Positions 1 to 64,000 of a DNA stretch of 64,000 nt are shown piece by piece. Below the pieces are notes generated by a model. It had not been told where the DNA came from and searched no databases. It saw only the letters and a list, made by a program, of their open reading frames with translations. Each line of letters begins with the position of its first letter. Position 1 is the stretch's first letter. The position numbers and the translations under genes were made by a program. Source of the stretch: Halothece sp. PCC 7418 (GTDB lineage Bacteria > Cyanobacteriota > Cyanobacteriia > Cyanobacteriales > Rubidibacteraceae); assembly GCF_000317635.1 (NCBI RefSeq), contig NC_019779.1, forward strand, positions 558,001 through 622,000, written 5' to 3'.

Positions 1-1151
1 TCGGGCACATGGTCATCTAACTTCTCTGGATAGTTGCGTTTGACATATAAATAGTTCCGCGTGAAGTGAGAATCAATGGAAAAACGAGCATATTCTAAGC
101 CTTTCGGGCCCACTTGTTCGATCACGACCCCCATTAATTTTGCTGCCCACATGGGAAGGGTCACTCCCTGATCATAGGCGGGAATACTTTGTTGGACCGC
201 TGCTTTGCGATTGCCTTTTGAACTCACCGCTTGGGTTTCCAGTTGATCTTGAACGAGATCTAACATTTCTTTTCCGATGTCGTTGCGAACGACAATCCAT
301 TGATAACCAAACGGTGCGCCCATATAACCGACGACGAGATCGGCAAGAGAGTTGACATAATCAAAGCAACTCATGCAGGAAGGGGCAAAGACATCTTTTA
401 ATTCTTTGGTGTTGAGTCCGAAAAAGGGAACTTTTTCAATGCTGCCATCTTCATGCTTAAAGTGAACCCGAAAGTCTTGCATAAATTCGTAGTGAACCAC
501 GGTTTCGGGAGACTTACTGGTCGTTTCGAGAAATTTTTGGAGTCCTTCGCGGGTAACGTTATCCACGCAGGGCGTTCCTAAGACATAGAGTTTTTCGAGA
601 CCGAGTTTATCTTGAACCGCTCGCAACGCTTGGATTTGGCAACCGACCCCAATCACAAGGAGACGTTTGAAGCCCGATTGTTCCACTTCTTCTAGGATGG
701 AGAGATTCGGGGAGAGAGTGGGTTTATTCACTCGCGCTGCTAAAACTTCTTCGGGAGTCCGCGCTATGATTGGCATGGGTTGGAAGCGATCTTCGGGGGT
801 GTTTTGCACACAAACGACACCTTCCACTTTCCCTTGTTGGAGCATTTCACACGCGATCGCGCTGACAATGCCTGTCCACTGCGCTCCCTCAATCGGCTCT
901 TTTTTTCGGGCTGCCATCATTTCTTGATGAACGCCAAAATAGAGATCGTCTTCTTTTTCTAAATCACGGCTTTGTCCATGGGCTTGGGCTTCTAAGTCTG
1001 CTATTTGCTCATGGAGAAAGGCACAGGCTTCTTTAACATAGTGGATGTAGTAGGTATCACACAACCCACATTCGCTACAAAGAGCTTTCGCGGGACGGGG
1101 ACTACCAGCTTTGAGAGCTTTGGCTTTACGATGGGAAGAAACAGTACTCAT
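1..1151 (-). CDS. bciB: Divinyl (proto)chlorophyllide a 8-vinyl reductase, ferredoxin-dependent BciB type (3' end cut by window edge)
   Basis: A frame is open from ATG at 1151 to the window edge, about 383 codons against roughly 400 in the family, so only a short C-terminal piece is missing. The product belongs to the FrhB/HCAR flavin and iron-sulfur family. In cyanobacteria this member (slr1923 type) reduces the 8-vinyl group of divinyl chlorophyllide, using reduced ferredoxin. Visible are an N-terminal cluster motif CSECGLCD near residue 25, a central segment with GVGCQIQ and GTPCVDN, and a further cysteine pair in SCMSCFDY. The gene stands alone and is divergent from the lipoprotein gene at 1312. 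The family call is firm; the exact substrate follows from cyanobacterial homologs. A general coenzyme-F420-hydrogenase-beta label would describe the same family. Confidence 0.85.
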   Translation of the reverse strand, partial: MSTVSSHRKAKALKAGSPRPAKALCSECGLCDTYYIHYVKEACAFLHEQIADLEAQAHGQSRDLEKEDDLYFGVHQEMMAARKKEPIEGAQWTGIVSAIACEMLQQGKVEGVVCVQNTPEDRFQPMPIIARTPEEVLAARVNKPTLSPNLSILEEVEQSGFKRLLVIGVGCQIQALRAVQDKLGLEKLYVLGTPCVDNVTREGLQKFLETTSKSPETVVHYEFMQDFRVHFKHEDGSIEKVPFFGLNTKELKDVFAPSCMSCFDYVNSLADLVVGYMGAPFGYQWIVVRNDIGKEMLDLVQDQLETQAVSSKGNRKAAVQQSIPAYDQGVTLPMWAAKLMGVVIEQVGPKGLEYARFSIDSHFTRNYLYVKRNYPEKLDDHVP

Positions 1152-1311
1152 CCTAAGTGTTTAATTTAATCAGCTAATGTTGAGACTCCTTTTATCAGGA
1201 TAATTCACAATGGCAAGGGAAGCTAGAAGAAGGACAGACCAAGGGGAAGCAGTGACCATTGATAATATTTATTAACTGGATAGGGATTTTCAGGATTAAT
1301 TGAGTAGTTTC

Positions 1312-1743
1312 ATGGGAAAAGACAGCATCCGAACTTTATTTTTAGCGGTAATAATTGGTTTCATGAGTAGTAGTTGTGCAGCGACAAAAACCAATCAGTG
1401 CCGAGAGATTATTGAGATTGCAAATGAAACCGTAACCGAAGCAAGAACCTTAACCAATGGTGGACAAAGTAGCGATCCAGAAGCTGCTTTATTAGCTGCT
1501 GATACCATGGAACTAGCAGCAGAAGAAATGGCAAATTTAGAAATTACAGATGAACAGTTAAAACAGTACCAAAAAGATTTTATGATTCTGTACCAAGATA
1601 CAGCAAGGGCAACCCGAGCCTTTGTTAAAGCTTATGAAAAAACCGATCAAAGAAAATTAAAACAAGCCCGAAAGCGGTTGCAAAAAGCCACTGCCCCAGA
1701 AAGCAAATTAGTGACAAAAATCAATCGTTATTGCGTCAAATAA
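1312..1743 (+). CDS. Small putative lipoprotein, helical, unknown function
   Basis: About 143 residues. A hydrophobic N-terminus ends in SSSC near residue 22, which resembles a lipoprotein signal although the lipobox is weak (Ser at -3). The mature part is predicted helical, rich in Ala, Glu and Lys, with few aromatics. It has Cys near each end (NQCRE and a terminal YCVK), which could form a disulfide. The start is uncertain: an in-frame TTG at 1300 has AGGA four bases upstream, while ATG at 1312 gives a cleaner signal peptide. I do not recognise a named family; similar short secreted helical proteins are common in cyanobacteria. It lies 77 bp upstream of pepA on the same strand, with no evidence of a shared function. 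Confidence 0.65.
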   Translation: MGKDSIRTLFLAVIIGFMSSSCAATKTNQCREIIEIANETVTEARTLTNGGQSSDPEAALLAADTMELAAEEMANLEITDEQLKQYQKDFMILYQDTARATRAFVKAYEKTDQRKLKQARKRLQKATAPESKLVTKINRYCVK

Positions 1744-1820
1744 ATTGACAAGTAACGCCTAATAATTAACAATTAATAAGAAGCGCGTTGAATAAAGAAT
1801 AACAAGTAGAGAGTATAGAG

Positions 1821-3293
1821 ATGCAAATCCAAGCAACAGACAAAACAACCTTAACTTGGAGTGGTGATACCCTTGCTGTGGGATTATTTGTGGGTGGTGT
1901 CACTGTCACGGGTGAGCTTGCCGAATTAGATGAGAAATTAGCAGGAACAATTAAAGAACTGATTGCAGAAACCGACTTTGATGGGAAAGCAGGGAATAAT
2001 GTGGTGACGCGGGTGGGTGGAGATACCCCAGTTCGTAAAATTATGTTAGTGGGTCTAGGAGAAACAGACCATTTCAAGCTGGATACGGTTCGCTTAGCAG
2101 GAAGCGCGATCGCGCGGTTAGCTAAGTCTCAACGTAGCAAAAGCCTCGCCATTAGTCTCCCCATCTTCGATAATAATCCCGCCCTTACCGCACAAGCAAT
2201 CACCGAAGGCGTAACCCTCGCCCTCTATGAAGACCGTCGTTTCAAATCTGAACCAGAAGAACATCCCCTCAAACTAGAAAGCGTTGAACTGCTAGAACTG
2301 GGAAACCAAGATGCAGCCATTACCAAAGCCCAACAAATTTGTGATGGGGTCATTTTCGCGAAAGAACTAGTTGCTGCACCCGCAAACTCCCTCACCTCCG
2401 TCACCTTAGCCAACGCAGTAGAAGCAATGGCAACCGAGCACGGTTTAGAACTTGAAATTCTAGAAAAAGAAGACTGTGAAAAGCTCGGAATGGGGGCTTA
2501 TCTCGGTGTTGCCCAAGCCTCGGATATTCCGCCAAAATTTATCCATCTTACTTATAAACCAGATGGAACACCTCGTCGTAAACTTGCTATTGTCGGGAAA
2601 GGTGTCACCTTTGACTCTGGGGGCTTAAACCTGAAACCTTCGGGGAGTGGCATTGAAACCATGAAAATGGATATGGGGGGTGCTGGTGCAACCTTTGGTG
2701 CAGCCAAAGCCATCGCCCAACTGAAACCTGATGTGGAAGTTCACTTCATTAGTGCAGCTACAGAGAACATGATTAGCGGTCATGCCATGCACCCAGGGGA
2801 TATTCTCACCGCCTCTAATGGTAAAACCATCGAGGTGAATAATACTGATGCGGAAGGACGGTTAACCCTTGCTGATGCCCTTGTTTTCACTGAAAAATTA
2901 GGGGTTGATGCGATTGTTGATCTCGCCACTCTCACAGGGGCGTGTGTCATTGCTCTCGGTGATGATATTGCTGGCTTGTGGAGTACCGATGATCTCCTTG
3001 CAGAACAGTTAAAAACGGCTTCTGAAATTGGCGGGGAAAAAATCTGGCAAATGCCCTTAGAAGACAAGTATTTTGAAGGAATGAAGTCAGAAATTGCGGA
3101 TATGACGAATGTTGGCCCCCGTCAAGGTGGTTCTATTACCGCAGCTTTATTCTTGAAACAGTTCATCCAAGAAACGCCTTGGGCGCACATAGATATTGCA
3201 GGAACTGCTTGGGCTGATAAAGAAAGTGGCGTTAATAATGCAGGTGCAACGGGTTTCCCTGTGCGGACTTTAGTGAACTGGGTGTGTAGCTAA
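1821..3293 (+). CDS. pepA: Leucyl aminopeptidase (M17 family)
   Basis: 490 residues, normal for M17 cytosol aminopeptidases, hexameric two-metal enzymes that remove N-terminal residues from peptides in the cytoplasm. The N-terminal third is the divergent macro-like domain. The C-terminal catalytic domain carries the metal and substrate motif [16 protein letters not shown] near residue 260 and the family signature [14 protein letters not shown] near residue 340, which contains the Asp and Glu metal ligands. The start ATG is at 1821; the leader just before it is AT-rich without a strong ribosome site. A near-perfect palindromic repeat lies 65 bp after the stop, between this gene and the convergent ldh. 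Confidence 0.96.
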
Positions 3294-3357
3294 CCACAGC
3301 TATGTAACGTTTTGGAATTTGATCATCCTCTAGTTGTTCTATGATCAACAAAAAGTA

Positions 3358-3382
3358 GTAGGGTGGGCATTGCTCACCCTAC
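3358..3382. repeat. 25-bp palindromic repeat (GTAGGGTGGGC type), copy 1
   Basis: The arms GTAGGGTGGGC and GCTCACCCTAC form a nearly perfect hairpin in the convergent gap between pepA and ldh. An almost identical copy is at 10507-10531, and a looser relative (GTCGGGTTTGCC/GCCCACCCGAC) is near 51409. Because both flanking genes converge here, it may also work as a bidirectional transcription barrier, although it lacks a clear T-tract. Confidence 0.8.
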
Positions 3383-3414
3383 CCTTGATGAGAGGTAAAT
3401 TTGATCTAACATCT

Positions 3415-4389
3415 TCAGAGAGTTAGCTGATCAATGATTTTCCGCAAAACTTGTGCAGAGTCTTGTAATTGTTTTTGTTCTTGATTAGACAAGGGTAAAT
3501 TAACGATTCGACTCACTCCCTGGGCATTAGTAACTGCGGGTAAACTCAAACAAATATCTTTAATGCCAACAAAATCTTCAATCAGGGTACTGACTGTTAA
3601 AATGCGGTTTTGATTGCGTAAGATTGCTTGTACGATTTGCGTTACCCCTAAGCCAATGGCGTAACTGGTTGCGCCTTTCCGTTGAATAATTTCATAGGCT
3701 GCATTTTTCACCTCTTCAAAAACGTTAATTAAATCCTCGGGAGGGGTTTCTCCTTCAAAAATGTGCCTTCCAGAAATATTCAGGGTACTCCAAACGGGAA
3801 CTTCACTATCCCCATGTTCTCCGATAATATAAGCATGGACGCTACGAGGATCAAGTTGGAAATGGTGAGCCAGCAGGGAACGAAAACGGGCTGTATCTAA
3901 AACCGTTCCTGATCCTAAAACTTGGGATGGGGGTAAACCAGAGAATTTTTGCGAAACATAAGTCATCACATCCACAGGATTCGTCACAATCAGGATAATC
4001 GCTTGTGGGGCGTAACGAACCACATCTGGAATTAAACTGCGGAAAATTTCAACATTGCGAGAGACTAAATCGAGACGACTTTGTTCAGGTTTTTGTTTTG
4101 CCCCTGCGGTAATAATAACAATATCAGCATCAACGGCACTTTCAATTGTTCCCGCATCAACCTGAGTCGGTTCAACAAAGGGTAAGCCATGGGTTAAGTC
4201 CATCACTTCCCCTTTCAGCTTTTCTTGATTAACATCAATAATCACCAATTCATCCAGTGTATTTTGGATGAGGAGGGAATATGCACAAGCCATTCCCACT
4301 TGTCCTGCACCAATAATGACCCCTTTTCGGGAGGGCACACGGGAAAATTCTGTCTGGTTGTTTGGAAACTCGTAAAATAGATTATTCAT
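3415..4389 (-). CDS. ldh: L-lactate dehydrogenase, NAD-dependent
   Basis: 324 residues with the full LDH/MDH fold. The Rossmann glycine motif GAGQVG is at 27-32, the catalytic loop [11 protein letters not shown] at about 95-105, and the proton-relay motif [11 protein letters not shown] at about 188-198 with His192. The residue deciding LDH versus MDH specificity, just before the catalytic Arg of that loop, is Gln (KQKP), as in lactate dehydrogenases. Malate dehydrogenases have Arg there. The enzyme reduces pyruvate to L-lactate and reoxidises NADH. It forms part of the fermentative repertoire of this window with adhE, pflAB and nifJ, although it is separated from them. It follows flv3 on the same strand after a 35-bp gap, so the two may be cotranscribed. 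Confidence 0.93.
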
Positions 4390-4424
4390 CTTGATTTCTC
4401 CCGTGGGTTGTAAGTAATCTACAG

Positions 4425-6149
4425 TTAGTAATGATTTCCAACTTTGCGATGGTGAACTGCGGTTAAAGATTCCGGTTTGGAAACTCGCCCTTGGGTAATT
4501 TTGCTATAAACAATCCAATGATCGCTGCATTCCATTCGGCTAACTACTTCACATTCAAGGTAAGCTAATGAATCGGAGAGAATCGGAGACCCGTTATTTG
4601 CCCCTTGGGTATTAACTCCTTCAAAGCGATCGGCACCTGGTTTAAATCGCTTCAGGAAGTGTCGCATCAGATGTTGATAGTTCCCTTCTTCTAAAATATT
4701 GAGAACAAATTGATCGCCCACTTGCATTAACGCCTCGATCGCGCGATCTTTTGCTACAGCAATACTAATCCCTGGCGGATCAAAACTCGCTTGCGCCACC
4801 CAAGAGGCTAACATCGCACTTTTCAGGTCGCCTTTTTTCGCCGTGATAATATAGAGTCCACCGCTTAAGCGTCCCATGGCTTTGTCTAAATCACTATCGA
4901 GGGACTTCATCTGTTTCACGGTTTTCTCTCGCTGTAACCATTGTCCGAGGTCAGTTCCCGCTTCCTCACACAGCTTGTAAGTGCTTTCATTCGGCGTATC
5001 CGTCATCCGAATAGCGGGGAACACTTCTTTTAAGCCTAAATCCGAGAAACGAGTTTTAATGGGATCAATCGGTTCATCATCTTCGCCATAAGATTCAAAA
5101 ACGCCCATGGCTTGCTTAGAAGAAACAGAAGCAAGAATCGTTCCGAGAGTTGCACTGGCTTCACTGGCTTTTTCTCCGCTTGCAGGTGGCATTCCCACCA
5201 CAACAGCGTTGGATCGTTCTACTAATTCTCGCACTTCTTGTTGATCGGCTGCCAACAAGTCCATCATTTCCACATTAATACCTGTTTTCGTAATCCCATA
5301 AGCAATGGCTTGCGAAGCGCGATCGCTGTAACCATAATCGGAAACATAAAAGACAGCAACTGTCTTTTCTCCCTTGGCTTTATTCTCACTCCAGGTGCGA
5401 TAACGATTAATTAATTCTTCCACGTTGTAGCGTAGAATCGGACCATGACCATTGGCGACCATCGCCACATCGCCCAGTTTTCCCATGCGTTTTAACGCCG
5501 ATAAAACCGATCGCGCATTCGGTCCCATTAAACAGTCATAATAGAAGCGATAATCGGGGGAAATTGCCTCTAAATCATTATCGAGTAAGTCATCGCTACA
5601 ATAGTGCATTCCAAACACATCACAGGTGAATAAAATGCCGTTTCCCCAATCATAGGTCAACATGGTATCGGGCCAATGTAAGTTTGGCGCGTTGACAAAC
5701 TCTAACTCATGACCCTTTCCTAAATCGAGTTTTTCACCTGTTTTCACCACTTGACGGTCAAAAGGCTGGTGAACAAATCCTTCTAAAAACTGAATCGCCA
5801 CTTTACTTCCCACAACAATGGCTTGGGGGGCGATTTCTAGAATCTCTTTCACTAAACCGCTATGATCAGGTTCAGTGTGACTAATCACCAGATAATCAAT
5901 TTCTGTCGGATCAATTAAGGCTTTCAGTTGCGATAAATATTGATCGCGGAACTTTTCATGAGAGGTATCGACTAAAGCGGTTTTTTCTCCCCGAATCAGG
6001 AACGAATTGTAAGTGGTTCCATTTTGTAAACCAAATTCAATATCAAAACGATCGCGATCCCAATCTAAACAGCGAATTGCAGTGGTATCAGACGTGAGAT
6101 CGGCGGTTTGAATGGTTAAACGCTTTTCTTGTACGGGTGTTGCGACCAT
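4425..6149 (-). CDS. flv3: Class C flavodiiron protein, Flv3-like (oxygen photoreduction)
   Basis: 574 residues in the cyanobacterial three-domain order: metallo-beta-lactamase-like diiron domain (about 1-260), flavodoxin-like domain (about 265-405) and C-terminal NAD(P)H:flavin reductase-like domain ending HHRKVGNHY. The iron ligands are intact: H91-x-E93-x-D95-H96, His in NLHWPD, Asp in CDVFGMH and His in NGHGP. This places it with the Flv3/Flv4 subgroup rather than Flv1/Flv2, which have substituted ligands. Overall wording closely resembles Flv3 of Synechocystis. Flv3 normally pairs with Flv1 to reduce O2 to water downstream of photosystem I; no partner gene is adjacent. Gene start ATG 6149 follows a purine-rich AGGGAGGGA site. 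A MITE-like element begins 36 bp upstream. Confidence 0.85.
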
Positions 6150-6184
6150 GAGGGTCCCTCCCTGCTTTTATATTAATTTTTGTG

Positions 6185-6367
6185 TATATAGCACTTCCCA
6201 ATCTCATGAGGTACATTCTAAATTTTGGTTCTTTGTTCTTCGTTCTTTGTTCTTCGTTCTTTGTTATTTGTTGGTTGTTAATCAATGAACCACGAACCAT
6301 GAACCATGAACCATGAACATCCACCGACTCGCATTACGTACCTCAACCAACTAGGAAACGCTATATA
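6185..6367. mobile_element. MITE-like element with heptad-array interior, copy 1 (183 bp)
   Basis: Imperfect terminal inverted repeats of about 30 bp begin TATATAGC and end GAGGTAC on the left (6185-6214), with the complement on the right (6338-6367). The interior contains a run of seven-base units of GTTCTTT/GTTCTTC type (6228-6276), then a second run of GAACCAT-type heptads (about 6284-6319). There is no coding capacity. The TA at each outer edge would fit a TA target duplication, as made by IS630/mariner-type transposases. That mechanism is inferred. A second copy is at 18831-18994. The element fills most of the 358-bp gap between flv3 and the next gene; I see nothing else in that gap. Confidence 0.8.
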
Positions 6368-6507
6368 TTCAGTATCTCACACCCGTAAATGGTTCTGGAA
6401 GGAAGAGTAATATTTGCTGACGATAGAACGTTCCCAAGTGAATCAGCAATGACTCATTAGGATTAAAATACAACAATAACCATTTTCTAGAAAACAAAGT
6501 TCTGATT

Positions 6508-7155
6508 ATGCAACTTCCCTCGCTGACATGGTTGATGACTTGGTTTGGCGGAATTTATTTATTGCTTTTAGGCTCAGTTTTTTTCTTTCTTGGAGTTGCT
6601 GATTTTAGTGTTGCTGATGATGTTTCTAATCCGTCAAAAATTAGTGTTACTGGAAGCGCGATCTCGCTAATAGTGGCGATGATTTTGGTTTTATGGATAG
6701 ATAGCGTAACAACTGAAAAAGATATTTGGAAAGGAGATAAAAATGTTACCCCAGAAAACACAGCCCAAAGCAATGAAGAGTTGAATAACAGTGGCTGTTT
6801 GGGGATTAGTTCAATCTTGAATAAAATTCTGGGAACATTTTTCTATTTACTATTAGTTCCCTTACAATTTACAAAAATTGGGGAATGGTTTTATCAAATT
6901 CAATGGTTTGTATTTAGCACTTTAGACAATTGGTCTTCCCTGTTACCCATTATCCTCGCTTTTTTGTTCTTTCTTTCCTATAGTTTGCAAAAAAGTTTTG
7001 TGTATTATGTATGGCTTTTAGGAAGAATCTGTTTTTTAGGACTACTTTTCACGAATCAAGTTCTATTTCAGTACACCATCATCCCCAGTATTATGGGTAT
7101 ATGTGTACAGTTATCCTATCAACTCCTGCGCCTTGGTTATAAAAAAATGAATTAA
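6508..7155 (+). CDS. Multi-pass membrane protein, unknown function
   Basis: 215 residues with five or so hydrophobic segments: about 10-32, 48-65, 105-122, 145-162 and 170-205. A charged, Asn-rich loop lies between the second and third. No motif I can assign. Its stop codon TAA overlaps the ATG of the following Uma2-type gene by one base, which suggests translational coupling of the two. The base composition is AT-rich compared with housekeeping neighbours, and it sits between a MITE and nuclease-like genes, so it may be accessory. No function is proposed. Confidence 0.6.
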   Translation: MQLPSLTWLMTWFGGIYLLLLGSVFFFLGVADFSVADDVSNPSKISVTGSAISLIVAMILVLWIDSVTTEKDIWKGDKNVTPENTAQSNEELNNSGCLGISSILNKILGTFFYLLLVPLQFTKIGEWFYQIQWFVFSTLDNWSSLLPIILAFLFFLSYSLQKSFVYYVWLLGRICFLGLLFTNQVLFQYTIIPSIMGICVQLSYQLLRLGYKKMN

Positions 7156-7736
7156 TGATGCGATTGGAAAAACGTTTATTTACGGTCAGTGAATATCAAA
7201 AAATGGCGGAAGTTGGAATTTTAACAGAGCGCGATCGCGTAGAATTAATGGCAGGAGAAATTATTCCCATATCTCCCATTGGTTATCGTCATGCTGCAAC
7301 GGTTAAACGTCTGAATGACTTATTCGGTCAACGCATAGGAAACCAAGCCATCCGAGGAATACAAGATCCGATTGTTTTAGATAATCAATCGCAACCACAA
7401 CCAGATGTAGTGTTATTACATCCTCGTTCTGATTATTATGCCAGTGGACATCCGCAACCACAAGACATTTATTTACTCGTTGAAGTTGCAGACAGTAGCA
7501 TTACTTACGATCGCGAGATTAAAATCCCTTTATATGCTCAGGCTGAAATTCCAGAAGTGTGGCTGATTGATCTTAATGAAAATAGTGTAGAAGTATATCA
7601 AAATCCGTTGCGCGATCGCTTTTCTCATCTTCAAATTTTACAACAAAATTTGAGCATTTCAAGTCTGGCTTTTCCTAAAATTACTTTTACCATTGCTGAA
7701 CTTCTTGGAACTGATCTAGACAATTTTTCCAACTAA
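7155..7736 (+). CDS. Uma2-family (DUF820) putative endonuclease
   Basis: 193 residues, the usual length of the cyanobacterial Uma2/DUF820 family, whose PD-(D/E)xK fold suggests nuclease activity, although cellular roles are not established. Visible motifs are the N-terminal FTVSEYQKMAEVGIL with MAGEI, the catalytic-type Asp in QPDVVLL (about 95), the acidic residue in LLVEVADSS (about 115), and Lys in YDREIKIPLYA. The start overlaps the stop of the membrane-protein gene by one base; ATG at 7158 is an equally possible start. These genes are highly multiplied in cyanobacterial genomes. The next gene, on the opposite strand, is another member. Confidence 0.85.
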   Translation: MMRLEKRLFTVSEYQKMAEVGILTERDRVELMAGEIIPISPIGYRHAATVKRLNDLFGQRIGNQAIRGIQDPIVLDNQSQPQPDVVLLHPRSDYYASGHPQPQDIYLLVEVADSSITYDREIKIPLYAQAEIPEVWLIDLNENSVEVYQNPLRDRFSHLQILQQNLSISSLAFPKITFTIAELLGTDLDNFSN

Positions 7737-7804
7737 AATGCTAAAGAATGAAACGACCCTGCTTTCTACAGGGGACCCCACCGCAAACCGCCTAAGTTGA
7801 GGAA

Positions 7805-8506
7805 TTATTCTGGTAAGTCACCAAACTGCTGCTGATAGCGGGCTAAACGGGCTTCTAGTTCAAGCACTCGTTGATGTTCTTCCTCTGCACGTCTTTCCGC
7901 ATTTTCTCGCGCTTGTACCGCTTGTTTCAAGGCTTGGGCTAACTCTTCAGGAATGAGTAATTTCTCTCCCGTATCAGCGCGATAGAAGCCAATGAGCGTA
8001 TCTTCTACCTGTAAGTCTAGGTTTAACGGTTCACTATGTCCATCCTCAATGAGTTGATAGGTTTCATTCACTAAACGATAACCGCGCAATTTTTCTTCGA
8101 TCCATTCCCCTTTCGGATCAAATAACCAATATTCAGTAACTCCTAAATTTTCATAGAGTGTTTTCTTCGTTTCTAAATCTTCCCGTTGTGTTCCTTTGGA
8201 GGTCATTTCAAAAATAACCGCAGGAACTTCTCCTTCTTCCCAAATTTTATAATTATCTCGCCCTCCAGGGGTGACATTAAAAATCACCATCACATCTGGT
8301 GCGACTCGCAGTTTGGGAACCCCTTGGGCATAGTATAAAAATTGATTGCTCAAGACAGTTGCTTGCTGATCACTCAGGTATTGACGTAACACTTCCAACG
8401 TCGTCAATATTGCATCAAGATGAACGTAACTTTCTGCAAAAGGTTCACCATCCTCACTGGGATAAAAAATCTCTGAACGGGTCTCACTGGGATGAAAAGT
8501 AGTCAT
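7805..8506 (-). CDS. Uma2-family (DUF820) putative endonuclease with C-terminal coiled coil
   Basis: 233 residues. The Uma2 core (about 1-190) carries RVAPDVMVIF, the acidic strand AVIFEMTSK and ETKKTLYENLGVTEYWLFDP, the PD-(D/E)xK-type residues of the family. Residues from about 190 to the end form a Glu/Arg/Gln-rich helix (ELAQALKQAVQARENAERRA and onward), as often seen in this subfamily. It converges with the Uma2 gene at 7155, but the two are clearly different subfamilies rather than a recent duplication. The function of the family in the cell is unknown. Confidence 0.85.
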   Translation of the reverse strand: MTTFHPSETRSEIFYPSEDGEPFAESYVHLDAILTTLEVLRQYLSDQQATVLSNQFLYYAQGVPKLRVAPDVMVIFNVTPGGRDNYKIWEEGEVPAVIFEMTSKGTQREDLETKKTLYENLGVTEYWLFDPKGEWIEEKLRGYRLVNETYQLIEDGHSEPLNLDLQVEDTLIGFYRADTGEKLLIPEELAQALKQAVQARENAERRAEEEHQRVLELEARLARYQQQFGDLPE

Positions 8507-8544
8507 AGATTTTAGCCCCTTCCCGACTTCACAAATTATTATAT

Positions 8545-9036
8545 CTAATCCGATTGATTAGAACGTTGAGAAGTAATTACTTCTAGATAGCGTAATATTT
8601 TTTCTTTGAACCAAAATCCTTGACGCACAATTTTAGTAATGGTTTTTTCTTCTAAATCATCTCTTGGTTCGCGATCAACAACTTTACAAACTGAATAATC
8701 AGGGAAGGAGTCAGAGTGTTCAATGAGAGTTACATTCCGTCTTTTAAGAATCGTTAACAGTTTATTTTGTAAACTAGTTAAAGATTTGGGAAGTCGTTTC
8801 ATTAAACGAGGATTATCAGGATTATATTTTAAAGCAGTAATCAAAGATTCTAAACCATCATACAGTTCTAACAGTTCTAAGAACAATTCTGCTTTTTCCG
8901 CATTGGTTTGGCTTGTTTTTTCTCTAATTTCTTGTTCTAAAGAGAATTTATCTTTTAACAAACCGCTTAAGTTGTCTAATAACTCCTGATACTGCTTTGG
9001 AGTTAGACAGTATTGTTGTTGCTCATTTGGTGTCAT
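8545..9036 (-). CDS. GrpE-like nucleotide exchange factor, divergent
   Basis: 163 residues. An N-terminal helical part (about 10-80) contains ELFLELLELYDGLESLI, matching the long helix and LLPVLDNLERAL-like region of GrpE. The C-terminal 50 residues match the GrpE beta domain in pattern: YSVCKVVDREP, then acidic residues, then EKTITKIVRQGFWFKEKILR, comparable to the HEAV...T+V++++GY...RVLRPA pattern. GrpE releases ADP from Hsp70. This copy is shorter and more divergent than the housekeeping GrpE expected elsewhere in the genome. Its ATG lies five bases after the stop of the J-like gene, implying translational coupling and a shared role. A remote-homology search would settle the assignment. 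Confidence 0.65.
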   Translation of the reverse strand: MTPNEQQQYCLTPKQYQELLDNLSGLLKDKFSLEQEIREKTSQTNAEKAELFLELLELYDGLESLITALKYNPDNPRLMKRLPKSLTSLQNKLLTILKRRNVTLIEHSDSFPDYSVCKVVDREPRDDLEEKTITKIVRQGFWFKEKILRYLEVITSQRSNQSD

Positions 9037-9041
9037 ATTTA

Positions 9042-9404
9042 TTAAAGAGAATTTACTAAGTCGATACCGATTTCTTTATCAATTTCCTTAACTGACTCAG
9101 TTGAGTCAATTAAGGACTGTACCTTATCAAATTCTGAGATTAATTTCAACTCAGGAGCAGGTTGTTCTAATTCGGAATAATTTTGACGCTTAAACCGTTG
9201 CGTAATCGGAAAAATTGGACGTAAATAATCTGCTTTAAGTCTCTCTTGAGGATTACTTAATTTCTTTCTGGCTTCAGCAATGAGGCTAGGGGAATATTTT
9301 TTGCGCTTCATTGCTTGAGTAAAGGCTTTCATGATTTCTTTTTTTGAAGCTCCAGAAGATACTTCCAAAACATCATAAGGATTAGGGGTTATTTGAGATT
9401 CCAT
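9042..9404 (-). CDS. J-domain-like protein lacking the HPD motif
   Basis: 120 residues from ATG 9404, which has AGGAG seven bases upstream; an in-frame TTG at 9410 is less likely. Residues 8-65 read like a J domain: NPYDVLEVSSGASKKEIMKAF (helices I-II), then ARKKLSNPQERLKADYLRP (helix III end). The HPD tripeptide that stimulates Hsp70 ATPase is absent; the corresponding stretch is KKYSPS. The C-terminal half is acidic and helical without glycine-rich or zinc-finger regions. It lies directly upstream of the GrpE-like gene and downstream of an unknown helical protein on the same strand. It is probably a J-like scaffold or adaptor rather than a classical DnaJ. Confidence 0.65.
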   Translation of the reverse strand: MESQITPNPYDVLEVSSGASKKEIMKAFTQAMKRKKYSPSLIAEARKKLSNPQERLKADYLRPIFPITQRFKRQNYSELEQPAPELKLISEFDKVQSLIDSTESVKEIDKEIGIDLVNSL

Positions 9405-9500
9405 GAGCAAGCTCCTAGATAAAGTTTCTTCCTAAAAAGAGAATTTTAATATTATTCTGATGCTTTGAATACTAACTAATTGACTGACAAAAGATCCAAA

Positions 9501-9534
9501 ATGTAGGTTGGGTTGAGGTAACGAAACCCAACAT
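9501..9534. repeat. Hairpin repeat (GTTGGGTT...AACCCAAC)
   Basis: Arms at 9507-9514 and 9525-9532 pair perfectly around a loop containing GAGGTAACG. The surrounding wording (TGTAGGTTGGG... and ...CCTACGACA near 9630) resembles a short dispersed hairpin repeat common in cyanobacterial intergenic DNA. The structured element at 9560-9622 sits inside this larger inverted frame. Confidence 0.65.
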
Positions 9535-9559
9535 TAGCAAGGGTTTTGTGGGGTGACGA

Positions 9560-9622
9560 GTCAAAGATTACGCCTTCCGTTTAGGAAGAGACCCCTGTCC
9601 TCACGCTTTGCGACCCTTGGTC
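9560..9622. repeat. Structured intergenic repeat, copy A
   Basis: This copy contains the shared core AGATTACGCCTTCC, an inner hairpin CTTCC/GGAAG (9574-9578, 9584-9588), an outer stem CAAAG/CTTTG (9562-9566, 9606-9610), and the conserved 3' hairpin GACC-CTT-GGTC (9612-9622). Two further copies at 41762-41808 and 47226-47277 keep the same layout with differing but pairing outer arms. It lies between the J-like gene and the 241-residue gene. Confidence 0.7.
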
Positions 9623-9682
9623 AAGCTAACCTACGACAGATAGGGATTTCAAAAGTTTTCTCAGTCAAGTAGGCTTTTAATA

Positions 9683-10408
9683 TTAGCGTAATCCTAATTC
9701 TCTATAAAGGGTATAAAAATCTGGTTCATTCGGACATAAGCTATAAGCCCAACGTCCTAATTGCATGATATCCTCTTGATATAAATTTCTCTTTTCGACT
9801 CCCTCAATTAAAATTTTTATACAAATTTCTGCCACCATATAGCGTATTTTCTCATCTTGGGACGATCGCGCTTTTCTAACTGCTAATTTTAAATTACCAT
9901 CATCTAACAATCGAGAAATTTCTTGCTGTTCTTCTATTTGAGTAATTTGCTTTGATAATTCTAATAGAGTGACATTATTTCGATCAATATTTCTTAATTC
10001 ATTGAGTTTAGTTTTTCCTTCTCTAAAACTCATTAAGAAGTTTTTCAAATCTTGAGAAAGTTGCTCAAAGTCTATTGTTTCACTTCCTAACCAAGGAATA
10101 TCCTTTAAAGCTGGATCATTTCTTAAATTCGCGATCGCGCAACACCAAGCAGTAATCCAATCTTCCATTTTTTCTGGGTGGACTTGTGCTTGATAATAAG
10201 TTGCAATCGCCCAATTATGTAGAGAAGTGATATCTTTTTTCTCTAAAAACAAGGCTTCAGTACGTTGAGCAAGTGCTTTCCAAGATAAATTTTCCCAGTC
10301 TAAATTCGCAATTCGAGGTTCAATATGTTGATAAACATTATGTTCGACAACAGAGTGCGTACCATACCGTTCAAAAAATTCCTCAGATAGAGTCTTAGCG
10401 TATTCCAA
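9683..10408 (-). CDS. Helical protein of unknown function, possibly 5'-truncated
   Basis: 241 residues, strongly helical, with aromatic-rich repeats resembling alpha-solenoid spacing (DWENLSWKALAQRTEALF, LHNWAIATYYQAQ, EDWITAWCCAIANLR). No catalytic motif is visible. The frame begins with TTG at 10408, immediately after an in-frame stop. There is no ATG near the front and no visible ribosome site, so the original start may have been lost or lie in another frame. The upstream DNA is a repeat cluster (10486-10597), consistent with disturbance. Same strand as the J-like and GrpE-like genes but 278 bp away. It may be the client-binding partner of those proteins; this is inference from order only. 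Confidence 0.55.
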   Translation of the reverse strand: MEYAKTLSEEFFERYGTHSVVEHNVYQHIEPRIANLDWENLSWKALAQRTEALFLEKKDITSLHNWAIATYYQAQVHPEKMEDWITAWCCAIANLRNDPALKDIPWLGSETIDFEQLSQDLKNFLMSFREGKTKLNELRNIDRNNVTLLELSKQITQIEEQQEISRLLDDGNLKLAVRKARSSQDEKIRYMVAEICIKILIEGVEKRNLYQEDIMQLGRWAYSLCPNEPDFYTLYRELGLR

Positions 10409-10485
10409 ATTTTAGTTACCCAAACTCAAGTATTGATACATATATTTAAGTTGCTTTAAGGCAAGAAATCCTAACACCTCTGTCC

Positions 10486-10597
10486 TTAATTGCAGAATAA
10501 TCAGTAGTAGGGTGGGCAATGCCCACCCTACCGTCAATTCAGATTTTATTACTGTAACTTGACTTTTCAAAAATTGTGTTAATTGCAGAATAATCAG
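10486..10597. repeat. Palindrome copy 2 between two 19-bp direct repeats
   Basis: TTAATTGCAGAATAATCAG occurs at 10486-10504 and again at 10579-10597. A 25-bp palindrome nearly identical to 3358-3382 starts at 10507, right after the first copy. The layout looks like insertion of a palindromic unit with duplication of flanking DNA, or a local tandem duplication. The segment sits between the helical gene at 9683 and hslO. Confidence 0.8.
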
Positions 10598-10672
10598 CGT
10601 AAAGTGATAACAAATCTCAAATAGCGAATACCATAGAAAGAGCAGCAAATGTAAAGAAATGTAAGGGGTTTT

Positions 10673-11569
10673 ATGGCAGATCAGTTAATTCGAGCGACAG
10701 CAGCAGATGGCGGGATTCGAGCGGTTGGGCTGATTTCAACCCGACTCACAGAAGAAGCCCGACAACGACATAATCTGTCTTATGTCGCTACCGCAGCATT
10801 AGGACGCGCAATGTCCTCTAGTTTATTATTGGCTTCTAATATGAAGCAGGAACAATCTCGGGTTAATCTTCGCATTAAGAGTAATGGTCCTCTTGGTGGT
10901 TTATTAGTGGATGCAGGAGTTGATGGAACGGTTCGTGGTTATGTTCAGAATCCCTCGGTGGAGTTACCCCCCAACGATCGCGGTAAGCTAGATGTCGGCG
11001 GTGCTGTGGGTCGCGATGGCTATCTCTATGTGATTCGGGATGTGGGCTATGGGTATCCCTATTCCAGTACCGTAGAACTGGTTTCTGGTGAAATTGGTGA
11101 TGATGTGGCAAATTATTTAATGACATCCGAACAAACGCCGTCTGCGTTGCTCGTGGGTGTGTTTGTGGGTGCAGAAGGGGTCACTGCTTCTGGTGGAATT
11201 TTATTACAAGTTCTCCCCAAAGCCTCCCATGATGAAGAATTAGTGCAAACCTTAGAGTCGAGAGTGGGTCAATTATCTGGCTTTACCCCATTGATGCGAC
11301 AAGGGAAAACCTTAACCAGTATTTTTGAAGAATTGTTGGGCGATATGGGATTACAGATTTTTCCCGATGTGCAAATGGTACGCTTCCATTGTGGTTGTAC
11401 TTTTGAACGAATGATGGGGGCGTTAAAGTTACTTGGGATTGCTGAGTTAGAAGATATGATTGAAAAAGATGATGGCGCAGAAGCAACTTGTCACTTCTGC
11501 GGTCAAGTGTATCAAGCAAGTCGGGAAGAGTTAGTGGAATTAGTGGAGAAAATGAAGGTAGAACGTTAA
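10673..11569 (+). CDS. hslO: Redox-regulated chaperone Hsp33
   Basis: 298 residues, standard for Hsp33, a cytoplasmic holdase activated by oxidation and unfolding. The N-terminal domain begins ADQLIRATAADGGIRAV. The C-terminal zinc centre has the expected four cysteines, in FHCGCTFERM and TCHFCGQVY (CxC ... CxxC), which bind zinc when reduced and form disulfides under stress. ATG at 10673 follows AAGGGG. The gene stands alone. Its presence near a VKOR-thioredoxin gene is compatible with a thiol-redox theme, but there is no operon. Confidence 0.95.
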   Translation: MADQLIRATAADGGIRAVGLISTRLTEEARQRHNLSYVATAALGRAMSSSLLLASNMKQEQSRVNLRIKSNGPLGGLLVDAGVDGTVRGYVQNPSVELPPNDRGKLDVGGAVGRDGYLYVIRDVGYGYPYSSTVELVSGEIGDDVANYLMTSEQTPSALLVGVFVGAEGVTASGGILLQVLPKASHDEELVQTLESRVGQLSGFTPLMRQGKTLTSIFEELLGDMGLQIFPDVQMVRFHCGCTFERMMGALKLLGIAELEDMIEKDDGAEATCHFCGQVYQASREELVELVEKMKVER

Positions 11570-11583
11570 GCGTTTTCTGCTTT

Positions 11584-11919
11584 TTAAAATGTTACTTTTG
11601 TCCGCAACCACTCTGTAATAAGTTGCGGACAATTGCCTTTAAACCACCGCCAAGCCACGGCTCTAAATGCAGGTTTGCTTAAACGCGCGATCGCCTTTAA
11701 AAACCGATTCATCGGACGAAATCCCACTTTTTTATTAATAATATTAATTGAGCCAACATCATATAAACAATCTAAAATAATTTTGACCGTTGCTTCTTCC
11801 CGTTCCACTAAGTTACCTAGTAATAATAGAACATCGTGCATCCGCTCTTCTTTAACGCGCTCTTCTTCTAAACGCTTTTCTAGTTGTAGTTTCACTGACT
11901 TTTCTGCTGGTACTAGCAT
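11584..11919 (-). CDS. Small basic helical protein, unknown
   Basis: 111 residues. A charged, coiled-coil-like N-terminus (LQLEKRLEEERVKEERMHD, about 11-29) is followed by a hydrophobic helix (VLLLLGNLVE), then a basic C-terminal half with RFLKAIARLSKPAFRAVAWR. I recognise no named domain. It converges with hslO, ending 15 bp from its stop. The reading frame is clean with an ATG start and a plausible GAAAG-type site upstream. Probably a conserved cyanobacterial hypothetical protein, function unknown. Confidence 0.6.
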   Translation of the reverse strand: MLVPAEKSVKLQLEKRLEEERVKEERMHDVLLLLGNLVEREEATVKIILDCLYDVGSINIINKKVGFRPMNRFLKAIARLSKPAFRAVAWRWFKGNCPQLITEWLRTKVTF

Positions 11920-11949
11920 CTTTCCTTAATCGTGACTGAATAAACAATA

Positions 11950-11986
11950 TTGAAAAATGCTGTTCGAGTCCACTCAAAACAGCATA
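11950..11986 (-). terminator. Rho-independent terminator of the VKOR gene
   Basis: On the minus strand ATGCTGTT (11985-11978) pairs with AACAGCAT (11964-11957) and is followed by TTTTTC. It lies 21 bp beyond the VKOR stop. Confidence 0.75.
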
Positions 11987-12006
11987 TCTAATTAAAGTAA
12001 CTTGTC

Positions 12007-12978
12007 TTATGGTAATTGATATTTAAAGTCAGTTGATCCTTGATAAGCGGAAAGTTGTGATAATCGCTCTAGAGGTTGTGTTCCTCGATAGATTTCACCA
12101 TTAATTTCCCAACTCGGATAAGATTGAATCTTGGCTGCTTGACAGGCTTCTGGTTGCGGATTCACTCCTCTGGGGTCACATTCAATATAGTTGATTTTAT
12201 CAAAGGCAGTTTTGCCAAATAGCTGTTTTTGCTCAAAACAGTGGGGACACCAAAACGCACCATATTTTTTCGCGCCAATGCTGCTTAAATGTTCAGCCAG
12301 AGCAATTTCAGCAGGTCCTGATTTTGTCGTAATTTCCCACCCCTTTGGCGGTTCAGGTGCAGAGTCGGCTAAAGGAATCACACTGGCTTCTTGAGCAACT
12401 GCTGGCTGGTTATTGATATCAGAATAAATGCCTAATGTCCCCACTAACGTCACCATCCCCACAACAATTCCTGTAAAGAAAACTTGTCCTAAATCATCCC
12501 AATCTTTACCCAGTAAGGTGAGGGTTAATAAACTTAAAGAAAAGAACGCCGAACCAATACAATAGGGACAGAAGGTTTTTAATTCAAAGGATAAAAGATA
12601 CATTAGGTAGGCACTGAAAGCAGTCATGGCGACTGACCCGATTAGAAGGAGAAACCAACTCCATTCTTCCAGTTGTTTACGTAAAGCCTTCTTTTGCTGG
12701 GGATTAATTAATAAAGGCCCCAGAGAAAACAGCACGATCGCGCTATAAGCCCCAAAGCCAAATAAACTTAAAGGCAATCCAAAAACAGTTGCATACGGAC
12801 TGTTGAGAACATTGCTACAATTCCCCCCAGCATCCGTACCAGCGACACAACCGACGGTCTGACCGGTTAATTTTTGGACGGTGAGATAAGCGGTGAGAAT
12901 TGCTCCTAAAAGCGCGATCGCGCCGATGATTGGACGAGACCAGCGATAAATCCAAGGGGTAGAACGTCGTCTTACCAT
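12007..12978 (-). CDS. Vitamin K epoxide reductase-thioredoxin fusion (disulfide-forming membrane protein)
   Basis: 323 residues. The first part (about 15-205) is a VKOR domain with five hydrophobic segments, a loop cysteine pair in VGCVAGTDAGGNC and the active CPYC motif in FCPYCIGSAFF. The C-terminal part (about 235-320) is a periplasm/lumen-facing thioredoxin-like domain with FWCPHCFEQK. Fused proteins of this type oxidise thiols of exported or lumenal proteins and pass electrons to quinone; in cyanobacteria and chloroplasts (LTO1 type) they support photosystem assembly. All four expected redox cysteine pairs or their equivalents are visible. It is followed by its own terminator and preceded by btpA 57 bp upstream on the same strand. 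Confidence 0.92.
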   Translation of the reverse strand: MVRRRSTPWIYRWSRPIIGAIALLGAILTAYLTVQKLTGQTVGCVAGTDAGGNCSNVLNSPYATVFGLPLSLFGFGAYSAIVLFSLGPLLINPQQKKALRKQLEEWSWFLLLIGSVAMTAFSAYLMYLLSFELKTFCPYCIGSAFFSLSLLTLTLLGKDWDDLGQVFFTGIVVGMVTLVGTLGIYSDINNQPAVAQEASVIPLADSAPEPPKGWEITTKSGPAEIALAEHLSSIGAKKYGAFWCPHCFEQKQLFGKTAFDKINYIECDPRGVNPQPEACQAAKIQSYPSWEINGEIYRGTQPLERLSQLSAYQGSTDFKYQLP

Positions 12979-13035
12979 CAGTTATTTCCTCTCACAAATT
13001 GCGTGCGTAGCATGAGAACAATTTAATCCTAGCAG

Positions 13036-13875
13036 TCATGCTTTCCCAGAAAAGGAAAACGGCTCTTGTTGGCTATTTTCAGCTTCTCGCACCGCTTCCA
13101 CAAACTGACTGACCCGAATCGGATCAATCGGATTCTTAATATTACCATTGCGCTTGAGAGAACTCGCCACAATCACGCCATCGGCTGCACCCAGCAGACG
13201 AGGAACATTATCCCATGTCGCGCCACTGCCAATAAAAACGGGTTTCCCCGCAGCAGCCCCAGCAGCGATTTCTAAATCCTCTAAAGTGGGCGGATCACCC
13301 GTCATTCCACCAGAAATAATAATGCCATCAGCCAGCCCCCGCTCAACCGTTTCTTGTACCGCCATGGCGAGAGGCGGATTGCCTAAAGGATAAGCGTGCT
13401 TCACACAAACATCAGCAAAAATGCCCACCTCTGAGCCTAATTCTCGCCGATAGCGCATTAACTCATGAGCTTCTCCTTCAATCACCCCTTGATCCGTTGC
13501 CATAATCCCCGTCAGGACATTGACGCGGATAAATTGAGCATTGACACAAGACGCGATCGCGATCGCGCTTTTCGCATCATTTCGTAAAACATTAATCCCC
13601 ACAGGCAACATCACCAAATTCATTACCCGTTGCACAATGAGCGTCATCGCACTCACAACCGCCGGATCCACTTGATTTTTGGCAAAAGGGGCATCAAAAA
13701 AATTTTCTATAATAATACCGTCCACACCGCCAGCAGCTAACGCCGTAGCTTCTTGTTCGGCACGTTCTCGGACAGCTTTTAAGTTACCGCCCCACCTGGG
13801 AGAAGAAGGGAGGGGCAGCAGGTGAACAACACCAATCACGGGATGGGGAGTTTGAAAAATTTGTTCTAAGTCCAC
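13036..13875 (-). CDS. btpA: BtpA family photosystem I biogenesis protein
   Basis: 279 residues of the BtpA/SgcQ TIM-barrel family. The opening PVIGVVHLLPLPSSPRW, the central GGVDGIIIENFFDAPF and the phosphate-binding-like end VFIGSGATWDNVPRLL are characteristic. In Synechocystis BtpA is a thylakoid-peripheral protein needed to stabilise PsaA/PsaB. The start is GTG at 13875, matching the usual N-terminus MDL..IF. It is on the same strand as, and 57 bp upstream of, the VKOR gene, so the two may share a transcript. Confidence 0.9.
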   Translation of the reverse strand: MDLEQIFQTPHPVIGVVHLLPLPSSPRWGGNLKAVRERAEQEATALAAGGVDGIIIENFFDAPFAKNQVDPAVVSAMTLIVQRVMNLVMLPVGINVLRNDAKSAIAIASCVNAQFIRVNVLTGIMATDQGVIEGEAHELMRYRRELGSEVGIFADVCVKHAYPLGNPPLAMAVQETVERGLADGIIISGGMTGDPPTLEDLEIAAGAAAGKPVFIGSGATWDNVPRLLGAADGVIVASSLKRNGNIKNPIDPIRVSQFVEAVREAENSQQEPFSFSGKA

Positions 13876-14102
13876 GTTGTTTACTCGAACGCACTACGAA
13901 TTGACCCTAATCAACGGTCGCCACAAAAAGGAAGTCAGTCACAGAATTTACTGCTACACAGCAACCCCCTTTTCTCCGACGTTCGTTTCGACAGATTTTG
14001 CGACCACAAACTTCTTATCATAGCGGGTCATCGTCCTTAAGACTACCATTCTCCCTTTAACTTGCCACTAACCCACCCCAATTAAAAACTGCTGTCAAAT
14101 GT

Positions 14103-14210
14103 TTAACGCCGAGTGGTAAAAACCGTGGTAAACATCATTAAAAAAGCACCAATGCCAATAATAACGGCGATTCCCACTGGAATAACATTCATCAATTGCT
14201 CTTGATCCAT
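14103..14210 (-). CDS. 35-residue single-pass membrane protein
   Basis: An ATG at 14210 is preceded by AAGGAG nine bases upstream, a good ribosome site. The 35-residue product has a polar N-terminus (MDQEQLMN), one hydrophobic helix (about 9-29, with VGIAVIIGIGAFLMM) and a basic end TTRR. This is the layout of low-molecular-weight photosystem, cytochrome b6f or NDH-1 subunits, but the sequence matches none that I can recall with confidence. It is on the same strand as the DUF1815 gene, 76 bp after its stop. Treated as a real small gene because of start context and amphipathic pattern; identity unknown. Confidence 0.6.
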   Translation of the reverse strand: MDQEQLMNVIPVGIAVIIGIGAFLMMFTTVFTTRR

Positions 14211-14286
14211 GAGTCCTTTCTCCTTAAACGCACTGTCTTTCCAGTGTCTCAGACCAAAGTTGATCCTGACCAGATTCGAGACTGAA

Positions 14287-14649
14287 TTAATGCTCAGTTT
14301 TCAGCAAGTGGGGAGATTGCGGATCAGGTTCAATCTCAGTGGTACAAACTTGCGTTTTCACCAGATTTGCCAACTCTTGCAGTTGATTAATCGCTTCTGC
14401 ACCTTCTAATTTCATCAGTTCGCGATCATCGCACAATTCTGTCCACGTAATGCCATAATCAGAGACCAGAAAGCGAATCAGGTGATTGTCTCCTAAGCTA
14501 ACCATAAAGGAAGCACTATTCATTTCTTGACCGCAAGTATAACAAGACGCAAGGTAGCCTCGCCTTTCTAAAACGATAGCAAGGGCCTGTAAATTCATGA
14601 CCAAGTCCTGAATAAATTGGCGATGTTGGTGAGCTAGTCGTGTAAACAC
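14287..14649 (-). CDS. DUF1815 family cyanobacterial protein
   Basis: About 120 residues. The stretch from VFTRLAHQHRQFIQDLVMNL through RRGYLASCYTCGQEM and SFMVSLGDNHLIRFLVSDYG is the conserved DUF1815 core, known only from cyanobacteria and without assigned function. The best start is GTG at 14649, preceded by GGAGGA at six bases. The longer frame from ATG 14670 would put that ribosome site inside the gene and adds residues not expected in the family. A CxxC (CYTCG) is present. It may be cotranscribed with the 35-residue membrane protein downstream. Confidence 0.85.
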   Translation of the reverse strand: MFTRLAHQHRQFIQDLVMNLQALAIVLERRGYLASCYTCGQEMNSASFMVSLGDNHLIRFLVSDYGITWTELCDDRELMKLEGAEAINQLQELANLVKTQVCTTEIEPDPQSPHLLKTEH

Positions 14650-14839
14650 TTTTATCCTCCATCGGCACACAATTTTCTCATTGTAGCCTATTCTTTAATA
14701 CTTTCTTAAGATTTCGTGATCGTTCTCCAAACGACAACAGTCATCTCTACGCTAGCAAAGTTCCTCACAAACCACTCGCAAGAGGTTCAGTTTCCGCTTT
14801 GGAACATTATCGTTTGATAGCAATTCTCGGAGGAGACAC

Positions 14840-14896
14840 ATGGTAAATTTTCGTTATTTGTTATTGGTTCTTTGTTCTTTGGTAACTCTACGGTGA
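14840..14896 (+). CDS. Possible 18-codon ORF with strong ribosome site
   Basis: GGAGGAG at 14829-14835 is followed by ATG at 14840 and a short hydrophobic frame (MVNFRYLLLVLCSLVTLR) ending TGA. Much of the coding part consists of the GTTATTT/GTTCTTT heptad wording that forms intergenic repeats elsewhere in the window. It is therefore either a leader-like mini-ORF or a former gene start interrupted by repeat DNA. The rest of the 372-bp gap between the DUF1815 gene and acpP shows no other gene. Confidence 0.25.
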   Translation: MVNFRYLLLVLCSLVTLR

Positions 14897-15021
14897 AACC
14901 GATAGGGTAGATCTCAAGCGGAATCCCAGAAGCATTTTCTCTCTTCCCGCTTTCCGATAAGATATAGAATGCTAAGACCGATAACTAATTTGGGATTGAA
15001 TTAATTAAGGAAAATTAAGGA

Positions 15022-15273
15022 ATGAATCAAGAAACGTTTAACAAAGTCAAAGGCATTGTTGCTCAACAACTCGAAATTCAAGATCAAGAAACCATCAAGC
15101 CTGAATCCAAGTTCGCTGAAGATTTAGGGGCAGACTCCCTCGATGTCGTGGAATTAGTAATGGCGTTAGAAGAAGAATTTGACATCGAAATTCCTGATGA
15201 AGCTGCCGAAAAAATTGCCACCGTCCAAGCAGCTGTGGACTATATTGAAGAAAAAGCAGCGACTCCTTCCTAA
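15022..15273 (+). CDS. acpP: Acyl carrier protein
   Basis: 83 residues, acidic and helical, with the phosphopantetheine attachment Ser in [16 protein letters not shown] (about residues 37-52). Carries acyl intermediates in fatty acid synthesis. Start ATG 15022 is preceded by AAGGA. fabF follows 51 bp downstream on the same strand, the conserved acpP-fabF order. Confidence 0.97.
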
Positions 15274-15324
15274 TCTTCCGAGTGCATTACTCAGGTACAC
15301 TCCCCAAAAGAGACATCGAAAATT

Positions 15325-16575
15325 ATGGCAAATTCGCAAAATCAACGCGTGGTAGTGACGGGATTGGGTGTCGTCGCTCCCGTCGGTAATACCTTAGACA
15401 CCTACTGGAAAGCCCTCTTAGCAGGGCAAAATGGAATTGGCAAAATTACCAAATTTGATCCGACGGCTCACAGTAGCCAAATTGCAGGAGAGGTGAAGGG
15501 GTTTGATCCCCATCAGTATTTAGACCGCAAGCAAGCCAAACGCATGGATCGGTTTGCTCAATTTGCCTTGGCTGCTAGTTTCCAAGCCCTGAGTGATGCC
15601 CAGTTGGAGATTAATGACTTGAATGCGGATCAAGTTGGGGTGATGATTGGGACGGGAATTGGTGGGATTAAAGTCCTCGAAGATCAGCAAGAGGTTTATT
15701 TGAATCGGGGACCGAGTCGGTGTAGCCCTTTTATGGTCCCGATGATGATTGCGAATATGGCTGCTGGCTTAACTGCAATTCATGTCGGGGCAAAAGGACC
15801 CAATTCCTGTCCAGTTACAGCTTGTGCTGCTGGGTCGAATGCCATCGGCGATGCGTTTCGGATTATTCAACGGGGAGAGGCTCAAGCCATGATTTGTGGC
15901 GGAACAGAAGCAGCAATTACCCCTTTAACCGTTGCTGGGTTTGCTTCGGCAAAAGCTCTCTCCACACGCAATGATGATCCTGAACACGCTTGTCGTCCGT
16001 TTGATCGCGATCGAAATGGCTTTGTTATTGGTGAAGGCTCTGGGATTCTCATTTTAGAATCCTTGGCACACGCCCAAGCACGAGGCGCGAAAATCTATGG
16101 CGAAATCGTCGGTTATGGGATGACCTGTGATGCTTACCATATTACGTCCCCCACCCCTGAAGGGACTGGCGCTGCTCGCGCGATCGCGCTGGCTTTAAAA
16201 GATGGCAATCTTCAACCACAAGAAGTCAGTTATGTCAATGCTCATGGCACCAGCACCTCCGCCAACGATGTCACCGAAACCAAAGCCCTCAAAAAAGCTC
16301 TTGGAGAATCCGCCTATCAAGTCGCTATTAGTTCCACCAAATCCATGACAGGACACTTGCTGGGCGGATCAGGAGGCATTGAAGCCGTGGCAACCGTCAT
16401 GGCGATCGCGCAGGATAAAATTCCTCCCACCATTAATCTCGAAAACCCCGATCCAGACTGCGACCTCGATTATGTCCCCCATACCGCTCGGGAAACAGTG
16501 GTCAACTGTGCATTATCCAACTCCTTTGGATTTGGCGGTCATAACATTACATTAGCCTTTAAAAAATATCCTTAA
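15325..16575 (+). CDS. fabF: Beta-ketoacyl-[acyl-carrier-protein] synthase II
   Basis: 416 residues, full-length condensing enzyme. The nucleophile Cys lies in TACAAGSNAIGDA (about 167), the catalytic His residues in NAHGTSTSANDVTETKA (about 308) and STKSMTGHLLGGSGG (about 345), and the C-terminal glycine motif in SNSFGFGGHN. It extends malonyl-ACP-derived chains in type II fatty acid synthesis and, in cyanobacteria, is important for C16 to C18 elongation and low-temperature membrane adjustment. It follows acpP and precedes tkt. Confidence 0.97.
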   Translation: MANSQNQRVVVTGLGVVAPVGNTLDTYWKALLAGQNGIGKITKFDPTAHSSQIAGEVKGFDPHQYLDRKQAKRMDRFAQFALAASFQALSDAQLEINDLNADQVGVMIGTGIGGIKVLEDQQEVYLNRGPSRCSPFMVPMMIANMAAGLTAIHVGAKGPNSCPVTACAAGSNAIGDAFRIIQRGEAQAMICGGTEAAITPLTVAGFASAKALSTRNDDPEHACRPFDRDRNGFVIGEGSGILILESLAHAQARGAKIYGEIVGYGMTCDAYHITSPTPEGTGAARAIALALKDGNLQPQEVSYVNAHGTSTSANDVTETKALKKALGESAYQVAISSTKSMTGHLLGGSGGIEAVATVMAIAQDKIPPTINLENPDPDCDLDYVPHTARETVVNCALSNSFGFGGHNITLAFKKYP

Positions 16576-16736
16576 GGAGTCCGCTGATCAATCACATCCC
16601 AAACGAGCTTGCCCCTTGATCCCACTTTCTGTAAAGATAGAAGGGAATTATGGGCACTGCTCAGATCTCGTTGGGTTCTCGGAGAAAACCCCTTAAAAAA
16701 ATTTTCCAGTCAACCGTAGTTACAGAAGAATCAATT

Positions 16737-18755
16737 ATGGTCGCTGCTACTCAATCACTCGAACAACTTTGCATCAATTCCATACGCTTTCTCGCAATTG
16801 ATGCCGTCGAAAAAGCCAGTTCTGGACACCCTGGCTTACCCATGGGGGCTGCTCCCATGGCGTTTGTCCTCTGGGATAAATTTCTGCGCTTCAACCCCAA
16901 AAATCCCCATTGGTTCAACCGCGATCGCTTCGTTCTCTCCGCAGGACATGGTTGTATGTTGCAATATGCCCTGCTTTATCTCACCGGTTACGATAGCGTT
17001 AGTCTAGACGATATTAAACAATTCCGTCAATGGGAATCCAAAACCCCCGGTCACCCCGAAAACTTTATGACTGAAGGGGTAGAAGTGACCACAGGCCCCC
17101 TCGGACAAGGAATTTCTAATGCTGTCGGTTTAGCAGCAGCAGAAGCCCATCTCGCTGCTCGTTTTAACAAACCTGATTGTCAAATTGTCGATCACTACAC
17201 TTACGTCATCGCCAGTGATGGTGACTTAATGGAAGGCGTTTCTAATGAAGCCTGTTCTCTCGCAGGACACCTTGGACTCGGTAAACTCATTGCACTTTAC
17301 GATGACAACCACATCTCCATTGATGGCGAAACCGAACTCTCTTTCACCGAAGATCGGATGAAACGCTATGAAGCCCTCGGTTGGCATACACAAGTTATTG
17401 AAGATGGTAATACTGACCTTGAAGGTCTAGAAAAAGCCATTGCTAATGCAAAAGCAGTCACCGATAAACCTTCCATTATTGGAGTCAGAACGGTCATCGG
17501 TTTTGGTTCTCCCAATAAAGCAAACACCCATGATGTTCACGGGGCCGCTTTAGGAAAAGATGAAGTCGCAGCGACTCGGAAAGAACTCGGTTGGGAGTAC
17601 GGCGAATTTGAAGTTCCTGAAGATGCACTCAGCCACTTCCGTAAAGCTGTCGATCGCGGAGCGCAATCAGAACAAGAGTGGAATCAACTCTTTGCAGAAT
17701 ATAAGGGCAAATATCCCGAAGACGCGAAGAATCTCCAGCAACTCATTAGCGGTGAACTCCCAGCAGGTTGGGAAGATGCACTCCCTACTTACACCCCTGA
17801 TGATAAAGCCGATGCCACTCGTAACCAGTCGGGAGCAGTCTTAAATGCCCTTTCCCCCGTGTTACCTGGTTTAGTCGGTGGTTCCGCTGACTTAGCACCC
17901 TCCAACAAAACCTACGTCAAATCCAGTGGTGACTTCCAAAAAGGCGCTTACGAAAACCGTAACTTCCGCTTTGGGGTTCGTGAACATGGCATGGGCGCGA
18001 TTTGTAACGCCATGGCACTCCACAATTCTGGTTTAATCCCTTATGGCGCAACCTTCCTCATCTTTACTGATTATATGCGCGGTGCAATTCGTCTTTCTGC
18101 ACTGTCTCGCGCTGGGGTAATTTGGGTAATGACTCACGACTCCATCGGTGTCGGTGAAGATGGTCCAACTCACCAACCCATTGAACAAGTTGCTTCCTTA
18201 CGGGCGATTCCAGAATTAGCTGTTTTCCGTCCTGCTGATGGGAATGAAACCTCTGGGGCTTATAAAGTTGCTGTCGAACGTGCAGCAGGAAATCCTCATG
18301 CTCCCACCCTCCTCGCACTCTCTCGTCAAAAACTCCCTAATTTACAAGGAAGTTCCATTGAAAAAGCAGCTAAAGGGGGTTATGTCCTTTCTGATAGCAA
18401 CGGCACGCCAGAACTGATTCTAATTGGTACAGGGAGTGAAGTTGAACTCTGTGTCAATGCAGCCGAACAACTTCGTCAAGAAGGGAAAAATGTTCGCGTT
18501 GTTTCTATGCCTTGTTGGGAACTGTTTGAAGAACAAGACGCAGGCTATAAAGAGTCAGTTTTACCGCAAGTGGTAACGAAACGAGTGGCTGTTGAAGCGG
18601 GAACAACATTTGGCTGGTGTCGCTATGTCGGCGCTGAAGGTGAAGTCATTGGTATCGATCACTTTGGTGCATCCTCTCCTGGTGGCGTGGCTATGAAAAA
18701 CTTTGGTTTCACCACTGAAAATGTTGTTGAAACCGCGAAAAAAGTCTTAGGCTAA
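16737..18755 (+). CDS. tkt: Transketolase
   Basis: 672 residues from ATG 16737, where the usual N-terminus [20 protein letters not shown] begins. An in-frame ATG at 16650 has a better ribosome site (AGAAGGG) but would add 29 atypical basic residues, so it is listed only as an alternative. Thiamine-diphosphate motif [13 protein letters not shown] (visible as [12 protein letters not shown], about 154-165), the sugar-phosphate site [16 protein letters not shown] near the start, and the pyrimidine-binding region [16 protein letters not shown] identify it. Transfers two-carbon units in the Calvin-Benson and pentose phosphate pathways. A strong terminator follows. Confidence 0.96.
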
Positions 18756-18781
18756 ACGGTCACTGAATAATGATTCCTCGT

Positions 18782-18812
18782 CACAGATGTTCCCCCCATC
18801 TGTGGCTTTTTT
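18782..18812 (+). terminator. Rho-independent terminator after tkt
   Basis: CACAGATG (18782-18789) pairs with CATCTGTG (18797-18804) and is followed by GC and a run of seven T. It begins 26 bp after the tkt stop. Confidence 0.9.
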
Positions 18813-18830
18813 TGCAATATTACGGTAATC

Positions 18831-18994
18831 TATAGCAGTTTTCACGCTTCTTGAGGTACATTCTAAATTTTTGTTCTTTGTTCTTTGTTCTTCGTTATTT
18901 GTTATTTGTTGGTTGTTAATCAATGAACCATGAACCATGAACCATGAACATCCATCGACTCGCTTTGTACCTCAACAGACTAAGAAAGGCTATA
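18831..18994. mobile_element. MITE-like element with heptad-array interior, copy 2 (164 bp)
   Basis: Same build and orientation as copy 1 at 6185-6367. The left end TATAGC...TTGAGGTAC (18831-18859) is mirrored at the right end GTACCTCAA...GCTATA (18967-18994). The interior again has GTTCTTT/GTTCTTC/GTTATTT heptads followed by CATGAAC heptads. It is 19 bp shorter than copy 1, partly because of fewer heptads. It occupies most of the 289-bp gap between tkt and the amidotransferase gene. Confidence 0.8.
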
Positions 18995-19044
18995 AAATTA
19001 ATTTCTCTCACCTTCAGCAAACCCTAACCAATGACGAATGAAAG

Positions 19045-19830
19045 ATGGAATTAACCATAGGCTGGCTATATCCCACCTTAATGAGTACCTACGGCGATCG
19101 CGGAAATGTGATTTGTCTGCAACAGCGCAGTCAATGGCGGGGCTTACAGGTGAAAGTGGTTCGTCTCGATTTAGATGCAACCGCAACCGCCTTTGAAGAG
19201 ATTGATTTATTTGTTGGCGGGGGCGCACAAGACCGTCAGCAAGAGATTGTCATGCGAGACTTAAAAGGGGCAAAAGCTCAAATCTTGCGTAATAAAATTG
19301 AAGGCGGAACACCCGGCGTTTTTACCTGTGGTTCACCTCAACTGTTAGGACATTATTATGAACCTGCTTATGGGGAACGCATCGAAGGCTTAGGGATTTT
19401 TGATTTAGTCAGTAAGCATCCTGGTAATAAAGCCGATCGCTGCATTGGCAATATTGTGTTCCGTTTAACCGCTTCTCCCCTCGCGCAGATGGTACAAGCA
19501 CGCACCGGTGAACCCCCGATTGTGATCGGGTTTGAAAATCATGGCGGACGCACCTATTTAGGCAATGTCCAGCCCTTGGGAAGAGTCATTGTTGGAAATG
19601 GCAATAATCAGGAAGATGGCTATGAGGGAGCATTTTATGGCAACGCGATCGCGACCTATGCCCATGGCCCCCTTCTCCCCAAAAATCCCTTTCTTGCGGA
19701 TTGGCTGATTGAAACCGCTTTGGAATTGAAATATCAAAAAACCATTCAACTTTCACCTCTGGAAGATGAGTTAGCCCAGAAAGCTCGGAAAGCGATGTTT
19801 AAGCGTCTAGAGGTGGGAAACTTAGCTTAA
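19045..19830 (+). CDS. gatD: GatD-like type 1 glutamine amidotransferase (lipid II amidation)
   Basis: 261 residues of the CobB/CobQ-like glutaminase family. Nucleophile Cys in PGVFTCGSPQLLGHYY (about 96) and a His-containing segment ATYAHGPLLPKNP (about 208) are present, with ENHGGRTYLG between. GatD releases ammonia from glutamine and works with the Mur-ligase-like MurT to amidate the D-Glu of lipid II. murT, usually adjacent, is not next to it here; the MITE copy lies immediately upstream, so the pair may be separated. A cobyric-acid-type label is possible but the length and motifs fit GatD better. Confidence 0.8.
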   Translation: MELTIGWLYPTLMSTYGDRGNVICLQQRSQWRGLQVKVVRLDLDATATAFEEIDLFVGGGAQDRQQEIVMRDLKGAKAQILRNKIEGGTPGVFTCGSPQLLGHYYEPAYGERIEGLGIFDLVSKHPGNKADRCIGNIVFRLTASPLAQMVQARTGEPPIVIGFENHGGRTYLGNVQPLGRVIVGNGNNQEDGYEGAFYGNAIATYAHGPLLPKNPFLADWLIETALELKYQKTIQLSPLEDELAQKARKAMFKRLEVGNLA

Positions 19831-19854
19831 GTTCAACCCATCCTTGTCAGGAGA

Positions 19855-19897
19855 TTGAGTTTTGATCCGAAGGGACTTATAATGATAATGATTATCA
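19855..19897 (+). promoter_or_regulatory. znuA promoter with overlapping Zur-type operator
   Basis: TTGAGT (19855-19860), a 17-bp spacer and TATAAT (19878-19883) form a good sigma-70-type promoter. The perfect 7-1-7 palindrome TGATAATGATTATCA (19883-19897) starts on the last base of the -10 element and covers the expected transcription start. The position and sequence fit repression by a Fur-family regulator; with znuABC downstream, Zur is the natural candidate. The site is seen; regulator identity is inferred. Confidence 0.85.
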
Positions 19898-19913
19898 CTT
19901 TATGTCCGAAGCC

Positions 19914-20888
19914 ATGAAACAACATCCTTTCATTAAGCTCATTGCTTTACTCTCGATGACAACTTTGTGGGTGGGATGTGGAACCCCCTCTGTTAATGAA
20001 ACACCAGAAACACCTGATGAGACTACTCCTGAAGCTGTCACCGAAAAATTGGAGATTACAGTCAGCATTCTTCCGCAAAAATATTTTGTGGAACGGATTG
20101 GCGGTAATACAGTTGATGTCAATGTCATGGTGCAACCAGGGGCTTCTCCTGCAACCTATGAACCCAAACCCCAACAAATGAAAGCTCTCAGTGATGCGGA
20201 AGCCTATCTGCGGATGCGAGTTCCTTTTGAAAAAGCCTGGATGGATCGGATTGAAAGTGCGAATTCGGAAATGAAAATTGTTGATTTAACTCAAGGAATT
20301 GACCGTCAACCGATCGCGCAACACCATCATCACGGAGAACATGATCACGCCCATCATCACGGAGAAGAAGAAGAAAAAGCAGTCAATCTTGATCCTCATA
20401 TTTGGCTTTCACCTGCGTTAGTGAAACAACAAGCGCAAACCATTTATAACACACTGGTTGCACTGAATCCTGATGCTGCTAATACTTACCAAGAAAACTT
20501 AGATGCTTTGATCAGCGATATTGAAACTTTAGATCAAAATATTGAAGCCACTCTCGCTGACTTAGACCAGAGAACATTTATGGTTTTTCATCCCTCTTGG
20601 GGCTATTTTGCCAGAGACTATGATTTAGAAATGATTCCCATTGAGGTTGGGGGAACTGAACCCAGTGCTGCAGAATTATCTCAGTTTGTGAAACAAGCAA
20701 AAGCAGAGAAAATTAGTGTTATTTTTGTACAACCCCAGTTTGGGGTGCAAAGTGCAAACGCGATCGCGCAATCTGTCAATGCAGAAGTTTTAGAAATTGA
20801 CCCCTTAGCCGAAAACTGGCTGGAAAATATGCAATCGGTTACCGATGTTTTTGAAACTGCTTTAAATCAGACACCAGATCAACAATAG
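19914..20888 (+). CDS. znuA: Zinc ABC transporter substrate-binding lipoprotein
   Basis: About 324 residues of the cluster A-I metal-binding family. Signal peptide and lipobox WVGC lie within the first 25 residues. A His-rich loop (QHHHHGEHDHAHHHGEEEE, about 140-160) is the hallmark of zinc-specific ZnuA. Conserved ligands are visible in LDPHIWLSP and in VFHPSWGYFARDYDL. ATG at 19914 is preferred because the upstream ATG at 19902 is only four bases past the operator and would leave almost no leader. It begins a three-gene unit with znuC and znuB under the Zur-type operator. Confidence 0.92.
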   Translation: MKQHPFIKLIALLSMTTLWVGCGTPSVNETPETPDETTPEAVTEKLEITVSILPQKYFVERIGGNTVDVNVMVQPGASPATYEPKPQQMKALSDAEAYLRMRVPFEKAWMDRIESANSEMKIVDLTQGIDRQPIAQHHHHGEHDHAHHHGEEEEKAVNLDPHIWLSPALVKQQAQTIYNTLVALNPDAANTYQENLDALISDIETLDQNIEATLADLDQRTFMVFHPSWGYFARDYDLEMIPIEVGGTEPSAAELSQFVKQAKAEKISVIFVQPQFGVQSANAIAQSVNAEVLEIDPLAENWLENMQSVTDVFETALNQTPDQQ

Positions 20889-20903
20889 AATTGAAACGTG
20901 AAA

Positions 20904-21698
20904 ATGAGTACATTGAGTTTGTCAGCACAATCAGAAATTATTAGGATTGAAAATCTTTGGGTGCATTATGATCAGGAATCGGTTTTAGAAGGGATTAATT
21001 TGTTCGTTAAAGAAGGAGATTATATCGGGATTATTGGCCCCAATGGTGGCGGAAAAACAACGTTATTTAAAGTGATTTTAGGGTTGATTCCCCACCAAAA
21101 AGGTGAGATTAAAATTTTAGGAGAACCTGTAAAAAAAGGAAGACAATATATTGGTTATGTTCCCCAAATTATGCAGTTTGATGCTGCCTTTCCAATTACT
21201 GTGGCGGATGTTGTCAGAATGGGACGTTTGGGGAAACGGCGACTCTTACAACATTATAGAAAACGAGATGAAGTGATTGTGGATCGGGTTTTAGAACAAG
21301 TGGGATTATTAAAGTGGCGCGATCGCGCTTTATCTGAACTTTCAGGAGGACAAAAACAACGGGTTTATATTGCCAGGGCATTAGCCACAGAACCGAAAAT
21401 TCTGTTATTAGATGAACCCACCGCTAATTTAGATCAAAATGTTTCCACAACCCTTTATGAACTATTACGTCAGTTAAATGAATTTGTCACTATTCTTATG
21501 ATTTCTCATGATATTAGTGCGGTTTCTGCTTATGTGAAAACGATCGGCTGTTTAAATCGCACCTTCCATTATCACGGGGGAAATCAACTTACCTCAGAAC
21601 TGTTAGAACAGACTTATGGCGATCGGGTTCAGCAATTAGTTCATGTCTCCAAACGGTTTTTAGCAGAACATCAACAGGATAGAAATAATAATGCTTGA
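20904..21698 (+). CDS. znuC: Zinc ABC transporter ATP-binding protein
   Basis: 264 residues. Walker A GPNGGGKTT (about 43), signature LSGGQKQRVYIARAL and Walker B KILLLDEPTANLD are intact, as is the switch His in LMISHDIS. An in-frame GTG at 20898 is an alternative start. It lies 15 bp after znuA and overlaps znuB by 8 bp, so it is translated from the same transcript and powers the ZnuB channel. Confidence 0.93.
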   Translation: MSTLSLSAQSEIIRIENLWVHYDQESVLEGINLFVKEGDYIGIIGPNGGGKTTLFKVILGLIPHQKGEIKILGEPVKKGRQYIGYVPQIMQFDAAFPITVADVVRMGRLGKRRLLQHYRKRDEVIVDRVLEQVGLLKWRDRALSELSGGQKQRVYIARALATEPKILLLDEPTANLDQNVSTTLYELLRQLNEFVTILMISHDISAVSAYVKTIGCLNRTFHYHGGNQLTSELLEQTYGDRVQQLVHVSKRFLAEHQQDRNNNA

Positions 21699-22506
21699 AG
21701 CCCTTCAATATGAGTTTTTTCGGAATGCTATTATCGCTGGAATTCTAGTTAGCATTGCAGGGGGAATTATTGGTAGTTTAGTCGTTGTTAATCGCATTGT
21801 TTTTGTTGCGGGAGGAATTGCTCATGCAGCTTATGGCGGTGTTGGCTTAGGATTTTTCTTAGGATTTAATCCCGTTTTAGGGGCGTTAGGCTTTAGTTTG
21901 GGGTCAGCCCTTTTAATGGGCGCAGTGCAACGAAATAAGCATTTAAGGCGCGATACGGCAATTGGAATGTTATGGGCAATTGGGATGGCAATTGGTGTGA
22001 TTTTAACAGATTTAACCCCAGGTTATAAGGCAGAATTAGAAAGTTATTTATTTGGGAGCATTTTAGCTGTTCCCACCACCAATCTCTGGATTATGCTCGT
22101 CATTGATATCATTATTATTGTCTTAGTTTATTTATTTTATAAAGAATTACTTGCCATCTCTTTTGATGAAACCTTTGCTACCGTTCGCAATGTTCCCGTC
22201 AATCAAATTTATTTACTATTAATGGGAATTATTGCCCTTGCTGTGGCGATGATGATGCAAGTAGTCGGTTTAATTTTAGTGATTGCTTTATTAGCCATGC
22301 CCGCAGCAGTAACCAGTCAATTTGTGAAAGACTTAAAAGCAATGATGGGCTTAGGAGTTGTTTTGAGTTTGCTTTTTGTTACCCTTGGTTTAGGGCTGTC
22401 TTATACCTTAAATTTAACCTCTGGGGCAACCATTATTTTAGTCAGCGCGATCGCGTATTTAATCACTTTAATCCTCAAACCCATTTTGAAATGGCGAAAC
22501 AACTAA
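21691..22506 (+). CDS. znuB: Zinc ABC transporter permease
   Basis: 271 residues with eight or so hydrophobic helices typical of the ABC-3 (ZnuB/MntB) permease family, including GGIAHAAYGGVGLGFFLG near residue 45, the conserved coupling region. It overlaps znuC by 8 bp and completes the znuACB unit. Its last 4 bp overlap the stop of the convergent 66-residue gene. Confidence 0.93.
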   Translation: MLEALQYEFFRNAIIAGILVSIAGGIIGSLVVVNRIVFVAGGIAHAAYGGVGLGFFLGFNPVLGALGFSLGSALLMGAVQRNKHLRRDTAIGMLWAIGMAIGVILTDLTPGYKAELESYLFGSILAVPTTNLWIMLVIDIIIIVLVYLFYKELLAISFDETFATVRNVPVNQIYLLLMGIIALAVAMMMQVVGLILVIALLAMPAAVTSQFVKDLKAMMGLGVVLSLLFVTLGLGLSYTLNLTSGATIILVSAIAYLITLILKPILKWRNN

Positions 22507-22703
22507 TCAGACGAAGAATCAGGGGGAAGCCTCATCTGAGAAGATTGAGTAGGGGGAGAAACAAATTTCAGATTGGACGCGATCGCGAGAATCAATCCCC
22601 CCAAAAGACATAATGGAAAGGTAAGGGTTAGCTCTCTCAACCCTTCCCAAATCTCGACAACCACAAATAAAAGACCAAAGCAAACCAGCCAAAAGCGTAA
22701 CAT
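22503..22703 (-). CDS. Small two-helix membrane protein, unknown
   Basis: 66 residues with two hydrophobic helices (about 3-16 and 28-44) separated by WEGLRELTL, ending with a polar Pro/Ser-rich tail. It converges with znuB with a 4-bp overlap. The start ATG 22703 is clean. Similar short cyanobacterial membrane proteins exist, but I assign no function. Confidence 0.55.
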   Translation of the reverse strand: MLRFWLVCFGLLFVVVEIWEGLRELTLTFPLCLLGGLILAIASNLKFVSPPTQSSQMRLPPDSSSD

Positions 22704-22741
22704 GATTTTTGTTAAAGGAACATTATTACTTCTAAGATAAT

Positions 22742-22776
22742 TAAAAAATGCGGGAGAGTCTGAATTATTCCCCCGC
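22742..22776 (-). terminator. Rho-independent terminator of prk
   Basis: On the minus strand GCGGGGGA pairs with TCTCCCGC (one mismatch) around a ten-base loop and is followed by ATTTTTT. It lies 34 bp beyond the prk stop. Confidence 0.8.
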
Positions 22777-22809
22777 GAATCTGATTGTTATGGTTCTCTA
22801 ACCAAAGAA

Positions 22810-23808
22810 TTACACTCTTACTGCTGCTTTGGTTTCTTGGGTTAAGAGTTCGTAGGCTTCCCGCATCTTCAAGCCCACTAAGACTTGGAATAAACCCGTT
22901 CCATCATTCGCTCCTGGCGCATCAGGGTGTTTCAACAGAAGCTCAGTCATTTCACCGTAGAATTTAGTTGCGGTCTTGCTTAAATGGCTTTCAATATAAA
23001 TCATTTCTTCTAGGTTATCAAAATAGCCATCTACCTCTAAGACGGATACTTCATGACCGTAGTAGCTATCTGGACCATAGAAAAGTTTAATACCAGGATA
23101 AGCACAAGTTAACTTACGACCACAGGGGCGCCAGTCAATGGTCGAACCTTCATCAAATAAGTAAACGGGCTCAAATCCTTCCACACCCTCTTTCTGGATG
23201 AGGCGCACCCGTAGATATTTACTTTCTTTATCTTCAATCAGTTGCGTTGGTAAAACTTGAATGACGATATTAGCAAATTCTTTTTGAGGCTCAATGTAAG
23301 CTGTGAAGTCTGGCTTTCTAGCATTAATAGACGCAAGCACGTCTTCGTAAGTGTGACCGCGTTCCGCCATATCACGCTTAATTTTCCAGTTGATTTTGAC
23401 TTCATCACTGATATCAAGGTAAACACTGAAATCCAGTAATTCTCGCACGCGCTCATCATAGAGTGGATGTAATCCCTCAATCACAACCACTTTATTCGGC
23501 TCAATGCGTTCTGGGGGATCAAGTTCTCCCGTTTCGTGATTGTAAATCGGCTTATCAATCGCTTGACCTTCTTTCAGTGCTTTCACTTGCTCATACATGA
23601 GGTCAAAGTTGTTCGCTTTAGGATTCAGGGCGGTAACACCTGCTGCTTTTCTTCCTTTGCGATCAAGACTATGATAGTCATCTAAACAAATCACAGTCAT
23701 AAACTGTTCGCCAAATAGGTCTTTAAGGCGACGCAGAAACGTGGACTTTCCGCAGCCAGAGTCTCCAGCTACACCGATTAATACAACACGATTCGATTCA
23801 GTTGTCAT
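22810..23808 (-). CDS. prk: Phosphoribulokinase
   Basis: 332 residues. P-loop GDSGCGKSTFLRR (about 15-27) with Cys19 at the position of the redox-regulated active-site cysteine. Substrate motifs CLDDYHSLDRKGR and VVIEGLHPLYDERVRELLDFSVYLD follow, with the conserved C-terminal PDAPGANDGTGLFQ. It makes ribulose 1,5-bisphosphate for Rubisco, and is regulated in cyanobacteria by CP12/GAPDH and thioredoxin. Single-gene unit with its own terminator and a 557-bp upstream gap. Confidence 0.97.
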   Translation of the reverse strand: MTTESNRVVLIGVAGDSGCGKSTFLRRLKDLFGEQFMTVICLDDYHSLDRKGRKAAGVTALNPKANNFDLMYEQVKALKEGQAIDKPIYNHETGELDPPERIEPNKVVVIEGLHPLYDERVRELLDFSVYLDISDEVKINWKIKRDMAERGHTYEDVLASINARKPDFTAYIEPQKEFANIVIQVLPTQLIEDKESKYLRVRLIQKEGVEGFEPVYLFDEGSTIDWRPCGRKLTCAYPGIKLFYGPDSYYGHEVSVLEVDGYFDNLEEMIYIESHLSKTATKFYGEMTELLLKHPDAPGANDGTGLFQVLVGLKMREAYELLTQETKAAVRV

Positions 23809-24010
23809 AAGTTCTCCCTATATTAGAATCATCAAACAAGTTTTTAAAACCCAATACTCTTCAGAAATCGGGAACGCTCTTACAGTTTGCTCTTAGCAAG
23901 GAAAAGTGAACAAACCTAAGCAATCTCTTTTGAGTAGCCCAGCAGGGTTGATAAGTATTTAGTCTTATGTTGGGTGCTAAATCTGCATCTTACCATTAAG
24001 ATAATACACT

Positions 24011-24238
24011 CTACAAGTTGACTTCCTCCCAACTGCTCAGTCTAAGGTCGCGTTGAAGATTTATTTTCCCGTTAACAATCGGACAATAACAGATCCCAGT
24101 TCTGCATTCTCTACTGATCATCGATAAATTTTTAATTTCTCTCAGTCCTACCGCTTCACCAATTACCGCTAAACTGTACAGAACTGCTCTTAGTGCTTGC
24201 TGATCCTCAGTAAATGAATCAAAACTTAAGCCTTCGAC
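24011..24238 (-). pseudogene. Decayed HepT-like (DUF86, HEPN toxin) remnant
   Basis: A 75-codon open frame without a start codon reads LSFDSFTEDQQ, then ALRAVLYSLAVIGEAV, which matches the central segment of HepT/DUF86 proteins (F..D..T..AVLYNLAVIGEA). The HEPN RxxxH-type segment and the N-terminal helix are missing, and the sequence after about 24130 no longer resembles the family. It lies in the 557-bp gap between adhE and prk; no MntA antitoxin frame is present. I read it as a dead fragment of a toxin-antitoxin module. The rest of the gap shows no gene. Confidence 0.55.
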
Positions 24239-24301
24239 TTAGTAACTATTAGCAAATCCCCTACAGCAAATTAACCTTTTTTAAAACGAACAGCAAAGAT
24301 T

Positions 24302-24336
24302 AATTTCCCCCCTAGTTAGAAAAAAGGGGGGATTTT
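24302..24336. repeat. Hairpin AATTTCCCCCC / GGGGGGATTTT downstream of adhE
   Basis: Inverted arms at 24302-24312 and 24326-24336. It may terminate adhE transcription on the minus strand, although the T-tract after the stem is poor. The wording CTAGGGGGGATTAATTT recurs near 53313, so it may be a dispersed repeat end. Confidence 0.5.
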
Positions 24337-24365
24337 AAGGAGGCTGCACCTGTAATGGCTTTGAA

Positions 24366-27011
24366 TTATGCCATAGAATCTGCTGTGCTATCTTCTTCTT
24401 CGGTATGATACATCATGCTATCCACGCGACAGCCTTGATACGCCAAAACATACAACTCTTTCAAGTCTTTAATCAGGGGATAACGGGGATTAGCTGCGGT
24501 GCATTGGTCATCAAAGGCTTGTTCAGCAAGATTTTCCAGCTTCTCATAAAATTCTCGATCTTCCCCTTGCAGGGTTTCTTTAATGGTCAGAGGAATATCA
24601 AGATTTTGTTTGAGATTTTCGATCGCGCTGACTAAGTTTTCCACTTTATCATCGAGCGTCTCCCCACCCAGTTTAAGATAATCCGCTAACCGCGCATACC
24701 GTTCTTTGGCATGAGGATATTCATATTGGGGGAAAATCGTCTGCTTAAACGGTGCATCCGTCGTGTTATAACGGATGACATGAGCAATCATCAGCGCGTT
24801 GGCTAAACCGTGAGGCACATGGAAGGTCGCCCCTAATTTGTGCGCCATAGAGTGACAAATTCCTAAGAAAGAGTTGGCAAACGCCATTCCCGCGATCGTT
24901 GCTGCATAATGGACTTTTTCCCGCGCCACGGGGTCATTTGCCCCATATTTATAGGCATTGGGGAGATACTTAAACAGCAATTCTACTGCTTCTAAAGCTA
25001 GCCCTTGGGTAAACTCTGTCGCCACCACCGAAACATAGGCTTCTAAGGCATGGGTTAAAGCATCAATTCCCCCGTAAGCGGTTAACCGTTTTGGCATATT
25101 CATCACCAACTCGGGGTCAACAATTGCCATATTTGGCGTGAGGGCGTAATCCGCAAGAGGATACTTCATTCCCGTTTTCTCATCGGTTACCACAGCAAAC
25201 GGCGTGACCTCAGAACCCGTTCCCGAGGTTGTCGGAACCGCAATCATCATCGCTTTTTCCCCTAATGGCGGTAAGTCATAGACCCGTTTCCGAATATCCA
25301 TAAAGCGGGTAGCAACCCCTTCAAACTCCACTTCTGGATGTTCGTATAGCAACCACATAATTTTGGCTGCATCCATGGGCGAACCGCCACCAAAGGAAAT
25401 AATAACATCAGGCTGGAATTGATTCATCGCCTCCACGCCTTTGTTAATTTCCGCGAGCTTGGGATCAGGTTGAACATCATAATAAACTTGATGTTCGACA
25501 CCAATATCATCTAAAACCTCAGTCACTTCTTTCAGTAACCCCATATCAAATAAAGGTTTATCCGTGACAATAAACGCCCGTTCTTTTCCTTTTAATTCTT
25601 GCAGCGCGATCGGTAAACAACCAAACTTGAAATAGATTTTCGGTGGCACACGGAACCATAACATATTTTCCCGTCGCTCAGAAACCGTTTTAATGTTTAA
25701 AAGGTGATGGGCAGCAACATTTTCACTGACAGAATTACCACCCCAAGTACCACAACCCAAGGTTAATGACGGATCGAGTTTAAAGTTATACAAATCGCCG
25801 ATCGCGCCCTGAGAAGAAGGCGTATTAATTAACACCCGTCCTGTGGTGAGAATGCTTTCAAAATGCAAAATTCGAGAATGATTTTGTTGAGCAGTATAAA
25901 GAACTGATGTATGTCCCCGTCCCCCTAAACTAATTAATTGTTGTCCCTTTTTCGTTGCCTCTTCAAAGTCTTGGGCATGATACATCGCTAAAACAGGAGA
26001 CAATTTTTCATAAGCAAAGGGTTCTTCTAAACTGATATCCTCCACTTCTCCAATTAAAACTTTTTTCCCTTTTGCCCCTTCAATTCCTGCCATTTCCGCA
26101 ATTGTATCGACGGATTGACCGACAATTTTAGCATTAATCCGTCCATCAACAATTAAGACTTTACGAACCGCTTCTCGTTCCTCTTCATTGAGAATATAAG
26201 CCCCACGAGCAATGAATTCTTCTCTCACTTTTTCATAGACATCATCCACCACAATCACCGATTGTTCTGAGGCGCAAATCATCCCATTATCAAAAGTTTT
26301 ACTAATTAAAATTGAACTCACCGCCATGGGAATATTTGCGGTTTCATCAATGACAGCAGGGGTATTTCCCGCACCAACGCCTAAAGATGGCTTACCAGAA
26401 GAATAAGCAGCTTTTACCATTCCCGGTCCCCCTGTGGCGAGAATTAAATTCACACTGGGATGCTGCATTAAAGTTTGAGACAGTTCAATGGTCGGTTCAT
26501 CAATCCAACCAATAATATTAGGGGGCGCACCCGCTTCTAGGGCTGCATCGCGCACAATTTTCGCTGCATCAATGGTGCATTGTTTCGCGCGAGGGTGAGG
26601 AGAAAAAATGATGCCATTGCGAGTTTTCAGCGCCAGTAGAGCCTTAAAAATTGCCGTAGAAGTGGGATTAGTCGTAGGAACAATTCCTGCTAAAACTCCA
26701 ATCGGTTCTGCTATTTTTTGCATCCCATAGTGAGGATCAGATTCAATGATCCCACAGGTTTTCTCATGTTTATATTTGTTATAAATCATTTCCGAAGCAA
26801 AGTGATTTTTGATCACCTTGTCTTCTTGCACCCCCATTCCCGTTTCTTGAACCGCCATTTTTGCTAATGGAATGCGATTCATATTGGCAGCTAACGCTGC
26901 TTTCTTAAAGATAGCATCCACTTGGTCTTGGGTGTAAGTGGCATATTGCGCTTGGGCTGCTTTCACTTGGGAAATCAGATTTTCGAGTTCTTGGAGGTTG
27001 GTAACAGTCAT
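24366..27011 (-). CDS. adhE: Bifunctional acetaldehyde-CoA/alcohol dehydrogenase AdhE
   Basis: 881 residues, full length. The N-terminal half is a CoA-acylating aldehyde dehydrogenase with the nucleophile Cys in DNGMICASEQSV (about 245) and GVGAGNTPAVID. The C-terminal half is an iron-type alcohol dehydrogenase with FGGGSPMDAAK and the metal-ligand segments GICHSMAHKLGATFHVPHG. It turns acetyl-CoA into ethanol with oxidation of two NADH. It lies in line with pflA and pflB on the same strand, which supply acetyl-CoA plus formate, so the three form a mixed-acid/ethanol fermentation group. Confidence 0.96.
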   Translation of the reverse strand: MTVTNLQELENLISQVKAAQAQYATYTQDQVDAIFKKAALAANMNRIPLAKMAVQETGMGVQEDKVIKNHFASEMIYNKYKHEKTCGIIESDPHYGMQKIAEPIGVLAGIVPTTNPTSTAIFKALLALKTRNGIIFSPHPRAKQCTIDAAKIVRDAALEAGAPPNIIGWIDEPTIELSQTLMQHPSVNLILATGGPGMVKAAYSSGKPSLGVGAGNTPAVIDETANIPMAVSSILISKTFDNGMICASEQSVIVVDDVYEKVREEFIARGAYILNEEEREAVRKVLIVDGRINAKIVGQSVDTIAEMAGIEGAKGKKVLIGEVEDISLEEPFAYEKLSPVLAMYHAQDFEEATKKGQQLISLGGRGHTSVLYTAQQNHSRILHFESILTTGRVLINTPSSQGAIGDLYNFKLDPSLTLGCGTWGGNSVSENVAAHHLLNIKTVSERRENMLWFRVPPKIYFKFGCLPIALQELKGKERAFIVTDKPLFDMGLLKEVTEVLDDIGVEHQVYYDVQPDPKLAEINKGVEAMNQFQPDVIISFGGGSPMDAAKIMWLLYEHPEVEFEGVATRFMDIRKRVYDLPPLGEKAMMIAVPTTSGTGSEVTPFAVVTDEKTGMKYPLADYALTPNMAIVDPELVMNMPKRLTAYGGIDALTHALEAYVSVVATEFTQGLALEAVELLFKYLPNAYKYGANDPVAREKVHYAATIAGMAFANSFLGICHSMAHKLGATFHVPHGLANALMIAHVIRYNTTDAPFKQTIFPQYEYPHAKERYARLADYLKLGGETLDDKVENLVSAIENLKQNLDIPLTIKETLQGEDREFYEKLENLAEQAFDDQCTAANPRYPLIKDLKELYVLAYQGCRVDSMMYHTEEEDSTADSMA

Positions 27012-27093
27012 GTATGAGGTCTCCTTTATTTGTCGTGAGACGTTCTAGAGAACGCCTTGAAATAATTAGTCTTTCGTCTTTTATTGCAGTAGT

Positions 27094-27142
27094 TAATGAC
27101 CAATGACTAATGACGAATGACTAATGACGAATAACTAATTAA
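27094..27142. repeat. Heptanucleotide tandem array (TAATGAC type)
   Basis: Seven consecutive seven-base units: TAATGAC, CAATGAC, TAATGAC, GAATGAC, TAATGAC, GAATAAC, TAATTAA. The end overlaps the pflA stop codon (27135-27137). Confidence 0.85.
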
Positions 27143-27923
27143 CATTGATACCGTAGCTTTGAAAGAGGTGAATTGTACTAGCAATTAACTCTGGTTTTGG
27201 TGGTTCTGTGTCTTGAAGTTGATACTTATAACCGAGTTTCTCCCATTTATAAGCACCCATTTGATGAAAGGGCAAAACTTCCAGCTTCTCTACATTATGC
27301 AAACTAGAAACAAATTCCGCTAATCTCTTAAGATTATCAATGGGATCAGTGAGATTTGGAACTAGCACAAAGCGAATCCAAGTGGGTTTATTGATCTCGT
27401 CAAGATACCGAGCAAATTTGAGTGTGGGTTCAATAGCAACACTAGTAACACTGCGATAAATGTCTGGGACACTAGATTTAATATCCAGTAAGACCAAATC
27501 GGTCTTCTCCAGCACGGGTTTGGCTGCTGCTAGGGGGACATAACCAGAAGTGTCTAATGCGGTATGAATCCCGAGATCTTGACAGTGTTGAAAAATCGCT
27601 TCCACAAACTGAGGCTGCATCAGGGGTTCTCCCCCCGTTACTGTCACCCCGCCCCCAGAAAAGCGCATATAAGACCGATATTTTTCAACTTCTGAGATGA
27701 GCTCGTCAACGGCGACTTCAGTTCCATTTTCTGGGTTAAAACAATCAGGGTTATGACAGTAGAGACAACGGAGGGGACAGCCTTGGGTGAAAATTACAAA
27801 TCGAATCCCCGGTCCATCGACTGTACCACAGCTTTCGACGGAGTGGATTCGTCCTTGGGTTGGTGTTGGCATTGTGGTTGTATGGAAAGGGTCAAGGTGA
27901 GTTTCAGATTGATCTGGATTCAT
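27135..27923 (-). CDS. pflA: Pyruvate formate-lyase activating enzyme
   Basis: 262 residues, radical SAM family. The cluster-binding CxxxCxxC is in CPLRCLYCHNPDC (about 49-61), and GGVTVTGGEPLMQP is the SAM-binding GGE region. It installs the glycyl radical on PflB. It lies 144 bp downstream of pflB on the same strand. Its stop codon TAG falls inside a heptad repeat array. Confidence 0.95.
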   Translation of the reverse strand: MNPDQSETHLDPFHTTTMPTPTQGRIHSVESCGTVDGPGIRFVIFTQGCPLRCLYCHNPDCFNPENGTEVAVDELISEVEKYRSYMRFSGGGVTVTGGEPLMQPQFVEAIFQHCQDLGIHTALDTSGYVPLAAAKPVLEKTDLVLLDIKSSVPDIYRSVTSVAIEPTLKFARYLDEINKPTWIRFVLVPNLTDPIDNLKRLAEFVSSLHNVEKLEVLPFHQMGAYKWEKLGYKYQLQDTEPPKPELIASTIHLFQSYGINVN

Positions 27924-27984
27924 AAATGAGTCACAAGGGAGAACGAATCACGAATAATAATTTTAGTCAGAGATTGTTCTCCAA

Positions 27985-28027
27985 GCGTGACCCCGCTTTA
28001 TCTTTAGGGTTTGAAAGCGAGTCACGC
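27985..28027. repeat. Hairpin between pflB and pflA
   Basis: GCGTGAC (27985-27991) pairs with GTCACGC (28021-28027), with an inner GCTTT/AAAGC pairing. There is no T-tract on the minus strand after the stem, so it could be an RNA processing or stability element within the pflB-pflA transcript rather than a full terminator. Confidence 0.6.
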
Positions 28028-28067
28028 TCTTGCTAATTTATCGCAATGACCCTCGTTTCGTCAGGCG

Positions 28068-30296
28068 TTACACTTTTTCGTGGAAAGTGCGAGAAATGAC
28101 ATCTTCTTGCTGTTCCCGCGTTAGTTTAATAAAGTTCACCGCATAACCAGAAACTCGGATGGTCAGTTGTGGATATTTTTCTGGATGATCCATAGCATCA
28201 ATTAAGGTTTCTCGGTTGAGAACATTGATGTTAACGTGATGACCACGGTCGTGGAAGTAACCATCTAACATTCCCGTTAAGTTGGTGATGCGGTTGTCGT
28301 CTCCTTTGCCGAGGGCTTGCGGAATAATAGAGAAGGTGTAAGAAATGCCATCTTTGGCATTGTCATAAGGCAGTTTTGCCACGGATGATAACGCAGCGAT
28401 CGCGCCTTTGGTATCCCGCCCATGGATGGGATTGGCTCCCGGTGCAAAGGGTTTTCCGCCTTCGCGTCCATCGGGAGTATTCCCAGTTTTCTTGCCATAG
28501 ACCACATTGGAGGTGATGGTCAAAATGGATTGCGTGGGCGTTGCTTGGCGATAGGTGGGGTGTTGACGGATGTGATTCATGAGATCACTCACTAAGCTCA
28601 CAGCAATGTCATCAGCGCGATCGTCGTTATTGCCAAACTTCGGATAATCGCCTTCCACCTGATAACCGACGGCTAAGCCATTGTCATCCCGTAGCACTTT
28701 CACCTTGGCATATTTAATCGCAGCAAGGGAGTCTGTTACCACGGATAATCCTGCCATCCCACAGGCCATCGTCCGATACACATCGCGATCGTGCAATGCC
28801 ATTTGCAGACGTTCATAAGCGTATTTATCGTGCATATAGTGGATGATATTCAGGGCGTTCACATACAGTTTCGATAGCCAACCCATTAAACCTTCAAATT
28901 TTGCCATCACCTCCTCATAATCGAGATACTCAGACGTAATCGGTTCACTGGGAGGGGCAACCTGTTCCCCTGATTTTTCATCTTTTCCACCGTTAATGGC
29001 ATACAGTAACGCTTTCGCCAGATTCACCCGGGCGCCAAAGAACTGCATTTGTTTCCCAATAGGCATCCCAGAAACACAGCAAGCAATCCCATAATCATCG
29101 CCGTATTCCGCCCGCATTAAGTCATCATTTTCATACTGAATGGAACTGGTATCAATGGAAACCTTGGCACAGTAACGTTTGAAATTAAGCGGTAAGTGTT
29201 CTGACCACAGTACCGTTAAATTCGGTTCTGGAGCCGGTCCTAAGTTATAAAGGGTATGGAGAAATCGGAAGTTAGTCCGTGTCACTAAAGGACGACCATC
29301 TAAGCCCATCCCGCCTAAACCTTCCGTGACCCAAGTCGGATCCCCAGAGAAGAGTTGATTATACTCTGGTGTTCGCAAGAAACGCACCATCCGTAACTTC
29401 ATCACGAAATGGTCAATCATTTCTTGGGCTTGCCATTCATCAATCAAACCTTTTTCTAGATCCCGTTCAATGTAAATATCAAGGAACGTTGACACCCGCC
29501 CTAAGGACATTGCAGCGCCATTTTGTTCTTTGACCGCCCCTAAATACCCAAAATAAGTCCATTGAATCGCTTCTTGAGCCGTTTCCGCCGGGTAAGCAAG
29601 ATCAAAACCATAACTGGCTGCCATGGTGTGCAAATCTTTCAGGGCTTTGATTTGTTCTGTAATTTCTTCCCGTAAACGAATCACATCTTCAGTCATCGTT
29701 TCCTCTTCTAGGGAATCCAGTTGTGCTTTTTTATCAGCAACTAAATGGTCAATCCCATAAAGGGCAATGCGACGGTAATCGCCAATAATGCGACCGCGCC
29801 CATAGGCATCGGGCAACCCCGTGATGACACCAGAGTGACGGGCTAAACGCATTTGTTTGCTATAGGCGGAAAAAACACCATCGTTATGGCTTTTACGGTA
29901 TTTCGTAAAAATTTCATCGGTTTCTGGATCGAGTTGATAACCGTAGGCTTCGAGAGATTTTTTCACAACCCGAATGCCCCCAGCTGGCATAATGGCGCGT
30001 TTGAGGGGTTGATCGGTTTGTAAGCCAACAATTTTTTCTAAGGTTGGATCAATATAACCAGGGGCGTGAGCGGTAATTCCTGCGGGAATTTTTGTCTCTG
30101 TATCTAAAATCCCTTTTTTTCGCTCTTCTTCCATTAACAATTGGACTTTTTCCCAGAGATTCTTCGTTTCTTCTGTTGCGCCCACTAAAAATGATTCGTC
30201 ACCAGTGTAGGGGGTATAGTTCTTTTGGATAAAGTCGCGGACATCAATATTTTCTACCCATTGACCGGGCACAAATCGTTCGGTTTTAGTTAGCAT
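28068..30296 (-). CDS. pflB: Pyruvate formate-lyase (formate C-acetyltransferase)
   Basis: 742 residues, close to the 760 of E. coli PflB. The catalytic cysteine pair is in [11 protein letters not shown] (Cys406-Cys407), and the glycyl-radical motif is in RVSGYAVNF near the C-terminus. It splits pyruvate and CoA into acetyl-CoA and formate and is oxygen-sensitive, so it is expected to act in dark anoxia. Few cyanobacteria carry pfl. The activase is the next gene downstream, and adhE follows. Confidence 0.97.
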
Positions 30297-30682
30297 CTAA
30301 TCTTCCCCTTCACAATTGATCTAATCGCAATTTTTCGAGAAAATGTGATCGATTTTACGATGTTTGATCTGATACTCAATCGCTTTTTTGACGACCCGCA
30401 TTTTTGCTCTCTTTTTCCTATTTTAATCAGTTGAGTTGGCAGATTTCCTCTGCTTCAAAATAGTTCATAAAAAAATATTTTTTGTATGATTTAAAACGTA
30501 AACAAATTATTAAATTTAAGGTTCACCTATTGAGGACAGTGATCAGTTACCAAAGAACAAAGAACACGAGAGTGAAAACTACTTTATTTTTCTTTGTCAG
30601 ATCAACCGAGGAGAGCTTTCCCTCGCGATCGCGCATCTGATAGGGTAGAGTTAATCAAACTTAACAAATAGGAGCAACCAGC
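30297..30682. other. Divergent intergenic region between pflB and trxA, no gene seen
   Basis: 386 bp upstream of two divergent genes. It is AT-rich around 30460-30520, with several A/T runs suitable for promoters. A half-site TGTGATCGATTTTACGA near 30343 weakly resembles a CRP-type site but has several mismatches. A short heptad-like stretch (CAAAGAACAAAGAAC) is at 30551-30565. AGGAG before trxA is a clear ribosome site. Confidence 0.5.
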
Positions 30683-31006
30683 ATGGCAGAAACCCCTTAT
30701 ATTCAAAGCGAAACCGAACTCGACGAACTGATTGCGAATGAATCCGTGTTAGTTGTGGACTGTACTGCAACTTGGTGTGGACCGTGTAAATTAGTTTCCC
30801 CTTTGATTGATCAGTTAAATGGGGCTTACAGCGATCGCGCTCAAATTCGGAAACTGGATCTCGATGAGCACAAGCCCGTTGCCAAACGCTTTGCCATCAA
30901 AAGCATTCCCGCCGTGATGTTCTTTAAGGGAGGCGAACAAGTAGAAACCCTCGTCGGCGCAAAAACCTACGAAGAATACAGCACAGAATTAGAGAAACAC
31001 CTGTAA
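30683..31006 (+). CDS. trxA: Thioredoxin
   Basis: 107 residues with the canonical redox site WCGPCK (about 32-37), the cis-Pro segment KSIPAVMFFKGG and a standard alpha/beta thioredoxin pattern. It reduces target disulfides, including Calvin-cycle and stress proteins. ATG is preceded by AGGAGC. The trxA type is not resolved further; the N-terminus ETPYIQSETELDELI suggests an m- or y-like cyanobacterial form. Confidence 0.93.
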   Translation: MAETPYIQSETELDELIANESVLVVDCTATWCGPCKLVSPLIDQLNGAYSDRAQIRKLDLDEHKPVAKRFAIKSIPAVMFFKGGEQVETLVGAKTYEEYSTELEKHL

Positions 31007-31147
31007 CCTAGAGACGAGATAGTGTTACCCTATTGGGTTAGGAAAGTTTCCGAGTCAACAGTCTATCTGCATCCAGAAAGTTTAGCATTGGATCATACCA
31101 CTGGCTCTTTTAAAGCAACAATCCATAAGATAATCTTTGTAAAATAA

Positions 31148-32383
<1,236 letters not shown>

Positions 32384-32432
32384 TTCAGTGACCAGTGATC
32401 AGTAAGAAGGTTTAACTAATTGCTTTTTCCCG

Positions 32433-32459
32433 AATTCCCCCCAATTTTGGGGGTTTTTT
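32433..32459 (+). terminator. Rho-independent terminator after petH
   Basis: CCCCC (32438-32442) and GGGGG (32449-32453) around AATTTT, followed by TTTTTT; 50 bp past the petH stop. Confidence 0.85.
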
Positions 32460-32648
32460 ATTTCGTCATTGGTTATTCGACAACAAGGGACAAAGGACAA
32501 ACAAATGAGAAATATGTTAAGTTAGGTTAAGAAGCACAAAATATAGAATAGAAAGTTACAAAACTTTTAAATAATCTTCCTCATGGGAGACGTTGAAAAA
32601 AAGAGCTTGACTTAAGCATTATAGTAAGACACACAAAGGACTTAAACA

Positions 32649-34544
32649 ATGAAACTACCTTGGCGGGTAATCTTACTCTGGACATTACCGATCCTCGTGG
32701 TTGGTTTTTTCCTCTGGCAGGGAACTTTCTCTCCCAATGCTGGAGAACTCACCGGCGGTAACTCAGCCAATACAAGATTGAGTTATGGTCGCTTCTTAGA
32801 ATATTTAGAATCCGAGCGGGTACAGTCGGTTGATTTGTACGATAATGGCAGAACAGCAATTGTACAAGCCAGTGACCCTCAACTTAGTGGCAGCACTCAA
32901 CGGTATCGCGTCGATCTCCCTGAAAATGCCCCCGAACTGATTACAAAAATGCGGGAAGCAGATGTTGCTATTGACTCCCACGATAGTGGCGACAACAGTG
33001 CCATTTGGGGCTTCTTAGGCAATTTAATTTTCCCAGTTCTCCTGATTGGGGCTTTATTCTTCCTCTTCCGTCGTTCTAATAACGCGGGTGGCGGTCCCGG
33101 ACAAGCGATGAACTTTGGTAAATCTCGCGCTCGTTTCCAAATGGAAGCGAAAACTGGGGTTCTCTTTGATGATGTCGCTGGTGTAGAGGAAGCCAAAGAA
33201 GAACTACAGGAAGTGGTTACTTTCTTGAAACAACCAGAACGATTTACCGCAGTGGGCGCGAAAATCCCCAAAGGCGCTTTATTAGTTGGCCCCCCAGGAA
33301 CTGGTAAAACCCTAATGGCAAAAGCAATCGCTGGTGAAGCTGGCGTTCCCTTCTTCAGCATTTCCGGTTCGGAATTTGTGGAAATGTTTGTTGGGGTCGG
33401 TGCGTCTCGCGTCCGTGACCTCTTCAAGAAAGCAAAAGAAAACGCCCCTTGTCTGATCTTCATTGATGAAATCGACGCTGTGGGTCGTCAGCGTGGGGCT
33501 GGTATTGGTGGCGGTAACGATGAACGGGAACAAACCCTGAACCAGTTACTCACCGAAATGGATGGATTTGAAGGCAATACAGGGATTATCATTATTGCTG
33601 CAACCAACCGTCCTGATGTCCTTGATACCGCATTGTTACGTCCTGGACGTTTTGATCGTCAGGTCACTGTTGATGCACCAGATGTCAAAGGACGGATTTC
33701 GATTCTTAATGTTCATGCGCGGAACAAGAAATTAGATCCTGATGTTTCTTTAGAGTCGATCGCGCGACGGACTCCTGGCTTCACAGGGGCTGATTTAGCG
33801 AACTTGCTCAATGAAGCAGCAATTTTAACAGCGCGTCGTCGTAAATCTGCGATAACCTTAGCTGAAATTGATGATGCAGTGGATCGGGTGGTCGCTGGTA
33901 TGGAAGGAACACCATTAGTGGATAGCAAGAGCAAGCGGTTGATTGCTTACCATGAAGTCGGTCATGCTATTATCGGAACGTTAATTCCTGATCACGATCC
34001 AGTACAGAAAGTTACTTTAATTCCCCGTGGACAAGCCCAAGGATTAACTTGGTTTACGCCCAGTGAAGAACAAATGCTCGTCTCGCGATCGCAGCTTAAA
34101 GCCCGTATTACAGGCGCATTAGGCGGTCGTGCTGCTGAAGAAGAAGTCTTTGGCGATGCCGAAGTGACCTCTGGTGCTGGCGGTGACTTACAACAACTAA
34201 CCGCAATGGCGCGTCAAATGGTCACTCGCTTCGGAATGTCGGATCTCGGTCCGATGTCTTTAGAAAGCCAAAATAGTGAAGTTTTCCTAGGCGGTGGACT
34301 CATGAATCGTTCCGAATATTCCGAAGAAATTGCCTCTCGCATTGATTCTCAAGTGCGGGAAATTGTCGAACAATGTCACGATAATGCCCGTCGCATCATT
34401 CGTGATCACCGAGTTGCCATTGACCGCCTTGTGGACTTGCTGATTGAGAAAGAAACCATTGATGGCGATGAATTCCGTCAAATTCTTTCTGAATATACTG
34501 ATATTCCAGAAAAAGAACAGTATGTTCCTCAAATGCAACAATAA
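32649..34544 (+). CDS. ftsH: ATP-dependent zinc metalloprotease FtsH
   Basis: 631 residues. Two transmembrane helices (about 5-22 and 120-140) flank a lumen/periplasm domain. The AAA+ module has Walker A GPPGTGKT (about 216), Walker [13 protein letters not shown] and the second region of homology [20 protein letters not shown]. The protease domain has the zinc motif HEVGH (about 437). FtsH hexamers degrade membrane proteins; thylakoid FtsH complexes are central to D1 repair. Cyanobacteria have four paralogs, and I cannot say with certainty which one this is; length and sequence fit the FtsH2/FtsH3-like group. Confidence 0.95.
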
Positions 34545-34565
34545 TCAATCACTGATTATTGCTTG

Positions 34566-34608
34566 AAAAAAAGGAGATGGGATTAATCCCCGTCTCCTTT
34601 CTTTTTTT
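34566..34608. terminator. Bidirectional terminator downstream of ftsH
   Basis: AAAGGAGATGGG (34570-34581) pairs with CCCGTCTCCTTT with one mismatch. The stem is followed by CTTTTTTT on the plus strand and is preceded by a run of A, giving a T-run on the minus strand. It serves the convergent ftsH and the membrane gene at 34613. Confidence 0.9.
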
Positions 34609-34612
34609 GAGA

Positions 34613-35026
34613 CTAACGCCAGTAATAACGACCTTTCCAAAACACACCCACCATCATTCCCAAAAAGGTCGGATAAGAAAGAGAAACCAAAAAGCTGGGT
34701 AAAGGAAGTAAATTCGTTAATCCAAGAATAATTAATAAACAAAGCACTAACGCCCATAAACTCCCTGCATTCAAAAAGATTTGAGATTGGAAGTAATCGC
34801 AAACAATAACCCCCAAAACGCCAACTCCTGCTGCTGCTGCTAAAGGGAGTAAGATCCCGAGAGGGGGTGATAAGACAATTGAAATGCTTTGTTGGAGGGC
34901 GGGAAGATTAGAAATCAGGAAGATCAATAAATAATCGATCGCGCTGGCGATCGCAATGGTAATCAAAGCAACGAGAAACAGCGGTTTCCAAGGTTGAGAT
35001 TTAAACCCACGGAGAGGATCATTCAT
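34613..35026 (-). CDS. Membrane protein with four helices, unknown
   Basis: 137 residues with hydrophobic segments at about 15-37, 50-70, 85-102 and 108-127, and a basic C-terminus FWKGRYYWR. No catalytic motif. It begins 11 bp after the stop of the ABA4-like gene upstream, so the two are probably cotranscribed and may act in the same membrane. Function unknown. Confidence 0.65.
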   Translation of the reverse strand: MNDPLRGFKSQPWKPLFLVALITIAIASAIDYLLIFLISNLPALQQSISIVLSPPLGILLPLAAAAGVGVLGVIVCDYFQSQIFLNAGSLWALVLCLLIILGLTNLLPLPSFLVSLSYPTFLGMMVGVFWKGRYYWR

Positions 35027-35037
35027 AATTCAACGCC

Positions 35038-35490
35038 TCAACTAGAGGTGGCTTCTGTCGTTTCTGATTTTTTAAAGAATTGTTCTGTAATCCAAGCGGT
35101 AATAATGTGAGAAAGAAGTCCAATTGGACCAGCAAATAGACATAAAATAATGGAATGAACGGTAAAAATTCCTTTTTCTTGTCCTTGCCAATAAACCCAG
35201 CGACCGACAAATAAATCCATGACTAAAAAGTGCGCCCATCCCGTTGCAGCAGCACTTTCTTCACCAAAGAATTGGCTAATCGTCGGTAAATCTGGATTGG
35301 ATAAGGCTTCGGCTGATTCCGCATTTAAAGTATTCGCAAAAAAGAAGATATAAAAACCGACTAAAATAATAAAAGGCACATAAGAAGACATGACTTTTTT
35401 TGTCACGCCCCAATTGGGAAGAAAAATAATTAAAGCCCAAAAGGGTAAAACAAACAGGTTGGCAATATCAAAAGCAAGATTAATATTCAT
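35038..35490 (-). CDS. ABA4-like (DUF4281) membrane protein
   Basis: About 150 residues with four hydrophobic helices and the family pattern ANLFVLPFWALIIFLPNW near the start, then GWAHFLVMDLFVGRW in the third helix and FAGPIGLL in the fourth. Plant ABA4 is needed for neoxanthin formation; cyanobacterial members are usually unstudied, so a carotenoid or membrane role is only possible. The start ATG 35490 is preferred over 35496, since the latter falls in a heptad repeat array. It is followed by another membrane gene. Confidence 0.8.
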   Translation of the reverse strand: MNINLAFDIANLFVLPFWALIIFLPNWGVTKKVMSSYVPFIILVGFYIFFFANTLNAESAEALSNPDLPTISQFFGEESAAATGWAHFLVMDLFVGRWVYWQGQEKGIFTVHSIILCLFAGPIGLLSHIITAWITEQFFKKSETTEATSS

Positions 35491-35518
35491 AGTCATTAGT
35501 CATTAGTCATTGGTCATT
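35491..35518. repeat. Heptanucleotide tandem array (AGTCATT type)
   Basis: Four seven-base units (AGTCATT three times, then GGTCATT) directly abut the start codon of the ABA4-like gene on its upstream side. They provide in-frame ATGs and leave no normal ribosome site. Confidence 0.85.
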
Positions 35519-35575
35519 AGTCTCGCAAACAACAAAAATTAAGCAGCTACTTCGTCACTCCAAAAATTGCGATGA

Positions 35576-36337
35576 TTACTGACTAAGGGCTTTTAAGAAG
35601 CGTTGTAAGCTATTAAAAATCCCTTGTTTTCTCGCGGGTTTAGAAGCAAAGGCGGGAGTTTCTTCAGCAGAAACATCTTCTCCAGATGCTTTTCTGAGTA
35701 AGCGATCTAATGTATCACCGACAGGTTTTTCGGGTTCTTCACAAAAGAATTCATAATTATTTTCGCCTTTTTCAATCCACAATTGCCATGATGAAGGATA
35801 CCGTTTGAGAAGCGCTGCTTCCTCAAGAGGTTGTAAATAATAGCAACTTTCAAGGGTGCTTAAAAACCGTTCTCGTAATTGCCTTGCTGCATAACCAATT
35901 CCCACAGTCGCCACATCTTCTAACTGTGGAATTAAGAGAATCACTGGACGATCACCAGCAAGATTACAGAGTTTTTCTACTTTTTGCACTTCCACCGCCG
36001 AGGGAGAAACCAGTAAGAACATTTGGTCGTCTTCTGATACTTTTTTCTCAATGGGAGTGTTGCGACTGCCTAAATCATTGACTTGAAAAGACACATCTGC
36101 CCAATTGCGTCTCGCTAAAGCTGCTGCGCCAGTGTCGGGAAATAAAACTTTTAAACCTGATCCATAATCATCTTCCAATAAATCAGCAAATTCTTTAGCA
36201 ATCTTTTCCCCTTGCAGAGCAATTTCTGGGATTCTTAACTCCACTTGTAAACGAGTTAACCCAGCTTCTAAGGCGGTGAGTGTTGATTGTTTTGCTTGCG
36301 CGATCGCGCTTTCTAAGGTGACTGGAAACTCCATCAT
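35576..36337 (-). CDS. DUF1995 family protein (LPA3-like)
   Basis: 253 residues. The opening LESAIAQAKQSTLTALEAGLTRLQVEL and FPDTGAAALARRNW near residue 65 are the DUF1995 hallmark; the family includes plant LPA3, which helps photosystem II assembly. A central part lists VILLIPQLEDVATVGIGYAARQLRERFLSTLE. The C-terminal 40 residues are polar. It lies 4 bp downstream of the cysteine desulfurase gene on the same strand, so coexpression is likely. The role in cyanobacteria is inferred from the plant member. Confidence 0.8.
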   Translation of the reverse strand: MMEFPVTLESAIAQAKQSTLTALEAGLTRLQVELRIPEIALQGEKIAKEFADLLEDDYGSGLKVLFPDTGAAALARRNWADVSFQVNDLGSRNTPIEKKVSEDDQMFLLVSPSAVEVQKVEKLCNLAGDRPVILLIPQLEDVATVGIGYAARQLRERFLSTLESCYYLQPLEEAALLKRYPSSWQLWIEKGENNYEFFCEEPEKPVGDTLDRLLRKASGEDVSAEETPAFASKPARKQGIFNSLQRFLKALSQ

Positions 36338-36341
36338 TACT

Positions 36342-37511
36342 TTATTTTGTTAATACCAAACTTGACTCTTCAATTAACCGTTGTAAAACTTGTCTTAAAA
36401 CTAATGCTGTCCACTCCATATCCGCTGCGGTGGTACTGCGTCCTAAGGTTAAGCGGATGCCAGCCATCGCCATTTCCTGAGAATAGCCCATCGCCAGCAA
36501 AATCGGACTCGGTTTCAGTTTACCACTATCACAAGCAGAGCCAGCACTAATGCCGATTCCAGCTAAGTTTAATTGACGAACTAAGGTTTGTCCTGTAATT
36601 ACTTCCACTGGGCTTTTAACCGCAAAACTGACATGATGAGGAAGTCGCTCGCGCGGATGTCCTGTAGGAATTAAATGAGGACAATCGGCAAGTAAATCAA
36701 ATAATTGATCCCGTAAGCCCTGCAAACGTGGCGTTTCTGTCGGCATCGCGAGTCTTGCTAATTTCGAGGCGACCCCTAACGCTGCGATCGCGCCCACCGC
36801 TAGCGTTCCTGAGCGCAATTGTCTTTCTTGTCCACCGCCTGTGAGTAAGGGGTTGAGTTCCATTCCCTCCCGAACATACAACGCACCTGCGCCTTGTACC
36901 CCATACATTTTGTGACCAGAAAGAGACAGTAAATCCACAGGAAGTTGTTGGACATCAATTGGTAAGCGTCCGGCGACTTGTACCGCATCCGTGTGGAATA
37001 AAATGCCTCTAGCGCGGGCAATTTTTCCCAGTGGCGCGATCGGTTGTAGCGTCCCCACTTCACTTTGTCCATAGATAACAGAAATCAGAACCGTATTCCT
37101 TTGAATCGCTTGTTCTAAATCCCACGGATGAACTTGTCCATATTGATTCACAGGTAAACGAGTGACCTCCCAACCCCACCTCTCTAGACGCTGGGCAGTT
37201 TTTTCAACCGCAGAATGTTCCACACTGGAAATAATTAAATGTTGGGGAGACGCATATTGATCCGCAACTCCCAGTAACGCTAAATTATCCGCTTCTGTTC
37301 CCCCAGAAGTAAAAATAATGGTCTCGGGTGTCTGGGCATTAATCAACTGCGCCGTTTCCACTCGCGCCATTTCCACTTCCATCGCGGAACGTTCTCCCCA
37401 AGCATGAAGGCTAGAAGGATTTCCCCAATGTTGGCTTAAAACCGCTTGCATTTTAGCAATAACATCGGGATGAGGCGGTGTGGTTGCACTGTGATCAAGA
37501 TAGATTTGCAT
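36342..37511 (-). CDS. Cysteine desulfurase (NifS/IscS class)
   Basis: 389 residues. N-terminus IYLDHSATTPPHPDV, PLP-Lys in SLSGHKMYGVQGAGAL (about 203), and the class I active-site Cys loop SAGSACDSGKLKPSP (about 325). It removes sulfur from cysteine for iron-sulfur clusters and other cofactors. Cyanobacteria have several paralogs, so no specific symbol is given. The ATG at 37511 gives the standard N-terminus. Confidence 0.93.
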   Translation of the reverse strand: MQIYLDHSATTPPHPDVIAKMQAVLSQHWGNPSSLHAWGERSAMEVEMARVETAQLINAQTPETIIFTSGGTEADNLALLGVADQYASPQHLIISSVEHSAVEKTAQRLERWGWEVTRLPVNQYGQVHPWDLEQAIQRNTVLISVIYGQSEVGTLQPIAPLGKIARARGILFHTDAVQVAGRLPIDVQQLPVDLLSLSGHKMYGVQGAGALYVREGMELNPLLTGGGQERQLRSGTLAVGAIAALGVASKLARLAMPTETPRLQGLRDQLFDLLADCPHLIPTGHPRERLPHHVSFAVKSPVEVITGQTLVRQLNLAGIGISAGSACDSGKLKPSPILLAMGYSQEMAMAGIRLTLGRSTTAADMEWTALVLRQVLQRLIEESSLVLTK

Positions 37512-37654
37512 AGGCTTTGCGAGGACTTCGTTATTTTCTATGTTACAGGCTCTCCACTCAAGCTAGAGAGTTTCAACGGAAGAACTAATAACGTTAAAAT
37601 ATCGGTACGATTCTCGTTATTAACTGTCCACTAGCAAACGACAACGCAAGACCA

Positions 37655-40537
37655 GTGACAACCAACAAGAGTTATAAGGACACGATCAATCTCCCTAAAA
37701 CGGATTTTGCCATGCGGGCGAATGCCAAACAGCGCGAACCTGAAATTCAGGCATTTTGGCAGCAGGAACAAATCTATGAAACCCGATCGCAGCAAAATCC
37801 CAAAGATGTATTTGTTTTGCATGATGGACCCCCCTACGCCAACGGTTCATTGCACATGGGACACGCTCTGAATAAAATCCTGAAAGATATCATCAACAAA
37901 TATAAGATTTTACAAGGGTATAAGGTGCGCTATGTTCCTGGTTGGGATTGTCACGGCTTACCGATTGAATTAAAAGTTTTACAGAACATTGAGGAAAAAG
38001 ATCGCGCCCATTTAACGCCCATTAAGTTACGGAAAAAAGCAGCGAAGTTTGCTCATAAAACCATTGACGAACAACGAGAAGGCTTCAAGCGTTATGGGGT
38101 TTGGGGAGATTGGGACAACCCTTATTTAACCCTGAACCCAGCTTACGAAGCAGCCCAAATTGGTGTTTTTGGGGAAATGGCGTTAAAAGGCTATATTTAT
38201 CGCGGTTTGAAACCCGTCCATTGGAGTCCGAGTTCTAAAACTGCTCTCGCGGAGGCGGAATTAGAATATCCTGAAGGACACACTTCTCCCAGTATCTATG
38301 CTGTGTTTCCTGTGACCGCATTAGGAGAAGCAGCGCAAGCAACCTTAGGGGAGTATGCTTCCAGTTTAGGGGTTGCGATTTGGACAACCACTCCTTGGAC
38401 GATTCCAGGGAATCTAGCCGTCGCCGTCAATCCTGATTTAACTTATGCCGTCGTGGAACAATCAGGAGAAGATGCACAATGTCAGTATTGGATTGTTGCT
38501 GCGGAGTTAGTCGAGAAACTGTCTGCAACTTTAGGACAGTCGCTGACGGTAAAAACAACTCTCCCTGGAAAAGCCTTAGAACATTGTCAGTATCGCCATC
38601 CCTTGTTTGATCGCGAAAGTAAGGTTTTAATCGGTGGGGATTATATTACAACCGACTCAGGAACGGGATTAGTTCATACCGCACCAGGACATGGTCAAGA
38701 AGACTATGTGGTCGGAATGCGCTATGGGTTACCGATTTTATCCCCAGTGGATGAACAAGGAACGTTTACGGAAGAAGCGGGTCAGTTTGCAGGGTTAGAA
38801 GTCCTTAACGGTGGGAATGATGCTGTCATTGAAGCGTTACAAGCAGCGAACTCTCTTCTGAAACAAGAACCGTATCAGCATAAATATCCCTACGATTGGC
38901 GCAGCAAAAAACCTACCATTTTCCGCGCTACCGAACAGTGGTTTGCTTCTGTGGAAGGCTTTCGGGAAGCAGCATTAATGGCGATTTCAGGCGTGAATTG
39001 GTTACCGAAACAGGGAGAAAATCGCATTCGCGCGATGGTGTCTCAGCGCAGTGATTGGTGTATTTCCCGTCAACGTAGTTGGGGTGTTCCCATTCCCGTA
39101 TTTTATGACGAGGAAACCAATGAACCCTTACTGACTCCAGAGACCATTGCTCATGTCCAGAATATCATTGCGGATCAAGGATCGGATGCGTGGTGGGAAA
39201 TGTCCACCGAGGAGTTGTTACCCCCAGAGTATCGGAATAATGGACGCACTTATCGGAAGGGAACGGATACCATGGATGTGTGGTTTGATTCGGGTTCTTC
39301 TTGGGCTGCGGTAGCGAAACAGCGAGAAGAGTTAACTTATCCTGTTGATATGTATTTGGAAGGATCGGATCAACATCGCGGTTGGTTTCAGTCGAGTTTA
39401 TTAACCAGTGTCGCCACAGAAGGGGTTGCGCCTTATAAAACTGTTTTGACTCATGGCTTTGTCTTAGATGAAAAAGGCTACAAAATGAGTAAGTCTATGG
39501 GAAATGTGGTTGATCCTGCGGTGATTATTAATGGGGGTAAGAATCAAAAGAAAGAACCTGCTTATGGGGCGGATATTTTACGGTTGTGGGCTTCTTCGGT
39601 GGATTATTCGGCGGATGTTCCCATTGGTCAAGGGATTCTCAAACAGTTAGCAGATGCTTATCGGAAAATTCGTAATACCGTCCGCTTTCTGTTGGGGAAT
39701 TTACATGATTTTGACCCCAAAACCGATGGCGTTGCTTATGAACAACTCCCCAGTTTAGATCAGTATATGTTGCATCGGACAGGAGAAGTGTTTGAGGAGA
39801 TTACCGCAGCGTTTGAAGAGTTTGAGTTTTTCCGCTTCTTCCAAACGGTTCAGAATTTCTGTGTGGTGGATTTATCAAACTTCTATTTGGATATTGCCAA
39901 AGATCGGTTGTATATTTCCGATGCGAACTCTCTGCGCCGACGCAGTTGTCAGACCGTGTTAGCGATTATTGTCGAAAATCTGGCTCGCGCGATCGCGCCA
40001 GTATTATGCCATACTGCAGAAGATATCTGGCAAAATATTCCTTATCCTGTCCCTCACAAGTCCGTTTTCGCCTCAGGATGGATTCCTCAACAAACCGATT
40101 GGAAAAATACGGATCTCGCCGAAAGCTGGTCGAAACTGCGACAAGTGCGAGGGGAAGTGAATAAAGTTTTAGAACAAGCCCGCACCGAGAAACTGATTGG
40201 CGCATCCCTAGAAGCAAAAATCTTACTGTATGTTTCTGATTCCAGGTTACAAGACCAACTGCGGGAGATGAACCCCAGTGAGACTGTAGGAGACGGGTTG
40301 CACGTGGATGAACTCCGCTATCTTTTCCTCGCCTCCCAAGTGGAAGTCTTAGACACGCCAGAGGAAGCTCAAAACGCCCAGTATCACAGTGAAACTGAAC
40401 TGGTAACGGTGGGAATTGTTAAAGCAGACGGAGAAAAATGCGATCGCTGCTGGAATTATTCAACCCAAGTGGGACAGTTTGAAGATGATCCAACGATTTG
40501 CGAGCGATGTCATCACGCCTTAGTCGGTAATTTCTAA
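37655..40537 (+). CDS. ileS: Isoleucyl-tRNA synthetase
   Basis: 960 residues, bacterial-type IleRS. Class I signature HMGHALNKI (HIGH-like, about 68) and KMSKSMGN (KMSKS, about 607) are present. The editing domain lies between, with WTTTPWTIPGNLA near 250, and the C-terminal zinc finger has CDRCWNYS and CERCHHAL. Start codon GTG at 37655, reading MTTNKSYKDTINLPKTDFAMR. Single gene. A histidine-kinase-like fragment follows immediately after the stop. Confidence 0.97.
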   Translation: MTTNKSYKDTINLPKTDFAMRANAKQREPEIQAFWQQEQIYETRSQQNPKDVFVLHDGPPYANGSLHMGHALNKILKDIINKYKILQGYKVRYVPGWDCHGLPIELKVLQNIEEKDRAHLTPIKLRKKAAKFAHKTIDEQREGFKRYGVWGDWDNPYLTLNPAYEAAQIGVFGEMALKGYIYRGLKPVHWSPSSKTALAEAELEYPEGHTSPSIYAVFPVTALGEAAQATLGEYASSLGVAIWTTTPWTIPGNLAVAVNPDLTYAVVEQSGEDAQCQYWIVAAELVEKLSATLGQSLTVKTTLPGKALEHCQYRHPLFDRESKVLIGGDYITTDSGTGLVHTAPGHGQEDYVVGMRYGLPILSPVDEQGTFTEEAGQFAGLEVLNGGNDAVIEALQAANSLLKQEPYQHKYPYDWRSKKPTIFRATEQWFASVEGFREAALMAISGVNWLPKQGENRIRAMVSQRSDWCISRQRSWGVPIPVFYDEETNEPLLTPETIAHVQNIIADQGSDAWWEMSTEELLPPEYRNNGRTYRKGTDTMDVWFDSGSSWAAVAKQREELTYPVDMYLEGSDQHRGWFQSSLLTSVATEGVAPYKTVLTHGFVLDEKGYKMSKSMGNVVDPAVIINGGKNQKKEPAYGADILRLWASSVDYSADVPIGQGILKQLADAYRKIRNTVRFLLGNLHDFDPKTDGVAYEQLPSLDQYMLHRTGEVFEEITAAFEEFEFFRFFQTVQNFCVVDLSNFYLDIAKDRLYISDANSLRRRSCQTVLAIIVENLARAIAPVLCHTAEDIWQNIPYPVPHKSVFASGWIPQQTDWKNTDLAESWSKLRQVRGEVNKVLEQARTEKLIGASLEAKILLYVSDSRLQDQLREMNPSETVGDGLHVDELRYLFLASQVEVLDTPEEAQNAQYHSETELVTVGIVKADGEKCDRCWNYSTQVGQFEDDPTICERCHHALVGNF

Positions 40538-40538
40538 A

Positions 40539-40619
40539 GTTACTGTTGAAAGCGAATTAGGAGAAGGCAGTACATTTACGGTGAAATTTCCGCTTCCTTC
40601 TCCACAAACCAACAATTAA
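40539..40619 (+). pseudogene. Histidine kinase C-terminal remnant
   Basis: Starting two bases after the ileS stop, a short frame reads VTVESELGEGSTFTVKFPLP and then a polar tail ending TAA at 40617-40619. This is the G2-box end of a HATPase_c domain (typical SE.G.GSTF.V..P). In that frame the sequence upstream stops at 40521-40523 inside ileS, so no kinase precedes it. It is probably all that is left of a kinase gene deleted or displaced by rearrangement next to ileS. Confidence 0.7.
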
Positions 40620-40978
40620 GCACTTTGCTGCGAGGGGGTTGAAGAGTCTGGAGACCATTTCACCGTTTCTTCTTGACCCCAGAATCCCGTAAATTTCGTG
40701 ACTTTTACATCCCCAAGAACTTGGACTTGACAGGATAAACGTCGTGTCGTTTCTTCTTTATGCGGGGGTAAAGACAAGCGCAGTTTTTCTCGCTGACCTC
40801 GTGGCGAAACCTCTCCTTCTACTTCTACAGTGCAAGTGCCACAGGTGCCGAGACCATGACAGTTAATGACACGAGCATTGCCATTATAAACCTCAATGTT
40901 GTTTTCCAGTAAGACTTTTCGGAGATTTGCCCCGCGATCGCAGGTAAAGGTTTTTCCTTGAGCCGTAACTTGTGGCAT
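40616..40978 (-). CDS. [2Fe-2S] ferredoxin
   Basis: 120 residues. Four cluster cysteines occur as Cys40-x5-Cys46-x2-Cys49 (NCHGLGTCGTCTVEV) and about Cys83 (RRLSCQVQVLG), with Arg-rich ARVINCHG before. This spacing differs from the photosynthetic PetF (Cx4Cx2C) and is closer to the [2Fe-2S] proteins annotated as ferredoxins in cyanobacterial chlorosome/FdxH-like groups. It probably carries electrons in an auxiliary pathway. Its last codons overlap the kinase remnant on the other strand. Confidence 0.85.
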   Translation of the reverse strand: MPQVTAQGKTFTCDRGANLRKVLLENNIEVYNGNARVINCHGLGTCGTCTVEVEGEVSPRGQREKLRLSLPPHKEETTRRLSCQVQVLGDVKVTKFTGFWGQEETVKWSPDSSTPSQQSA

Positions 40979-41047
40979 GGTTGTTTTCCCTTAAACTAGA
41001 GTCCGACAGTTCTATTTTAAACGGATATGATTCAGTAATTACCGAGT

Positions 41048-41689
41048 CTATCGCACCCCGCCTTCAGTGCGCCGTTGCTGTTTGAGGTAATCAAATACGG
41101 ATTTATCGCCAATATCAGAAGGAAGATTTTGCGGGAGTTTTCTCAGAGCAAAAATCAAGAAAAAGATTGTCCAAACCGCTAACAACACTTGTTCAATTTC
41201 TGGGAGAATTATGCCTGCTAAATGTCCCAACAGTAAAATCGGAACGAGAGGGGTGAGCACTTGCGTTTCTAGGCGATGGAAACAGAAGCCTTCTTTGAAA
41301 AAAATGCCAGTGAGGGCTGCAAAAGTAAAGCCAATACCAAAGAGAGTTAGAGGATGGTTATAAACATATAAAGCAAGAGGAACATCTGCTTGAAAACCAA
41401 TCATAATCGCTGAGATTGTTCCCACTAACCAAAAGACTTGTAGGAGACGATGTAGCGGTAATAAATAGATGTGAATTGTGATTAAACTAATGCCTAAAGC
41501 TAGGGAGAACAAACCATACAAATAGGTTAGGCTTTGTAAAACAACTGGGGTTGCTCCTTGCCAGAACAACAGTAGGCTTCCGATCGCAAAGGTGAACGCT
41601 GCGACCAATAAGCCCCCCCGATAAATTCTGACTTCAGCGCGATCGCGCTCTGTAATCTCATAAGTGCCAAATTGTCCTTGGTAAACCAT
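41048..41689 (-). CDS. DUF2301 integral membrane protein
   Basis: About 213 residues from ATG 41689, which follows AGGAAG. A longer frame starts at 41728 but adds an atypical polar stretch. The opening VYQGQFGTYEITERDRAEVRIYRGG is the conserved DUF2301 head, followed by six to seven hydrophobic helices and the segment FFKEGFCFHRLETQVLTPLVP. Found in cyanobacteria and plastids; function unknown. Confidence 0.82.
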   Translation of the reverse strand: MVYQGQFGTYEITERDRAEVRIYRGGLLVAAFTFAIGSLLLFWQGATPVVLQSLTYLYGLFSLALGISLITIHIYLLPLHRLLQVFWLVGTISAIMIGFQADVPLALYVYNHPLTLFGIGFTFAALTGIFFKEGFCFHRLETQVLTPLVPILLLGHLAGIILPEIEQVLLAVWTIFFLIFALRKLPQNLPSDIGDKSVFDYLKQQRRTEGGVR

Positions 41690-41761
41690 AAACTTCCTAT
41701 TTTCAGTGTTGGTGAAACGATTAATCAAAAAACTATTGATATCACTTCCTGTTTCCTGTCA

Positions 41762-41808
41762 CAGATTACACCTTCTGTCACGGAAGGGACAATCTGCGAC
41801 CGTTGGTC
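41762..41808. repeat. Structured intergenic repeat, copy B
   Basis: Outer stem CAGATT/AATCTG (41762-41767, 41791-41796), inner hairpin CCTTC/GAAGG (41771-41775, 41783-41787), then the conserved hairpin GACC-GTT-GGTC (41798-41808). It lies between the divergent DUF2301 gene and hisG, 142 bp before the hisG start. Confidence 0.75.
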
Positions 41809-41950
41809 AAGATTGGGCAGCTTGGACTGTTGTTGAAATCACCTCTGGGTCGTCATCAATAACCAATTGGGGGGAAAGTTTTCCCCTGAATCGTCAACGG
41901 GAAACAGGTCATGGTAGGATTACTTTCTGGTTTAGGAAATCTCAAAAAAC

Positions 41951-42616
41951 ATGATCACCGTTGCTTTACCCAAAGGGGCTTTACTGAAAGAAAGTATCCG
42001 TTTATTTCAGCAAATTGGCTTAGATTTTAGCGCTTTTAATGATCCCAAAAATCGTGCTTTGCAAATTATTGATCCCACGAATACCGCCAGAGCCTTATTA
42101 GTTCGAGCCTTAGATGTTCCCGTTTATGTGGAATATGGACAAGCGCAAATGGGCATTGTTGGCTACGATGTCTTACGGGAGAAAACACCAAAAGTTGCTG
42201 ATTTAGCAGATTTACAATTTGGTTACTGTCGGTTATCGGTTGCAGTAAAGTCAGATAGTCATTATGAGCGTTCTCTCGATTTACCCGCTCACGCCCGTGT
42301 GGCTTCAAAGTTTGTCCAATGTGCGCGAGACCATTTTCACAGTTTAGATTTACCCGTTGAAATTGTCCCGTTATATGGTTCTGTAGAATTGGGTCCGATT
42401 ACGGGAATGTCAGAAGCGATTGTAGATTTAGTTTCCACAGGACGCACACTCAAGGAAAATGGCTTAGTTGAAATTGATTTGTTGTTTGAAAGTACAGCGC
42501 ACCTGATTGCTCATCCTCTAAGTTACCGCTTAAATCAGGGAAACTTAGCAAAATATTGTCAAGGGATTCGAGAAACGATTGCCTTGCAACAAACAGAACT
42601 CACAGCAACCCAATGA
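41951..42616 (+). CDS. hisG: ATP phosphoribosyltransferase, short form
   Basis: 221 residues: [22 protein letters not shown] at the start, [10 protein letters not shown] near 70, and the PRPP-binding region [16 protein letters not shown] near 160. It catalyses the first step of histidine synthesis. The short form lacks the regulatory C-terminal domain and needs HisZ as partner; hisZ is not in this window. Confidence 0.94.
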
Positions 42617-42655
42617 TAGTGACAAAAGCACTTTTGATGGGTTACTGATCAGTCG

Positions 42656-43714
42656 CTAACTGCTGGAACTGCCAGTAAAGACTCGGGCTAACTGTTTGAA
42701 GTTTTCCAGAACATTCCCAGTCCCGAGAACAACACATTTGAGGGGATCGGGAGCAACATGGGTCACAATCCCCGTTTCATGACTAATTAACGTATCCAGT
42801 CCGCGTAGAAGTGCGCCCCCGCCAGCGAGCATAATACCGCGATCAATAATATCCGATGCTAACTCGGGTGGTGTGCGTTCTAACGTTCGTTTCACCGCTT
42901 CTACAATCACTGATAAGGGTTCAGACATACTCTCACGAATTTCTGGTGCTTTAATGGTGACCATGCGCGGTAAGCCTGAAAGTAAATGGAGTCCTCGCAC
43001 ATCCATAGATAAGTCATCATCGCCATCAGTGGGATAAGCTGAACTCACCCGAATTTTAATTTCTTCGGCGGTTCGTTCCCCAATGACCATATTATGGACT
43101 TTTTTCATATATTGAGTAATCGCATCACTGAGTTCATCACCCGCAACACGAACCGATTCACTCAACACAGTTCCTTGCAAACTGAGAACAGCAACTTCTG
43201 TTGTTCCCCCACCAATATCAATAATCATATTGCCTGTGGGTTCAGCAACGGGTAAACCCGCCCCAATAGCAGCAGCAACGGGTTCATCAATCAGATAGAC
43301 ATCTCTGGCCCCTGCTTGAATCGCAGCTTCCATCACCGCTCGTCGTTCCACACCCGTCACGCCTGAAGGAATGCCAATGACAATGCGAGGAGAAACTAAG
43401 GCTCTCCCACCGTGTACCCGTTGAATGAAATGTTTCAACATCAGTTCCGCATTATCAAAATCTGCGATCACGCCATCTCGCAAGGGACGTAAAGCCACGA
43501 CATTGCCAGGAGTCCGCCCTAACATCTGTTTTGCATCTTCCCCTACCGCAAGGGCTTCTTTACTTTCTTGATCCATCGCCACCACTGATGGCTCTTGTAG
43601 CACAATACCTTTACCCGAAACATAAACTAAGGTGTTTGCTGTTCCAAGGTCAATTCCCATATCCCGTGAAAGAGATAACCGACTCCAAAAGCTCACTCGT
43701 TTCTCTGCCCCCAA
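42656..43714 (-). CDS. mreB: Rod-shape determining actin homolog MreB
   Basis: 352 residues. Phosphate-1 motif MGIDLGTANTLVYV (about 19-32), phosphate-2 motif IDIGGGTTEVAVLSL (about 165) and adenosine motif IMLAGGGALLRGLD (about 293). It forms membrane-bound filaments that guide peptidoglycan synthesis. The N-terminal FWSRLSLSRDM helix is amphipathic. mreC and mreD, which often follow, are not seen here; the downstream neighbour is convergent hisG. Confidence 0.94.
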   Translation of the reverse strand: MGAEKRVSFWSRLSLSRDMGIDLGTANTLVYVSGKGIVLQEPSVVAMDQESKEALAVGEDAKQMLGRTPGNVVALRPLRDGVIADFDNAELMLKHFIQRVHGGRALVSPRIVIGIPSGVTGVERRAVMEAAIQAGARDVYLIDEPVAAAIGAGLPVAEPTGNMIIDIGGGTTEVAVLSLQGTVLSESVRVAGDELSDAITQYMKKVHNMVIGERTAEEIKIRVSSAYPTDGDDDLSMDVRGLHLLSGLPRMVTIKAPEIRESMSEPLSVIVEAVKRTLERTPPELASDIIDRGIMLAGGGALLRGLDTLISHETGIVTHVAPDPLKCVVLGTGNVLENFKQLARVFTGSSSS

Positions 43715-43891
43715 AGTGCCATTGATCTTGCTATTTTTTAGAGCAGTCCGCTCTAATTGATGTGGATTTTATTATTTTTGCCAGGGTTACGTCTAGTGGG
43801 AAAACGCTAGTTTCTAGAAAAAGATCAATCGAAGGTTAAACTAAGAACAGATTTTGAGCAATTTGATTAAATCTTGATGGAGGAGCAAGTT

Positions 43892-44251
43892 ATGAATCTT
43901 AATGTTATTCACCTTGTGGGTCGCGCTGGGGTTGATCCAGAAGTCAAATATTTTGAAAGTGGGACGGTTTTATGCAAATTTCCGATCGCGGTGGATCGAC
44001 GCAGTAAAAGAGATGATAAACCCGACTGGTTTGAATTGGAAATGTGGGGACGCACCGCAGAAGTGGCTTCAGAATATGTCCGCAAAGGGAAGCAAGTGGG
44101 CATTCAAGGGAAATTAAAAATTGAGACTTGGCAAGACCAAAATGGCAACAATCGTTCTCGTCCTGTCGTGCGTGTGGATCGCTTAGATTTACTCGGGAGC
44201 AAAGGAGATCAAGGGGGATCAGGATTGAATTACACTCCAGATGAGTTCTAA
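43892..44251 (+). CDS. ssb: Single-stranded DNA-binding protein
   Basis: 119 residues from ATG 43892, which has GGAGGA seven bases upstream. An in-frame ATG at 43874 would place that site inside the gene. The OB-fold is clear: MNLNVIHLVGRAGVDPEVKYF, then WFELEMWGRTAEVASEYVRKG. The C-terminal tail is short and acidic (YTPDEF). Cyanobacteria also carry a longer Ssb; this is the shorter, Ycf41-like form. Confidence 0.88.
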   Translation: MNLNVIHLVGRAGVDPEVKYFESGTVLCKFPIAVDRRSKRDDKPDWFELEMWGRTAEVASEYVRKGKQVGIQGKLKIETWQDQNGNNRSRPVVRVDRLDLLGSKGDQGGSGLNYTPDEF

Positions 44252-44327
44252 GTTATTCCCCCAGGAATTTGGCGAGTTTTCCATAAGCCTGTAGTCTAGA
44301 ACTTGTAGCATTAAAAATTAAGAAATT

Positions 44328-45251
44328 ATGATGAGTCGTTTTCGTCAAGCAGTCGAAGCGAATGAGTTTTTAGTCACGGCTGAGGTTACTCCTCCTAAAG
44401 GTGGAAACCCAGAGCGGATGCTACGGGTTGCCCAAGCCTTAAAAGGGCGCGTTCATGCAGTTAATATTACTGATGGCAGTCGCGCCGTTTTGAGGATGTC
44501 TTCTCTGGCTGCATCAGTGATTCTTTTAAAACATGACATTGAGCCAGTTTGTCAAGTTGCCTGTCGCGATCGTAACTTGATTGGCATCCAAAGTGATTTA
44601 ATGGGCGCTCACGCCCTAGGCATTCGTAACATCCTTGCGCTGACAGGTGATCCAGTGAAAGCTGGAGACCACCCCAAAGCCAAAGCTGTCTTTAACTTAG
44701 AGTCGGTTCGCTTATTGAAGTTAATCAACAAACTCAATGAGGGAACAGACTTTAATGATAAACCTCTCCCAGATGGCGAATTAGAGTTATTCGCTGGTGC
44801 TGCGGTTGATCCGCAATCCGATAGTTGGTCAGGTTTACAAAAACGCTTTGAGCGGAAAGTGGAAGCAGGAGCAGAGTTTTTCCAAAGTCAGATGCTAACG
44901 GATTTTGATCGCTTAGAGAAGTTTATGAATGAAGTGGCTTCTCCTGCGAAAAAACCGATTCTTGCTGGCATTTTCTTATTCAAATCGGCAAAAAATGCGC
45001 GTTTCATTCAGAAATATGTGCCTGGGGTTCATGTTCCTGAAGAGATTATCCAACGTTTAGATCGCGCCCAAGATCCGCTGCAAGAAGGAATTAAAATTGC
45101 TGCTGAGGATGTACAAAAAGCGCGAGAACTCTGTCAAGGAGTTCACATGATGGCAATCAAGAAAGAAGAAGTCGTTCCCGAGATTCTCGATTTAGCTGGG
45201 GTGAAGCCAGTGGAAGGCGTTAAACTCCCCACTACCGCACAAGTCCGCTAA
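44328..45251 (+). CDS. Methylenetetrahydrofolate reductase-like protein
   Basis: 307 residues with the MTHFR TIM-barrel pattern: VTAEVTPPKGGNPERM at the start, PVCQVACRDRNLIGIQSDLMGA in the middle, NILALTGDPVKAGDHP near 95 and GAEFFQSQMLTDFDRLEKF near 185. This flavin enzyme group reduces methylenetetrahydrofolate for methionine synthesis. The cyanobacterial form resembles the MetV/MetF-related branch; no partner subunit is adjacent. A terminator follows 40 bp later. Confidence 0.88.
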   Translation: MMSRFRQAVEANEFLVTAEVTPPKGGNPERMLRVAQALKGRVHAVNITDGSRAVLRMSSLAASVILLKHDIEPVCQVACRDRNLIGIQSDLMGAHALGIRNILALTGDPVKAGDHPKAKAVFNLESVRLLKLINKLNEGTDFNDKPLPDGELELFAGAAVDPQSDSWSGLQKRFERKVEAGAEFFQSQMLTDFDRLEKFMNEVASPAKKPILAGIFLFKSAKNARFIQKYVPGVHVPEEIIQRLDRAQDPLQEGIKIAAEDVQKARELCQGVHMMAIKKEEVVPEILDLAGVKPVEGVKLPTTAQVR

Positions 45252-45291
45252 AAGGGATTGAGCTTCCCACCCCCATCATTGAATTTAAACA

Positions 45292-45339
45292 AAACAGTGT
45301 CACTGATCTGCTGATTTCAGAAAAGTGGCACTGTTTTTT
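45292..45339 (+). terminator. Terminator after the MTHFR-like gene
   Basis: AAACAGTG-t-CACT (45292-45304) pairs with AGTG-g-CACTGTTT, followed by TTTTTT. It overlaps the stop codon of the convergent CysQ-like gene. Confidence 0.85.
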
Positions 45340-46312
45340 AACGCTCACTTAACGCTGCTAACACTACTTCATGAAGAGAACCATTGCTGACCACAATTCC
45401 GCGATTCTGGAACAGTTTTGTCCCCACGGAAAAGTCTAGAGGTTTGCCATACATATCGCTAGTGCGTCCCCCTGCTTCTTCAACAACGATCGCGCCTGCT
45501 GCATGATCCCAAATATTTTCACGGTAATCTGGTTTTTTCGGGGAAGGAAGCCGTAAATAAAGGGCAGCAGACCCAGAGGCAACTGCGCCGTATTTGGCTT
45601 GGCTATCAATGCGGAGAGAAGGGCTGGTAATCCCTGCCTTTTGCGCGATCGCGTTTTGTTGACTTTGATCGCCGTGGGCTGCTTCGACACTTTCCACAAA
45701 GCGCAAATGTTCTGTATCATCAGGAGAAGTCACCTTGATCGTATTCCAGTTGTCTTCACTCAACGGACGGACGCGAGTGCCTTCTCCCCGCACGGCAACA
45801 AACAATAATCCTGTTTGATTCAACGGTGGGGCAAGATCAAGGGCAAGGGCGGGACAGGCGAGAATGCCCACTTTCACTTCTCCCCCTTCTAAAAGGGCAA
45901 GCGCGATCGCGTACTGATCCCCTCGGAGAAAGCCTTTTGTCCCATCAATGGGGTCTAATGTCCAAAACCGTTCTGCGGGTTCGCCATTCCCGTGATCAAT
46001 CCACTGCGCCACATCATCCGTGCTGGTCTTCGGAACTTCTTGCTTGACATATTCTGTAACTTGTGCTAACTGCTCTGACATTTCTGGAGAGCGCAGGGCT
46101 GTTGCATCTTCTTCTCCCACCACAGGGTCACTGGGGAAGGCTTCAGCTAAAGCACGACAAATAACAGCTTGTGAGCCAAAATCAGCGATTGTAACAGGAG
46201 AGCGGTCTTCTTTTTCGATCCGATCTGGCATATTTTCCCGCACCGCTTGGCATAACTTAGCAGCACTTAACGCTGCTTCAATTCCCACTGACACTTCTTT
46301 TTCGTATGCCAT
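45338..46312 (-). CDS. 3'(2'),5'-bisphosphate nucleotidase (CysQ/Hal2-like)
   Basis: About 324 residues from ATG 46312, preceded by GAGGAGAG. A longer frame begins at 46396 but adds an unrelated Arg-rich stretch. Inositol-monophosphatase superfamily motifs: VVGEEDA, WTLDPIDGTKGFLRGDQYAIAL (metal site) and WDHAAGAIVVEEAGG. It removes 3'-phosphate from PAP/PAPS, protecting sulfur assimilation and RNA turnover. The yeast relative Hal2 is a sodium-sensitive target linked to salt tolerance. The length is nearer Hal2/SAL1 than bacterial CysQ. Confidence 0.88.
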   Translation of the reverse strand: MAYEKEVSVGIEAALSAAKLCQAVRENMPDRIEKEDRSPVTIADFGSQAVICRALAEAFPSDPVVGEEDATALRSPEMSEQLAQVTEYVKQEVPKTSTDDVAQWIDHGNGEPAERFWTLDPIDGTKGFLRGDQYAIALALLEGGEVKVGILACPALALDLAPPLNQTGLLFVAVRGEGTRVRPLSEDNWNTIKVTSPDDTEHLRFVESVEAAHGDQSQQNAIAQKAGITSPSLRIDSQAKYGAVASGSAALYLRLPSPKKPDYRENIWDHAAGAIVVEEAGGRTSDMYGKPLDFSVGTKLFQNRGIVVSNGSLHEVVLAALSER

Positions 46313-46398
46313 TGCTCTCCTCTTTTTTGCTGAAATACAATCACGTCTTAATCGCGCTCTCCCAAAAATACCATAGAACGGGCAGATCCTAAACAAAC

Positions 46399-47199
46399 CT
46401 ATTGGAACAGACTGGGATTCAAGCGACGGGGGGAACTTTGAGATTGAAGTTCTTCTCCAGTCCCGCCATCTGCTGGATCTAAGAAGGGACGGAGATTAAT
46501 ATTTTCATCGGTTTGACTCTGATTTCCGTTTAATAAATCTCTCAAACTGGAGTTATTGGTAAAGGTCGTTACCCCTCGGGTGGCGAGTCCTTGGTTAGCA
46601 TCAGCGAGATTATCGAACACGCGATCGCGCGTTGCAATGGGGTCTTGTCCTCGGGGAACAGTAAACACAATCCGACAACTGGGATCAGCCTGAGTGGTAA
46701 CACAAACCACATTTTCATTATTCATCATGCTAGTTTGTAGTTCTAACAATCCATCTGGACGATAGAGTTCTAACCGTTGACTAATTTCACGACAGCGTCT
46801 TTCTGCTGACCAGTTTCCTCCCATTTGCTGCGGAATTGCCCAAGGATAGCTTTCATTGGGCTGACTTTGGGGATTATACATCACTGTATATTGACCCTGA
46901 TTATATTCGCAACTAAAGCGCTGATCGCTGGATGTGGGGGAAGGAGAAGAAGGGCTATTGACCACCACGTCTTCTTCTGGGGAAGGAGAAGAAGGACTAT
47001 CGATGGGAATCGTATCAACAATCACTTCTGGAATATTTTCGGGGGCTTGACTCAAAATCGGAGGAAATGAGGCTTGATTTTCAGGAAAGTTACTATTAAG
47101 AAAAAGTGAGGATAAAGGCTTTGCCTGAACAGGAACATTAACACTACTTAAGGCAACAGCTAACGCAGATAAACTAAGGGTGAGAGAGCGTAACATCAT
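46399..47199 (-). CDS. COP23-domain secreted protein
   Basis: 266 residues. Signal peptide (LRSLTLSLSALAVALSSVNVPVQA), then a low-complexity Pro/Ser linker with two near-copies of SPSSPSP separated by EEDVVVN (about 65-90). The COP23 domain (about 95-210) follows: RFSCEYNQGQYTVMYNP, RRCREISQRLELY and CVTTQADPSCRIVFTVPRG, with paired cysteines. COP23 was described as a circadian-oscillating membrane protein in Synechococcus/Cyanothece; its function is not settled. Downstream of lepB with 180 bp between. Confidence 0.83.
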   Translation of the reverse strand: MMLRSLTLSLSALAVALSSVNVPVQAKPLSSLFLNSNFPENQASFPPILSQAPENIPEVIVDTIPIDSPSSPSPEEDVVVNSPSSPSPTSSDQRFSCEYNQGQYTVMYNPQSQPNESYPWAIPQQMGGNWSAERRCREISQRLELYRPDGLLELQTSMMNNENVVCVTTQADPSCRIVFTVPRGQDPIATRDRVFDNLADANQGLATRGVTTFTNNSSLRDLLNGNQSQTDENINLRPFLDPADGGTGEELQSQSSPRRLNPSLFQ

Positions 47200-47225
47200 T
47201 GTATTTTTCCTTGTCAGATCAAATG

Positions 47226-47277
47226 GGTCGCAGATTACACCTTCCTAAACAGAAGGAGCCTGCTGCGACCGTTGGTC
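47226..47277. repeat. Structured intergenic repeat, copy C
   Basis: Outer stem GGTCGCAG/CTGCGACC (47226-47233, 47263-47270), inner hairpin CCTTC/GAAGG (47240-47244, 47252-47256), then GACC-GTT-GGTC (47267-47277). The 3' GACC can pair with either the 5' GGTC or the 3' GGTC, so two mutually exclusive folds are possible. Located between lepB and the COP23 gene. Confidence 0.75.
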
Positions 47278-47379
47278 AAGGTTGCTTTGTCCCTAAACTG
47301 ATTAAGCAACACTCTACATCTTATGTCGTGTTTGAAGTTCTTTAGTTCCCAACAGTGACCCAAGGACACATAACAAAAA

Positions 47380-47931
47380 TCAATTATTATTGATAATGCC
47401 AATACGGTCAGGGGGCCAAAAGCGAAAGACAGCGCGACCAATCACTTTCTTTTCCGGTAAAAAGCCCCAAACGTGAGAGTCATTACTGTTATTTCTATTA
47501 TCCCCTAAAACAAACAGTTTATTGTCAGGAACGGTAAGGGGAGAAATTTGATAATTGGGCGGTTCTTTAATATAAGATTCACGAATTGGGTCACCATTAA
47601 GATAAACCTTGCCATTACGGACAGCAATGGTATCTTCTGCATCAGCAATCACTCTTTTAATAAAGGCTTGATCCGAATCGTAGCCAAAATTTTGTAATAA
47701 TTCGGGTGGGTTAAAGACTACAATATCTCGAAAATTGGGGGAAGAAAAATAATAAGAAACTTTTTCCACAACAATGCGATCCCCAACTTCTAAAGTGGGA
47801 AACATCGAGTCTGAGGGAATATAACGGGGTTCAGCAATAAAAACTCGGATTAAAAATGCAACAATTAGCGCGATCGCGATCGCCTTTAAATTTTCCCAAA
47901 CTTGTTGCCAAATTGATTCAGATTTTTCCAC
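47380..47931 (-). CDS. lepB: Signal peptidase I
   Basis: 183 residues. One N-terminal transmembrane helix (about 12-28), catalytic Ser in PSDSMFPTL (about 41) and general-base Lys in AFIKRVIADAED (about 92), plus the conserved GDNRNNSNDSHVWGFLP. It removes signal peptides from secreted and thylakoid proteins. It lies 11 bp downstream of the dihydroorotase-like gene and may be cotranscribed with it. Confidence 0.95.
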   Translation of the reverse strand: MEKSESIWQQVWENLKAIAIALIVAFLIRVFIAEPRYIPSDSMFPTLEVGDRIVVEKVSYYFSSPNFRDIVVFNPPELLQNFGYDSDQAFIKRVIADAEDTIAVRNGKVYLNGDPIRESYIKEPPNYQISPLTVPDNKLFVLGDNRNNSNDSHVWGFLPEKKVIGRAVFRFWPPDRIGIINNN

Positions 47932-47942
47932 TATAATTTTAG

Positions 47943-49265
47943 TTACTTTGCGTCATTCAAAAAAGTTGCAACCACTTGACCCGTCAGTTGTTTGCCAAGC
48001 CAAGGGGTATTCGTACTCAGAGATTTTAAATTACTTTTGTTAACTGTCCAAGTTTTTTTCGGATCAAATAAAATGGCGTTTGTCGGTTCTCCCACCGCAC
48101 AGCGCCAGGGGGGCTGTTTGAGACAAGCTCTCGGAGCAACACTCAACGCCTGCCACAATTCTAGTGCTGTCCATTCTTTGGTTTCAACAAAGTTTTGCCA
48201 CAATAGCGGTAGTGCCAATTCTAAACCGATCGCGCCAGGTGGGGCTTCGGCAAAAGCAACAGTTTTTTCTTCGTAGGTGTAAGGAGTATGATCCACCGCA
48301 ATCGCATCAATCACCCCTGCTTTCACGCCATCAATCAAAGCCATTTGATCCGCGCGATCGCCGAGAGGAGGACAGAGATTCAGATTCGGATCATAACTGG
48401 TAACCGCAGCCGTATTTAAAAGTAAGTGCATCCAAGTCGTGCTAGCGGTGATCGGAAACCCTCTCGCTTTTGCTGCTGCAATTAATTCCACACTGCGGGC
48501 GGTGGAGATCCGCATCAGATGCACAGGAGTTTCTGTTGCTGCGACTAATTCTAAAACCGCAGCGATCGCGCTGGTTTCCGAGACAGCAGGATCACCAGGT
48601 AAACCCGTTTGCATCGAAAGTTCTCCCTCGCGCATCACCCCATCATCACTGAGAGCGCGATCGCGCACCGATAACGCCACGGGGGTTCCCAAGGGTTGCA
48701 CATATTCCAACCCCCGCCGTAATAAGCCTAAATGACACAAAGAAACGGTATCACTAAAACCAACAATTCCCGCCTCTGCTAACTCAGTTAACTCTGTCAT
48801 TTGTGTCCCCTCACCCCCCAGGGTTAAACTTCCCCAGAGGGCAAAATTAGGCGCATCAGGAGGGGTTTCGCGCTGCAACCATTGGAGATGACCTGGACGA
48901 TCTAAAGTGGGCTGTGTATCGGGTAGAATCCCCACCTGTGCAAACCCACCAGCGAGGGCTGCTTTAGCCAGAGAAGCCAGCGTTTCTCGATCTTCATTCC
49001 CTGGTTCACCACTATGACTATAAAGATCCACTAACCCAGGTGCTAAGATTAAGCCATCTGCTTCTCTCACTTGGGTTGATGACGGATAATCGGTCATTTC
49101 AGGCGCAACCTCTCGAATTTGATTATCCTCAATCAAGACATCAGCCACTTGTTCTGTATCTGAAGCTGGATCGAGGAGACGCACCTGTTGTAACAGTTGT
49201 ATTAACGCTGAATTTTGATCTCCGCTGTCCATATCTTTCGTTGTAATACCCGTATGATTTGGCAT
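47943..49265 (-). CDS. pyrC: Dihydroorotase-like protein with altered metal site
   Basis: 440 residues of the amidohydrolase family in the dihydroorotase branch. The motif normally reading DLHVHLREPG is here DLYSHSGEPG: the first metal His is Tyr and the substrate Arg is Gly. PNT has become PDT, and the usual HVST and TPHHL ligand motifs read RIST and TWMHL, while DHTPYTYEEK is retained. By these residues it is probably not a normal dihydroorotase; cyanobacterial homologs share this pattern as I recall them. It may be a structural partner of aspartate transcarbamoylase, like PyrX-type proteins. ATG 49232 is an alternative start. It overlaps the 61-residue gene at its 5' end. Confidence 0.75.
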   Translation of the reverse strand: MPNHTGITTKDMDSGDQNSALIQLLQQVRLLDPASDTEQVADVLIEDNQIREVAPEMTDYPSSTQVREADGLILAPGLVDLYSHSGEPGNEDRETLASLAKAALAGGFAQVGILPDTQPTLDRPGHLQWLQRETPPDAPNFALWGSLTLGGEGTQMTELTELAEAGIVGFSDTVSLCHLGLLRRGLEYVQPLGTPVALSVRDRALSDDGVMREGELSMQTGLPGDPAVSETSAIAAVLELVAATETPVHLMRISTARSVELIAAAKARGFPITASTTWMHLLLNTAAVTSYDPNLNLCPPLGDRADQMALIDGVKAGVIDAIAVDHTPYTYEEKTVAFAEAPPGAIGLELALPLLWQNFVETKEWTALELWQALSVAPRACLKQPPWRCAVGEPTNAILFDPKKTWTVNKSNLKSLSTNTPWLGKQLTGQVVATFLNDAK

Positions 49266-49387
49266 TCTTCCCGTGTAATATGTTTTTTACCGTGAATCGC
49301 CTCCATAATTTCATCTCGTTCACGGCGAGAGAGTTCTCCATCCGCGATCGCCCGTTCTACCATAGCGCGTAATTGAGAAATTTCCAT
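49202..49387 (-). CDS. Small helical protein, unknown (61 residues)
   Basis: 61 residues reading ISQLRAMVERAIADGELSRRE, then RDEIMEAIHGKKHITREECQI. Two-helix acidic/basic pattern with DG-L-REE spacing like short TerB-type or EF-like cyanobacterial proteins. ATG 49387 is clear. It overlaps the start of the dihydroorotase-like gene by 64 bp, which suggests coupled translation or that the larger gene starts later. I recall similar short conserved cyanobacterial proteins; function unknown. Confidence 0.6.
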   Translation of the reverse strand: MEISQLRAMVERAIADGELSRRERDEIMEAIHGKKHITREECQIIRVLQRKIWTAEIKIQR

Positions 49388-49595
49388 CCCTTGACCTCGA
49401 TTATTCTGCTAAAAGAAAGTTTCTTACCTTACCAAATATACTGATAGTTTCCGTTTCTTTGCCATTAAAATCTTACATCAAAACAATGCAATTATAAAAT
49501 TTATTACCCCAAAATGTTTAATTCAATACCTATTACCAGTTTGGTTTTATCTAGGATCGGCTATTAATAATCACCACCAATCCTCTCAACTTCTG

Positions 49596-49793
49596 ATGAC
49601 ATCAATTCAAACCACAGATTTCCAACGTAACGACTTGGATCAAAATCCTCCTATTGATCATGACTCTCCACAAGATTTAACGAAGCAACAAGATACCCAA
49701 GAAGCAAATCATCAATTGCAAATCGATATCGCTATCATCAAGTTTGTTATTGGTGCAGTTATTTTTGATACAGTTTTCTTTTTAATCTTCTAA
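49596..49793 (+). CDS. Small membrane-anchored protein, unknown
   Basis: 65 residues: a polar, Gln/Asp-rich N-terminal half and a C-terminal hydrophobic helix (IAIIKFVIGAVIFDTVFFLIF, shown only in part: VIGAVIFDTVFFL). The layout resembles a C-tail-anchored protein. There is no strong ribosome site. It precedes the NtcA-type promoter of cynS by about 60 bp. The frame could be spurious; moderate confidence only. Confidence 0.4.
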   Translation: MTSIQTTDFQRNDLDQNPPIDHDSPQDLTKQQDTQEANHQLQIDIAIIKFVIGAVIFDTVFFLIF

Positions 49794-49856
49794 TTTCAGG
49801 AAAATGTAACTATTTAGAGATTCCCATGCAATCCCAGCATACAAATGTGTATTTTT

Positions 49857-49898
49857 GTAACGAATCTAACAAAAATATAAAATTTTTATCTGTAAATT
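49857..49898 (+). promoter_or_regulatory. NtcA-activated-type promoter of cynS
   Basis: GTAACGAATCTAAC (49857-49870) fits the NtcA box GTA-N8-TAC with one deviation (A for the first T of TAC). After exactly 22 bp comes TAAATT (49893-49898), a TAN3T -10 element. This is the classical NtcA-activated arrangement, with the box in place of a -35. The expected transcript start is about 50 bp before the cynS ATG. Confidence 0.75.
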
Positions 49899-49956
49899 AG
49901 TGGAAATTCAAGGGTTAATTATAGAGATTAATTGAAAAGAGAAGAGGGTTTTACAG

Positions 49957-50403
49957 ATGAAAGAATTTCCAGACATTACCAGCAAACTTTTGACAGCTAA
50001 AAAAGAAAAAGGAATGAGTTTTGCTGACATTGGAAAAGCAGTCGGACGAGATGAAGTTTGGATTGCTTCTGTTATTTATCGTCAAGCGAGTGCTGATAGT
50101 GAGGAAGCGAATAAAATTCTTTCTACTCTTGGTTTAGGAACTGAATTAGCAGACCATTTAACTGAACCGCCATTAAAAGGATCTTTAGAGCCTCAAATTC
50201 CAACTGATCCCTTAATCTATCGCTTGTATGAAATCATGCAAGTTTATGGAATGCCCGTCAAAAGCGTTGTTCATGAAAAGTTTGGTGATGGGATTATGAG
50301 TGCAATTGATTTCACGTTCAAGGTAGAAAAAGTAGAAGATCCCAAGGGCGATCGCGTAAAAATGATTATGGAAGGCAAGTTTTTACCTTATAAAAAGTGG
50401 TAA
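49957..50403 (+). CDS. cynS: Cyanate hydratase (cyanase)
   Basis: 148 residues, normal length. The N-terminal helix-turn-helix-like domain ([23 protein letters not shown]) and C-terminal catalytic domain are both present. The active-site Arg and Glu are in [12 protein letters not shown] (about 87-98), and the Ser is in [10 protein letters not shown] (about 110-118). It converts cyanate and bicarbonate to ammonia and CO2. It is followed 60 bp later by the FNT channel gene and stands behind an NtcA-type promoter, as expected for a nitrogen-controlled gene. Confidence 0.96.
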
Positions 50404-50463
50404 ATTACACAACCATTTAATTCAGATTCAGTTCAGAAAAATGAAAATCAGGAGGATTTTTAA

Positions 50464-51303
50464 ATGGATTACACGATACCTCGCGAAGTCATTAAAAAGA
50501 TGGCACAAGCAGGGGACATAAAAGCTAGACTTTCCGTCAAGGATATGTTAATTCGTGGCTTTTATTCTGGATTATTATTAGGAATTGCAACTACTTTAGC
50601 GATGACAATCGCCGTTCAATCTGGGATTCCATTCGTAGCTGCTGTTATTTTTCCTTGGGGTTTTGTTCTTATTGTCCTTTTTGGAATGGAACTAGTTACT
50701 GGAAATTTTGCGTTAATGGCGACGGCTAAACTATCAGGACTAACCCGATGGGGATTGATTGTTAAAAATTGGCTTTGGGTTTACCTTGGTAATTTTTTAG
50801 GGTGTTTGGTTGCAGCCTTAGCAATTAGTTTTTCCCTAACCAACGCTTTTACAATCGAGCCCAATGAGGTAGCTCAGAAAATTATGTCAATTGCAGAAAC
50901 CAGAACCATTGGTGTTAGTGAAATGGGAGCGAATGGTTTCTTGCTGATGATTGTACGAGGAATTATCTGTAATATATTAGTTTGCTTCGGAGTCATGCTG
51001 GGAATTGTTAGTCAATCTGTTCCTGGTAAAGTCCTCACTTGTTGGTGGCCAATTATGACATTTGTTGCACTAGGTATGGAACACATTGTTGTTAATATGT
51101 TCTTTCTTTTGACAGGATTCACCCTCGGTTCTCCCATTTCAGGAACAGAGATGGTCTTGTGGAATTTTTTACCAGTAACCATTGGTAATTTAATTGGTGG
51201 AGGGTTGTTTGTTGGCTGCCTATTTTATGCAACTTATAGTGAGACTCCCCAGCCCAAAGTTTCCTCTATTCACGCACCAGAACCAGAAGCAGTAGAAAAG
51301 TAA
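50464..51303 (+). CDS. Formate/nitrite transporter (FNT) family channel
   Basis: 279 residues with six transmembrane helices of the FNT family: GFYSGLLLGIATTLAMTIAV (helix 1), GMELVTGNFALMA (pore loop), WLWVYLGNFLGCLVAAL, RGIICNILVCFGVMLG, GMEHIVVNMFF (pore His) and FLPVTIGNLIGGGLFVG. It conducts small monovalent anions such as nitrite or formate. The context, between cynS and nirA, favours nitrite uptake, but formate made by PflB is also possible. AGGAGG precedes the start by seven bases. It probably shares a transcript with cynS. Confidence 0.92.
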   Translation: MDYTIPREVIKKMAQAGDIKARLSVKDMLIRGFYSGLLLGIATTLAMTIAVQSGIPFVAAVIFPWGFVLIVLFGMELVTGNFALMATAKLSGLTRWGLIVKNWLWVYLGNFLGCLVAALAISFSLTNAFTIEPNEVAQKIMSIAETRTIGVSEMGANGFLLMIVRGIICNILVCFGVMLGIVSQSVPGKVLTCWWPIMTFVALGMEHIVVNMFFLLTGFTLGSPISGTEMVLWNFLPVTIGNLIGGGLFVGCLFYATYSETPQPKVSSIHAPEPEAVEK

Positions 51304-51450
51304 TATTTCCCTTTGAAATCATGAGTGGAAGTTGAGGGCAGGGCTGTTTCATTCTATTTTTTGTTTGTTCGGTGATGTGATACCACTTTTAACCAAGAAA
51401 GACTACATTGTCGGGTTTGCCTTGCCCACCCGACCACTTCAGGTTGTTTC

Positions 51451-51494
51451 GGGAGATGGGGAGAAACAGTAATCCCTCAATTCAAACTTGATGA
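51451..51494. repeat. 44-bp direct repeat upstream of nirA (copy 1)
   Basis: Begins GGGAGATGGGGAGAAACAG and ends AAACTTGATGA. An identical 44-bp copy is at 53265-53308 downstream of nirA in the same orientation; GTGGAAGTTGAGGG also recurs before each copy (51327 and 53236). It lies in the 373-bp gap between the FNT gene and nirA. That gap also holds a GTCGGGTTTGCC-type palindrome near 51409 and the NtcA box. Confidence 0.9.
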
Positions 51495-51572
51495 CCGATT
51501 TCTGCGATCCGAGACTAATCTTGCAGTTTCAACATTATTAAGATGTAATAAGCGCATCAAAAACAGTAATTC

Positions 51573-51614
51573 GTATATTATGATACAGTTACCTGCTATG
51601 ATTTCCCTTTCAAT
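51573..51614 (+). promoter_or_regulatory. NtcA box and putative -10 of nirA
   Basis: GTATATTATGATAC (51573-51586) is a perfect GTA-N8-TAC NtcA box. At the canonical 22-bp distance lies TTCAAT (51609-51614), a one-mismatch TAN3T. A better-looking TATGAT (51597-51602) is only 10 bp away and does not fit class II activation. The predicted transcript would start about 55-60 bp before the nirA ATG. Confidence 0.75.
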
Positions 51615-51676
51615 AAGTCTGAGAGACTGGTAATTATTATTGTTTTAGTAGAAAATCTGAGACAGACAAAATTGCA

Positions 51677-53215
51677 ATGACTAGCACATTAAAATCCGAT
51701 CAATCTAAAAATAAGTTTGAAAAATTCAAAGCAGAAAAAGACGGGCTGGCGGTTAAAGAAGAACTGGAACATTTTGCTAAAATCGGCTGGGAAGCAGTGG
51801 ATAAAACTGACCTTGAACAGCGTCTCAAATGGCTAGGAATTTTTCATCGTCCTGTTACTCCTGGCAAGTTCATGTTGCGAATGCGAACCCCCAATGGTAT
51901 TCTCAACAGCGGACAAATGCGAGTCCTTGCAGAAATTGTTCAGCGATATGGAGAGGATGGGAGTGCTGATATTACCGTTCGCCAAAATATTCAACTGCGA
52001 GGAGTGCGTTTAGAAGATATTCCTGATATTTTTTCTCGCATCCATGAAGCAGGAATGACTTCCATGCAGTCGGGAATGGATAATGTTCGTAATATTACAG
52101 GTTCACCTGTAGCGGGGTTAGATGCAGAAGAATTAATCGACACCCGAGAATTAGTGAAAAAAGTGCAAGATATGATTACTAATTCTGGGGAAGGAAACCC
52201 TGAGTTTACGAATTTACCGCGTAAGTTTAATATTGCGATTGAAGGGGGACGAGATAATTCTGTTCATGCAGAAATTAATGATATTGCGTTTGTCCCTGCT
52301 TATCGTGACGGCGAGTTAGGATTTAATGTTTTAGTGGGAGGCTTTTTCTCTTCTAAACGGTGTGAATCTGCAATTCCTTTAAATGTTTGGATTCCGCCAA
52401 CAGAAAATTTTGTTGTTGGTATTTCCCGAGCGATTTTAGAAGTGTATCGCGATCGCGGTTTAAGAGCAAATCGTCAAAAGTCTCGCTTAATGTGGCTGAT
52501 TGATGAATTAGGAATCGATCCGTTTCGTCAATTAGTTGAAGAAACATTTGGTCAAACCTTATTAACTGCACCTGCTGAAGATGTGATTGACTGGGAAAAG
52601 CGCGATCATATCGGGGTTCATCCGCAAAAACAAGCTGGGAAATTTTATGTGGGATTGAATGTTCCTGTGGGACGTTTAACCGCGGATGATTTATTTGATC
52701 TCGCCCGTTTAGCAGAAGTTTATGGGGGAAATGAAATCCGACTAACTGTTGAACAAAATGTGATTCTTCCTGATCTTGCAGAGGAACATTTAGAAACCTT
52801 TTTGAGCGAACCGCTATTAGAAAAGTTTAGCATTGAACCGGCACCATTAGCGCGATCGTTAGTGTCTTGTACGGGCGCACAATTCTGTAATTTCGCTTTA
52901 GTTGAAACCAAACAACAAGCCTTAGAAATTGCTCAACAATTGGAAGCAGAATTAAATATTCCCAATGGAGTAAGAATACACTGGACAGGATGTCCTAACT
53001 CTTGTGGTCAACCGCAAGTCGCAGACATTGGTTTAATGGGAACAAAAGCTCGTAAAAATGGAGAAATGGTCGAAGCAGTAGATTTGTTTATGGGAGGGAA
53101 AGTTGGAAAAAATGCAAAATTAGGAGAACGGGTTAAAAAAGGAATTCCCTGTGAAGATTTACCGCAAGTGTTACGAGAGATTTTAGTAGATGAATTTGGA
53201 GCAACATTGAAATAG
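51677..53215 (+). CDS. nirA: Ferredoxin-nitrite reductase
   Basis: 512 residues. Two ferredoxin-like and two siroheme/[4Fe-4S] half domains are present. The first half-domain signature is near ITVRQNIQLRGV. The cluster-siroheme cysteines are in SCTGAQFCNFALVETK (about 397-404) and TGCPNSCGQPQVADIG (about 440). It reduces nitrite to ammonium with six electrons from ferredoxin. An NtcA box precedes it, as expected under nitrogen limitation. Assimilatory sulfite reductase is the main alternative, but sequence and context favour nitrite reductase. Confidence 0.95.
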   Translation: MTSTLKSDQSKNKFEKFKAEKDGLAVKEELEHFAKIGWEAVDKTDLEQRLKWLGIFHRPVTPGKFMLRMRTPNGILNSGQMRVLAEIVQRYGEDGSADITVRQNIQLRGVRLEDIPDIFSRIHEAGMTSMQSGMDNVRNITGSPVAGLDAEELIDTRELVKKVQDMITNSGEGNPEFTNLPRKFNIAIEGGRDNSVHAEINDIAFVPAYRDGELGFNVLVGGFFSSKRCESAIPLNVWIPPTENFVVGISRAILEVYRDRGLRANRQKSRLMWLIDELGIDPFRQLVEETFGQTLLTAPAEDVIDWEKRDHIGVHPQKQAGKFYVGLNVPVGRLTADDLFDLARLAEVYGGNEIRLTVEQNVILPDLAEEHLETFLSEPLLEKFSIEPAPLARSLVSCTGAQFCNFALVETKQQALEIAQQLEAELNIPNGVRIHWTGCPNSCGQPQVADIGLMGTKARKNGEMVEAVDLFMGGKVGKNAKLGERVKKGIPCEDLPQVLREILVDEFGATLK

Positions 53216-53264
53216 CAATCCTACCCCCCGATTGGGTGGAAGTTGAGGGGGAGATAGGGGGAAA

Positions 53265-53308
53265 GGGAGATGGGGAGAAACAGTAATCCCTCAATTCAAA
53301 CTTGATGA
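53265..53308. repeat. 44-bp direct repeat downstream of nirA (copy 2)
   Basis: Identical to 51451-51494 and in the same orientation, located 49 bp after the nirA stop. It is followed by the CTACTAGGGGGG wording related to the hairpin at 24302-24336. Confidence 0.9.
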
Positions 53309-53391
53309 GCTACTAGGGGGGATTAATTTACAATTGATTTGGGATTGCTATATCGCGCCTCCCTCTCCGAAGTAGGGCGGGGTAGTTTACC

Positions 53392-54678
53392 CTAAACAGA
53401 CAGTGAATTAACTGAACGCCAGTAAGATAAATCAACCGTACTATTATGAATCGTTAAAGCAATTTTCAGATTTTCTAGAGACTTGAAAAGCCAGTGAACA
53501 TTATGTCGGGGTACATTTTCATAATGATTGTATAAAATGGCAAAGCGACTCATTAAATAGGGATTAATTTTATTAGAGAGCAACATAATTTTTAAGAGTA
53601 ACCCAACCGTTTGCGTTGGTCCTAAATGTGTAATTAAATCGAGATAGAGATAGTGATCAATATTTTGACGACTTTCAACAACCAGAAATTTCAATAAGTT
53701 ATTGGCAACTCGCAGCATTAGTTGTTCATTTGGCTTTTGCCGATCCCAATCCACTAAAGTATTTTTTAAGTAAGTTGAAAGCCGTTTCCTAAACTGTTTT
53801 TTGACATAGTCACCGTCTAAAGAATTAACTAAATATTCATATAAATCACGTTTGTAGATTTTAAAGGTATCTGCTTTGCTGCTATGAGTGATAAATCGTT
53901 TCGCTAAATCTTGATAGGTTGATGTCCCTTGAACGCCACTGATAAAGTGTTGGAGTGTTGAAATTAATTCGGGTTCTTTTAAGAGAGTTGGGTTAGGAAT
54001 AGCAGTAATTGATTCTTGTGCTTTCTCCCAACAGTTATATCGTTTTGCTAACCGTGATAAGCGAACTTGATTAGTAATATAGTTGGCAAGAGAGGCTTCA
54101 AAATCCTGTTGTTGTTTAACTTGAAATTTTTTCAGAGTGCGTTTCGTTTCTGGATAGTTGTCTTGAGGGAGAATACAATCTTGAAATAAAAAAGGGTAAC
54201 GTCCTAAGATAGCAGATAAGGGTTGAGATTTGTCTCTTTGAGTTTCCTCGTCAGTAATTAACAAAGTTCGCAAACGCTGCATTCTGAGAAAATAGTCACT
54301 TTTGCTAAATTCACTCACTTTTTCTCGAATCCGACGAGAAGCCATAGTTTGAGAACGAGCAAAAGGAGGAATTTCTTGAAAATTTTGGACTAAATCGCCA
54401 ATGGCTTGTTGGGCTTCTGCATCTTGAGTGAGCCAGTAATTAATGGCAAGATAACAACAATAACTTACAAAAGAAGAAAAGTTCTTGTTTTTTTCCTCCT
54501 CTTTTACAATTTGTTCTAAAGCCTCTCGGATTTCTGGATCTTCATATCCAGTCGCTTGCACGAACAGACGATGATATCGCCCTAAAACTTCCTCTGGGGT
54601 CTCTTTTTGCACACAGGCTTTTAAGTGTTCGTAAATCTGTTCTTGCTTTTGCTGAGTTGATAAGGCTTGAGTTGGCAT
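53392..54678 (-). CDS. Large helical cyanobacterial protein, unknown
   Basis: 428 residues, almost entirely helical, with no signal peptide or membrane helix. A repeated pattern of basic and aromatic residues, such as YDYEYL and RRIREKVSEFSKSDYFLRMQRLRTLL near 115, suggests an all-alpha scaffold. The C-terminal part has FLVVESRQNIDHYLYLDLI. It has no catalytic motif I can name. ATG 54678 is clear, and it diverges from murF. Function unknown. Confidence 0.7.
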   Translation of the reverse strand: MPTQALSTQQKQEQIYEHLKACVQKETPEEVLGRYHRLFVQATGYEDPEIREALEQIVKEEEKNKNFSSFVSYCCYLAINYWLTQDAEAQQAIGDLVQNFQEIPPFARSQTMASRRIREKVSEFSKSDYFLRMQRLRTLLITDEETQRDKSQPLSAILGRYPFLFQDCILPQDNYPETKRTLKKFQVKQQQDFEASLANYITNQVRLSRLAKRYNCWEKAQESITAIPNPTLLKEPELISTLQHFISGVQGTSTYQDLAKRFITHSSKADTFKIYKRDLYEYLVNSLDGDYVKKQFRKRLSTYLKNTLVDWDRQKPNEQLMLRVANNLLKFLVVESRQNIDHYLYLDLITHLGPTQTVGLLLKIMLLSNKINPYLMSRFAILYNHYENVPRHNVHWLFKSLENLKIALTIHNSTVDLSYWRSVNSLSV

Positions 54679-54818
54679 TTTTTGCTAAAAATGGTATGAA
54701 AATGGGAGAGCGTTAGAAAGCAATATTGAGCGAGATTACCCCCTCAAATCATAACCAAAACGTTTTAGTGTCTCTGGAATTACAATAAGTTTTCGGGAGT
54801 GATTCCGTAAATATAACT

Positions 54819-56177
54819 ATGATTTTCAATTTAACTGTACCTATCTTAGCAAAAATTATTCAGCCTTTAAATCAAGTTCTCGGTGAGAATTGGAAAAGAA
54901 AAACTGTGATCGGGGTTAATACAGATACTCGTCATCTTCAAAGAGGGGAAGTCTTTGTTGCTTTGGTGGGCGAAAAATTTGACGGTCACCACTTTGTTGA
55001 AAAGGCGTTGCAAGCAGGGGCAAGTGCGTTAATTCTGAATCGGAATTTTTCAAGAGATCTACCTAGTGATGTTTCTCAATTTTATGTGGAAAATACGCTA
55101 GTGGCTTATCAACAAATCGCTCATTGGTGGCGGAAGCAATATCAAATTCCTGTTATTGGAATTACAGGATCAGTCGGGAAAACGACAACGAAAGAATTGA
55201 TTGCTGGTGTGCTGTCTCAGTATGGGAAAGTTTTAAAAACAGAAGCCAATGAAAATAATGAAATTGGTGTGCCAAAAACGCTGCTGCGACTCAATTCAGA
55301 TTATGATTATGCTGTGGTGGAAATGGCAATGAGAGCCCGAGGAGAAATTGCCGAACTGACTGAGATTGCTCAACCGACTATGGGTTTGATTACGAATGTG
55401 GGAACCGCCCATATTGGTCGTCTCGGATCGCGACAGGCGATCGCGCAGGCAAAATGTGAACTCCTTCAGCAAATGCCCGAAGATGCAACCGCAATTCTGA
55501 ATCACGATAACACCCGCTTGATTAATACCGCAGCAACGGTTTGGCATGGCAAAACCCTCACCTATGGCTTAGAAGGCGGAGACTTACAAGGGCGGTTATT
55601 AGATTCCGAAACCCTAGCCGTAGCAGACTTCACTTTTCCCCTCCCCTTACCAGGGGTGCATAATGCGTCTAATTATCTCGCAGCCTTAGCAGTGGCGAAG
55701 ACTCTCAATTTAGATTTAACACCGTTACAGCAGGGGATACAAGTGGCTTTACCAGGAGCGCGATCGCGCCGTTATACCCTAGACAATGATATTATTCTCC
55801 TCGATGAAACCTACAATGCAGGGGTCGAGTCGATGATGGCAGCGCTCCAACTGCTAAAAGACACCCCTGGCAACCGTCATATCGCCGTTTTAGGAACAAT
55901 GAAAGAACTAGGAGAGCAATCCGAAGCCCTGCATCGCCAAGTGGGGGAAATGGTGGCAAAACTGGCATTAGATCATCTCTTAGTTTTGGTGGATGAACCC
56001 GAAACCGAAGCCATTGTCACTGGCGCAAAATCAGTGCCAAGCGAATGTTTTCAGGATAAAACTGCTTTAGTGGAACGGTTAAAAGAAATCATCACACCGC
56101 GCGATCGCGTTTTGTTCAAAGCCTCAAACTCTGTCGGGTTAAACGAAGTTTTAGACCAACTGCGGAACATGATTTGA
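54819..56177 (+). CDS. murF: UDP-N-acetylmuramoyl-tripeptide-D-alanyl-D-alanine ligase
   Basis: 452 residues. N-terminal UDP-sugar domain with GVNTDTRHLQRGEVFVALVGEKFDGHHF, ATP P-loop GITGSVGKTTTKELIA (about 112), the ENNEIGVPKTLL strip, and C-terminal LDETYNAGVESMMAAL. It adds D-Ala-D-Ala to the UDP-MurNAc-tripeptide in cytoplasmic peptidoglycan synthesis. Confidence 0.95.
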   Translation: MIFNLTVPILAKIIQPLNQVLGENWKRKTVIGVNTDTRHLQRGEVFVALVGEKFDGHHFVEKALQAGASALILNRNFSRDLPSDVSQFYVENTLVAYQQIAHWWRKQYQIPVIGITGSVGKTTTKELIAGVLSQYGKVLKTEANENNEIGVPKTLLRLNSDYDYAVVEMAMRARGEIAELTEIAQPTMGLITNVGTAHIGRLGSRQAIAQAKCELLQQMPEDATAILNHDNTRLINTAATVWHGKTLTYGLEGGDLQGRLLDSETLAVADFTFPLPLPGVHNASNYLAALAVAKTLNLDLTPLQQGIQVALPGARSRRYTLDNDIILLDETYNAGVESMMAALQLLKDTPGNRHIAVLGTMKELGEQSEALHRQVGEMVAKLALDHLLVLVDEPETEAIVTGAKSVPSECFQDKTALVERLKEIITPRDRVLFKASNSVGLNEVLDQLRNMI

Positions 56178-56272
56178 GTTGAGATCGTTAAAATGGAACT
56201 CAGGTTAAGATTAGGCTAGAGCGCGATCGGCTTGCTCCTGCTTGTTTTAGGTTTGCCAACAGAGGATTTTCT

Positions 56273-58081
56273 ATGACTAACGTTCCTGTTTCTCGTTTTC
56301 GTAACTTCTCCATCATTGCCCACATCGATCATGGTAAATCGACCTTGGCGGATCAACTTTTGCGGTGGACAGATACCGTGAAAGAACGAGAGATGAAAGA
56401 ACAGTTCCTGGATAATATGGACTTGGAACGGGAACGGGGAATTACGATCAAGTTACAGGCAGCGCGGATGAACTACACCGCCAAAGACGGGGAAACCTAC
56501 GTCCTCAACTTAATTGATACTCCAGGTCACGTTGATTTTTCTTATGAAGTTTCGCGGTCTTTAGTCGCTTGTGAAGGGGCGTTACTGGTCGTAGATGCCT
56601 CCCAAGGCGTAGAAGCGCAAACCTTAGCCAATATTTATCTTGCCCTAGAAGAAGACTTAGAAATTATCCCCGTCTTAAATAAAATTGACTTACCAGGCGC
56701 TGAACCAGAACGAGTGTTAGAAGAAATTGAAGAAGCGATTGGTTTAGACTGTAGCAATGCCATCATGGCTTCAGCGAAGATGGGGAAAGGGATCGATGAA
56801 ATTTTAGAAGCAATTGTGCATCTGATTCCCCCACCGCAAGATACAACAGAAGATCCCTTACGCGCCCTCATTTTTGATAGTTATTATGACCTCTATCGCG
56901 GGGTCATCGTCTATTTCCGAGTCGTGGATGGTACGGTCAAAGTCGGTGATAAAATCCGTCTCATGGCATCGAAGAAAGAATACGAAATTGACGAAATCGG
57001 CATTCTTTCCCCAACAAAAGTTCCTGTAGAACAACTCCACGCCGGAGAAGTGGGATATCTCGCAGCCTCCATTAAAGCCGTCGAAGATGCCCGCGTCGGG
57101 GATACCATTACTCTTGCCAATCAACCCGCTTCCTCTCCCCTCCCCGGATATAAAGAAGCCAAACCCATGGTCTTCTGTGGCTTATTCCCCACCAGTACAG
57201 ATGATTATGCTGACTTACGGGATGCGTTAGATAAGTTAAAACTGAATGATTCCGCACTGTCTTATGAACCCGAAACCTCAAGCGCAATGGGCTTTGGTTT
57301 TCGGTGCGGTTTCTTGGGCTTACTCCACATGGAAATTGTCCAAGAACGCTTGGAACGGGAGTATGACTTAGATTTAGTGGTTACTGCCCCCTCCGTAATT
57401 TACCGCGTGATGTTGAATGATGGGGAAATCATTGAAGTGGATAACCCTAGTCTGCTTCCCTCACCCCAAGAACGGGAAATGGTAGAAGAACCCTATATTC
57501 ATCTTGAAATTATCACCCCAGAAGAATATGTGGGGGCGTTGATGGAACTCTGTCAGGCGCGACGGGGAGACTTCAAAGATATGAAATATTTTACTCCCAC
57601 ACGAACAACGTTGATTTATGAGTTACCGTTAGCGGAAGTAGTAACCGACTTTTTTGACCAAATGAAATCGCGATCGCGCGGTTATGCCAGTATGGAATAT
57701 AACTTCCTCGGCTATCGGGCAAACGAGTTAGTGAAACTAGACATCATGGTGAATAATGAATCGGTGGATTCTCTTGCCATGATCGTCCATCGCGATAAAG
57801 CATACTCCGTCGGGAAATCCCTTGTCGAAAAACTGAAAGAACTAATTCCCCGTCAACAGTTCAAAATTCCCGTACAAGCAGGAATTGGCACCCGCATTAT
57901 TGCCAGCGCCCATATTCCCCCCTTACGGAAAGATGTGTTAGCCAAATGCTACGGTGGTGACATTTCTCGTAAGAAGAAACTGCTGCAAAAGCAAGCAAAA
58001 GGGAAAAAGCGCATGAAAGCCATTGGAACCGTCGATGTGCCTCAAGAAGCCTTCATGGCAGTGCTGAAGCTCGAACAATAA
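56273..58081 (+). CDS. lepA: Elongation factor 4 (back-translocating GTPase)
   Basis: 602 residues. GTPase motifs: G1 [10 protein letters not shown]3 DTPGH and G4 NKIDL. The LepA-specific C-terminal domain ends with [20 protein letters not shown], then [12 protein letters not shown]. It binds stalled ribosomes and is important under ionic stress and cold. Follows murF on the same strand after 95 bp. Confidence 0.96.
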
Positions 58082-58099
58082 GAGAAGCAATCGCCACGT

Positions 58100-59134
58100 T
58101 TAACAAATCCGTGGTAATTGTTCTCCGCTCAACATATCAACCACCCGTGTTGTTCCCATTACACTTTTCATTGTGACTACAGCTTTCTTCTCACTGCTTA
58201 CTTCTCCAATCACTTGCGCTTCAGGATTAATATCTTGCAAAATTGAGAGGGCTTTTTCCACATCAGCAGGGGAAACAAACAGGATAAATCGCCCTTCATT
58301 GGCAATGTAAAGGGGATCGAGTCCAAGGATTTCACACGCCCCCGCAACATTATCTTGCACTGGAATGTCAGTTTCCCTAATCGTGATCCCTAAACCGCTA
58401 CTGGTAGCAATTTCGTTTAAGGCGCTGGCTAACCCGCCACGGGTTAAATCACGGGCGCAATGAAGGTTAATTCCAGCGTTAAGAAGTTCTAAAATCTTAC
58501 TAGCCACGGGTGCAGAATCACTTTCAATTGCTTCTTCAAACTCCCAGCCTTCCCGTTGCGCCATGATCGCAATGCCATGTCTTGCCAAATCGCCGTTGAG
58601 TAAAATTTGATCCCCGGGTTGAATCGATCGCGCATGAATGTCTAAATCATGTTCAATCACTCCCACCCCTGCGGTATTGATAAAAATGCCGTCTCCTTTA
58701 CCCTGATCCACAACCTTGGTGTCTCCGGTGACAATTTTGACATTCGCTTTTTCTGCACCCGCTTGCATGGATTGGACAATTTCCCAGAGGGTGGACATGG
58801 GGAGTCCTTCTTCTAAAATAAAACTTGCCGTGAGATATAGCGGTCGCGCCCCCGACATGGCAAGATCATTAACAGTTCCATAAATCGCCATTGACCCAAT
58901 ATCACCCCCCGGGAAAAAAAGGGGATTCACAACATAAGAATCAGTGGTGAAGGCGATTTTATGGTGAGGGAGAGTCAGGGCTGCTGCATCATGGGGAATC
59001 GCTTGTGGATCGCCAAACACGGGATGAAACATTTCTGAAATCAGTTGATTCATCAGTTTTCCACCGCCACCGTGGGCGAGGAGAATGTTGGGATATTGTT
59101 GGATCGGAATCGGACAAGTTTGTTCATAGTTCAT
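58100..59134 (-). CDS. hypE: Hydrogenase maturation protein HypE
   Basis: 344 residues of the PurM/SelD-like ATP-binding family. [13 protein letters not shown] near the start and [22 protein letters not shown] are present. The C-terminus ends PRIC, the terminal cysteine that carries the thiocarboxamide/thiocyanate made into the cyanide ligand of the NiFe centre. It works with HypF, HypC and HypD. hypD is 1.1 kb away with only a decayed DUF2887 gene between, so the two were probably adjacent. Confidence 0.95.
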
Positions 59135-59221
59135 TGTTATTGGTTGATTTCCCCCTTTCTCTAAGAGTCGGTTTAACCAAGGCTGTTTGTCAGTTTAACA
59201 AGTGCTGATTGAGAGACGACT

Positions 59222-59267
59222 AGACGATCAAATTTGAATTGAGGGATAAGCATCATCGTCATTTCTC
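59222..59267. repeat. Diverged inverted relative of the 44-bp repeat
   Basis: GATCAAATTTGAATTGAGGG resembles the reverse complement of the 51451/53265 repeat (CATCAAGTTTGAATTGAGGG), and TTTCTCCC follows after an extra 14 or so bases. It lies upstream of the decayed DUF2887 gene. Confidence 0.5.
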
Positions 59268-59345
59268 CCTTGCCTTCTTGGGTGGTGAAGGTCAGCGCGC
59301 GATCGATGTTATGATCAAAGCTCGCCAGAGTTAGCCTTTGAATTA

Positions 59346-60188
59346 TTGGGAGAAACCCCTCCTTGTGAGTATGAGTTTCGCGCACAGGAGGTGAAAGAAT
59401 TTGGTTTTAGGACTGATGGGTTGATGTTTCCGCAATCAGATAATCCCAATCATCCGATTATCCTTATAGAGGCGCAAATGCAGCCCGATGCTGAATTATA
59501 CTATCGTATCCTTAATGAGTTGACTACTTATCTGCGTCAGTATCAACCGATTAACCCTTGGCGGGTAATTGTGCTTTATCCAAAACGTTCGATCGAACGA
59601 GTTGTCCCACAATTCGAACAGATAATTTCCTTTTGTAATTTATCTCGTTTCTATCTCAACGAACTTCCTGATCGAGCATCCTTGGGTCAAGAAATTTTGA
59701 AGTTGATTGTTATTCCTGAAAGTGAAGCTCAAACCAAAGCGCAAAACCTCTTACAACAGGCTCAGCAGGAGTTATCAGAGCCGTTACAACTAGAGAATTT
59801 TATAGAATTATTAGTAGAAATCATTACCCGAATTTTTCCCCAGTTAAGTATAGACGAGGTAAGAAGAATGTTAGAGTTAGTTCCCTTTACCCAAACCCGA
59901 TTTTACCGAGAACTCAGACAAGAAGGTCTTGAACAGGGTCTTGAACAGGGTCTTGAACAGGGTCTTGAACAGGGTCTTGAACAGGGTCTTGAACAGGGTC
60001 TTGAACAGGGTCGTCAAGAAGAAGCGCGATCGCTGGTAATGCAATTGATATCATACCGATTTGGTGAAATCCCTTCAGCAATACAAACCCAAGTAAAACA
60101 ACTGAATCTTGAACAAGCAGAATCCCTCGCCAAAGCGCTCTTTGATTTGACTTCTGTTGAAGATTTGCAGAGTTGGTTAGAACAATAA
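59346..60188 (+). CDS. DUF2887 (PD-(D/E)XK/Rpn-like) protein, 5'-decayed, with GLEQ repeats
   Basis: 280 codons from TTG 59346. The frame is open further back to 59289 and reads SSPELAFELLGE just before, which is recognisable DUF2887 sequence, but there is no ATG and the usual N-terminus is missing. The core has RTDGLMFPQS and ILIEAQMQPDAELYYRI, giving the Asp and E-x-Q of the nuclease-like site. Seven tandem GLEQ units follow in the C-terminal helix. Probably a transposase-related nuclease family member now losing its start. It lies between hypE and hypD. Function in cells unknown. Confidence 0.7.
   Translation: MGETPPCEYEFRAQEVKEFGFRTDGLMFPQSDNPNHPIILIEAQMQPDAELYYRILNELTTYLRQYQPINPWRVIVLYPKRSIERVVPQFEQIISFCNLSRFYLNELPDRASLGQEILKLIVIPESEAQTKAQNLLQQAQQELSEPLQLENFIELLVEIITRIFPQLSIDEVRRMLELVPFTQTRFYRELRQEGLEQGLEQGLEQGLEQGLEQGLEQGLEQGRQEEARSLVMQLISYRFGEIPSAIQTQVKQLNLEQAESLAKALFDLTSVEDLQSWLEQ
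59925..60008 (+). repeat. 12-bp tandem repeat, seven perfect units
   Basis: GGTCTTGAACAG is repeated seven times without change, encoding GLEQ seven times in the DUF2887 product. Perfect identity implies recent slippage expansion or contraction, so the unit number may vary between strains. Confidence 0.95.
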
Positions 60189-60272
60189 CGCGATCGCGGT
60201 TTCAATCAATCTGTCTGAGAATCAACTCGTGATGGCTATAACCCAGACCAAAGAATAAAAAACAGGGTTGGT

Positions 60273-61367
60273 TCACTGGTTATTGCTATAGCGATAGTAA
60301 GCAGCACAAGCCCCTTCCGAGGAAACCATGGGCGCACCGAGAGGGGATTCGGGGGTACAACGCCCCCCAAAGGCGGGACAATCTGGGGGTTTTTTCTGTC
60401 CGCGCATAATCTCGCCACTGATACATTCGGTTTCTGGGCTGGATGTGGGAAAATTGAGTTTCGTTTGGAATTTTTGTTCTGCGTCAAAGGCTGCATATTT
60501 GCCTCGGAGGGCGAGACCACTTTGGGGAATCGAACCAATCCCTCGCCACTGCCTGGAAACCACTTCAAATATTTCTTGGATGAGTTTTTGGGCGCGATCA
60601 TTTCCTTGGTAGGAAACAGAACGCATATATTGATTTTCTACTTCATAGCGTCCGCTTTCCAGTTGTTGGATACAGAGATAAATGCCTTGCAGAATATCAA
60701 CGGGTTCAAAACCAGTAACCACAATCGGGATCTTGTACCGAGACGCGATCGCGCTGTATTCCTGATATCCCATCACGGCACAGACATGACCCGCAGCGAG
60801 AAAGCCTTGCACCCGACAATCAGGGGCAGATAAAATCGCCTCCATCGCCGGGGGAACAAGGACATGAGACACTAACAAAGAGAAATTTTGTAAATTTTCT
60901 TGGTAGGCTTGATAAACCGCCATCGCCGTTGCAGGGGCGGTCGTTTCAAATCCGATCGCGAAAAAAACCACCTCCCGATCTGGGTTGTCTCTAGCAAGTG
61001 CAACTGCTTCCAACGGGGAATAAACGATGCGAACATCTCCTCCCTGACTTTTAATCCAAAAGAGGTCTTTCTCACTTCCTGGCACCCGCAACATATCCCC
61101 AAAAGAGCATAAAATCACTTCTGGTAATGCAGCCAGCGCGATCGCGCTATCAATCAGGTGCATCGGCGTGACACACACGGGACACCCAGGACCATGAATT
61201 AGCGTTACCTCCGGCGGTAACAACTGATTCAACCCATATTTAACAATGGAATGAGTTTGTCCGCCACAGATTTCCATCAACGTCCAGGGTTGCGTGACCG
61301 TTTGCGCGATCGCGTCTGCACAAGTTTGAGCGAGAGAGGGATTACGATATTCGCTAACGTATTTCAC
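60273..61367 (-). CDS. hypD: Hydrogenase maturation protein HypD
   Basis: 364 residues. Motifs: [16 protein letters not shown] (about 32-47), [11 protein letters not shown] (about 62-72), [17 protein letters not shown] and the C-terminal cysteine-rich segment CISGEIMRG ... [12 protein letters not shown]. It carries the [4Fe-4S] scaffold on which the Fe(CN)2CO unit is assembled with HypC and HypE. The start codon touches the stop of pfkA (61367), so hypD is translated after pfkA on one transcript. Confidence 0.95.
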
Positions 61368-62437
61368 TATACTTCTCCGACATACGTTCCTAACGCACGA
61401 GCCGTTTGCACAAGATTACAATGGGGATCAACGAGAATGGGGCTGTTATCCACAACCTGTTGCAGGGGGATACCAACTGACTCGCCATCTCGCCAAGCGA
61501 CCATTTGATCGTACTTTTCTTGAGCCACCAAATCAACCGCCGTTTTTCCTAACGTTGCCCCAATAATGCTGTCGAGGGCGCAAGGGAGTCCACCGCGTTG
61601 CACATGACCCAACACCGTCACCCGGCTATCAACGTGACCTTTAGTATATTTTGAGATTTGTTGAGCAATCTGTTGGGAAATACTAATCGAGCAATTCTCG
61701 ACCGTTTCCACTGGAATATCAACGGGATTTTGTACCCCTTCCGCAACGACAATAATAGCAAACCGTCGTTCTTGTTCTTCTCGCAGCCGATCAATATGTC
61801 GCACCATACTGGCTATGGAATAGGGAATCTCAGGGATGAGGATAACATCAGCCCCCCCTGCAATGCCAGAATTGAGAGCCAGATGCCCCGCAGTGCGTCC
61901 CATGACTTCTACAACCAGAGCGCGATCGTGGCTGGCTGCGGTGAAACTGAGGCGTTCCAAGGCTTCTGTTACGGTACTCACGGCACTATTAAAGCCCAAA
62001 GATTGACCAGCCAGAGCAACATCATTATCAATGGTCTTGGGAATGACGACTAAATTCCAGTCTCCCTTATGAGCTAACTCCCGCAAGATCGACATACTGC
62101 CATCTCCGCCAATGGCAATAAGAGCATCTAAACCTAAATCCTTGTAGCCCCCAATAATTTCATCAGCAGAACTGAGGGTATCGTCATCGCCTTTATTAAT
62201 ACTACCGAGAATCGTTCCCCCAACACATAATAGTGGATCAATGCCGTGGAGATAACTCACACAGTAGGAAGGGAAAGAAATGGCTTTCCGTTCCTTTAAT
62301 CCTTCCGTGGCGTAAGGAATGCCCAAGACTTCGTAATCGTAAGTGAGTGTTGCGTGACTGAGAACTGCGCGGATAGCACAGTTTAAGCCTGGACAGTCAC
62401 CGCCACTGGTTAGAATACCAATTCGTTTTTTACCCAT
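61367..62437 (-). CDS. pfkA: 6-phosphofructokinase, ATP-type variant
   Basis: About 356 residues from ATG 62437, which has GAGGAA six bases upstream; a longer frame from 62494 is unlikely. The start reads [21 protein letters not shown]. The nucleotide motif is GGDGS, where PPi-dependent enzymes have GGDD, and the catalytic motif is PKTIDND, with Lys where E. coli PfkA has Gly. This is the mixed G104/K124 type of group III enzymes. It phosphorylates fructose 6-phosphate in glycolysis, used mainly in dark or fermentative metabolism. Followed directly by hypD and preceded by the DHOD-like gene. Confidence 0.92.
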
Positions 62438-62448
62438 GATTTCCTCGC

Positions 62449-63489
62449 TTATTGGGATGAAGACAGAGTGGCTGTTGGGGAAGAATGATGCCACAGGGGA
62501 TGTGTTTCTTGGAGTAACCGCATATACTGCGCTCGTTCATAAGCAGATTCATCCTCGCAATAGAATTGAGACATACTGCCTTGCATCTCTTTCACGGAGG
62601 CATATTCATGTTCATTCATCCAGTGTTGGAGTTGCCGTTCAATATCTTGGAGATGGTCGATGCCATAACGGAGAAGCGTGGAACAAACTTGGGTCACTTT
62701 TGCCCCTGCCATCAGGGCTTTAATGACATCGCGTCCTGTATGAATGCCACCTGTTGCAGCAAAATCCGTTCCCACGCGACCATATAAAATCGCAATCCAA
62801 CGGACAGCTAATAGAGCATCCGCAGAATGACTGAGATGCACTTGCGGTTCTACTTCTAGTTCTTCCGGATTAATTTCGGGCTGCAAGAAGCGATTGAATA
62901 AGACTAAACCATCGGCACCTGTTTCTGCACATTGTTTCGCCATATAAGCACAGTTCGTAAAGAAAGGACTCAGTTTCATGGCGACAGGAATATTCACCTC
63001 TGCTTTCACATCTTGGAGAATATCAAGATAGATTTGTTCGGTATCGCTACCTGAGAGATTAAAATCTGTGGGTACAAAATAAACATTAAGCTCGATCGCG
63101 CTTGCGCCCGCTTCTTCCATCAGTCGGGCATATTCCACCCAACCCCCGCGAGAATAGCCATTGAGACTGGCAATAATCGGTAAACCCGTGGCTGCTTTGG
63201 CTTGTCGGATATGTTCGAGATAGAGTTCGGGTCCCACATGAAACTCATCGGGTTCGGGGAAATAAGTTAATGCTTCCGCAAAACTTTCGGTTCCATATTC
63301 GAGGTGATGATGGAGGTCAAATTTTTCCCGCAATAATTGTTCTTCAAAGAGGGAATGGAGGACGATCGCGCCTGCCCCTGCATCAGCAAGACGTTTTACA
63401 TTGTCGATATCTTCGGTTAACGGCGCTGCTGCTGAGGGAACCAACGGTGAGCGCAACTCTAGTCCGAGATAATTGGTTGTTATATCCAT
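62449..63489 (-). CDS. Dihydroorotate-dehydrogenase-like flavoprotein
   Basis: 346 residues with a DHOD TIM barrel: TTNYLGLELRSPLVPSAA at the start, LPIIASLNGYSRGGW, and the FMN-phosphate site TGGIHTGRDVIKALMAGAKV (about 245-265). The loop that holds the catalytic Cys or Ser in DHODs (N-x-S-x-P-N) reads NVYFVPTDFN here, so normal dihydroorotate oxidation is doubtful. It lies just downstream of nifJ and 11 bp upstream of pfkA, an order that points to pyruvate or fermentative metabolism rather than pyrimidine synthesis. Confidence 0.8.
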   Translation of the reverse strand: MDITTNYLGLELRSPLVPSAAAPLTEDIDNVKRLADAGAGAIVLHSLFEEQLLREKFDLHHHLEYGTESFAEALTYFPEPDEFHVGPELYLEHIRQAKAATGLPIIASLNGYSRGGWVEYARLMEEAGASAIELNVYFVPTDFNLSGSDTEQIYLDILQDVKAEVNIPVAMKLSPFFTNCAYMAKQCAETGADGLVLFNRFLQPEINPEELEVEPQVHLSHSADALLAVRWIAILYGRVGTDFAATGGIHTGRDVIKALMAGAKVTQVCSTLLRYGIDHLQDIERQLQHWMNEHEYASVKEMQGSMSQFYCEDESAYERAQYMRLLQETHPLWHHSSPTATLSSSQ

Positions 63490-63501
63490 TGTTCGTGATT
63501 T

Positions 63502-63529
63502 GTTCTTGGTTCTTCGTTCTTTGTTCTTT
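63502..63529. repeat. Short GTTCTTT heptad array
   Basis: Four seven-base units: GTTCTTG, GTTCTTC, GTTCTTT, GTTCTTT, the same wording as inside the two MITE-like elements, but here without their terminal inverted repeats. Confidence 0.8.
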
Positions 63530-63598
63530 GGGAAAGGTAAAGGTTAGGGTTTTAAGTTCCTTTGTCCTTTATCCTTTCTCCTTTAACCGAGTTGGGTA

Positions 63599-63682
63599 AC
63601 TGGTCACTGGTCACTGGTAACTGGTCACTGATTACTGGTCACTGATTACTGGTCACTGGTAACTGGTCACTGATTACTGATC
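63599..63682. repeat. Heptanucleotide tandem array (ACTGGTC type), 12 units
   Basis: Twelve consecutive seven-base units drawn from ACTGGTC, ACTGGTA, ACTGATT and ACTGATC. The array extends into the nifJ 3' end and supplies its stop codon (63674-63676). Confidence 0.9.
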
Positions 63683-64000
63683 GCTGCCACCTTGAGAAGC
63701 AAGCTGTTGATACCGTTGCCAACGGGCTTCCACATCGGATTGGGCATCTTGCAGTAACTGTTTCGCTGCTTCGGGATCGCTTTTGTTCAGCATTTGGAAG
63801 CGATTTTCTTTATACATGGACAGTTTCACGGGTTTTTTCGGCGCTCGCGAATCCATGTGCAAAGGATTTTTTCCTTCTGCTATCAGATCTGGGTTATAGC
63901 GATAGAGCAACCAGCGACCGCTATCAACTAGGTCTTTCTGATGACCCATAGCGGTTTTCATATTGATGCCATGAGCAATACAGTGGGAATAGGCAAGAAT
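63674..64000 (-). CDS. nifJ: Pyruvate:ferredoxin (flavodoxin) oxidoreductase, C-terminal part (cut by window edge)
   Basis: The last 108 codons of NifJ: ILAYSHCIAHGINM at the window edge, then TAMGHQKDLVDSGRW and LLYRYNPDLIAEGKNPLHMDS, the conserved end of the enzyme with one of its cluster cysteines. It oxidises pyruvate to acetyl-CoA and CO2 and reduces ferredoxin or flavodoxin. In non-diazotrophs it serves fermentation and mixotrophy. The final residues and stop codon lie in a heptad repeat array. The DHOD-like gene and pfkA follow on the same strand. Confidence 0.95.
   Translation of the reverse strand: MLAYSHCIAHGINMKTAMGHQKDLVDSGRWLLYRYNPDLIAEGKNPLHMDSRAPKKPVKLSMYKENRFQMLNKSDPEAAKQLLQDAQSDVEARWQRYQQLASQGGSDQ

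Follow-up and report, generated by a model that had tools for sequence, protein, structure and literature searches.

The element and its family in the genome

The element under study, copy 1, lies between an open reading frame (ORF) on the minus strand at 4425-6149, presumably encoding a diflavin flavoprotein, and an unnamed ORF on the plus strand at 6508-7155. All positions are those of the window, the whole stretch of 64,000 nucleotides that was analysed (G000:C1:558001-622000), which is taken from a genome, G000, of 4,179,170 bases in one contig. A pattern search for ends places the element at 6187-6365 (179 bp). An earlier note on this DNA had recognized the element and had given it limits of 6185-6367; the true limits are two bases inside these at each end. 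The terminal inverted repeats, put by that note at about 30 bp, are imperfect 28-bp ends of the form TATAGC…GAGGTAC, matching at 20 of 28 positions by our own count; this match is too low for the repeat-finding run, which listed no inverted repeat at copy 1. Conserved columns of the terminal repeat are nevertheless apparent in an alignment of eight elements from seven genomes. The parts of copy 1, together with the second copy in the window, are:

6187-6365, plus strand: MITE copy 1, with paired ends and an empty site in G004, G002, G003 and G005
6187-6188 and 6364-6365: TA on each side of copy 1, taken as the target duplication and included in the limits
6187-6214, plus strand: left terminal inverted repeat, 28 bp including TA, TATAGCACTTCCCAATCTCATGAGGTAC (end-pattern search)
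6228-6272, plus strand: first heptad array, of GTTCTTT, GTTCTTC and GTTATTT units (Tandem Repeats Finder, 6.4 copies, 86% matches)
6273-6284, plus strand: short joint between the arrays, which by eye recurs in many G000 copies
6285-6318, plus strand: second heptad array, of ATGAACC units (Tandem Repeats Finder, 4.9 copies, 92% matches)
6319-6337, plus strand: spacer from the second array to the right end, recurring in other copies
6338-6365, minus strand: right terminal inverted repeat, 28 bp including TA, TATAGCGTTTCCTAGTTGGTTGAGGTAC (end-pattern search)
18831-18994, plus strand: MITE copy 2, of another end-subfamily, with arrays at 18870-18918 and 18923-18949, 83% identical to copy 1

The interior carries two heptad wordings, as had been described, with a GTTCTTT-type array followed by an ATGAACC-type array. 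It does not consist almost entirely of heptads, as the same description had it: of the 123 bp that separate the ends, 79 (roughly two thirds) belong to the arrays. Nor do the two window copies differ mainly in heptad number, since copy 2 departs from copy 1 in both terminal repeats too; the ends fall into subfamilies, and the two copies belong to different ones. With three corrections, the earlier observation on the element itself was largely right.

Across G000 the end pattern has 108 matches (51 + 57), against 0 for a reversed-pattern control, so the ends are not a product of chance, and a genome-wide check of matching ends, as the note had proposed, finds them shared well beyond the two window loci. 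Among the 100 of these 108 ends that were listed, 31 perfect-pattern pairs lie no more than 158 bp apart, start to start. BLAST with copy 1 on G000 gave at least 43 matches, by our own reading at no fewer than 40 distinct places, a lower bound because 40 of 279 first-look candidates were scored. Short length, terminal inverted repeats, many copies and no coding capacity together mark the copy 1 family as a MITE. A second MITE family around nested copies, marked by TATAGCGCTACGCGCTA, was considered as well; the sequence occurs at just three places, at L005, L008 and L010, and the family is not supported.

Target sites and a transposase in other genomes

Copy 1 is absent at the same place in four of the five relatives read (G004, G002, G003 and G005); the flank of the fifth, G001, is unreadable there. 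The empty site in G003 reads through as TTTTGTGTATATCTTCAGTATCTC, and copy 1 excised so as to leave one TA equals the G004 site except at a single base beside the joint. Of sixteen other element sites looked for in G004, ten were compared. At the sites of L006 and L016, G004 has no element and exactly one TA in its position, the site of L024 is compatible with one TA but ambiguous, and another five are diverged, rearranged or undecided. The element is missing at the sites of L004 and L026 as well, two of the five well-read empty sites in G004, but no perfect TA is left there. The check for TA duplications and empty sites suggested by the earlier note has in this way yielded three sites at which the flanks are joined by one TA in the nearest relative, G004, the target of the IS630 family, beside the two empty sites at which the TA is not perfect.

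A slightly narrower end pattern is present in 65 of the 292 cyanobacterial genomes sampled. Among the places listed, elements of 1,033-1,038 bp with the same ends were read in other members of the order, G063, G192, G116, G135 and G104, and like-spaced end pairs occur also in G102 and G151, by the listing of places alone. In each of the five long elements read, two ORFs that lie in different frames encode the transposase between them. In a family scan of three of the five (L102 in Pfam only, L104 and L105 in NCBIfam also), six ORFs match HTH or DDE_3 families, and transpos_IS630 is the best NCBIfam family of the four ORFs of L104 and L105, with one of the four above the whole-protein cut-off and three below it. 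An autonomous partner, with HTH plus DDE_3 matches, is provided by these elements of other genomes.

An IS630-type transposase with the same ends, which the note had proposed to look for, was found in five other genomes but not in G000, where a search for the DDE_3 domain gave no match at E 0.001 (5 candidates scored) and a DDE_3 transposase was rejected. Because G000 has no DDE_3 match, present mobility of the MITE is unproven, and the element looks orphaned in this genome. DDE_3 matches are present in eight other genomes of the family to which G000 belongs, and none of the 30 such loci fetched from them has perfect ends. At L076, in G003, degenerate ends flank a partial gene at a distance of 1,030 bp, but each has an inner partner, and we read them as two short elements. 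In G003 copies at contig ends, the sequence beside the end resembles by eye the 3′ end of such a transposase.

Heptads inside and outside the elements

With one detector, a period-7 array was found in 34 of 36 G000 elements, a share inflated by 30 G000 stretches fetched by likeness to copy 1, and in 14 of 40 elements from 21 other genomes. Every one of these elements comes from a stretch picked for its ends or for its resemblance to copy 1. Shuffled interiors yielded no more than 1 array, and other periods from 4 to 12 gave 0 or 1. Short elements holding heptads occur in 8 of the 21 other genomes, with words that differ from those of G000: GTCCTTT and AATGACT in G001, GGGAATA in G004, GGGAACA in G030 and G081, GGCAATA and GGCAAGA in G192, GGCAAAA and GGCAAGA in G258 and G151, and AGGAGTC and GGCAAAA in G242. 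The few elements read in the remaining 13 genomes hold no heptads, and the G003 elements have the ends with heptads in 0 of 5. Two elements of G242, L112 and L113, have both ends and the edge sequence in common, with an array in one and none in the other; the interior of L113 is just 19 bp. By eye, several of the heptad-less same-end elements from other genomes (L226-L230, L242, L243 and L245) carry a G+C-rich palindrome of genome-specific sequence, and L226 has a ACGCAAAGG-like repeat; repeats other than heptads may also sit in the element interior.

The arrays vary by whole units. In G000, where the pairs come from the 100 of 108 ends listed, 28 of 31 end-to-end distances fall into two classes modulo 7, compared with 9-18 of 31 for moduli 4-6 and 8-11. 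Among the ends listed for other genomes, which are a part of them, 21 elements of G258, G104 and G240 form a ladder of distances of 68, 75, 82-83 and 89-90, the 18 elements of G102 are all at 88-90 and hardly vary, and the 8 short pairs of G151 measure 65, 66, 66, 66, 79, 79, 86 and 86. Further, five G000 copies have one right flank in common (six copies were tried and five matched), and three of the five are alike in the near left flank as well; unit numbers in the two arrays of the five copies combine in five different ways, with few substitutions elsewhere. Most simply, these five copies descend from one insertion. The five array states at one flank make array length the fast-changing part of the element, and the length seems to change after insertion as well.

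Heptads are not confined to elements. We sampled 464 kb of G000, composed of 400 kb taken evenly and the window. In the 400 kb, all 33 arrays with a period from 4 to 12 have period 7, and the window adds nine heptad arrays and a single one with a 12-bp period; samples of G192, G002, G258, G001 and G151 also hold a few arrays of periods 8-12. G000 therefore contains dispersed 7-bp tandem units, as in the cyanobacterial heptad repeats (STRR) reportedly described by Mazel and others. A perfect 12-bp tandem repeat, GGTCTTGAACAG, lies at 59925-60012 (Tandem Repeats Finder, 7.3 copies).

The 464-kb sample contains 31 heptad loci, and 5 of them have an end nearby by a fuzzy pattern. An end profile finds inward end-like sequence at 11 of the 31 (two of them weak), above the 99% point of the null, and outward sequence at 0 of 31, leaving about 20 loci with no end on either side. 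MITEs and their relics thus make up about one third of the loci in this one sample, the remaining two thirds being neither. The earlier note had named other copies without the terminal repeats as a finding that would count against it; arrays without them exist at these roughly 20 loci, and the heptad class is therefore independent of the MITE. Heptad loci also stand just upstream of genes more often than points drawn at random do: in the same sample of 31 loci, MITEs included, an ATG that opens at least 100 codons, no more than 30 bp away and pointing away from the array, is found at 10, and at 444 of 4000 random points.

Twelve free loci were compared by eye with the nearest relative, G004. 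Five have heptads at the same place, one (L122 4663) is doubtful, and six have no array there (L122 14955, L126, L127, L138, W27095 and L140 13599). At four of the five (L121, L129, L135 and W35490) the words are alike and the unit numbers differ. The free arrays of the window that entered this comparison are:

27095-27139, plus strand: free heptad array, AATGACT type, with no terminal repeat; no array there in G004, G002 or G001
35490-35522, plus strand: free heptad array, TAGTCAT type, beside a start codon; array in G004, none in G001 or G002
63502-63681, plus strand: free compound heptad array, GTTCTTT, GTCCTTT and GGTCACT types; other-worded heptads in G004 (W63485, compared with L176)

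At the last of these, the G004 heptads are by eye in register and differently worded (GTTCTTN here, GTYATTN there), as if the array had been reworded in concert. A two-arm architecture was seen by eye in some free arrays (L122 and L130), uncounted, and we do not claim it as proof of a mobile hairpin.

The words divide unequally between elements and free arrays. Of 46 exact ATGAACC loci in the whole of G000, 44 adjoin at least one end (37 with the perfect pattern, 7 with weaker or unlisted ends). At the remaining two, a MITE interior that has no ends lies within copies of a broken tnpB, L332 and L333, which are 96% identical over 1.2 kb. In L332, the copy scanned, the first part of the gene (HTH_OrfB_IS605) and its last part (the second half of the OrfB_IS605 domain, and TNB) flank the MITE interior, and the middle of the gene is missing. 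This arrangement fits either the patching of a deletion with heptads or a MITE that inserted and then lost both its ends together with gene sequence. Because ATGAACC is free at no locus of the 464-kb sample, its array may have arisen inside the MITE. The words GTCCTTT, AATGACT and AATGACC, by contrast, are free at 22 of 23 sampled G000 loci, and GGTCACT arrays mostly have no end.

Element words recur as free words of the same genome. Free GTTCTTT occurs at 13 loci in G000 and at 0 in 459 kb of G192, G151, G258, G102 and G242; free GTCCTTT and AATGACT at 8 and 6 loci in G001; free GGCAAGA and GGCAAAA at 4 loci each in G258; and free GGAGTCA at 2 loci in G242 and 0 in eight other samples. An element word is also free in five of the six genomes tested, a match reached by 7 of 720 label permutations (better than in 713), in a small test of non-independent genomes with words picked from the elements themselves. 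The G004 element words are free at 0 loci in 120 kb. G000 also holds the words of G001, of the same genus, freely, and G002, left out of the test since no complete element was found in it, has free GGCAAGA at 3 loci and free GGCAAAA at 4 in 60 kb.

The suggestion of the earlier note that the MITE may spread heptads holds to this extent: the element multiplies the heptads inside it, as ATGAACC illustrates with its 44 of 46 loci, and it is not the main spreader, given the loci without ends. It multiplies a minority of heptads, and most likely carries them from a separate genome-wide pool rather than creating that pool.

Origin of the heptad-filled interior

We consider it likely that the family derives from an IS630-family transposon with TA as its target and is non-autonomous, with interior heptads that come from the host pool or share a source with it, change by whole units and are copied by transposition. 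The ends and the TA empty sites at three sites are observed, as is a transposase in other genomes; such an enzyme would keep the ends and leave free the interior, the former place of the transposase gene. Mobilisation would have been in trans, by an IS630 transposase now missing from G000. The interior arrays would have been acquired from the host-wide heptad pool, or from the same source as that pool; the match of words in five of six genomes is observed, and no acquisition event was caught in the act. The observed whole-unit variation and array states would reflect growth and shrinkage in place, most simply by replication slippage, and each transposition would copy the current state of the array elsewhere. 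Gap repair, recombination with free arrays and expansion of a seed within the element are all possible routes to the arrays; the ATGAACC array favours internal growth, and the GTTCTTT array exchange. One version of acquisition, which we hold as possible but doubtful, is that heptads are circulating patch DNA, so that lost transposon interiors are filled from the current pool of the host and words are exchanged. The broken tnpB would then be a second, unrelated case, and new MITEs would be born filled with whatever word the host circulates at the time.

Other readings account for part of these data. On one of them, heptads would originate in the MITE and be spread mainly by it, and free arrays would be interiors that have lost their ends. 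That reading would explain the inward end-like sequence at 11 of 31 loci (9 without the two weak ones) with 0 in the outward control, the two end-less interiors inside broken tnpB copies and the MITE-borne ATGAACC. It is nonetheless improbable: about 20 of the 31 loci have no end on either side, five of the 12 free loci (L121, L129, L135, W35490 and W63485) have heptads at the same G004 place, GTCCTTT, AATGACT and AATGACC are free at nearly all sampled G000 loci and GGTCACT arrays mostly lack ends, and the G003 elements have ends with no heptads. We regard it as unlikely, too, that nothing is exchanged, and that independent slippage inside each MITE and outside it produced arrays whose common wording reflects base composition or chance. 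Slippage alone would give arrays that differ by whole units, and of the periods from 4 to 11 the 464 kb of G000 contain period 7 alone, with ATGAACC almost confined to MITEs; yet the same words occur inside and outside elements within a genome, and distant genomes lack them or have few, as for GTTCTTT, with its 13 free G000 loci against 0 in 459 kb.

Least to be expected, and in our judgement very improbable, is that the heptads serve a function in the transposon, whether as hairpin arms, as spacer DNA that helps transposition or as transcribed sequence. Partial complementarity of the two arrays is visible by eye, and the strand as a whole folds better than its shuffled versions (z -2.68), but the interior taken by itself shows no such advantage (z 0.05), which means that the fold effect comes from the ends, and a hairpin function of the two arrays was rejected on this value. 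Elements with the same ends have, moreover, multiplied in G003 without heptads, and L113 has its interior of 19 bp.

The reading we prefer, of a TA-inserting IS630 derivative filled from or alongside the host pool, has partial precedents. The ground was partly prepared by Elhai and others in 2008, who are said to have described, in Nostoc, small dispersed repeats lying within tandem heptamers or minitransposons. Cyanobacteria have other small non-autonomous elements, among them Nezha and further MITEs. BrickBuilt, described from Porphyromonas gingivalis and P. gulae, is a MITE of P. gingivalis with a 23-bp unit and IS5-type ends; it resembles the copy 1 family in its MITE-like inverted-repeat ends, its tandem-array interior and a copy number that varies between loci, and in both cases the parent IS is inferred from the ends, with no transposase remnant inside (PMC4596501). 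In contrast to BrickBuilt as described there, the elements here have 7-bp units, IS630 ends, two arrays per G000 element and genome-specific words that often match the free repeats of the host. A study of the heptameric GGGGA(T/C)T repeats of Nostoc states that such repeats were generally not found in association with mobile elements (PMC4692102). STRR and the present heptads alike consist of 7-bp tandem units, occur many times in a genome, are over-represented in intergenic DNA and vary in unit number; unlike the Nostoc repeats, a defined share of heptads here lies inside a transposon family (PMC4692102). The open-access literature searched, mainly titles and the starts of abstracts, contained no report of heptad-filled MITEs in cyanobacteria. 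Within that literature, a MITE with a tandem-repeat interior is known, and the joining of like IS630-type ends, across genera, to interiors that often follow the host wording did not turn up.

These observations bear on how cyanobacterial heptads arise, spread and keep to a limited set of words per genome, and some apparently simple heptad loci are transposon copies or relics. Constant ends around an interior that often follows the host wording make a natural tracer, which dates arrays, supplies empty sites and separates growth in place from movement. Two further places may be added as observations. At L022 1500-1656, a MITE copy is apparently inserted inside a heptad array, with GTTATTTGTTC on one side and GGTTCTTTGG on the other. 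At L341, a segment that includes a heptad array is directly repeated about 1.5 kb apart, and the second copy ends in an apparent relic of the right terminal repeat.
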